From an uncultured Clostridia bacterium (lineage in GTDB: Bacteria > Bacillota > Clostridia > Oscillospirales > CAG-272): a DNA stretch of 36,881 nt. The notes below the pieces were generated by a model. The model worked only from the letters and a program-made list of their open reading frames with translations, made no database searches and was not told the origin of the DNA. The DNA lies in the NCBI GenBank assembly GCA_946410595.1, contig CAMKAU010000012.1:1-36881 (forward strand), written 5' to 3'. The translations under genes and the position numbers were made by a program. Of this stretch, positions 1-36,881 are shown one piece after another. Each line of letters opens with the position of its first letter. Position 1 is the stretch's first letter.

Positions 1-1
1 G

Positions 2-178
2 AACCGCATCTTCGACCTCGGTCTCTTCTACCGCGTGGGCACCATCAGCACGCAGCTCGGCTACCTGCTCCGGGACAAATCCACGGATTTTTCCAGCATG
101 TACGCCGCCTATGAAACGAAGGGGCAGACGGAAGTGGACCGGATCAACAACTTCTTTGAGTCCGTCCGCGACAACTGA
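2..178 (+). CDS. C-terminal fragment of a possible extracellular solute-binding protein (5' truncated by window edge)
   Basis: Frame 2 open from the window start, reads NRIFDLGLFYRVGTISTQLGYLLRDKSTDFSSMYAAYETKGQTEVDRINNFFESVRDN*; resembles C-termini of family 1 solute-binding proteins; followed by a hairpin terminator. Confidence 0.45.
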   Translation, partial: NRIFDLGLFYRVGTISTQLGYLLRDKSTDFSSMYAAYETKGQTEVDRINNFFESVRDN

Positions 179-185
179 AAACCGG

Positions 186-219
186 AAAAAATCGCCGTGC
201 AGCCGCACGGCGATTTTTT
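186..219 (+). terminator. Rho-independent terminator (may serve both convergent genes)
   Basis: aaaaatcgccgtgc-agcc-gcacggcgatttttta: perfect stem flanked by A and T runs. Confidence 0.8.
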
Positions 220-517
220 ATCGCAGCAAAAAGAGGACGAGGATCGCCCCGAGGGTGAGAAGATCGGGCTTTTCCTCCCCGCAGAACAGAAGAACGGCCA
301 GCGCCGCCGCCAGCACCAGATCCCCGCTCTCCGAGCAAAACGGACGGCGGGGCTTTTTTTCGCAGGGGCAGGGGGGCTTTTCGCGGGGCTCCCCGCGCGG
401 GGGCGCGGGGGGCGCTCCGGGCGGCGGGGGCTCCTGGCAGGGGCGGGGGCGGGTCGCCGTCCAGCCGCTGTAATCCGGGGGGATCCCGCCGTCCGGGCGG
501 ACGCGCTGTTTATACAT
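218..517 (-). CDS. Small Pro/Cys-rich protein with hydrophobic C-terminus, function unknown
   Basis: 99-aa ORF MYKQRVRPDGG..., Pro-rich middle, hydrophobic tail LVLAAALAVLLFCGEEKPDLLTLGAILVLFLLR; ribosome-binding-like sequence upstream; co-oriented with the next two genes. Confidence 0.6.
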   Translation of the reverse strand: MYKQRVRPDGGIPPDYSGWTATRPRPCQEPPPPGAPPAPPRGEPREKPPCPCEKKPRRPFCSESGDLVLAAALAVLLFCGEEKPDLLTLGAILVLFLLR

Positions 518-532
518 AAGACGCTCCTTTCC

Positions 533-991
533 CTATTTGAGCAGATCGATCAGCTCCGTGACCTTCAGCACGATCTCCACGGCGTCCGCCCGCTCCGGCG
601 AAAGGTAGGGCTTGACGGCGCGGAGCAGCGCCGCGCGCTTCTCCCCTTCGCTTTTCGGCGCGGCAGGGAGGGCGGCGGCCTTCTGCGGCGAACCGCCGAG
701 GGAGGAAACAAGCGAGAGGACGACGGGCAGCGCCCGCAGGAGGGCGGGGTCGGAGAGAAGGCCTCCGGGCGGGGACGCTTCCCCCTCCGTTTTTTCTTCC
801 GCGCTCGTCTCCGGCGCCCGCTCCGCCTCCTCCCGCTCCGGCGGGGCGGCGGGGTCCTCTCCCTCCGGGCCGTCCGCCCGGCCGCCCCCGGACGCCGCTT
901 CCCCCGGCGGGTCTCCGTCCGGCTTTTTTCCGCCGAGCAGCTCGCCGAGAACGGCGACGAGATCGGGGCGGCTCTCCTCGCCGGGCGTCAC
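533..991 (-). CDS. Conserved hypothetical protein (C-terminal KPYLSPERADAVEIVLKVTELIDLLK)
   Basis: 152-aa ORF with GTG start overlapping the stop of the upstream gene (GTGA), suggesting translational coupling. Confidence 0.6.
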   Translation of the reverse strand: MTPGEESRPDLVAVLGELLGGKKPDGDPPGEAASGGGRADGPEGEDPAAPPEREEAERAPETSAEEKTEGEASPPGGLLSDPALLRALPVVLSLVSSLGGSPQKAAALPAAPKSEGEKRAALLRAVKPYLSPERADAVEIVLKVTELIDLLK

Positions 992-1206
992 GGCCGCCCG
1001 CCGCTCTTTTTCAGGTAATCGGTCAGCGCGGCGAGGTCCTTATCGGTCGCAAGACTCGCCGCCTGCCGCAGACGCGCCATCTCCTCCGGCGCGATCGTCT
1101 CCGGCAGGTCGGCGCCCGATTGCGCCGCCACCGTGCGGATAAAGGTCCAGAGCATCTTGTCGTCCATCTTCAAAAGGCGCTCCACGCCGCTTTTGTTCAG
1201 TTTCAT
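988..1206 (-). CDS. Conserved hypothetical small protein
   Basis: 72-aa ORF MKLNKSGVERLLKMDDKMLWTFIRTVAAQ..., AAAAGGAGAAACG ribosome-binding site upstream, coupled to downstream ORF. Confidence 0.65.
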   Translation of the reverse strand: MKLNKSGVERLLKMDDKMLWTFIRTVAAQSGADLPETIAPEEMARLRQAASLATDKDLAALTDYLKKSGGRP

Positions 1207-1308
1207 CGCGTTTCTCCTTTTCCCGTTCTCCCTTTCAGTATATGCGGGAGCGCCCGCGCGGTGCGGGGAGGAAAACGCCGGGAGGACTTCCCCGGCGGGA
1301 GATTTTGT

Positions 1309-1316
1309 GATATAAT
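1309..1316 (+). promoter_or_regulatory. Putative extended -10 promoter element for the MGMT gene
   Basis: tgatataat (TGnTATAAT-type extended -10) 24 bp upstream of the ATG at 1341; no clear -35. Confidence 0.5.
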
Positions 1317-1340
1317 AGAAAAAAACGGAAGGAGACCGGC

Positions 1341-1814
1341 ATGAAAACGGACGTTACGACTCCGCTCGGCGTGCTGCGGCTGGAAAGCGAGGGGGCGTTC
1401 CTCGTCTCCGCGCGGTTTACCGAGGAGACGCCGCGCTTTTCGGAGGACGCGCCCGTCCTCGCGGCGGCGCGGCTGTGGCTTTCCCGCTATTTTGCGGGGG
1501 AGGATCCGGGGGAGACGCCGCCGCTTGCCCCGGCGGGGACGGCGTTCCGGCTGGCGGTGTGGGCGCTCGCCCGGGAGATCCCCTACGGGGAGACGGTGAC
1601 CTACGGCGCCCTCGCCGCCCGCCTTGCGGCGCGGAGCGGAAAGCCGGTCTCCGCCCGCGCGCTCGGCCAAGCGCTCGGGAAAAATCCCCTCGCGCTCTTT
1701 TGCCCCTGCCACCGGGTCCTCGGCGCCTCCGGCGCCCTGACCGGCTACGCCTGGGGCGCCGCGCGCAAAAAGGCGCTCCTCTCCCTCGAGGGCGTCCCGC
1801 CCGCGGCAAAGTGA
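1341..1814 (+). CDS. ogt: Methylated-DNA--[protein]-cysteine S-methyltransferase
   Basis: Active-site motif PCHRVLGASGALTGYAWG with typical IPYGETVTYGALAARL region; GAAGGAGA ribosome-binding site. Confidence 0.93.
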   Translation: MKTDVTTPLGVLRLESEGAFLVSARFTEETPRFSEDAPVLAAARLWLSRYFAGEDPGETPPLAPAGTAFRLAVWALAREIPYGETVTYGALAARLAARSGKPVSARALGQALGKNPLALFCPCHRVLGASGALTGYAWGAARKKALLSLEGVPPAAK

Positions 1815-1837
1815 ACCCCCGCCGGAAAACGCAAAAT

Positions 1838-1865
1838 AAAAAACCGCCTTCCGGCGGTTTTTTCA
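1838..1865. terminator. Bidirectional intrinsic terminator between convergent MGMT and XRE genes
   Basis: aaaaaaccgcc-ttcc-ggcggtttttt. Confidence 0.85.
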
Positions 1866-2198
1866 GTTTTGGGAGAAAAGGCGGATACATTCATCGACAA
1901 TGTTTTCCACGCTTTGCAGCTGGGAGGGGGTCAGCCGGGCGAGCTTGCGGGAGAGAAGGAGCAGATCCTTGTCGGTCACGTCGCCGGTGAGGAGATAGTC
2001 GGCGCTCACACCGAGGGCGTCGGAGATCTTTTTCAGGTTTTCCGGACGCATCGCGCGTTTTCCCGCTTCCGCGTAGGAGACAAACTGCGTCGTCACGTTG
2101 GCTTTTTCCGCCAGAGCTTCCTGCGTCAACCCGAGCTCTTTGCGCCGCTGCGCGACGCGCCGCCCGATCTCCGCAAGGCACAGATCCGTATTCTGCAT
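1863..2198 (-). CDS. XRE-family (Cro/C1 HTH) transcriptional regulator
   Basis: 111 aa; IGRRVAQRRKELGLTQEALAEKANVTTQFVSYAEAGKRAMRPENLKKISDALGVSADYLLTG is a clear HTH_3 domain. Confidence 0.93.
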   Translation of the reverse strand: MQNTDLCLAEIGRRVAQRRKELGLTQEALAEKANVTTQFVSYAEAGKRAMRPENLKKISDALGVSADYLLTGDVTDKDLLLLSRKLARLTPSQLQSVENIVDECIRLFSQN

Positions 2199-2241
2199 GA
2201 TCTCCCTCCTTATCGTTCGGTTGTTTGGTTCTTCCTGTTAA

Positions 2242-2247
2242 ATTATA
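2242..2247 (-). promoter_or_regulatory. Putative -10 box for the XRE gene
   Basis: attata on + = TATAAT on -, 44 bp upstream of the XRE start codon; -35 weak. Confidence 0.45.
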
Positions 2248-2273
2248 TCCACAACGCGGGATAAAATTAAGCG

Positions 2274-2301
2274 CGTATTGTTGACTTTTATCAACAATAC
2301 G
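2274..2301. repeat. Perfect 11-bp inverted repeat CGTATTGTTGA-cttttA-TCAACAATACG overlapping a promoter; candidate operator
   Basis: Arms 2274-2284 and 2291-2301 are exact reverse complements with a 6-nt spacer; overlaps the -35/spacer of the cassette promoter. Confidence 0.8.
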
Positions 2302-2310
2302 TGATATAAT
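2281..2310 (+). promoter_or_regulatory. Near-consensus sigma-A promoter of the peptide/LRR/P-loop cassette
   Basis: TTGACT (2281-2286), 18-bp spacer, TATAAT (2305-2310) preceded by TGn (extended -10). Confidence 0.8.
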
Positions 2311-2323
2311 ATAAAAAACTAAA

Positions 2324-2364
2324 GCCGCCAACGGCGGCAGTACAACAGAATACAGATTCTGTTG
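2324..2364 (+). promoter_or_regulatory. 5' leader with two tandem stem-loops upstream of the ribosome-binding site
   Basis: GCCGCC-aac-GGCGGC (2324-2338) and CAACAGAAT-acag-ATTCTGTTG (2343-2364), both perfect; AAAGGAG follows. Confidence 0.6.
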
Positions 2365-2391
2365 CAAAGTCTTAAAAAAAGGAGAACATAT

Positions 2392-2523
2392 GTGAAAAAA
2401 GAGCTCTATTCTGCGCCGGAACTAGAAGTAATCCTCTTTTCCATTTCCGGTATAGTGGCAACTTCGAATGGAAAAGATGAGGACCCAAATCAAGGGGAAT
2501 GGGATCCCTTTGGTGAAAATTAA
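2392..2523 (+). CDS. 43-aa small peptide with acidic C-terminus, GTG start, function unknown
   Basis: GTG AAA AAA GAG ... TAA: MKKELYSAPELEVILFSISGIVATSNGKDEDPNQGEWDPFGEN; AAAAAAAGGAG ribosome-binding site about 7 nt upstream; 12-nt gap to next gene. Not listed in the ORF track. Confidence 0.75.
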   Translation: MKKELYSAPELEVILFSISGIVATSNGKDEDPNQGEWDPFGEN

Positions 2524-2535
2524 AAGGAGAAAAAC

Positions 2536-4542
2536 ATGAAAATAAACAAATTCTTTTGGAAGATCACGCTCTTGTTCTCTGTCGTGTTAATCTTTTCCTT
2601 TATGTCACCTAAAATCGCGAACGGAGACAGCGGAACCCCGATACTGAAAATCGAGGCAAACAATCTTTCTTTCAATGATTCCGTGTATATCAAATACGCC
2701 GTGTCTTATGAAAACACGGCAAAGCAAAATGTCTCTCTCCTAATCTGGACAGAAGCGCAAAGCGATTACACGATTGCAAACAAAGAACATCAGCTTTCTT
2801 CCGTTGGAACAACAACGGTGGGAGAAAAAACATGTCTTGTCTTTGATTTCAAAGAATTATCAGCAAAGCAAATGACGGATGACGTTTATGCTCGCGCTTA
2901 CACAAGATTAAATAATGTTGACTATTATAGCCCCGTCCAAAAGTATAGCATTCTGCAATATGCATACAACAAACTGGGCAGAACCGGCCCCGCAAGCGAT
3001 AACGAAAACCTGAAAGCGCTCTTAATGCAGATGCTGGATTACGGCGCGATTGCACAGACTTACTTCAATTATAAGACAGGGTTTCTTGCAACAGATGCGT
3101 TTTACCAAATCAAGGTAATAGGCGGAACGCTTGACGACCTGTGCACAAAAGGTCTCTATAAACCCGGTACACAGATTGCTCTTTCCGCTCCCGCCATCGA
3201 TGCAAACGGCAATGTGTTCCTCTATTGGAGCAACGATGTCGGAACGTTAATCGGAACAACGCCCGCATTAAACTATACCGTCAGCGAAAAAAACGAAACA
3301 CTCAAACCGGTCTATAGCGGATTGGAGATTGAAAGCAACGGCGACGGGACGGCATGCGTAGTCGGAAGAGGGACGCAAGCGGAATCTGATCTCATCATTC
3401 CTGCGTATACCACGGCGGGTGACTCTGTTACAGAGATAGATTCCTCTGCTTTTGCCGGAGAAAACATCAAAAGCGTGACAATGCCAGCCACCGTAACAAG
3501 CATTGGGCGAAAAGCATTTTATGGATGTTCCTTATTAACCGACGTGTACTACCACGGAACAGAGGCGGAATGGAATGCTATCCTGATAGGCAACAACAAT
3601 CAGCCATTGTCTGATGCAAATATTCATTATCTCGAAGAGTGTCTTGTGATCTTTCAAAACTGGGATGGCAGTGAGTTGGGTAGGCAAACTGTAGAAAAAG
3701 GAAAAGCAGTTTTGCCTCCTACGGATCCAACTCGCGATGGTTATCGATTCGTTGGGTGGTCCCAAAACTATGCGAAAATTGAAGAAGACTGTATCATTAG
3801 TGCGATGTTTATTGTGAATTCAGAAGCAGATTCGGAGTTTTCATATATTTATTTTGAAGATGGAAAATACTTGGGAACAAAGGAAAATCCGTATATGATC
3901 TTTCTCGGAAGAAAGAATGTTTCCGAGTTTTCTACATTACATCCCAAAACAAAGCTGGTTCTTGGTGGTCCCATAATAAATGACGGTTCTTATTCATCGC
4001 CCGCGAACTCTCTTTCTTTCCCGGAAGGGGTCGAAGTGATTGAAAGAGTTTCTCTTATTAATGGTTTTTCTTACTACTACACAATAGATAGTTTGCCCGA
4101 AACATTAATTTCCGCAGACTTTCTGTCAGTTTCCGACATAGGGGGAAACCAATCTTATAACATCTATGAAGGTGGCAAGTATCTCGGAAATGAAAACAAT
4201 CCGCATGTTGCTTTAATAAAAGCGGGGTCTTCTGCAGCAAATCAGATTTCTCCGGAAACAAAACTGATTGGAAATTATGCGTTTTCTGGATACTCTTTCA
4301 CGAACATTGTGATTCCGGGAAATGTCGTAAGTATGGGAAAGCAAGCTTTCGACGGAATGAATAGCGTTTTGCAAACAATTGATTATGGCGGAACAACAGC
4401 ACAATGGGAATCGGCATTTCCTTATTCAAACATAGTTGGCTTCAAGAATTCTTCTGTTTCCGGTGGAACAAAAATAGGGGAGGTTTCCGTTATCTGTACC
4501 GATGGAACTCTAACTCTGGATGTTTTACAAAGTGGAAAATAA
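2536..4542 (+). CDS. Secreted leucine-rich-repeat (BspA-like, LRR_5) protein with an InlB B-repeat-like segment
   Basis: N-terminal signal peptide MKINKFFWKITLLFSVVLIFSFMSPKIANG; IPAYTTAGDSVTEIDSSAFAGENIKSVTMPATVTSIGRKAFYGCSLLTDVYYHGTEAEWNAI (BspA-like LRR); IFQNWDGSELGRQTVEKGKAVLPPTDPTRDGYRFVGWSQNY (InlB B-repeat/Flg_new-like). Confidence 0.85.
   Translation: MKINKFFWKITLLFSVVLIFSFMSPKIANGDSGTPILKIEANNLSFNDSVYIKYAVSYENTAKQNVSLLIWTEAQSDYTIANKEHQLSSVGTTTVGEKTCLVFDFKELSAKQMTDDVYARAYTRLNNVDYYSPVQKYSILQYAYNKLGRTGPASDNENLKALLMQMLDYGAIAQTYFNYKTGFLATDAFYQIKVIGGTLDDLCTKGLYKPGTQIALSAPAIDANGNVFLYWSNDVGTLIGTTPALNYTVSEKNETLKPVYSGLEIESNGDGTACVVGRGTQAESDLIIPAYTTAGDSVTEIDSSAFAGENIKSVTMPATVTSIGRKAFYGCSLLTDVYYHGTEAEWNAILIGNNNQPLSDANIHYLEECLVIFQNWDGSELGRQTVEKGKAVLPPTDPTRDGYRFVGWSQNYAKIEEDCIISAMFIVNSEADSEFSYIYFEDGKYLGTKENPYMIFLGRKNVSEFSTLHPKTKLVLGGPIINDGSYSSPANSLSFPEGVEVIERVSLINGFSYYYTIDSLPETLISADFLSVSDIGGNQSYNIYEGGKYLGNENNPHVALIKAGSSAANQISPETKLIGNYAFSGYSFTNIVIPGNVVSMGKQAFDGMNSVLQTIDYGGTTAQWESAFPYSNIVGFKNSSVSGGTKIGEVSVICTDGTLTLDVLQSGK
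3844..3906 (+). repeat. Internal coding repeat, copy 1 (YIYFEDGKYLGTKENPYMIFL)
   Basis: Translated similarity with the segment at 4156-4221. Confidence 0.6.
4156..4221 (+). repeat. Internal coding repeat, copy 2 (YNIYEGGKYLGNENNPHVALIK)
   Basis: Translated similarity with the segment at 3844-3906. Confidence 0.6.
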
Positions 4543-4560
4543 AAAGGAAAAAGAAATAAT

Positions 4561-5013
4561 ATGAAAAAGTCAAAACTCGTTGTTCTTCGTGGATTCGGAA
4601 GAAAAGGCAAGACGCATACGCTGAATCTTCTGATCGAAAAACTGCTTCGAATCGGCGCTGTATTGGATTCAAAATCGCCTTTGATTGATCTATCCAAAGA
4701 CAGAACCGTTGTGTTGAGGCTTGGGGAGAAAAAGATCGGGATCACCACGCTCGGGGACAATGGGACTGTTCTCAAGACCGCATTTGAAAACAAAAAGCTT
4801 TTTTCGGCCAACTGCGATTTATATGTATGCGCCAGTCATACAAAAGGGTCCAGTGCGGAGTACTGCAAAACACATTTTGAAAACATCCTCTGGCAGGACA
4901 AGTGGGGCGTGAGTGAAACCGGCAAAACGATAGCAAGTCTGGAAATCCTGCAAGACAAGGTCAATGACATTCAGGCGCTGGTTTTGCGCGATACGATTCT
5001 TTCCTGGCTATAA
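4561..5013 (+). CDS. Small P-loop NTPase-like protein, function unknown
   Basis: 150 aa; Walker A GFGRKGKT (GxxxxGKT) at the N-terminus, GITTLGDNG and YVCASHTKGS motifs; 18 nt after the LRR stop, co-oriented. Confidence 0.75.
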   Translation: MKKSKLVVLRGFGRKGKTHTLNLLIEKLLRIGAVLDSKSPLIDLSKDRTVVLRLGEKKIGITTLGDNGTVLKTAFENKKLFSANCDLYVCASHTKGSSAEYCKTHFENILWQDKWGVSETGKTIASLEILQDKVNDIQALVLRDTILSWL

Positions 5014-5019
5014 AACATC

Positions 5020-5066
5020 AAAAAGCTCTCCCGGGCACGGAATCCGTGCCCGGGAGAGCTTTTTTA
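5020..5066. terminator. Long GC-rich bidirectional terminator between the cassette and fhs
   Basis: aaaaagctctcccgggcacgga...tccgtgcccgggagagctttttt: near-perfect ~20-bp stem. Confidence 0.9.
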
Positions 5067-5077
5067 GTAAAAGGCGA

Positions 5078-6757
5078 TCAGAACAGCCCGGAGATCTTGC
5101 CGTTTTCGTCGACGTCGATGCGTTCGGCGGCGGGGGATTTCGGCAGGCCGGGCATCGTGAGGATGTCGCCGGTGAGGACGACGACGAAGCCCGCGCCCGC
5201 GGAGATCTTGACGCTGCGGACGGTGACGTCGAAATCCTCCGGCGCGCCGAGCTTTTTCGGGTCGTCGGAAAAGCTGTATTGCGTTTTGGCGATGCAGACG
5301 GGGCAGGCGCCGAAGCCGAGCTCCTCGAGGCGGGCGATCTGCTTTTTCGCCTCCGGGGTGAAGACCGTTCCTTTGCCGCCGTAGATCTTTCTCACGACCG
5401 CGTCGATCTTCTCCGCGATGGGGAGAGAGTCCGCGTAGGAGAAGCGGAAGTCGCCTTTCTCCTCCTCGCAGAGGCGGACGACCTCGCGGGCGAGCGCTTC
5501 GCCGCCCTTGCCCCCTTCCGCCCAGACGGTGGAGAGGACGGTGTTCACGCCGAGGGCGCGGCACTTTTCGATGATGAAGCCGATCTCTCGGTCGGTATCG
5601 GTCGGGAAGCGGTTGACCGCCACAACGCAGGGGAGGCGGTAGACGTTTTTGATATTCGAGACGTGGCGCAGGAGGTTGGGGATCCCGCGCTCCAGCGCGC
5701 CGAGGTCCTCGGTCGCCAGCTCCTTTTTATCGAGCCCGCCGTGCATCTTGAGGGCGCGGACGGTCGCCACGATGACAACGGCGTCCGGGGTGAGCCCCGC
5801 CATCCGGCACTTGATATCGAGGAACTTTTCCGCGCCGAGGTCGGCGCCGAAGCCCGCCTCGGTAACGGTGTAGTCGCCCATTTTGAGCGCCATGCGCGTC
5901 GCCATGACCGAGTTGCAGCCGTGGGCGATATTCGCGAACGGCCCGCCGTGCACGAACGCGGGGGTGCCCTCCAGCGTCTGGACGAGGTTGGGCTTCAGGG
6001 CGTCCTTGAGGAGCGCCGCCATCGCGCCCGCCGCCTTGAGCTGGCCACAGGTGACCGGCACGTCCTCGCTGGTGTAGCCGACGATGATGCGGGAGAGGCG
6101 CTCCTTGAGGTCGGTGATCGAGGAGGAAAGGCAGAGGACCGCCATGATCTCCGAGGCGACGGTGATATCGAACCCGTCCTCGCGCGGGACGCCGTTCGCC
6201 TTGCCGCCCATACCGTCGACGATGAAGCGGAGCTGACGGTCGTTCATGTCCACGCAGCGCTTCCAGGTGATGCGGCGGACGTCGATATTCAGCTCGTTGC
6301 CCTGCTGGATATGGTTATCGAGCATCGCGGCGAGCAGGTTGTTCGCCGCGCCGATGGCGTGGAAATCGCCGGTGAAGTGGAGGTTGATATCCTCCATCGG
6401 GACGACCTGCGCGTAGCCGCCGCCGGCGGCGCCGCCCTTGATCCCGAACACCGGCCCGAGCGAGGGCTCGCGCAGCGCGACGGTCACATCCTTGCCGATG
6501 CGCCGGAGACCGTCCGCGAGGCCGATGGTGGTGGTGGTCTTCCCTTCCCCCGCCGGGGTGGGCGTGATCGCGGTAACGAGGATCAGCTTGCCGTCCTCTT
6601 TGTCCGCCGCGTCCCGCAGAAGGGAGAGATCGACCTTCGCTTTATAGCGGCCGTAATGCTCCAGATACCGCTCCTCCACGTGGGCGGTACGCGCCACCTC
6701 CGAGATCGGCTTCATCTCGCAGCTTTGCGCGATCTCGATATCCGAAAGGTATGCCAT
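5078..6757 (-). CDS. fhs: Formate--tetrahydrofolate ligase
   Basis: [22 protein letters not shown]...[20 protein letters not shown]...[40 protein letters not shown]; start chosen at 6757 with a TAAGGAGGAAAG ribosome-binding site (ORF track extends further 5'). Confidence 0.97.
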
Positions 6758-6818
6758 GCTTTCCTCCTTATACGGCGCCGCGCGCCGTTTTTCTTTTTTT
6801 CCGGGGCGGGAAGGCCGG

Positions 6819-7448
6819 TTACGCCGCCGTTTCCTCTTTTTTGTCAAACAGGGAGATGAACGCCGCGCCGGCGGCGTTGCCGGCGAGGATCAGAAGGATA
6901 TAAAAGAGCGCCTTTGCCGTATAGCCCGGCACCGCCTCGAACCCCGCCGCGAGATAGAAGATATCGGCGACGCTGTGTTCAAAGCCCGAGAGGATGAAAA
7001 CGGGGATGCAGAAGAGGATGCCGAGCGGCGTTTTCTTCTCCCGGTAGATACTGACGGCGAGATACATGAGGATCCCGCAGAAAAAGGCGCGCGCCAGACT
7101 GTCCGGGACCGACTGCGCCAGCTTTTCTCGCGCAAGGGCGGACGCCGCGGCATAGAACTTTTCCCCGCAGGCGAAGGCGAGCAGCGCGGAGCCGACGGCG
7201 CCGGCAAAGTTCCCCGCCAGACCGAGAAAGAGGACGGAGAGATCTGTCTTCGTGTGGCTTTTGGTGAGATAGCCGACCTTGCCGGTGAAAAGCGAATAGT
7301 CCTTATAGCAAATACAGAGCAGCGCGACGGAAAAGAGAACGGCGCCGACCGTTTTGCTCTCCGCCGCGAGGTAAACGCACCCGCCGATCGAGACGAGCGC
7401 GCCGGCGGCCACGCCGGAAAAAAAGCGGGAGAAAATCCGTTTTGCCAT
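6819..7448 (-). CDS. Formate/nitrite transporter (FNT) family channel
   Basis: [27 protein letters not shown]... with FNT motif [12 protein letters not shown] and about six hydrophobic segments; start at 7448. Confidence 0.88.
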
Positions 7449-7621
7449 GAGCGATCCTTTCTTCTTCCGCGGTCCCGCCGCGGTTTTTCCCCTCTCCGGA
7501 CAAAAAAACCCCGCCGGAGACCCGGCAGGGGGCAAACGCATGATAACCGACGCGGCAGCCGGTATTCCCGTGCGGAAATGCGCGGCTCCTTATCGAACTC
7601 CCGTATCGTCTTTAAGTTGCC
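7449..7621 (-). promoter_or_regulatory. Candidate riboswitch/attenuator leader of the FNT-fhs operon, class unassigned
   Basis: ~170-nt leader between a consensus promoter and the FNT start with multiple pairing elements (UUCC/GGAA, ACCG/CGGU, CGCAU/AUGCG, GAUAA/UUAUC) before an intrinsic terminator. Confidence 0.55.
7501..7532 (-). terminator. Intrinsic terminator inside the FNT 5' leader (attenuator)
   Basis: On -: CCCC-U-GCCGG-GUCU-CCGGC-GGGG-UUUUUUU, located 54-85 nt upstream of the start codon and downstream of the promoter. Confidence 0.75.
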
Positions 7622-7627
7622 ATTATG

Positions 7628-7657
7628 ATTATAGCATCCCCCCTTTCCCTTTGTCAA
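7628..7657 (-). promoter_or_regulatory. Consensus sigma-A promoter for the FNT-fhs leader
   Basis: On -: TTGACA (7657-7652), 18-bp spacer, TATAAT (7633-7628). Confidence 0.85.
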
Positions 7658-7736
7658 GGGGAAAGGCCCCGGAAATCGGAAAACCGGCAAAAAACGCCCC
7701 GTTTTCCGCCGGAAACAGGGCGCGGCGAAAAAGTTC

Positions 7737-7765
7737 TTTACAAAGCGGGACGGGCGCGGTATAAT
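7737..7765 (+). promoter_or_regulatory. Sigma-A promoter for pepF
   Basis: TTTACA (7737-7742), 17-bp spacer, TATAAT (7760-7765). Confidence 0.8.
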
Positions 7766-7794
7766 AAAGGAAACTTGATTGTTCGGGAGGGGCT

Positions 7795-9594
7795 ATGTCG
7801 AACGAAAAGAAAATACCGGCGCGTTCCGAGGTGCCGGAGGAGTTTACCTGGAACCTGAAGGATATTTACGAAAGCGACGACGCGTGGTTTGCCGACTATG
7901 AAGAACTGAAAAAACTGCCGGAGAAGGTCGCCGCCTTTGCGGGGCGCCTCGGCGAGAGCGCGGAAACGCTCCTTGCCTATCTCAAGCTCGACGACGAGAT
8001 CGGTCTTTCCCTTTCCCGCCTGCACGGCTACGCCTCCCGCAAGGGGGACGAGGACGTGGGAAGCGGCTTTTACCAGGATATGCGCGGCAAAGCGACGAGT
8101 CTCTGGATCGCGGTCGGCAGCGCCGGCGCCTTTGCCGTTCCCGAGATCATGGCGATCCCCGACGAAACGCTGGACCGCTGGTACGGAGAGGAAAAGGAAC
8201 TGGGCGTTTACCGCCGCAGTCTTTACCAGATCCGCCGCCGCAAGGCGCATATCCTCTCCCCCGAGTGCGAAGCGCTGCTCGCCGCCTCCGGCGAGATGGC
8301 GGAAGCGCCGGAGGAGATCTCCTCCGTCTTTGAAAACGCCGATCTGAAGTACCCCGCCGTTTCCGACGCGAAGGGGGAAAAACACGAGCTGACCGGCGGA
8401 ACGCTGGTGCCGCTCCTTGAGAGCAGCGACCGCGTCCTGCGCAAAAACACCTTTGAGACCTTCTATACCCGCCTCGGCGAGTTCCGCAACACCGCCGCGG
8501 CGACGCTGAACGCCCAGTTCAGGCAGCTGCGCTTCTACGCGAACGCCCGCAAATACGAAAACACCCTCGCCGCCTCCCTCGACCGCACCGAGGTCCCGGT
8601 CGAGGTCTATCACAACCTGATCGCCGCGGTCCACGCAAATCTCGACAAAATGTACCGCTACGTTTCCCTGCGCAAGCGGATGCTCGGGGTCGACGAACTG
8701 CACATGTACGACGTTTATACCCCCATCGTGGCGGACAGCGCCGAAAAGATCCCCTACGAAAAAGCGAAGGAAACGGTCCTCTCCGCCCTCTCCGTTCTCG
8801 GCGACGACTATACCGCGATGCTGCGCGAGGGCTTTGAAAACCGCTGGATCGACGTCTACGAAAACGTCGGCAAGCGCAGCGGCGCCTACTCCTCGATGGG
8901 CCGCCCGCACCCCTACGTTCTCCTCAACCATCACGACAACCTCGACAGTCAGTTCACGCTGGCGCACGAGATGGGCCACGCCCTGCACAGCTATCTCAGC
9001 TGCAAGAACCAGCCGGTCTCTACCTCCGAGTACGTGATCTTCGTGGCGGAGGTCGCCTCCACCTGCAACGAAGTGCTCCTGATGCGCCGCCTCCTCGCCG
9101 AAACGACCGACAAAAAGCAGCGCGCCTATCTGATCAATCACTTCCTTGACCAGTTCAAGGGGACGATCTACCGGCAGACCATGTTCGCGGAGTTCGAGTT
9201 GGAGATGGGCCGGATGGCGGAAAACGGCGAAACGCTTACGGCGGACGCCCTCTGCGAAAAGTACCACGCCCTCAACAAGCTCTACTTCGGCCCCGATATG
9301 GTCTCCGACGACGGGATCGCCCTGGAGTGGGCGCGGATCCCGCACTTCTACTACGATTACTACGTTTTCCAGTACGCGACCGGCTTTTCCGCCGCCGTGG
9401 CGATCGCCAACCGCATCCTGCGGGAAGGCGCGCCCGCCGTGGCGGACTACAAGCGCTTCCTCTCCGGCGGCAGCAGCGCAGACCCGATCTCGCTTCTGAA
9501 GATCGCCGGCGTGGATATGAGCACGCCCGACCCGGTCAATTCCGCTCTCGCCCTCTTCGGCGAGCTGCTGGATGAAATGGAAACCCTTTTGTAA
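7795..9594 (+). CDS. pepF: Oligoendopeptidase F (M3 family metallopeptidase)
   Basis: 599 aa; HEMGHALHSYLS zinc site; typical N-terminus EVPEEFTWNLKDIYESDDAW. Confidence 0.95.
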   Translation: MSNEKKIPARSEVPEEFTWNLKDIYESDDAWFADYEELKKLPEKVAAFAGRLGESAETLLAYLKLDDEIGLSLSRLHGYASRKGDEDVGSGFYQDMRGKATSLWIAVGSAGAFAVPEIMAIPDETLDRWYGEEKELGVYRRSLYQIRRRKAHILSPECEALLAASGEMAEAPEEISSVFENADLKYPAVSDAKGEKHELTGGTLVPLLESSDRVLRKNTFETFYTRLGEFRNTAAATLNAQFRQLRFYANARKYENTLAASLDRTEVPVEVYHNLIAAVHANLDKMYRYVSLRKRMLGVDELHMYDVYTPIVADSAEKIPYEKAKETVLSALSVLGDDYTAMLREGFENRWIDVYENVGKRSGAYSSMGRPHPYVLLNHHDNLDSQFTLAHEMGHALHSYLSCKNQPVSTSEYVIFVAEVASTCNEVLLMRRLLAETTDKKQRAYLINHFLDQFKGTIYRQTMFAEFELEMGRMAENGETLTADALCEKYHALNKLYFGPDMVSDDGIALEWARIPHFYYDYYVFQYATGFSAAVAIANRILREGAPAVADYKRFLSGGSSADPISLLKIAGVDMSTPDPVNSALALFGELLDEMETLL

Positions 9595-9621
9595 CGATAA
9601 AAACCGAGAAAGGAGAAAAAA

Positions 9622-9777
9622 GTGAAATACGTATGCTCCGCCTGCGGCTGGACCTACGACGAGGCGCTCGGCGATCCCGATAACGGCATCGCCCCCGGCA
9701 CCAAGTTCGAGGATCTGCCCGCCGATTTCAGCTGCCCCTGCTGCGGCGTTGACAAGTCGATGTTTGAAAAGGCGTAA
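9622..9777 (+). CDS. Rubredoxin (51 aa, GTG start)
   Basis: [51 protein letters not shown]: two CxxC(G) knuckles; AAAGGAG ribosome-binding site. Not in ORF track. Confidence 0.95.
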
Positions 9778-9782
9778 AACGG

Positions 9783-9816
9783 AAAGAGGACCGCGTGAGC
9801 GGTCCTCTTCTCTTTA
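9783..9816. terminator. Intrinsic terminator between rubredoxin and MarR genes
   Basis: agaggaccgc-gtga-gcggtcctcttctcttt. Confidence 0.75.
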
Positions 9817-10275
9817 TTCTTCCTCCGGTTCGGGGAGGTTTGCAAGGATCTTGCGGAGCAGCGCGTGAAGCGTTCCCGCTTCCTCGGGGGAAAGACCGAG
9901 GCAGGCCGCGACCTTCTCCGGGATACAGGCGGCGCTCTCCTTCAGCTTCTCGCCCTTTTCGGTCAGAGAAACGTCAAGACACCGCTCGTCCCGTTTGTCG
10001 CGGACGCGGGTGAGATACCCTTTCTGCTCCAGTTTTTTCAGCAGAGGGGTAAGGGTCCCCGAGTCGAGCGTGAGGATCCTGCCGAGATCCCGCACGTTGA
10101 TCTCCCGCCGTTCCCAGAGGACCATCATCGCAAGATACTGCGTATAGGTGAGGTCGATTTCGTCCAGATGCGGCTTGTATTTTCTGACGATTTCCTTTGC
10201 GCAGACGTAAAGGGGAAAGCAAAGCTGACAGTCAAGCCGGAGGGAGTCGAACCCGGTCGTCTGTTCCTTCATCAT
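9814..10275 (-). CDS. MarR-family regulator, OhrR-like
   Basis: LRLDCQLCFPLYVCAKEIVRKYKPHLDEIDLTYTQYLAMMVLWERREINVRDLGRILTLDSGTLTPLLKKLEQKGYLTRVRDKRDER: winged HTH with QLCFPLY OhrR-type Cys. Confidence 0.9.
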   Translation of the reverse strand: MMKEQTTGFDSLRLDCQLCFPLYVCAKEIVRKYKPHLDEIDLTYTQYLAMMVLWERREINVRDLGRILTLDSGTLTPLLKKLEQKGYLTRVRDKRDERCLDVSLTEKGEKLKESAACIPEKVAACLGLSPEEAGTLHALLRKILANLPEPEEE

Positions 10276-10586
10276 CCGAGCTTCGACTCGATAAAGGCCT
10301 TCATATCCGCCTTCGGGCGAAATCCGACGGAGCTGCCGACCAGCTGCCCGTCCTTAAACACGAGGACGGCGGGAATGCTGTAAATATTGTACTTGCCCGC
10401 GAGCTGCGGGTTTTCGTCCGTGTCCGCGTTGTAAAAATCGACTTTTCCCTTCAACTCCTCCGAGAGCTCCTCCATCACCGGCGCCAGCATCCGGCAGGGG
10501 CCGCACCAGGTCGCGGAAAAGTCCACGACGGCGGCTTTTGCCTCCAGGGCTTTCTCCATCTTTTCGTTTTCGATCTTCGTTACCAT
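10272..10586 (-). CDS. trxA: Thioredoxin
   Basis: VDFSATWCGPCRMLAPVMEELSEE; CGPC active site. Confidence 0.95.
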   Translation of the reverse strand: MVTKIENEKMEKALEAKAAVVDFSATWCGPCRMLAPVMEELSEELKGKVDFYNADTDENPQLAGKYNIYSIPAVLVFKDGQLVGSSVGFRPKADMKAFIESKLG

Positions 10587-10608
10587 TTTCGTTTTCTCCT
10601 TTTCTTTT

Positions 10609-11466
10609 TTATCGCTTGCTCAGATATTCCACAGCGGAGAGGGCGGCCGTGTTGCCCTGTCCCGCCGCTTTGACGTATTGATACGGTCGGCCAGCCGCGT
10701 CGCCGCAGGCGAAAAGCCCGGGGAGGTTGGTGCGCATCGAGAGATCGACGGCGACGCGCTCGCCCTCCGTTGCGAGCCCGGGGACGAGCCGCTCCGGCAG
10801 GACCGCGTCCCGCAGAACGAAGATCCCGTCCGCCTCTCGCGCGCCGGCGTCGGTGAGCACGGCGTTCGCCTTCCCCTCTCCCGCGATCGCGCGCGGCAGC
10901 TCGCGGATCACCTCGATATTCTCCGCCCGGGGGATCGGCGCCCGGCCGACCGGGAAATACAGGACGCGCGCGCAGAGGGTTGCGAGAAACTCCGCTTCCT
11001 TCGCCGCTTCCGCGCAGTAGGCGAGAACGGCGGCGGTTTTGCCGCGGTAGAGCCGCCCGTCGCAGGTGGCGCAATAGCTGACCCCGCGGCCGAGGAACTC
11101 CTCCTCGCCGGGCAGCGGCTTTCCCTGCGCCACGCCGCAGGCAAGGATCACGGCGCTCGCTTCGTAGGTCGTTTCCCCCGCCTGGATCCCGAACCAGTCC
11201 CCCATCGCGTAAACCGCGCCGACGCGCCCGTCGGTGATCCGGATCCCGAGCGAGTCGAGATGCGCGGAGAGCGCGCGGGCAAAGTCCGCGCCGCTGATCG
11301 CGGGCAGGCCGGGATAGTTTTCGATCTTCTCGGCGCGGGAGAGCTTTTCGCTCAGCGCGGCGGGGCCGAGAAGCAGGATCGTTTTTCCGCGGACGGCGGC
11401 GGTGATCGCGGCGGAAATCCCCGCCGGGCCGGTGCCGATGATCGCGATATCGTAACGCTGCGGCAT
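10609..11466 (-). CDS. trxB: Thioredoxin reductase-type FAD/NAD(P) oxidoreductase
   Basis: MPQRYDIAIIGTGPAGISAAITAAVRG; CATCDG redox motif; MRTNLPGLFACGDAAG; start at 11466 with GAGGATAAG ribosome-binding site. Confidence 0.88.
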   Translation of the reverse strand: MPQRYDIAIIGTGPAGISAAITAAVRGKTILLLGPAALSEKLSRAEKIENYPGLPAISGADFARALSAHLDSLGIRITDGRVGAVYAMGDWFGIQAGETTYEASAVILACGVAQGKPLPGEEEFLGRGVSYCATCDGRLYRGKTAAVLAYCAEAAKEAEFLATLCARVLYFPVGRAPIPRAENIEVIRELPRAIAGEGKANAVLTDAGAREADGIFVLRDAVLPERLVPGLATEGERVAVDLSMRTNLPGLFACGDAAGRPYQYVKAAGQGNTAALSAVEYLSKR

Positions 11467-11478
11467 CTTATCCTCCCC

Positions 11479-11498
11479 GCGGCCGCTCCGGCGGCCGC
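11479..11498. repeat. GCGGCCGC-TCCG-GCGGCCGC palindromic hairpin in the trxB leader
   Basis: Two 8-bp self-complementary GCGGCCGC units separated by 4 nt, just upstream of the trxB ribosome-binding site. Confidence 0.6.
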
Positions 11499-11517
11499 TC
11501 TTTTTGTTTGCAATTGT

Positions 11518-11546
11518 ATTGTACACAATCTATTTCGGTTTGTCAA
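11518..11546 (-). promoter_or_regulatory. Sigma-A promoter for trxB-trxA-marR
   Basis: On -: TTGACA (11546-11541), 17-bp spacer, TACAAT (11523-11518). Confidence 0.8.
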
Positions 11547-11636
11547 GCGTTTTCCGCCGTTTTTTCCGCAAAAGGAAGGATTCCCTCCTCCGCGCGGAAA
11601 AATTCGTCCGGGAAAGGGTTTTTGGCGGCGCCGCCC

Positions 11637-11666
11637 TTGACTTTTGCTTTTGTTTTATACTATAAT
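11637..11666 (+). promoter_or_regulatory. Sigma-A promoter for the yicC...rsgA operon
   Basis: TTGACT (11637-11642), 18-bp spacer, TATAAT (11661-11666). Confidence 0.75.
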
Positions 11667-11714
11667 ATACTGAATAAATATTTTATGGGCTGTTACAGCC
11701 CGACGGAGACGGAT

Positions 11715-12605
11715 ATGATCAACAGCATGACCGCCTTCGGGCGCGCCGTGACGCGCACCGAGGAGACGGAGATCACCGTGGAGATCCGGTCGGTAAACAA
11801 CCGCTACCTGGATCTGACGGTAAAACTGCCGAGGACCTTTTCCTTCCTTGAGGACCGGGTCAAGGCGTATCTGACGGGGCGCGGCCTCTCCCGCGGAAAG
11901 GTGGACGCCTATATCGGGATCGAGATGCTCTCGGAGGTCGGCGGCGGGAAGGTCACGGTGGATACGGAATACGCCCGCGCCTATCTCGGCGCCCTGCGGG
12001 AGCTGGGCGAGACCTTCGGCCTGAAGGACGATCTCTCCCTGATGCGGGTGGCGGCGAACAAGGACCTCTTCCGCATCGAACGCTCCGAACGCGACCCGGA
12101 AAAAGACTGGGAAACGCTCCTCCCCACGCTGGAGAAAGCGGCGGACGCGTTCTTTGCCGCGCGGGCGGCGGAGGGCGAGCGGATCGAGCGCGACATCACG
12201 GCGAAGGTCGAGGGGATCCGGGCGCTGACCCCGCAGATCGCCGCCCTCTCGGACGAAGACGTAAAGGCGCGGCGCGACAAGCTCTCCGAGCGGATCCGCA
12301 AGCTGCTCGGCGAGGAGGGGATCGTGCCGGACGAGAGCCGGCTTCTGACCGAGTGCGCCCTTTTTGCGGACAAGATCGCCATCGACGAGGAGGTGGTGCG
12401 GCTCGGCAGCCATTTCGAGGCGTTTTACACCATTCTCGGCGAGCGGGAGCCCGCCGGCAGAAAGCTCGACTTTCTTTTGCAGGAAATGAACCGCGAGGCC
12501 AACACCATCGGCTCCAAGTGCTCCAATCTGGCGATCTCCCACACCGTCGTCCGGATCAAGAGCGAACTGGAAAAGATACGCGAACAGATCCAGAACGTCG
12601 AATAA
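11715..12605 (+). CDS. yicC: YicC/YloC family endoribonuclease
   Basis: [40 protein letters not shown]...[21 protein letters not shown]; start chosen at 11715. Confidence 0.93.
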
Positions 12606-12618
12606 GAAAGAGGTTGTT

Positions 12619-12885
12619 ATGAAATTCATCAACATCGGCTACGGCAACGTCGTGGCCTCCGACCGGGTGATCACGATCGTCAGTCCGGACAGCGCGCCCA
12701 TCAAACGACTGGTGCAGGACGCGCGGGACGCGGGACGGGTGATCGACGTAACCTGCGGCAGGCGCACCCGTTCCGTGATCATCACGGACAGCGAGCACGT
12801 CATCCTCTCCTCCACCCAGCCGGAGACGATCTCCTGGCGCCTGAACGGCAAGCAGTCCGACGAGGAGGAAGAGGACGATGAGTGA
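12619..12885 (+). CDS. remA: DUF370/RemA-like regulatory protein
   Basis: [58 protein letters not shown]. Confidence 0.92.
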
Positions 12886-13513
12886 GGAAAGCTTTCTCGG
12901 AAAGCGGAAGGGGCTTCTCTTCGTGGTTTCCGGCCCCGCCGGCAGCGGCAAGGGGACGGTAATGCAGCTTCTGATGCAGGATCCCGGCGCGTTTGCCCTT
13001 TCCGTTTCCGCCACGACCCGCCGGCCGGGAAAAAACGAGGTGGACGGGCGCGAATACTTCTTCGTTTCCCGCGAAAAGTTTGAAGAGATGATCGCGGGCG
13101 GCGAGCTGCTCGAATATACCGATTATCTCGGCAACTACTACGGCACGCCCCGCGCGCCGGCGGAAGCGGTCCTCGGGACCGGGCGCCATCTTCTGCTTGA
13201 GATCGACGTCAACGGCGGCAAGCAGATCAAAAAGGCGTTCCCCGAGGCGGTGCTGGTGATGATCGTTCCGCCGGGAGCGAAGGAGCAGGAATACCGCCTG
13301 CGTTCCCGCGCCCGCGACAGCGAGGAGTCGATCCTGCGGCGGCTGGAAAAAGCCAGAACGGAGCTTGACTCTCTCGGCGATTACGATTACGTGATCGTCA
13401 ACGAAACCGGCAAAATGGAAGAAACGGCCGACCTTTTCCGCGCGATCGTCGCGGCGGAAACGGCGTCCGTACGCCGCAATCCCGACCTTGTCAGGCGCTA
13501 CTTCGCCGACTGA
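12878..13513 (+). CDS. gmk: Guanylate kinase
   Basis: [21 protein letters not shown]...[31 protein letters not shown]. Confidence 0.97.
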
Positions 13514-13583
13514 GGCGACCCTCCCCGCCCCCGAACGGGGCAAAACCATCCCGATACAACTCATTTTTTAAGGAGAAATAACC

Positions 13584-13871
13584 ATGATCAAGCCCTCCAT
13601 CGAAGATCTCACCAAAGGAAAGTTCAACCGTTACGAGCTGGTGCTCGGCACGGCGAAGCTCGCCCGCGTCCTGACCGACGACTACACCGAGCGCCGCGAG
13701 GAAGCGGAAAAGATGATCGCCAACAAGGAAACCGACAAGACCATCGCCGCGATGCTCAAGCTCGACGCCGAAGACGAAAAGGCCGTTAAAGCGGCGATCA
13801 ACCGTCTTGACAACGGAGAGTACGAACTGGTCCGCGACGGAGAAACCGCAGAAGCAAACGGCGAAGAATAA
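13584..13871 (+). CDS. rpoZ: DNA-directed RNA polymerase omega subunit
   Basis: MIKPSIEDLTKGKFNRYELVLGTAKLARVL... located directly after gmk. Confidence 0.9.
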   Translation: MIKPSIEDLTKGKFNRYELVLGTAKLARVLTDDYTERREEAEKMIANKETDKTIAAMLKLDAEDEKAVKAAINRLDNGEYELVRDGETAEANGEE

Positions 13872-13922
13872 GAAAAAAACCGACCCGGAACGCGAAGGCA
13901 AAGCAAAAAAGGAGGGGACACG

Positions 13923-16391
13923 ATGAGCGGATATATCGCCGTGCATATTCTGGACGTCCCCTACCATATCGACCGTCCCTACGACTATTTCGTCCCCGAC
14001 GGGATGGAAAACGAGGCGGTCCCCGGCGCGTTTGTGACCGTTCCCTTCGGCGCGGCGAACCGGCGCGTTTCCGCGCTGGCCGTCGAGCGGCGGGAGAACT
14101 GCGACTATCAGCGCGTCAAGCCCGTCCTCGCGGTGAACGGGGAACGCTTTTCCCTGGACCGGCGCCAGCTGGAGCTGTGCTTTTACCTGAAGCGCACCTG
14201 TCTCTGCACGGTCGGGGAGGCGGCGAGAACGCTGCTTCCCTCCGCCGCGTTTTCCTCCCTTGCCGAGTTCTATCTTCCCGGAACGGCGGATCCCGCCGCC
14301 CTCTCCCCGACGGAGCGGGCGGTCTGCGATTACGTCCGGCGGGAAAAGAAGGTCTCCGCCGCCCGGGTGAAAACCGACTGCGGCGAGGAGGCGGGAGAGA
14401 TCCTTACGCGGCTCTGCCGCTCCGGGCATCTTCTGCGCGATTTTGAGGTCAAAGAAAACAAAAGCGACCGCTATACCGTGCGCGTTTTTCTGAAAACGGA
14501 CGCGCAGACGGCGCGGGAGGCGGCCGAGGGGAAAGGCCCCCTCGCCCTGCGGGGCAAAAAGCAGCGGGCGCTGCTTTTTGCGGTCCTCGCCGCGGACGGG
14601 AGCGAAAAAGCCGCGCTGCTCGAACAGACGGGCTGTTCCTCCTCTCAGCTTAACGCCCTTGAGGACGCCGGGCTGATCCGGCTGGAGAAGACCGAGACCT
14701 TCCGCAATTCCTACGCCGAGATCAAGCCGGACGCAAGCAAAAAAAATATCCTCTCCGACGCGCAGCGCAAGGTCTATCTGCGGCTGCGGGAGCTGTTTTT
14801 ATCCGGCGAGCCGAAGGCGGCTCTCCTGTTCGGGATCACCGGAAGCGGGAAAACGCGCGTCGTCAAAGCGATGATCGACGAGGTGACCGGGGCGGGACGC
14901 ACCGTGATATTGATGGTGCCGGAGATCTCCCTTACCCCGCAGACCGTTTCGATCTTCTGCTCCTTTTACGGCGAGCGCGTCGCCGTTCTGCACTCCGCCC
15001 TCTCGGCGGGCGAGCGGTACGACGCCTACAAGCGCATCCGCGCCGGAACGGTGGACGTGGTGATCGGCACGCGCAGCGCCGTCTTCGCCCCGCTGCCGCG
15101 GCTGGGGATGATCGTGCTCGACGAGGAGCAGGAACACACCTACAAATCCGATACCGACCCGAAGTATCACGCGCGGGACGTGGCGCGGTTCCGCTGCGCA
15201 AAGGAAAACGCCCTGATGCTCCTCTGCTCCGCTACCCCTTCCGTGGAGAGCTTTTCCAAGGCCAAAAGCGGGCAGTACGAGCTCTGCGAGCTGAAGGAAC
15301 GCTACGGCGGCGCGAAGCTGCCGGAGGTCCTCGTCTGCGATATGCGCCGCGAGCTGCGGGCGGGGAACGTTTCCCCCTTCTCCCGCGAGCTGCTCGCGCG
15401 GCTGGAAACGGTCAGGGAGCGGGGAGAGCAGGCGATCATCCTTCTGAACCGCCGCGGCTACAACAGTTACGAAAGCTGCCTTGAGTGCGGGGAGCCGGTC
15501 GTCTGTCCGCGCTGCTCGGTCCCGCTGACCCGCCACCGCGAAAAACACGAAAGCGACGGCCGGCTGCTCTGCCATTACTGCGGCTTTACCTCCTCCGTTC
15601 TCAAAAAATGCCCCTCCTGCGGCTCGGAAAAAATGACATTCGAGGGCTGCGGAACGCAGCAGGCAGAGGCGGAGCTTTCCCGTCTTCTGCCCTCGGTCCG
15701 GGTCCTGCGGATGGACGCGGACACCGCGACGACAAAAGCGACCTACGACCGGATGCTGACCGCCTTCCGGCGGGGGGAATACGATCTGCTGCTCGGCACG
15801 CAGATGGTGGCGAAGGGACACGACTTTCCGATGGTGACGCTGGTCGGCGTCCTCTCGGCGGACGCCTCCCTCTCCATCGGCGATTACCGCGCGAACGAGC
15901 GCACCTTTTCCCTGATCACGCAGGTGGTGGGGCGCGCCGGACGGGCGGAGCGCGGCGGGGTCGCCGTGGTGCAGACCTTCCGCCCCGACAACGAATCACT
16001 GCTGCTCGCCTGCCGCGGCGATTACGAGGAGTTTTACAACGCCGAGATCACGCTGCGCCGCGGCTTTATCTGGCCGCCGTGCTGCGACATCGTGACCCTT
16101 TCCCTCTCCGCGGAGGACGAAGACGCCCTCACCCGGGCGAGCGAGCGGCTCTCCGCGCTGTTTTCCTCCCATCTGCAAAACGACTTTTCCGACGTGAAGG
16201 CAACCGCGTTCGGGCCCTTCGAGGCGCCGATCTACAAGCTGGCGGACCGCTACCGGCTGCGGATGGTCGTCAAATGCCGGCTCTCCTCCCGCTCGCGTCT
16301 CTTTTTCGGGACGCTGCTCGAGGAGTTCGGCGAAGGAGCCGGCAAAAACGGCGTGACGCTCTCCGCCGACTTCAACCCCTCGGGAATCTGA
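13923..16391 (+). CDS. priA: Primosomal protein N' (replication restart helicase PriA)
   Basis: LLFGITGSGKTRV, DEEQEHTYKSD, Cys-rich zinc region CLECGEPVVCPRC...CHYCG...CPSCGSE. Confidence 0.97.
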   Translation: MSGYIAVHILDVPYHIDRPYDYFVPDGMENEAVPGAFVTVPFGAANRRVSALAVERRENCDYQRVKPVLAVNGERFSLDRRQLELCFYLKRTCLCTVGEAARTLLPSAAFSSLAEFYLPGTADPAALSPTERAVCDYVRREKKVSAARVKTDCGEEAGEILTRLCRSGHLLRDFEVKENKSDRYTVRVFLKTDAQTAREAAEGKGPLALRGKKQRALLFAVLAADGSEKAALLEQTGCSSSQLNALEDAGLIRLEKTETFRNSYAEIKPDASKKNILSDAQRKVYLRLRELFLSGEPKAALLFGITGSGKTRVVKAMIDEVTGAGRTVILMVPEISLTPQTVSIFCSFYGERVAVLHSALSAGERYDAYKRIRAGTVDVVIGTRSAVFAPLPRLGMIVLDEEQEHTYKSDTDPKYHARDVARFRCAKENALMLLCSATPSVESFSKAKSGQYELCELKERYGGAKLPEVLVCDMRRELRAGNVSPFSRELLARLETVRERGEQAIILLNRRGYNSYESCLECGEPVVCPRCSVPLTRHREKHESDGRLLCHYCGFTSSVLKKCPSCGSEKMTFEGCGTQQAEAELSRLLPSVRVLRMDADTATTKATYDRMLTAFRRGEYDLLLGTQMVAKGHDFPMVTLVGVLSADASLSIGDYRANERTFSLITQVVGRAGRAERGGVAVVQTFRPDNESLLLACRGDYEEFYNAEITLRRGFIWPPCCDIVTLSLSAEDEDALTRASERLSALFSSHLQNDFSDVKATAFGPFEAPIYKLADRYRLRMVVKCRLSSRSRLFFGTLLEEFGEGAGKNGVTLSADFNPSGI

Positions 16392-16410
16392 AAAAAGAAA
16401 GGCAAAGAAC

Positions 16411-16905
16411 ATGGCGATACGCAACATCCTCAAAGACGACGACCCCACCCTGCGCAAGATCAGCCGGCGGGTCGAGGAGATCACGCCGCGCATTCACGTC
16501 CTGCTCGACGATATGCTGGAAACGATGCGCCGCGCAAACGGCTGCGGGCTCGCCGCCGTGCAGGTCGGCGTTCTGCGGCGGGTCGTGGTGGTGGAAACGG
16601 AGGAGGGGCATCCGATCGAGCTGATCAACCCCACGATCATCAAGTCCTCCGAGGAAACGCAAAACGAACTGGAGGGCTGCCTCTCCCTGCCCGGACGCTG
16701 GGGCTATACCGTCCGGCCGAAGACGGTCACGGTGCGGGCGCAGGACCGGAACGGCGCGTTTTTTGAAGTAACGGGCTCCGATCTGCTTGCGCGCGCCCTC
16801 TGCCACGAGCTTGACCATCTGGACGGAAAACTCTATCCCGACGTTTCCGTCCACATGCTGACCAAAAAAGAAATGAAGGAAGCGGGCCTGATCCCCGCCG
16901 ATTGA
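16411..16905 (+). CDS. def: Peptide deformylase
   Basis: GCGLAAVQVGVLRR, EGCLSLPG, CHELDHLDGKLY. Confidence 0.97.
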   Translation: MAIRNILKDDDPTLRKISRRVEEITPRIHVLLDDMLETMRRANGCGLAAVQVGVLRRVVVVETEEGHPIELINPTIIKSSEETQNELEGCLSLPGRWGYTVRPKTVTVRAQDRNGAFFEVTGSDLLARALCHELDHLDGKLYPDVSVHMLTKKEMKEAGLIPAD

Positions 16906-16909
16906 AGCG

Positions 16910-17854
16910 ATGAAAATCCTTTTTATGGGAACGCCGGCGTTCGCCGTCGTTTCTCTCGACGCGCTGGTCGCCGCCGGACACGGGATCTGCGGCGTCGTCA
17001 CCAAAAAAGACACCCCCCAGGGGAGAAAGATGCGCCTCACCCCGCCGCCCGTCAAGACGCGCGCAAAAGAGCTCGGTCTGCCCGTCTTTCAGCCGGACAC
17101 GCTGCGGGACGAGGCGTTCTCGGAGCTGCTTTGCCGGCTCGATCCCGAGCTGATCGTCGTCGTCGCCTACGGCAAGATCCTCCCCGCCTCCGTCCTCTCC
17201 TATCCGCCGCGCGGCTGCGTCAATGTGCACGGCAGTCTTCTGCCCGCGTACCGCGGCGCCGCGCCGATGCAGCGTTCCCTGATGGACGGGCAGGAGACCG
17301 TCGGCGTTACGACGATGATGATGGACGAGGGGATGGACACCGGCGATATGCTCCTCACCCGTACCTACCGGCCGGGGGAAAACGAATGCTTCGGCTCCGT
17401 TTCGGACGCGCTCGCGCGTCTCGGCGCCGACGCGCTGACCGAAACGCTCCGGCTGATGGAAGCCGGCTCTCTCGTCCGCGTTCCGCAGGACGGCCGGCTT
17501 GCCACCTTCGCGCCGAAGATCGAAAAAAGCGAGGAAACGCTCGACTTTTCCCTTCCCGCGCGGGTCCTGCACAACCGCATCCGCGCCCTCTCCCCCGCTC
17601 CCCTCTGCCGTACCTTCACCCCGGGCGGAGCCCTTCTCAAGATCGTCTCCTCCTCCCTGCCCGGTCTTGCGGCCGCGGGCGAGGCGGGCGAGGTCCTGAC
17701 CGACGGGGGAAACCTCCTCGTTTGCTGCGGCGACGGGCAGACCCTGGAGATCACCGAGCTGCTCCCCGAGGGAAAGCAGCGGATGAAAGCCGCGGACTAC
17801 CTGCGCGGCAGAAAACTGAAAAAGGGAGACCGTTTGGGGCGAAAGGAGAACTGA
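16910..17854 (+). CDS. fmt: Methionyl-tRNA formyltransferase
   Basis: MKILFMGTPAFAV...CVNVHGSLLPAYRGAAPMQRSLMDGQ. Confidence 0.97.
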   Translation: MKILFMGTPAFAVVSLDALVAAGHGICGVVTKKDTPQGRKMRLTPPPVKTRAKELGLPVFQPDTLRDEAFSELLCRLDPELIVVVAYGKILPASVLSYPPRGCVNVHGSLLPAYRGAAPMQRSLMDGQETVGVTTMMMDEGMDTGDMLLTRTYRPGENECFGSVSDALARLGADALTETLRLMEAGSLVRVPQDGRLATFAPKIEKSEETLDFSLPARVLHNRIRALSPAPLCRTFTPGGALLKIVSSSLPGLAAAGEAGEVLTDGGNLLVCCGDGQTLEITELLPEGKQRMKAADYLRGRKLKKGDRLGRKEN

Positions 17855-18553
17855 ATGCTCACTTATTACGGGATCGACTGGACCTACGTCATCCTCGTTC
17901 TCCCCGCCGTCTTCTTTGCCCTCTGGGCGCAGTATCACGTACAAAGCACCTTCAAAAAAGCCGCGGCCGTCCCCGTTTCAAGCGGGATGACGGGCGCGGA
18001 CGCCGCGCGGATGATCCTGGACCGCAACGGCCTGTACGCCGTGCGGATCGAGCGCGTATCCGGCGAGCTGACCGACCATTTCGACCCGGGCGCGTGCGTT
18101 CTCCGCCTTTCCGAGAGCGTGTACGACAGATCCACCGCCGCGGCGGTGGGCGTTGCCTGCCACGAGGCGGGACACGCCGTCCAGCATGAGGAAAACTACC
18201 GTCCGATCCGCATCCGCTCCGCCGTGATCCCGCTTACGCGGATCGGCTCGACCCTTGCGATCCCGCTCCTTGTGATCGGGCTTTTACTCAGCTTTCCCGC
18301 CCTTTCGTATATCGGGATCCTGCTGTTCGCCTTTTCCGCCGTCTTCCAGCTTCTGACGCTGCCGGTGGAGTTCGACGCAAGCAAACGCGCCCTCAAAGAG
18401 ATGGCGGACTGCGGGCGTTTTACCGAAGAAGAGCTTGCCTTTTCCCGCAGGGTGCTGCGCGCGGCGGCGCTGACCTACGTGGCGGCGCTTGCCGTTTCCC
18501 TGATGCAGATTGTGCGGCTCCTTCTGATCACCGACCGCCGAGGAAAGAGATGA
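17855..18553 (+). CDS. Zinc metallopeptidase, YugP family
   Basis: AVGVACHEAGHAVQH (HExxH), multiple TM segments; position after fmt is typical. Confidence 0.93.
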   Translation: MLTYYGIDWTYVILVLPAVFFALWAQYHVQSTFKKAAAVPVSSGMTGADAARMILDRNGLYAVRIERVSGELTDHFDPGACVLRLSESVYDRSTAAAVGVACHEAGHAVQHEENYRPIRIRSAVIPLTRIGSTLAIPLLVIGLLLSFPALSYIGILLFAFSAVFQLLTLPVEFDASKRALKEMADCGRFTEEELAFSRRVLRAAALTYVAALAVSLMQIVRLLLITDRRGKR

Positions 18554-19884
18554 AAGACAAAGTCAGAGACGCGGCGCTCCGCTTCCTTTGCGACGCGGAG
18601 CGGGACAACAAATATCTCAATCTGGCGCTTCCCGCCGCGCTTGCCGCCTTCGACGACGAACGCGACCGCGCCCTCTTTACCCTGCTCGTCTACGGCGTGA
18701 CGGAAAAACGGATCACCCTTGATTTCTATCTCGCCGCCTACTCCTCCCGGCCGGTAGAGGAGCTCGAACGCTTTACCCGGTATCTGCTGCGGCTCGGGTT
18801 TTATCAGCTGGTCTTCCTCGGGACGCCGCCGCACGCCGCCGTCAACGAAACGGTCGCGCTCGCGCGGCAGCGGGGGGAGCGCGGATTTGTCAACGCCGTG
18901 CTGCGCTCCTATCTGCGGGAACCGGAGAAAGTCGTCTTCCCGAAAGAAGAAGACGGCCTTATCCCCTACCTCTCCGCCCGCTACTCCTACCCCATCTGGA
19001 TGTGCGCCTCGCTCGTACGGGACTACGGGGAAACGGCGGCCGGGGAAACGCTGGAGGCCTTCTCACGCAAACCGCCGCTGACCCTGCGCGTGAATACCCG
19101 AAAAACCGGGCGGAACGAGCTGCTCGCTCTCCTCTCCCCCTTCGGCGCGCGGCCGACGAACTTTTCCGACTGCGGGATCGTGATCGAAGAAAACGCCGTC
19201 CCCTCCCGTCTTCCCGGCTTTGAAGAAGGGCTCTTCTTCGTTCAGGACGAAGCGTCCCAGCTCTGCGCCCGCCTCCTCGGCGCAAAGGAAAACGAGGACG
19301 TTGCGGACGTTTGCGCCGCGCCGGGCTCCAAGAGCTTTTCTCTCGCGCTCGATATGAAGGGGACGGGCCGGGTCCGCTCCTTCGAGCTGCACCGCTCCAA
19401 GCTCCCCCTGATCGAGAGCGGCGCCGCGCGGCTCGGGCTGACAAACGTCTTCCCCGCCGAGCAAAACGCCATCTCCCCGCGCAAAAAGCTTTTTGGCAAA
19501 CTCGACCGCGTTCTCTGCGACGTTCCCTGCTCCGGGCTCGGCGTTACCGCCAAAAAGCCGGATATCCGCCGCAAAGAGGAGGCGGACGTCCTCGCCCTGC
19601 CGGAGACCGCCTGCGCGATCCTCGACGCCTCCTCCGCTTATCTGGGGGACGGCGGTACCCTCGTCTATTCCACCTGCACCCTCCGCCGCGCGGAGAACGA
19701 CGAGGTATGCCGGCGCTTTCTCGCCGGGCATCCGGACTTCTCCCCGCTTGATTTCACCTTTACCGGGGCGGACGGGACCGTCCTCTCCTCCGAGGAGGGA
19801 ATGCTGACTCTCCTGCCCGCGAAAACGAAGACAGACGGCTTTTTCCTCTGCCGGATGATCAAAAAAGGAAGCTCCCATGCCTGA
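18550..19884 (+). CDS. rsmB: 16S rRNA (cytosine-5-)-methyltransferase RsmB
   Basis: NusB-like N-terminus; DVCAAPGSKSFSLALDM; LCDVPCSGLGVTAKKPDIR; STCTLRRAENDEV. Confidence 0.95.
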   Translation: MKDKVRDAALRFLCDAERDNKYLNLALPAALAAFDDERDRALFTLLVYGVTEKRITLDFYLAAYSSRPVEELERFTRYLLRLGFYQLVFLGTPPHAAVNETVALARQRGERGFVNAVLRSYLREPEKVVFPKEEDGLIPYLSARYSYPIWMCASLVRDYGETAAGETLEAFSRKPPLTLRVNTRKTGRNELLALLSPFGARPTNFSDCGIVIEENAVPSRLPGFEEGLFFVQDEASQLCARLLGAKENEDVADVCAAPGSKSFSLALDMKGTGRVRSFELHRSKLPLIESGAARLGLTNVFPAEQNAISPRKKLFGKLDRVLCDVPCSGLGVTAKKPDIRRKEEADVLALPETACAILDASSAYLGDGGTLVYSTCTLRRAENDEVCRRFLAGHPDFSPLDFTFTGADGTVLSSEEGMLTLLPAKTKTDGFFLCRMIKKGSSHA

Positions 19885-20992
19885 TACGACCGCCAAAACC
19901 GATCTCTGCTCCCTCACCGTCCCCGAGCTGGAGAGCTATTTTGCCTCCCTCGGCGAGCCGAAATACCGGGCAAAACAGTTTTTCTCCGCGATCGCGCGGG
20001 GGGAACGCTTTTCCGGGATCACGACCTTTCCCCTCTCTCTGCGCAAAAAACTGGAGGAAACGGCGGAATACCGCGTCCCCGAGATCGCGGAAAAACAGGT
20101 CTCCGCGCTCGACGGCACGACCAAGTATCTGATGCGGATGGCCGACGGCGAGGAAGTGGAAAGTGTCTTGATGTTCTACGAACACGGCGCCTCCCTCTGC
20201 GTTTCCTCCCAGGTCGGCTGCCGGATGGGCTGCCGCTTCTGCGCCTCCACGATCGGAGGACGGGTCCGGGATCTGCTCCCGTCCGAGATCTACGGCCAGG
20301 TGATCGCCGCCGGGCGGGACGCCGGCCGCCGGATCGACGGGATCGTGATGATGGGGATCGGCGAGCCGCTTGACAATCTTCAAAACGTTTTGCGGTTTCT
20401 GACCCTCGTGAGCGCGCCGGAGGGGCTGAATATCGGGCTCCGGCATATCTCCCTCTCCACCTGCGGGCTGGCCGACCGGATCGAAGAACTGAAGCGGGCA
20501 GACCTGCCGATCACCCTCTCCATCTCCCTGCACGCCTCCACCGACGAGCGGCGCTCCGCCGTGATGCCGGTCAACGACCGCTATCCCCTTGATACCCTGC
20601 TCTCCGCCTGCCGCGATTACTTCGCCGCGACGGGGCGCAGGATCAGTTTTGAATATACGCTGCTCTCCGGCGAAAACGACGGCGAGGAGGACGCCCGGCG
20701 CCTTGCGCGTCTCCTGCGGCGTTACTTCCCCAAAAACACGCCGGTCCATATCAATCTCATCCGGCTCAACCCGGTGCGCGAGCGGGACTTCCGCTCCCCG
20801 AACGACGCGGCGGCCAGGGCCTTCTGCGAAACGCTCTGCCGGATGGGGATGAACGCCACCCTGCGCCGGCGGCTCGGCCCGGATATCAACGCCGCGTGCG
20901 GCCAGCTGCGCCGGTCCCGCATAAAGGAACCGGGATCTTCACACACTACCGAAAGGACGGTAACGGAATATGAAAATATTCGGCATGACTGA
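19877..20992 (+). CDS. rlmN: 23S rRNA (adenine(2503)-C(2))-methyltransferase RlmN (radical SAM)
   Basis: SQVGCRMGCRFCASTIGG; MMGIGEPLDNLQNV; ITLSISLHASTDERRSAVMPVN. Confidence 0.97.
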   Translation: MPDTTAKTDLCSLTVPELESYFASLGEPKYRAKQFFSAIARGERFSGITTFPLSLRKKLEETAEYRVPEIAEKQVSALDGTTKYLMRMADGEEVESVLMFYEHGASLCVSSQVGCRMGCRFCASTIGGRVRDLLPSEIYGQVIAAGRDAGRRIDGIVMMGIGEPLDNLQNVLRFLTLVSAPEGLNIGLRHISLSTCGLADRIEELKRADLPITLSISLHASTDERRSAVMPVNDRYPLDTLLSACRDYFAATGRRISFEYTLLSGENDGEEDARRLARLLRRYFPKNTPVHINLIRLNPVRERDFRSPNDAAARAFCETLCRMGMNATLRRRLGPDINAACGQLRRSRIKEPGSSHTTERTVTEYENIRHD

Positions 20993-21752
20993 CATCGGAC
21001 GGGAGCGGCTCGTCAACCAGGACGACTTCATCGCCAAAGAGCTTTTGCCGGGTCTCGCCCTGCTCTGCGTCTGCGACGGGATGGGCGGCGCCGCCGGGGG
21101 AAAAGAGGCCAGCGCGCTCGCTGTCCGGGCGTTTTACGACTCGGTCGCCGAAAAAGCGGAAACCTTCTACGATCCGGAAACGGGATACTTCACCGCCGAT
21201 ACGGAAAAGATCATGAGCGATCTCGCGGAGGCGGCGCAGAAGGCGAACCGCGCCGTTTTTGAGCGGGCGGAGCATCAGCCGGAGCTGCAGGGGATGGGAA
21301 CGACCCTCGCCGCGGCTCTCGTCTCGCGCGATCTGCTCTGCGGGATCAACATCGGGGACAGCCGCGTTTACACCTGCAGCCGCGACGGCGATATGCGCCA
21401 GCTCTCCCGCGACCACTCCTACGTCCAGTACCTCGTCGATCTCGGGCGTATCTCGGAGGACGAGGCCCGTACCGACAAAAACCGGAATATCATCACCCGC
21501 GCCGTCGGGATCGCCCCCGGCCTCGCGACCGACGTTTTTTCCGCGGTCGTGGAGGACAGCCGGGTCCTGATCTGCTCGGACGGGCTCAGCGCCAACGCGG
21601 AAAACGCCGTGATCGGAAAATACCTCGCCGACTTTTCCCTGCCGATCGAAACGACCGTCCGGCGGCTGGTGAAGCTGGCGAACGAAGAGGGCGGTTCGGA
21701 TAATATCACCGCCGTGATGGCCTTTACCGGCGAGGAGGAAGAAGAAGGATGA
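20970..21752 (+). CDS. PP2C-family Ser/Thr protein phosphatase
   Basis: TDIGRERLVNQDDFIAKEL...CDGMGGAAGGKEAS...MGTTLAAAL...GSDNITAVMA. Confidence 0.95.
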   Translation: MKIFGMTDIGRERLVNQDDFIAKELLPGLALLCVCDGMGGAAGGKEASALAVRAFYDSVAEKAETFYDPETGYFTADTEKIMSDLAEAAQKANRAVFERAEHQPELQGMGTTLAAALVSRDLLCGINIGDSRVYTCSRDGDMRQLSRDHSYVQYLVDLGRISEDEARTDKNRNIITRAVGIAPGLATDVFSAVVEDSRVLICSDGLSANAENAVIGKYLADFSLPIETTVRRLVKLANEEGGSDNITAVMAFTGEEEEEG

Positions 21753-23557
21753 ACCGTTACGAAGAATACGTCGGTCAGCTCTTCGACCGGCGCTATCAGA
21801 TCGAAGAACTGATCGGAAACGGCGGGATGGCCGTCGTCTTCCGCGCGCGCGACACCCGGATGAACCGCACCGTCGCCGTCAAGCTGCTGCGCGACGAGTT
21901 TGCCGACGACGAGGAAGCCGTCAAGCGGTTTATCAACGAGTCGAAAGCCGTGGCGATGCTCTCGCACAAAAATATCGTCAATATCTACGACGTCTCCGTC
22001 AGCGAGGAACTGAAGTATATCGTGATGGAGTACATCGAGGGCGTTACGCTGGAAAGCTATATAAAAAAAAGAGGCGCGCTGCCCTTTGAGGAGATCTGCT
22101 CCTTCTCCGAACAGATCCTCGCCGCCCTCCAGCACGCGCACGAAAAGGGCGTGATCCACCGGGATATCAAGCCGCAGAACATTCTCCTGCTCCGGGACGG
22201 GACCATCAAGGTCGCGGACTTCGGCATCGCCAAGCTGGCGGCGACGAAGGAAACCTCCAATCTCTCCGGCAAGGCGATCGGCACCGTCTACTATATCAGC
22301 CCCGAACAGGCCAAAGGCAAAAAGGTGGACGCGCGGTCCGATCTTTACTCCCTCGGCGCGCTGATGTACGAACTGGCGACGGGAAAGCTCCCCTTCAACA
22401 GCGACAGCACCGTTTCGATCGCCTTAAAACAGATCAGCGAAACGCCGAAACACCCGAAAGAACTGAAAAAGGATATTCCGAACGGTTTAAGCACCCTCAT
22501 TCTGACCGCGATGGAAAAAAATCCGCTCGACCGCTTTGAGTCTGCCGCTCAAATGCAAAAATATCTGCAAAAAGTGAAACGCCATCCGAACAGAGCCGTC
22601 CGCCTCGCGGAAACGAAAAAGCGCCAGGGGACCAGTCCGATGCTCCCGATCATCCTCGGCATCCTCTCCGCCTTCGGCATCGCGCTTGCCGTGGCGGGCA
22701 TCTTCATCGTCAAGACCCTCTTTTTCTCCGGCGGCGGGACCGTCCGGATCGTTACCGTGGCGGACTGCGTCGGCAGGATCGCAAACGAAGAGCTCGTTTC
22801 CTCCCTCGGAAGCAGCTATACCGTCCAGTTCGTGGAAGCGTTTGACAAAAACGTGGAAAAGGGCGTTATCATGTCCCAGAGCCCCTCTCCCGGGGAAAAC
22901 CGCCGTCTCAAGGGCAGCCAGACGGTCAAGCTGGTGCTGACCGTCAGCGCCGGGATGGAGGAGCAGATCCTCGCCGATTACTCCCTGCAGAACGCGCGCA
23001 CGGCGGAGATCTCCCTGAGGGAAAAGGGACTCGGCGTGAACGTGATCCGCGAGAGGCACGAAGCCATCCCCGGCGGATTTGTGATCCGCACCTCGCCGGA
23101 GGCGGGCGCGACCGTGCGGACCGGCGATATCATTGAGCTGTACGTGAGCAGCGGAGAAGAGATCGAATACGTCTACGTGCCGAACTTTGTCGGCATGAAC
23201 GAAAAAGACGCGCTCGCGGCGCTTCTGGAAGCGGATCTCGACGTGGGCGAGATCACCTACGAATACTCTCAAAAAGAAAAGGCCGGCGTCGTCCTCAAAC
23301 AGAGCATCGAGCCGGACCGCCGCGTCGCCAAGTTTGTAACGAAGATCGACTTCGTCCTCAGCAAGGGGCCGGAGCCCGCCGTGACGACCGCGCCGGTCAC
23401 GACCGCCGTAACGACCGGGAACACGGAAACCTCCGCCTCCGATACCACGGGGAAGGAAACCGGCAAGGTGACCGGCTCCGTGACGACCGCCGTTACCACG
23501 GCGGCGGAAACGACCGGCGCGGCGGACACGAAAGAGCCCGTTTCCGGGAATCCCTGA
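21749..23557 (+). CDS. prkC: PASTA-domain Ser/Thr protein kinase
   Basis: Kinase motifs VIHRDIKPQNILL, VADFGIAKL; one TM segment; repeated PASTA segments; Thr-rich tail. Confidence 0.96.
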   Translation: MNRYEEYVGQLFDRRYQIEELIGNGGMAVVFRARDTRMNRTVAVKLLRDEFADDEEAVKRFINESKAVAMLSHKNIVNIYDVSVSEELKYIVMEYIEGVTLESYIKKRGALPFEEICSFSEQILAALQHAHEKGVIHRDIKPQNILLLRDGTIKVADFGIAKLAATKETSNLSGKAIGTVYYISPEQAKGKKVDARSDLYSLGALMYELATGKLPFNSDSTVSIALKQISETPKHPKELKKDIPNGLSTLILTAMEKNPLDRFESAAQMQKYLQKVKRHPNRAVRLAETKKRQGTSPMLPIILGILSAFGIALAVAGIFIVKTLFFSGGGTVRIVTVADCVGRIANEELVSSLGSSYTVQFVEAFDKNVEKGVIMSQSPSPGENRRLKGSQTVKLVLTVSAGMEEQILADYSLQNARTAEISLREKGLGVNVIRERHEAIPGGFVIRTSPEAGATVRTGDIIELYVSSGEEIEYVYVPNFVGMNEKDALAALLEADLDVGEITYEYSQKEKAGVVLKQSIEPDRRVAKFVTKIDFVLSKGPEPAVTTAPVTTAVTTGNTETSASDTTGKETGKVTGSVTTAVTTAAETTGAADTKEPVSGNP

Positions 23558-23563
23558 CGCCCG

Positions 23564-24541
23564 ATGGAAACAAGGATTGCGGGGCGTCTCCTCTCCTGCA
23601 CGGGAGGACTTTACACCTTCTTTCCCGAAGAAACGGCGGAATACCCCGTCCCCGACGCGCTGCGGGACACCCCGCTTACGCTGCGGGCGCGCGGCGTTTT
23701 CCGCTATCAGGGGGAAAGCCCCTGCGCGGGCGATCTCGTCCTTTTGCGGACGGAACTGGACGAAACGGGCCGTCCGGAAAACGGACGCGGCCTTCTGATG
23801 GAGCGGATCCTGCCGCGCAAAAACCTCCTCATCCGCCCGCCCGTCGCCAACCTCGACTATCTGATCATCACCGCGGCGGCCGCCGAGCCCGCCCCCTCCC
23901 TTCTCCTGCTCGACAAGCTGATCTGCTCCGCGCTCGTCCGGGAGGTAACGCCGATCCTCGTGATCAACAAGCGGGATCTCGCCCCGGAGAGCTGCGAAAA
24001 GCTCTGTGCGATCTACCGCAAAGCGGGGCTCGCCGTCTATCCGATCTCCGTCCGGACGGGCGAGGGAACGGAGGAGCTGCGCGCCGCCCTCCTCTCCCTC
24101 CTGCCGGGCAGAAGCGCCGCCTTTGCCGGCGCCTCCGGCGTGGGAAAATCCAGCTGCCTCAATCTCCTCTTCCCCGCCCTTTCCCTTTCGACCGGGCAGG
24201 TCAGCGCCCGCACCGGGCGCGGCCGGCATACCACGCGGCAGGCGGTTTTGCACCGTCTCCCGCTCGGGGAGAGCGGACGCTTCTGCTTCCTTGCGGACAC
24301 GCCCGGCTTCGGGCTGCTCGATTTCGTCCATTTCGACTTTATGGAGCAGGAGGACCTCGTTTTCTCCTTCCCGGAGTTCGAGCCCTTCCTCGGCCTCTGC
24401 CGCTACACAAAATGCACCCACACCAAAGAGGAGGGATGCGCGATCCTCGCCGCCGTGGAAGCCGGCGCGATCGCTCCCTCCCGGCACGAAAGCTACCTTG
24501 CACTGCGCGAGGAGCTCAAACGCCGGAAACGGCGTTCCTGA
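23564..24541 (+). CDS. rsgA: Ribosome small subunit-dependent GTPase A
   Basis: GASGVGKSSCLNLL, NKRDL, DTPGFG, C-terminal Cys/His zinc motif. Confidence 0.95.
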   Translation: METRIAGRLLSCTGGLYTFFPEETAEYPVPDALRDTPLTLRARGVFRYQGESPCAGDLVLLRTELDETGRPENGRGLLMERILPRKNLLIRPPVANLDYLIITAAAAEPAPSLLLLDKLICSALVREVTPILVINKRDLAPESCEKLCAIYRKAGLAVYPISVRTGEGTEELRAALLSLLPGRSAAFAGASGVGKSSCLNLLFPALSLSTGQVSARTGRGRHTTRQAVLHRLPLGESGRFCFLADTPGFGLLDFVHFDFMEQEDLVFSFPEFEPFLGLCRYTKCTHTKEEGCAILAAVEAGAIAPSRHESYLALREELKRRKRRS

Positions 24542-24544
24542 AAA

Positions 24545-24588
24545 AGAAAAACGGCGGACACGGAAAACCGTGTCCGCCGCGTTTTTTT
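24545..24588. terminator. Bidirectional terminator between rsgA and fumA
   Basis: acggcggacacgg-aaaa-ccgtgtccgccgcgttttttt. Confidence 0.85.
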
Positions 24589-24596
24589 CGGGCGGA

Positions 24597-25442
24597 TCAG
24601 AGCCGCGCTTCCGCGTGCCGGATCGCGTGGCAGTTGATATTGACGGCGACGGGGAGCCCGGCGATATGCGTGGGGTAGGTCTCCACCTTCACGGCGAGCG
24701 CCGTAACGCTTCCGCCGAAGCCAGCGGCGCCGATCCCGAGTCCGTTTATCTCCGAGAGGAGGCGGTCCTCCAGCGCGGCGTAGCGCGGATCGGGGTTTTT
24801 GTCCCCGATCGGACGGATCAGGGCGCGTTTGGCGAGATAGGCGCAGTATTCAAAGTCTCCGCCGATCCCGACCCCGACCATGATCGGCGGGCAGGGGTCG
24901 GCGCCGGCGCGGCGGACCGTCTCCCGGACGAAGGAGACGATCTCCTCCTCCCCGGCGGCGGGGGTGAACATCTTGAGGGCGCTCTTGTTCTCGCTGCCAA
25001 AGCCCTTCGGCGCGGCCACGATCCGCAGCCCGTCCCCCGGAACGGAGGAAAGGTGGAGGATCGCCGGGGCGTTCGTTTCCGTGTTTTTGCGGTCGTAGAG
25101 CGGGTCGGAAACGACGGAGAGGCGCATCCGCCCCTCGGTATAGCCCTGCGCAACGCCCGCGTTGACGGCGTCGGAGAGGCACCCTCCCCCGATCCGCACC
25201 CGGTCGCCCATCTCGCAGAAAACGACCGCCATGCCGGTATCCTGGCAGACGGGAACGTTCAGCTCTCGCGCGGCGGACAGGTTCTCCCGCAGAGCGGACA
25301 GGGCAAGGCGGCAGCGCTCGCCGGTTTCCTCCCGTCCGGCGCGGGCAAGCGCCTCGTCCACCTCGTTTCCGGGCGCGTAGCACGCCTCGCGAAAGAGCCG
25401 CGCCACGGTATCCCGGACCAAAGAAAAGGGAATGGTTTTCAT
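24597..25442 (-). CDS. Class I fumarate hydratase (or tartrate dehydratase) alpha subunit
   Basis: VPVCQDTGMAVVFCEMGDRVRIGGG..., PCPPIMVGVGIGGDFEYCAYLAKRAL, GIGAAGFGGSVTALAVKVETYPTHIAGLPVAVNINCHA; start chosen at 25442. Confidence 0.92.
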   Translation of the reverse strand: MKTIPFSLVRDTVARLFREACYAPGNEVDEALARAGREETGERCRLALSALRENLSAARELNVPVCQDTGMAVVFCEMGDRVRIGGGCLSDAVNAGVAQGYTEGRMRLSVVSDPLYDRKNTETNAPAILHLSSVPGDGLRIVAAPKGFGSENKSALKMFTPAAGEEEIVSFVRETVRRAGADPCPPIMVGVGIGGDFEYCAYLAKRALIRPIGDKNPDPRYAALEDRLLSEINGLGIGAAGFGGSVTALAVKVETYPTHIAGLPVAVNINCHAIRHAEARL

Positions 25443-25503
25443 ACGTCCTCGGACAGAAACGCGCCGGCGGCGCCGGCGCGGATTTTTCGGCGGGCAGGGC
25501 CTC

Positions 25504-25797
25504 TTACTCGGTGAGATCGTTATAGAAGATGATCTCGTCCGGCATACAGAGATTGAGCTTTTCACGGGCGATCTTTTTGATCTGCTCGTCGTCCATCTCC
25601 GCTTCCAGATCCTTTTTCAGCGCGGCGATCGTCAGCTCGTTTTTGCGGTACTGCTCCTCCAGACGCTCCTTTTCCGCAAGCAGTTCGTTTTTGCGGAGCT
25701 GCATCCGGAAGATGGAAAACACGGCGACCGCGACGAAAAAGACGGCGAGGACTTTTACGAGCAGGCTGCTGCTCCGCGCGGGGGTAACGTCCTTCAT
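25504..25797 (-). CDS. Septum formation initiator / DivIC-FtsL-like protein
   Basis: 97 aa, single TM then coiled coil, IKKIAREKLNLCMPDEIIFY; located after yabQ. Confidence 0.85.
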   Translation of the reverse strand: MKDVTPARSSSLLVKVLAVFFVAVAVFSIFRMQLRKNELLAEKERLEEQYRKNELTIAALKKDLEAEMDDEQIKKIAREKLNLCMPDEIIFYNDLTE

Positions 25798-26435
25798 ATT
25801 TGACCTCCGTGATCGTTCAGATAATCGGTAAAAAAGCGGCGGGGACGGGCGAGAAGGCGGACCCTCTCCCCGCGGTCAAAGCGCCTTGCCCGCAAGAGAA
25901 AGCAAAGATCCCCCATCAAGCGGACAAGGGCGGCGGCGCGGGCAAGCAGCCGCGAAAAAAGCGGCAAAAGAAGCCGCCGTACGGGCAGGAGAAGAAAAAA
26001 GAGAAGATAGCGGAAGAAGATCCGGATCCCCAGCCAGAGCGCCTCGAAGAAAAAGAGGATCGCCCGTCCGAGCGTGGCGTGGCAGAGGAAAAACCCGGCC
26101 GCGGCGCAAAAGAACGCGAAGATGCGGACCTTGCCGCGGCTGAAATTGTAAAACAGGATCAAAAGGAGCGCGGCGGAAACGAGCGAGAAGAGAAGATCCT
26201 CCGCAAAAAGAAGAAAGGAGCGGAAGAGAGCGGAGACCTTGCGCTTTTTGCGGGGGCGCGGGGGCGGAAGAAGCGGGAGGGAAAGCAAGGAAAGCTCCGG
26301 CACGCGGCGGGACGGCCCCTTCTCCCCGCAGAGAAGGCGGGTCAGCCGGAGCAGATCGTAAAAGAGAGAAAGGACGGCGCCGCCGAGCAGAGAAGCGGAA
26401 AAGAGACGGAGCTGATCGGAAAGCCAGACCTCCAC
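25794..26435 (-). CDS. yabQ: Spore cortex biosynthesis protein YabQ
   Basis: SASLLGGAVLSLFYDLLRLTRLL N-terminus; multiple TM segments; yabP-yabQ-divIC order. Confidence 0.85.
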   Translation of the reverse strand: MEVWLSDQLRLFSASLLGGAVLSLFYDLLRLTRLLCGEKGPSRRVPELSLLSLPLLPPPRPRKKRKVSALFRSFLLFAEDLLFSLVSAALLLILFYNFSRGKVRIFAFFCAAAGFFLCHATLGRAILFFFEALWLGIRIFFRYLLFFLLLPVRRLLLPLFSRLLARAAALVRLMGDLCFLLRARRFDRGERVRLLARPRRFFTDYLNDHGGQI

Positions 26436-26437
26436 GC

Positions 26438-26740
26438 TCAGCCCTTACGCCCGAAAAGGCGGCCGAGGCCTTCCTTTTTCTCCCGTTCGTCGGAGTACCA
26501 GAGGCCGGAGACGGATCCGACGACGCGGACCCTGCCGGTCTCGGAGGACAGTCCCACAACGGACAGCCCCTCTCCCTCCACGTCGAGCCGCCCGAGGGCG
26601 GTGCGGAGGGAAACGGAAGTTTCGTCAAAGCCGATCACGTCGGACACGCCCGTGATCTCCAGTTCCCTTCTCTGGCGGAGGGTCACGTCCTGAGAAGCCG
26701 ACGGCGCGGCGTTTTGTTCGTTCATAAGCTCTCCCGGCAA
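26438..26740 (-). CDS. yabP: Sporulation protein YabP
   Basis: LRQRRELEITGVSDVIGFDETSVSLRTALGRLDVEGEGLSVVGLSSETGRVRVVGSVSGLWY. Confidence 0.9.
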   Translation of the reverse strand: MPGELMNEQNAAPSASQDVTLRQRRELEITGVSDVIGFDETSVSLRTALGRLDVEGEGLSVVGLSSETGRVRVVGSVSGLWYSDEREKKEGLGRLFGRKG

Positions 26741-26783
26741 AACAGTTTACCACACTCTATGCGCCGGGAAAGGAGGATATGCT

Positions 26784-27029
26784 TCAGCCGTCGACGACCT
26801 CGTACATCGCGCCGGCGTCCGCCTTTTTGGTGCTGTCTTTGATCTCGGTCACGCGGACGGAGACCGTCCGCCCGCCGAACGCGATCCCGATCACGTCGCC
26901 GGGTTTTACGTCGTAGGAGGGTTTTACGGTCTTGCCGTTGACGGTGATCCGCTCGGCGCCGCAGGCGTCGTTTGCCACGGCGCGGCGGCGGATCAGACGG
27001 GATACTTTTAAAAACTTATCAATTCTCAT
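26784..27029 (-). CDS. S4-domain RNA-binding protein (RqcP/YabO-like)
   Basis: MRIDKFLKVSRLIRRRAVANDACGAERITVNGKTVKPSYDVKPGDVIGI. Confidence 0.92.
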   Translation of the reverse strand: MRIDKFLKVSRLIRRRAVANDACGAERITVNGKTVKPSYDVKPGDVIGIAFGGRTVSVRVTEIKDSTKKADAGAMYEVVDG

Positions 27030-27040
27030 AACGGTAAAAA

Positions 27041-27073
27041 AACAGCCGCTCCCGCCGAAGCGGGAGCGGCTTT
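27041..27073 (-). terminator. hup terminator with UUCG tetraloop
   Basis: On -: AGCCGCTCCCGC-TTCG-GCGGGAGCGGCTGTTTTTTT. Confidence 0.85.
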
Positions 27074-27097
27074 GTTGCGCTTGTAACGCTCCGTTTT

Positions 27098-27382
27098 TTA
27101 TTTCACGGCGTCCTTGAAGCCCTTGCCGGCGGAGAAGGACGGATATTTGGTCTTCGGGATCTTGATCGCCTCGTTGGTCTGCGGGTTGCGGCCTACTCTG
27201 GCGGCGCGGGTCTTAACTTCAAAGGTACCGAAGTTGACGAGCTGAACTTTCTTTTTCTTCTTCAGGGATTCCTTGATCACGTCGATAAACGCGTTGACGG
27301 CCTTCTCGGCGTCCTTCTTGGAAAAATCGCCCTTCTTTGCAACGGCTTCGATAAATTCGGTCTTGTTCATCGTATCTTTCAC
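27098..27382 (-). CDS. hup: HU family DNA-binding protein
   Basis: MNKTEFIEAVAKKGDFSKKDAEKAVNAFIDVIKESLKKKKKVQLVNFGTFEVKTRAARVGRNPQT; first Met may be at the MNKTEF residue. Confidence 0.96.
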   Translation of the reverse strand: MKDTMNKTEFIEAVAKKGDFSKKDAEKAVNAFIDVIKESLKKKKKVQLVNFGTFEVKTRAARVGRNPQTNEAIKIPKTKYPSFSAGKGFKDAVK

Positions 27383-27499
27383 CTTTCAATTATTAAGGAG
27401 GGAAAACCTTCCTTTGTTTAGATTATACCATCTCCGCGGCGATTTATCAAGAGTATTCTCAATTTTTTTTGCCGCAACGCCGCTTTTTTTCGGCTTTTT

Positions 27500-29170
27500 T
27501 CAAAGCAAACGGATCTTTTTCAGGAGAGCGACGATCTTTTTGCTTCTGGGGAGCAGGGCGAGATCCTCCTCCGTGACCCCCTTTGCCTTAAAGAGGATGA
27601 CCACGTAAACCGGCACGGCGACGAGAACGGAAAGGAGGGTGATCAGGGCGTTCTGCCCGCGGCCGGCCGCCTGAAGGGGAAAGAGCGCCTTTTCCGCCAG
27701 CCGGGAAACGGCGTACGCGGCGCCGCCCGCCGCCGCCGCCGCGATGAAGGGCCGGAGAAAAACGCGGGTGACCGAGGGGAGATACCCGATCTTTTTGAAG
27801 ACGAAATAGAGGTTGAAGGACGCCGCGGTGATATAGCAGAGCAGCGTGCTGATCGGCGCGCCGTAGATATTGACCGAGGGGATGCCGACGAGGATCCAGC
27901 TGGAGATCAGCTTGACGGCGGCGCCCGCCAGCATCGAGATGATCGGATACCGCTCCTTGCGCGCGCCCTGGAGGGCGCTGTTGGTCGTGGCGAGGATGCC
28001 GACGAAGAAGACCGCGACAGCGATGATCGAGAGCAGCGGCGCGAGGACGTCCGCGTCGCCGTGGTTATAGACGGTATTGAGGATATAACGCGGGATCGCC
28101 GCCATGCCGAGGGCGCAGGGCAGGGCGATGATCGCCGTCATCTTGAAAGCGGAAGAGAGGATCCCGCGCATCCGCGTCCGGTCGCGCCGCGCCACGCACT
28201 CCGCTACAAGCGGAACGATCATATAAGCGACGGGGTAGATCAGGACGGGGGGAAGATTGAAGAGCGAGGTGATCTGGGTGCTGTACGTCCCGTACGTACT
28301 GACCGCCGCCTCCTTTTCAAAGCCCGCGCGGGTCAGACCGGAGGTCAGGACCATCGTATCGATCATCCCCGCAAGACTCATCGCGGAGGAGGAAAGGGTG
28401 ATCGGGATCGCCACCTTGAGAAGGCGGGAGAGGATCGGTTTGGTCCCGGCGCAGTCGGGGACGCCCTTGCCGTAGATGGCGCGGTACTCCACGTCGTAGC
28501 GGACGGGAGAGAAGGAGAGCTTGGTCAGCCAGAGATAAAAGAACCCGACGATGACCCCGACCGTTACCCCGAGGACGGCGCAGGCGGCGACCACCTCGAT
28601 CGGCTTGCCGGCGGAGATCGCAAGACGGGCGAACAGGATGCCGACGAGCAGCTTGCCGAGCGCCTCGATCACCTCCGAGATCCCGGTGGGCACCATATAG
28701 CGGAAGCCCTGGAAGTAGCCGCGGAAGGCGCTGGAAAGACAGACGAAGAAGAGGGTGGGCGCCAGCGCGATGATGCAGAAGCGGGCGGCGGGATCGACAA
28801 GCGAGGCAAGCGGGCGGGAAAGCGCGAGCATCAGCAGCGCGCCGGTCAGCCCGATCACGAAAAAGAGACCGAGCGCGATGCGGTAGACCTTGTGCACCTG
28901 GCGGAAACGCCCCTTGGCGCGGCTTTCCGCTACGAGGGTGGAAACGGCGACGGGCAGGCCCGCCGTGGAGATCATATAAAACCAGACGTAGACCTGATAG
29001 GCGGCGTTGAAATATCCCATACCGGTATCGCCCAGCAGGGAGAGCATCGGGATCTTGAAAAAGACGCCGATGACTTTCGTCAGGATATTGGCCAGCGTGT
29101 AGACGAGAACGCTGGAGATGACGAGACTGCGCCCTTTTTCGGCGGCTGCGTTATTCTGAAGTTCCGGCAT
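27500..29170 (-). CDS. SpoVB/MurJ-like polysaccharide flippase
   Basis: 556 aa, ~14 hydrophobic segments, VYTLANILTKVIGVFFKIPMLSLLGDTGMGYFNAAYQVY N-terminus typical of SpoVB family. Confidence 0.88.
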   Translation of the reverse strand: MPELQNNAAAEKGRSLVISSVLVYTLANILTKVIGVFFKIPMLSLLGDTGMGYFNAAYQVYVWFYMISTAGLPVAVSTLVAESRAKGRFRQVHKVYRIALGLFFVIGLTGALLMLALSRPLASLVDPAARFCIIALAPTLFFVCLSSAFRGYFQGFRYMVPTGISEVIEALGKLLVGILFARLAISAGKPIEVVAACAVLGVTVGVIVGFFYLWLTKLSFSPVRYDVEYRAIYGKGVPDCAGTKPILSRLLKVAIPITLSSSAMSLAGMIDTMVLTSGLTRAGFEKEAAVSTYGTYSTQITSLFNLPPVLIYPVAYMIVPLVAECVARRDRTRMRGILSSAFKMTAIIALPCALGMAAIPRYILNTVYNHGDADVLAPLLSIIAVAVFFVGILATTNSALQGARKERYPIISMLAGAAVKLISSWILVGIPSVNIYGAPISTLLCYITAASFNLYFVFKKIGYLPSVTRVFLRPFIAAAAAGGAAYAVSRLAEKALFPLQAAGRGQNALITLLSVLVAVPVYVVILFKAKGVTEEDLALLPRSKKIVALLKKIRLL

Positions 29171-29205
29171 GGGTCATCCTCTTTTCCGTTTTTCGGTCGC
29201 GCCCC

Positions 29206-30741
29206 TCAGGCGTTCTCATCCGGCGGGAGAGCAAGCTCCGTCTCCGCGGGCAGGGAAACGACCCGTTCCCCCTCCTCCAGACGGGCGAGCAGCGCCTGCT
29301 CGGAAAAATCTCCCCGCAGATATTCGTATGGATATTTCGGGTTGATTATGCGTTTGATCTTTTCGGCGCGGCAGGCCTCCTCGCCCCAGCGGACGAGGCG
29401 GGTCACGGCGCCCGCTCCGGCGCCGTAGACGGAATGGTATTCTTCCATCATCACGACGTTGTAGATCCCTTCCTTCCCTTCCTTTGAAAAGCCGACGTTT
29501 TCCAGATTGCCGACGGTGTTTTTCTGCCGGTAGAGATAGTAGGGTTTATAGCCGCTGTTGCGGAGCTTGAGCTGGGAGTAGTCCACGCACTTCACGGCGT
29601 CTCCGCCGCCGCGGCGGTAGATCTCGCTGCTCTCGCGCAAAAAGTCCGAGGACTTCTTGACGCAGAAGCTGTGTACCGTCACGTTCCCCGGCGAGAGCTC
29701 CGCCACCCGGTCGAGCGAGCGGGAAAACCGGGTAAAATTGTCCCCCGGCAGACCGGCGATCAGGTCGACGTTGATCGTTTCGATCCCGCTCTTGACGGCG
29801 ACGTTGTACGCGCGCAGAAAATCCGAAACGGTGTGCCGGCGCCCGATGGTCTCCAGCACGACGTCCGACATGCTCTGCGGATTGACGCTGATGCGCGTCA
29901 CGCCGCAGGCGCGGGCGATCTTCAGTTTTTCCGCGGTGATGGTATCCGGCCGCCCCGCCTCCAGCGTAAACTCCAGAAGAGAGGAAACGTCGGTACAGCG
30001 TCCGATCTCGGTGAGCAGGGTTTTCAGCTGCTCAGCGCTGAGGATCGTGGGCGTGCCGCCGCCGATATAGATGCTGGCGACCCGTTTTCCCTGATTGGCG
30101 ATATGGCGGAAGACCGCCCGGATCTCCAGCAGCAGCGTATCGAGATACCCGTCGATCAGCGAGAGCAGACGCGGCGTGGTATAGGAAACGAAGGAACAGT
30201 ACGCGCAGCGGGAGGGGCAGAAGGGGATGGAGATATACACGCTGCACATATCCGGCGTGAGCGAACGCTTGAGCTTCAGCTCCGCGGCGGCCACGCCGGT
30301 GCAGAGGATCGCCTTTTTCGGGCTCAGGAAGTACTCGGTCCGCAGAAAGGCGCGGGTCTTCATAATGCCCGAGCCGGAGGCAAGGCACTCCATCGCGACC
30401 TTGGCGGGGCGCACGCCGGTAAGGATCCCCCATGGCGGCTGGATCCCGAACAGCTCCTTCCCGGCGGCGAAGACCGCCCGCCCGAGCGCGAGCTTTTTGC
30501 CGCGGGAAACGGGGATCCCTTCGGAAAAGAGATAGCGTCCTTCGGCGCGCGCGGTCTTCGCCCCCGCGCGCATCTCGGCGCGGGCGAGATAGCCCTCCGC
30601 CGTTTCCTCCAGAGAGGCGCAAAGCTCCGCCTCTCCGTCGTCCTCCGCCGGATCCTCCGGGAACTTGGCTCCGGGGAAAAAGAGCATCGCGAGCGTCTGC
30701 GCGTAATAGGGGTTGATCCCCTCTCCCACACGGATCTTCAT
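29206..30741 (-). CDS. hemZ: Oxygen-independent coproporphyrinogen dehydrogenase HemZ (radical SAM)
   Basis: YISIPFCPSRCAYCSFVSY radical SAM CxxxCxxC; YIGGGTPTILS; GLPGDN; start chosen at 30741. Confidence 0.92.
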   Translation of the reverse strand: MKIRVGEGINPYYAQTLAMLFFPGAKFPEDPAEDDGEAELCASLEETAEGYLARAEMRAGAKTARAEGRYLFSEGIPVSRGKKLALGRAVFAAGKELFGIQPPWGILTGVRPAKVAMECLASGSGIMKTRAFLRTEYFLSPKKAILCTGVAAAELKLKRSLTPDMCSVYISIPFCPSRCAYCSFVSYTTPRLLSLIDGYLDTLLLEIRAVFRHIANQGKRVASIYIGGGTPTILSAEQLKTLLTEIGRCTDVSSLLEFTLEAGRPDTITAEKLKIARACGVTRISVNPQSMSDVVLETIGRRHTVSDFLRAYNVAVKSGIETINVDLIAGLPGDNFTRFSRSLDRVAELSPGNVTVHSFCVKKSSDFLRESSEIYRRGGGDAVKCVDYSQLKLRNSGYKPYYLYRQKNTVGNLENVGFSKEGKEGIYNVVMMEEYHSVYGAGAGAVTRLVRWGEEACRAEKIKRIINPKYPYEYLRGDFSEQALLARLEEGERVVSLPAETELALPPDENA

Positions 30742-30757
30742 AGCAAAACTCCTTTTC

Positions 30758-33037
30758 TCACGCAAATCCCCGGCTGACGCCGATCACACCCGGGATCGAG
30801 CGGAGACGGGACACGATGGAATGATAGTGGCTTACGTCCTTGCAGGCGACGGTCAGATTGACGACGATCGAAACCTCGGTCCGCTGACCGGTGTTGATCT
30901 GCATCAGGGCGACCCGCATCTCAGCGAGCGCCACGGTGATATCGGCAAGCAGGGTAAGCGTGTTTTCGGCGCGGATCTGGATCATCGCCTCGTAAACGCC
31001 GGAAGCGCCGGAGGCGCTCTCCTCCCGCTCCCAGTGGGCTTCCACCCACCGGTCCGCGTTCTCCGCGCGGGCGACGCTGGCCGTAAAGTTCGGGCAGTCC
31101 GCCTTGTGGATCGAGATCCCGTAGCCGCGCGTCACAAACCCGACCACCGAGTCGCCCGGCAGGGGGTTGCAGCACTTGGCGAACTTGACGAGGCAGTCGT
31201 GCTGCCCGTCGACGACGATGCCGCCGCTGCTCTTGATATTCTTCGGCTGGGTCGTTTTGACCTGCTCCGCCTCGGTGATCACCGTGGGCTCCGGCGCGAC
31301 GACGCGGTCGAACTCGTCCCGCAGGCGCGTTGCGATCTTGGCGGCGGAGAGACCGCCGTAGCCGATGGTGTTATAGAGGTCGTCCGCCTCCTGGATCCCC
31401 ATCTTGCGGGCGACGTTCGTGACGATCTCGGCAAGCTGTTCCTCGGTATAGGCGCGGCCGGAGCGCTTCAGCTCCCGCTCCACCTCGCCGCGGCCGACGA
31501 GGATATTCTCCGCGCGGCGCTCCTTTTTGAAGAACTGGCGGATCTTGTTCTGCGCCTCGCTCGTTTTCACGATCTTGAGCCAGTCGCGGCTCGGTCCCTT
31601 GGAGGCGGAGGAGGTGAGGATCTCCACGATCTCCCCGTTCTGCAGGACCCGGTCGATCGGAACGATAACGTTGTTGATCTTGGCGCCGATCATCTTGTTG
31701 CCCACCGCCGAATGGATCGAATAGGCAAAGTCGATGACGGTGGAGCCGAGGGGGAGGGCGATCAGATCGCCCTTCGGGGTAAAGACGAAGGTTTCGTCGT
31801 TGAAAATATCGGTTTTGAGCGCGTGCATGAACTCGTCGGGGTCGGTGGTGCTGCTTTCCGTTTCGAGGAGCTTGGCGACCCAGCTGAGCTTTTGTGCCAG
31901 ATCGGCGCCCGACTTTTCCCCGGATTTATACTTCCAGTGCGCCGCGATACCGTATTCGGCGACATGGTGCATCTCGCGGGTACGGATCTGCACCTCGAAC
32001 GGGATGCCGCCCTTGCCGATGACGGTGGTGTGCAGGGAGCGGTAGTTGTTCGGCTTCGGCGTGGAGATATAGTCCTTGAAACGCCCGGGGACCGAGCTGA
32101 ACATCTCGTGGATCAGGCCGAGCGCGGTGTAGCACTCCAGCTCCGTCTCCACGATGATGCGCAGCGCGTAAAAATCGTAGATCTGGTCGAAGGTCTTGTT
32201 CTGCGTGTACATCTTGTTATACAGACTGTAGACCGACTTGATCCGCATCTCGAGGGTAAAGGGCATCTTGTTTTCGGTCAGCTTTTCTTCGATCTGGCGG
32301 CGGGCCGTTTCGATAAAGCCGACGCTTTTTCCGTATTTCTGCTTGATCGCGCTCTCGACCTCCCCGTAGCCGATGGGGTCGAGATAGCGCAGACTGAGAT
32401 CCTCCAGCTCCTGTTTGATGCGCTGCATCCCGAGCCGGTGCGCGAGCGGCGCGTAGACGTACATCGTTTCCAGCGCGACCGAGCGGCGCTTGCTCTCCGC
32501 CTTTGCCTTCAAAGTGCGCATATTGTGCAGGCGGTCGCAGAGCTTGATAAAGATCACGCGGATATCCTTCGACATGGCGAGGAGCATCTTGCGGATATTC
32601 TCGATATGCGCTTCCTCTTTGTCCTCGATATCGATCGCAACGATCTTCGTCACTCCGTCGACGAGGAGCGCGACCTCCGGTCCGAAAAGCTTTGTGATCG
32701 CGTCGAGATCGGTCTTCCCTTCGCAGTCCTCGACCGTGTCGTGGAGCAGGGCGGCGCAGATCGAATCGGAATCCAGCCCCAGGCCGGCGAGGATCTCGGC
32801 GACGGAGACGGGGTGGGTGATATACGGCTCCCCGCTCTGCCGGAACTGCCCTTCGTGCAGGTCGCGCGCATAGACGTAGGCGCGCTCGATCTTCTCAAAG
32901 TTGTATTTCTTCCCGCTCTGGCGGAGCATATCGAGCAAAACGGCGATCCCGGTGAGATCCTCTACCGGCGTCCTCGTCTCTTCTTCGGGGGAAGGGACTT
33001 TTCCCTCGTTTTCTTTTTCTTTATCGGTCTTTGCCAT
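30758..33037 (-). CDS. RelA/SpoT bifunctional (p)ppGpp synthetase/hydrolase
   Basis: HD domain (LLHDTVEDCEGKTDLDAI), synthetase (KPNNYRSLHTTVIG), TGS, ACT domains. Confidence 0.96.
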   Translation of the reverse strand: MAKTDKEKENEGKVPSPEEETRTPVEDLTGIAVLLDMLRQSGKKYNFEKIERAYVYARDLHEGQFRQSGEPYITHPVSVAEILAGLGLDSDSICAALLHDTVEDCEGKTDLDAITKLFGPEVALLVDGVTKIVAIDIEDKEEAHIENIRKMLLAMSKDIRVIFIKLCDRLHNMRTLKAKAESKRRSVALETMYVYAPLAHRLGMQRIKQELEDLSLRYLDPIGYGEVESAIKQKYGKSVGFIETARRQIEEKLTENKMPFTLEMRIKSVYSLYNKMYTQNKTFDQIYDFYALRIIVETELECYTALGLIHEMFSSVPGRFKDYISTPKPNNYRSLHTTVIGKGGIPFEVQIRTREMHHVAEYGIAAHWKYKSGEKSGADLAQKLSWVAKLLETESSTTDPDEFMHALKTDIFNDETFVFTPKGDLIALPLGSTVIDFAYSIHSAVGNKMIGAKINNVIVPIDRVLQNGEIVEILTSSASKGPSRDWLKIVKTSEAQNKIRQFFKKERRAENILVGRGEVERELKRSGRAYTEEQLAEIVTNVARKMGIQEADDLYNTIGYGGLSAAKIATRLRDEFDRVVAPEPTVITEAEQVKTTQPKNIKSSGGIVVDGQHDCLVKFAKCCNPLPGDSVVGFVTRGYGISIHKADCPNFTASVARAENADRWVEAHWEREESASGASGVYEAMIQIRAENTLTLLADITVALAEMRVALMQINTGQRTEVSIVVNLTVACKDVSHYHSIVSRLRSIPGVIGVSRGFA

Positions 33038-35231
33038 GGTCGTTCTCCCGTTTTTGTGATGCGCGAAGCCGCCGGAGCAGCGCAGAGCGCTCCAGCGCGG
33101 TCTTTTCCGTTACCGGCTCCAGGGTGACGCGGTAGGTTTCCTCTTCCCTTTCCTCCAGCCGGATGAGTCCGAGCTCCTCTAAAATCAGCAGCGAAAACCG
33201 CAGCTTGAGATAGCCGGGGCCGCCGCCGTCCTGCTCCGCGAGCAGCGCAAGCATCGCGCGGCAGCTCATCTCGTCGTTTCCGACGCGCGCTTCCCGCCGC
33301 AGCAGCGTATAGACCGCGGCGATATCCGCGCGGTCGGGCGCGGCGTTTTCATTTTCTCCGACCTCGGCGCCGGAGAGCAGCTCCTCAAAGCGGGCCTTTT
33401 CTTTTGCGCGGAGGAGCGCCGCCGCCTCGGAACGCCGCAGATCCTTGACAAAGAACTGCGCGCTCCGCGCGCCGCCGTACTCGTTGATCTCCACCGAGAA
33501 GAGCAGGTCCGCGCGTTCGCCCGCAAACACGCCGACCGAGGCAGGCGAACGGGAAAAGAAGATGGCGGCGACCTGCGTTCCGCCGCAGTCGAGGATCAGT
33601 TTGGTATGTTTGCCCGCGCTGACCGGCAAAACCTCCAGCACGGGAATATCCCGCAAAACGAAGGAGGGCGCGGGATTGCCGATCCCGCACGGCTCGAGCA
33701 GCTGCAGCTCCTCCGCGAAGGCGAGGTCCGCCTCCCCGGGGGCCAGCTCCATATCGTACTCGAGAGAGGGCTCCGCCGCGCCGGCGGAAAAGGCGCCCGC
33801 CGCGTATTCGTTGATCCGGCGGCGGAACGCCGGAACGTTTTTCCGCTTCAGCGTCAGGCCGGCCGCCAGCTCGTGGCCGCCGTATTTTTCCAGCAGATCG
33901 GAGCAGGCGGCGAGCGCCTCCACGAGGTTCAGTCCCCGCACGCTCCGGCCGGAGCCCTTGCCGACGTCCTCGCCGTCCGGCTCTCCGGCGCCCGCCCCCT
34001 CGTAGGAGATGAGGATGGAGGGAAGCCCGAAGCGTTCGGTGATCCGGGAGGAAACGATCCCGACGACCCCGTGATGCCAGCCGTCGTCCTCCAGGACGAT
34101 CACCGGCTCCTTTTCCGTATCGTACCCTTCTTCGATCTTCGCCATCGCCTCCGCGGCGATGCGGTTTTCCTCCGCCTGGCGGAGACGGTTGATCTCGCAC
34201 AGCTCTTCGGCCAGTTCTTTTGCGCGGACGGGCGAGTCGGTCAGAAACAGCTCGACCGCGCGCGCGGCGCTGGCGATCCGGCCCGCCGCGTTGATCCGCG
34301 GCGCGACGGTAAAGCCGATAAAGGAGGAGGTGATGCGCGGCGGCTTCTGGTAGGACGAGCCGCCGTCCGGCCGCTTGCGCGAGGCGGCGATGATCGCGGA
34401 GATCGCCTCGCGGCTGCCTTTGCGGATCCGGGAGAGGCCGTATTTGACGATCAGACGGTTTTCGTCCACGATGGGCATCACGTCCGCGATCGTTCCGAGG
34501 GCGACCAGATCGGCGTAGTCGGAACACACGCGCCGCACGGCGGAAAGCGGATCGTCCGTCCGCTTCATCTCCATCGCGCAGATCAGCTTGAACACGACGC
34601 CCACGCCGGCAAGCCCGTCGAAGGGGTAGCGGCTGTCCCGGCGGCGGGGGTTGACGACCGCGTCCGCCTCGGGCAGCTCCTCCCTGCATTCGTGGTGATC
34701 GGTCACGACGACCGAAAGGCCGAGCGCCTTCGCCGCCGCGATCTCCCCGTTCGCCGTAACGCCGGTATCGACCGTGATAACGAGCGAAACGCCGTCCCGC
34801 GCCATTTCCTCCACGGCGGAGGCGGACATCCCGTACCCGTCCCGGATGCGGTCGGGGATAAAATAGGACACGTCCGCGCCGCGGGACTTCAGATAAAGAT
34901 ACAGGGTGCTGACCGAGGTAACGCCGTCCACGTCGTAGTCGCCGTAGATGCGGATCTTTTTTTCTTCTTTCAGCGCGCGCTCGACGGTATCGACCGCCCG
35001 GTCCATATCGGGGAGGAGAAAGGGATCGTGTAAGATCTCCTCCTCCGCCCGCAGAAAGGCGTTTGCCTTTTTCACGTCGGTATAACCACGGGAACAGAGG
35101 AGCGACGCGAACGCGCGTGAAACGCGCAGCCCGTCGGAAAGCGCGGATACGGCGTCTCCGTCCGGCCGCTTCGCCGCGCCCTCGCGCAGCGTCCAGCGCC
35201 GCGTCTTCGGTTTGTGGATCTTGTCGTTCAC
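33021..35231 (-). CDS. recJ: Single-stranded-DNA-specific exonuclease RecJ
   Basis: IRIYGDYDVDGVTSVSTLYLYL; VVTDHHECREELPEADAVVNPRR; APRINAAGRIASA. Confidence 0.96.
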   Translation of the reverse strand: MNDKIHKPKTRRWTLREGAAKRPDGDAVSALSDGLRVSRAFASLLCSRGYTDVKKANAFLRAEEEILHDPFLLPDMDRAVDTVERALKEEKKIRIYGDYDVDGVTSVSTLYLYLKSRGADVSYFIPDRIRDGYGMSASAVEEMARDGVSLVITVDTGVTANGEIAAAKALGLSVVVTDHHECREELPEADAVVNPRRRDSRYPFDGLAGVGVVFKLICAMEMKRTDDPLSAVRRVCSDYADLVALGTIADVMPIVDENRLIVKYGLSRIRKGSREAISAIIAASRKRPDGGSSYQKPPRITSSFIGFTVAPRINAAGRIASAARAVELFLTDSPVRAKELAEELCEINRLRQAEENRIAAEAMAKIEEGYDTEKEPVIVLEDDGWHHGVVGIVSSRITERFGLPSILISYEGAGAGEPDGEDVGKGSGRSVRGLNLVEALAACSDLLEKYGGHELAAGLTLKRKNVPAFRRRINEYAAGAFSAGAAEPSLEYDMELAPGEADLAFAEELQLLEPCGIGNPAPSFVLRDIPVLEVLPVSAGKHTKLILDCGGTQVAAIFFSRSPASVGVFAGERADLLFSVEINEYGGARSAQFFVKDLRRSEAAALLRAKEKARFEELLSGAEVGENENAAPDRADIAAVYTLLRREARVGNDEMSCRAMLALLAEQDGGGPGYLKLRFSLLILEELGLIRLEEREEETYRVTLEPVTEKTALERSALLRRLRASQKRENDHGKDR

Positions 35232-35689
35232 CGGTCAGACGCCTCGTCTTTCTCCCCGCGCTCCGCGGGGTAAAGGATCTCCGTGATCCGGATATCGCAT
35301 CGGCGGGCGATCGCCAGCCGGGAATAGAAAAACACGCCGATCATCGCAAGAAGGAACCCTCCGGCTCCCGCGGCGATACGGATCTTTTCCTCCCCTCCGG
35401 CGAGGAAAGCGGCGAAATACCCGACCGCCGCCAGAAGAAGAGGAAGAAGGAAAACGAGGACCGCGTAAAAAAGGGTACGCCCGGAGGACGCCTCCACCGA
35501 AACGAGATCGCCCTCTCCCGCACCTGCGTCGTTGCGGGCTCTGGCCCGCATCGTGTTCTTTCCGCCGATCAGGCTGCAGGCGGCGCACCCCTCCGCCGCC
35601 CGGTGGCATCCGGCGCACGCGGAGGAGCGAACCGCCTCCACGACGGCGTAGGCGCCGTCCGTTTTTACTACGGTCGCGTTTTGCTGCAT
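35228..35689 (-). CDS. SoxR-reducing system RseC-like protein
   Basis: N-terminal CAGCHRAAEGCAAC cysteine cluster, two C-terminal TM segments. Confidence 0.82.
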   Translation of the reverse strand: MQQNATVVKTDGAYAVVEAVRSSACAGCHRAAEGCAACSLIGGKNTMRARARNDAGAGEGDLVSVEASSGRTLFYAVLVFLLPLLLAAVGYFAAFLAGGEEKIRIAAGAGGFLLAMIGVFFYSRLAIARRCDIRITEILYPAERGEKDEASDR

Positions 35690-35690
35690 A

Positions 35691-36881
35691 TCAGTCTCCG
35701 AGTAAGATTTTTTCCGCCGCGCGCAGTCCGTCCGCGGCGGCGCTGGTGATCCCGCCGGCGTACCCGGCTCCCTCCCCGCAGGGGTAGAGGTTGGAGAGAA
35801 CGGGGGAAGCGAGCGTTTCCGGGTCGCGCGGGATGCGGAGGGGGGCGGAGGTACGCGTTTCCGCCGCCGTCAGCACGGCGTCGGGAACGTCAAAGCCCGC
35901 AAGCGTTTTGCCGAAGGCGGCAAGCCCGCCCCGCAGGGCCTGTGTGATAAAAGGGGGGAACAGAGCGGAAAGATCCGCCGCGCGGCAGCGGCCGCCCATA
36001 TAGGTCGGCAGGATCCGGGAAGGGGCGGTCCCCGAGGTCCCGCGCATCAGATCGCCGACGGTGGAAACGGGAGCGGCAAAGCCCCCGCCGCCGAGGGAAA
36101 ACGCGCGGCGCTCCAGCTCCCGCTGAAAGGCGATCGCCCCTTCCGGAGAGGCGCCGCAATCCGCGGGAAAAACGGAAACGGCGACGGCGGCGTTGGAATT
36201 GACCCCGTCGCGCGCAAAGGGACTCATCCCGTTGGTCACGACGCCGCCCTCCTCCGTTGCGGCGGCGACGACCTCCCCGCCCGGGCACATACAGAAGGTG
36301 TAAACGCCCCTGCCGTCCACGCGGTGGGAGAGGTTATACTCGGCGTGGCCGAGCGCCGGATGGCCGGCGAGCGCGCCGTACATGGCGCGGTCGATCTCCG
36401 CCGCGGTATGCTCGATCCGCACGCCGACGGAAAAGGGCTTGACCTCCGGCAAAACGCCGTAGCGCGGCAAAAACGCGTACACGTCCCGCGCGCTGTGTCC
36501 GCAGGCGAGGACGAGCGCGGAACAGGGGATCTCCCCGCCGGTCGTCCGCGCGGCGGCGATCCGGCCGCCGGAAAGAGAAAAGCCGGTCAGAGCGGTATGA
36601 GTAAGGATCCTGCCGCCGAGCGCGGCGATCCGCTCCGCCGCCCGCTCGACAAGCGAGGGGAGGAGATCGGTGCCGACGTGCGGGCGCGCGCGGGTGAGGA
36701 TCTCGCGCGGCGCGCCGAGGGACGCCAGCTCCTCCAAAACGAAGCGGCAGCGCGGGTCGTTGACCCGCGTGACGAGTTTTCCGTCCGAAAAGGTCCCGGC
36801 GCCGCCCTCGCCGAACTGGACGTTGCTGTCGGGGTCGAGCCGTCCCGTCCGATAAAAAGCGTCGCGGGCGGCGATCCGTTC
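35691..36881 (-). CDS. FAD-dependent oxidoreductase (5' end beyond the window)
   Basis: Frame open through the window edge: ERIAARDAFYRTGRLDPDSNVQFGEGGAGTFSDGKLVTRVNDPRCRFVLEELASLG...; C-terminus LYPCGEGAGYAGGITSAAADGLRAAEKIL. The ORF track start at 36737 is artificial. Confidence 0.88.
   Translation of the reverse strand, partial: ERIAARDAFYRTGRLDPDSNVQFGEGGAGTFSDGKLVTRVNDPRCRFVLEELASLGAPREILTRARPHVGTDLLPSLVERAAERIAALGGRILTHTALTGFSLSGGRIAAARTTGGEIPCSALVLACGHSARDVYAFLPRYGVLPEVKPFSVGVRIEHTAAEIDRAMYGALAGHPALGHAEYNLSHRVDGRGVYTFCMCPGGEVVAAATEEGGVVTNGMSPFARDGVNSNAAVAVSVFPADCGASPEGAIAFQRELERRAFSLGGGGFAAPVSTVGDLMRGTSGTAPSRILPTYMGGRCRAADLSALFPPFITQALRGGLAAFGKTLAGFDVPDAVLTAAETRTSAPLRIPRDPETLASPVLSNLYPCGEGAGYAGGITSAAADGLRAAEKILLGD

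Follow-up and report, generated by a model that had tools for sequence, protein, structure and literature searches.

The window, by which we mean the whole 36.9-kb stretch of DNA analysed here, carries on its minus strand FNT, a gene of the formate/nitrite transporter family (6819–7448; PF01226, 5.1e-24), followed by fhs for formate-tetrahydrofolate ligase (5078–6757; PF01268, 1.7e-273; NF010030 above its cut-off). The identities given to both genes in the first-pass annotation are thus supported by Pfam and NCBIfam. A divergent neighbour, pepF (oligopeptidase F), occupies 7795–9594 of the plus strand. Our promoter scan confirmed the reported sigma-70 promoter TTGACA-18-TATAAT at 7657–7628 of the minus strand, where both hexamers and the spacing of 18 are a perfect match and a TG before the -10 makes it an extended -10 promoter; two promoter-like sites were found in the scanned 2 kb compared with 0.3 expected. 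From the likely transcription start to the FNT ATG (7448) the leader measures about 173 nt, in agreement with the ~170 nt given earlier, and the intrinsic terminator ahead of FNT was also confirmed, as CCCCUGCCGG-GUCU-CCGGCGGGG-U7 at 7531–7502 (minus). Promoter, leader and terminator make up a transcription attenuator, and to this extent the proposed riboswitch-like attenuator before FNT-fhs stands, while its reading as a riboswitch is unsupported. Between the terminator and FNT, at 7467–7483, we also observed a perfect inverted repeat, CCGCGG-CGGGA-CCGCGG, which is not found in the congener G004; T5 follows it on the plus strand, where it is terminator-like.

The leader occurs once in the window's own genome (G000). 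In a family set of 198 genomes, homologues were found in two of the five congeners (G001–G005), namely G004 (90% identity) and G005 (75%), and in no others; a 23-base match in G037 (L010), inside a protein gene that is dihydroxy-acid dehydratase-like by translation, was set aside as chance. The pepF neighbour has the same position in G004 and G005 and anchors the leader across all three genomes. The promoter is shared as well, being identical in G004 and, by alignment, identical in its hexamers in G005. The gene order in G004 is leader-FNT-fhs, as in G000. In G005 the leader, again beside pepF, heads pyrC-carB-pyrK-pyrD-pyrF-pyrE-pyrB, that is, the whole de novo pyrimidine operon, in which the gene names come from our reading of the translations (the same sequences served as queries in the absence tests described below). 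FNT of G005 lies elsewhere, between purM and purN. This is the usual order (purM-FNT-purN, within the pur operon) at the closest loci of FNT relatives, and the placement suggests formate import serving purine synthesis. Many gut Clostridia have an FNT-family gene between purM and purN (L012:1001–1630 and some 25 loci). The pur operon at L012:2266–4202 presumably encodes, from our reading of its sequence, a separate PurO-like IMP cyclohydrolase beside a single-function AICAR transformylase.

The first-pass annotation had suggested that the leader could be a new riboswitch class sensing formate, a folate or a C1 intermediate. Its position before FNT-fhs, its terminator and the lack of an Rfam match over cut-off all speak for such a reading. 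In a scan of the whole window no Rfam family reached its cut-off, and the covariance models of the ZTP riboswitch (RF01750) and of the THF riboswitches had no match in the window, which bears out the remark that neither of these is present. A permissive scan of the leader gave chance-level matches only, with none to RF00515 up to E 10; the anti-hemB match, which at 15.4 bits falls short of its 49.5-bit cut-off, and the others were discarded as terminator look-alikes. Against the riboswitch stands G005, where the homologous leader is of PyrR type and heads pyrimidine rather than C1 genes; the association with FNT-fhs is secondary. Among the FNT relatives searched, only those of G000 and G004 were found to have a leader of this type directly ahead of FNT. 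That the compact structure described earlier is unusual was not confirmed: without its terminator the leader folds like shuffled sequences (z -0.07; 93 of 200 shuffles fold as well), with the terminator z is -1.47, and as there is no excess folding over shuffles, structure alone gives the leader no mark of an aptamer. Most of the proposed helices are poorly conserved. The GAUAA/UUAUC pairing of the suggested pseudoknot falls from 5/5 pairs in G000 to 2/5 in G004 and 3/5 in G005, UUCC/GGAA from 4/4 to 2/4 in both, and ACCG/CGGU, 4/4 in G000 and G004, drops to 1/4 in G005; the CGCAU/AUGCG pairing counts 5/5, 5/5 and 4/5. The UCUCCGG/CCGGAGA pairing that was proposed as a possible competitor of the terminator would fail on the order of its parts, as CCGGAGA lies 3′ of the U-tract, is transcribed only past the termination point and so could not compete in time; it corresponds to the ribosome-binding region of pyrC in G005. 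Given the setting of the leader in G005 and how poorly the suggested pairs are conserved, we reject the new riboswitch, to which we attach a very small probability. The accompanying remark on ZTP riboswitches and fhs genes was historically apt, since in relatives FNT and fhs lie in a pur operon behind a ZTP riboswitch.

The true class of the FNT-fhs leader is visible only in its relatives. The G005 leader aligns with RF00515, the PyrR attenuator family, over the full model (1–115 of 115) at 26.7 bits, below the gathering threshold of 54 bits. That threshold is reached by none of the 198 family genomes and is therefore non-discriminating in this family; the window leader also lies below it. Among the 30 best sub-threshold RF00515 loci in the family, 27 have the PyrR pattern CUUUAA..CGGUAC-NGNGA-..CCGGCAAG followed by a terminator, most of them with pyrR or pyrC directly downstream, and three (L038, L044, L047) were excluded, being common hairpins or terminators. 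From the 27 sites, with the window's genus excluded, we built a covariance model, R1. Two-sided changes are present in 6 of the 10 pairs of its two helices, exceeding all 500 shuffles and the slid versions, in a shuffle test that is inflated by the relatedness of the sites. R1 scores 23.7 bits on the leader of G004 and 22.4 bits on that of G005, with no other hit across the 38 kb of these two regions. In the window its sole match below E 10 is the leader (7585–7623, minus; 10.8 bits, E 5.3), a score that alone is not significant but is found at the position predicted by homology. The filtered genome-wide R1 search missed both G000 sites and the G004 permease site discussed below, which were recovered by unfiltered local searches.

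The R1 match, the R1 scores of the homologues and the alignments together delimit a putative, degenerate PyrR-type binding loop (the anti-antiterminator) in the window, CUUAAAGACGAUACGGGAGUUCGAUAAGG, at 7588–7616 (minus). All three genus members have the 5-nt loop CGGGA, one base short of CNGNGA. In G004 and G005 a two-part hairpin with a purine-rich internal bulge is seen, CUUUAAGA-CGAUA...UAUCG-ACAAGG, of which the window copy has 3 of the 5 upper-stem pairs left. A site at L091 bridges the variants with CGAUA-CGGCGA-UAUCG (36.8 bits), the stem being as in the genus and the loop as in the class. Downstream of the loop follows the variable middle, or spacer hairpin, region (7537–7587, minus), in which 24 of 58 columns differ between the window and G005 and whose G005 counterpart falls, in the RF00515 alignment, on the variable middle hairpin of the model. 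Judged by sequence, the window leader is a PyrR-type attenuator by descent; as its loop, score and target genes place it outside strict membership, we regard it as a degenerate variant rather than a working member. As a separate observation, the leader at L091:731–770 (plus; JAFRWU010000026.1) lies before a ZTP riboswitch and purE, not before pyr genes, and pyrC, elsewhere in that genome, comes with a PyrR site of its own (35.3 bits); L091 is perhaps a second PyrR leader separated from its operon.

How a pyrimidine leader could have come to precede two C1 genes is suggested by G001, in which a single contig still carries the older, full arrangement pyrC ... pyrB ... purE purC purF purM FNT purN ... 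purH purD purL fhs, purE being preceded by a ZTP riboswitch (G005 also has a ZTP riboswitch). In protein searches, G000 and G004 lacked pyrC, pyrB, purM and purL, all of which were found in the other four genomes; the genomes are MAGs, so that these absences rest on the completeness estimates, 98.6% for G000 and 97% for G004. The two genomes were assembled separately and agree, which makes a chimeric contig unlikely. A remnant of the purM 3′ end, GAAGAAGAAAGGATCG (7444–7467, minus), recognised by aligning this stretch to purM-FNT of G005 as well as to G004, now lies upstream of and overlaps the FNT start; in G004 this scar retains the last codons, GEERIALC plus stop, and in G000 it is present in a worn version. 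At 7485–7500 (minus), TCCGGAGAGGGGAAAA, the counterpart of TCCCGGAAAGGAAACAAG upstream of G005 pyrC, is probably what is left of the ribosome-binding region of pyrC. Since the pyr and pur genes are missing and the tail of purM stands before FNT, it is most likely that deletions joined FNT-fhs to the leader of the pyr operon. A common ancestor of G000 and G004 would have lost, from one large cluster, its pyr genes and most of its pur genes, and leader-FNT-fhs would be what remained; two deletions, pyrC–purM and purN–purL, would explain the present order, the number two being our own reading. The sequences show the homology, the order and absence of genes and the scar of purM, and we consider it very probable that the FNT-fhs leader descends from the attenuator of a PyrR-controlled pyr operon, transplanted by deletion and now degenerating in G000; the binding of PyrR and a response of FNT-fhs to pyrimidines in G004 are our inference.

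In PyrR control, UMP-bound PyrR stabilises an anti-antiterminator and the terminator forms (PMC7430163; PMC4347634). In a working copy of the leader described here, UMP-bound PyrR would accordingly stabilise the anti-antiterminator hairpin, no antiterminator would form and the terminator would halt transcription. At low UMP, the hairpin's 3′ strand would pair with the 5′ arm of the terminator, and transcription would continue. Across the family, the hairpin 3′ strand forms a more stable duplex with the region downstream of it than with the corresponding regions of other leaders (-12.0 versus -10.2 kcal/mol; 0 of 10000 permutations, with relatedness uncontrolled), mostly at the terminator arm. 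The corresponding duplex of G004 lies on the terminator arm at -11.1 kcal/mol, that of G005 is weaker at -5.4 kcal/mol, and the best duplex of the window lies off the terminator arm.

Would PyrR still act on this leader? The protein is encoded in G000, G004 and G005 (NF003549, 237–238 bits; G000:C13:35293–35820 with 238 bits, cut-off 138). G001–G003 have no NF003549 match over cut-off and no PyrR-type leader in front of their pyrC genes, so that PyrR control is unevenly distributed across the genus. A second PyrR leader in G000, on contig C43, precedes an NCS2/uracil permease gene (L160:1309–1418; RF00515 38.1 bits, full length), with its R1 site at L160:1307–1346 (plus; 19.7 bits) and a corresponding R1 site in G004 on contig C67 (L161:2853–2892, minus). 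If the attenuator were still fully working in the window's genome, pyrimidine supply would control formate uptake and formyl-THF synthesis. The retention of PyrR under purifying selection (dN 0.017 and dS 0.23 between G000 and G004) is in line with this, as are the promoter and terminator stem, which have no changes between the two genomes, but the binding loops argue otherwise. Between G000 and G004 the permease loop has 0/33 changes, whereas the FNT-fhs loop has 5/29, about the synonymous rate (pS 0.17–0.20), and at that rate the chance of 0/33 changes is < 0.003. Four of the five changes are seen in G000 alone, among them two that disrupt the upper stem at its top (U-U, A-G); the energy of the window hairpin drops to -1.9 kcal/mol. 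We take this to mean that the permease site is kept and that the FNT-fhs site of G000 is drifting, and we consider a fully working attenuator in G000 rather unlikely.

With the stem top and the antiterminator pairing lost, PyrR control of FNT-fhs in G000 is probably weak or gone, while in G004 it is possibly active. Transcription of FNT-fhs in G000 would then probably start at a strong promoter and pass a leader that is for the most part unregulated and terminates partially. A simple constitutive leader whose terminator leaks, with no sensor and no regulatory descent, is another reading, for which the decayed sensor and the strong promoter could be cited. Such a leader may describe the present behaviour of G000 but not its origin. 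The homology to the G005 PyrR leader and the R1 scores of G004 and G005 argue against it, and we find it very improbable. A more tentative idea, which we think possible but would not bet on, is that this clade, having lost its pyrimidine and purine pathways, brought formate transport and the synthesis of formyl-THF under PyrR-UMP control, which would be active in G004-like species and degenerating in that of the window. If true, a regulator captured by deletion fusion would have been caught at two stages.

We found no literature linking PyrR to formate genes. What is new here is the gene fusion and its decay, a modest novelty, as the attenuator class is already known. The locus is a clear natural case of operon erosion. 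A biosynthetic supercluster has gone, and the two C1 genes that survive have inherited the attenuator of another pathway; the sensor decays, and the promoter and terminator stay. It also illustrates how gene context can mislead the naming of ligands for orphan leaders when downstream genes have been swapped by deletion.

Among known systems, the ZMP/ZTP riboswitch (RF01750) is related to this locus by context, since it precedes the pur operon of relatives with FNT (and, in G001, fhs), but it is absent from the window, lost with the deleted pur genes. The permease leader of G000 is of the same class and in the same genome as the FNT-fhs leader and, like all in the family, scores below the 54-bit RF00515 cut-off; it differs in that its hexaloop CCGCGA is intact and unchanged between G000 and G004. 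The closest likeness is to the RF00515 PyrR attenuators of Firmicutes pyr operons, with which the genus leaders share the succession of a binding hairpin with a purine-rich bulge, a variable middle hairpin and a terminator, a hairpin 3′ strand complementary to the terminator arm (in G004 and the family), a pyr operon downstream (in G005) and the presence of PyrR. They differ in the loop CGGGA, one base shorter than CNGNGA, and in their targets, which are pyrimidine genes in G005 and FNT-fhs in G000 and G004; the window copy departs furthest, with its stem top broken, its score below every cut-off and FNT-fhs downstream instead of pyr genes.
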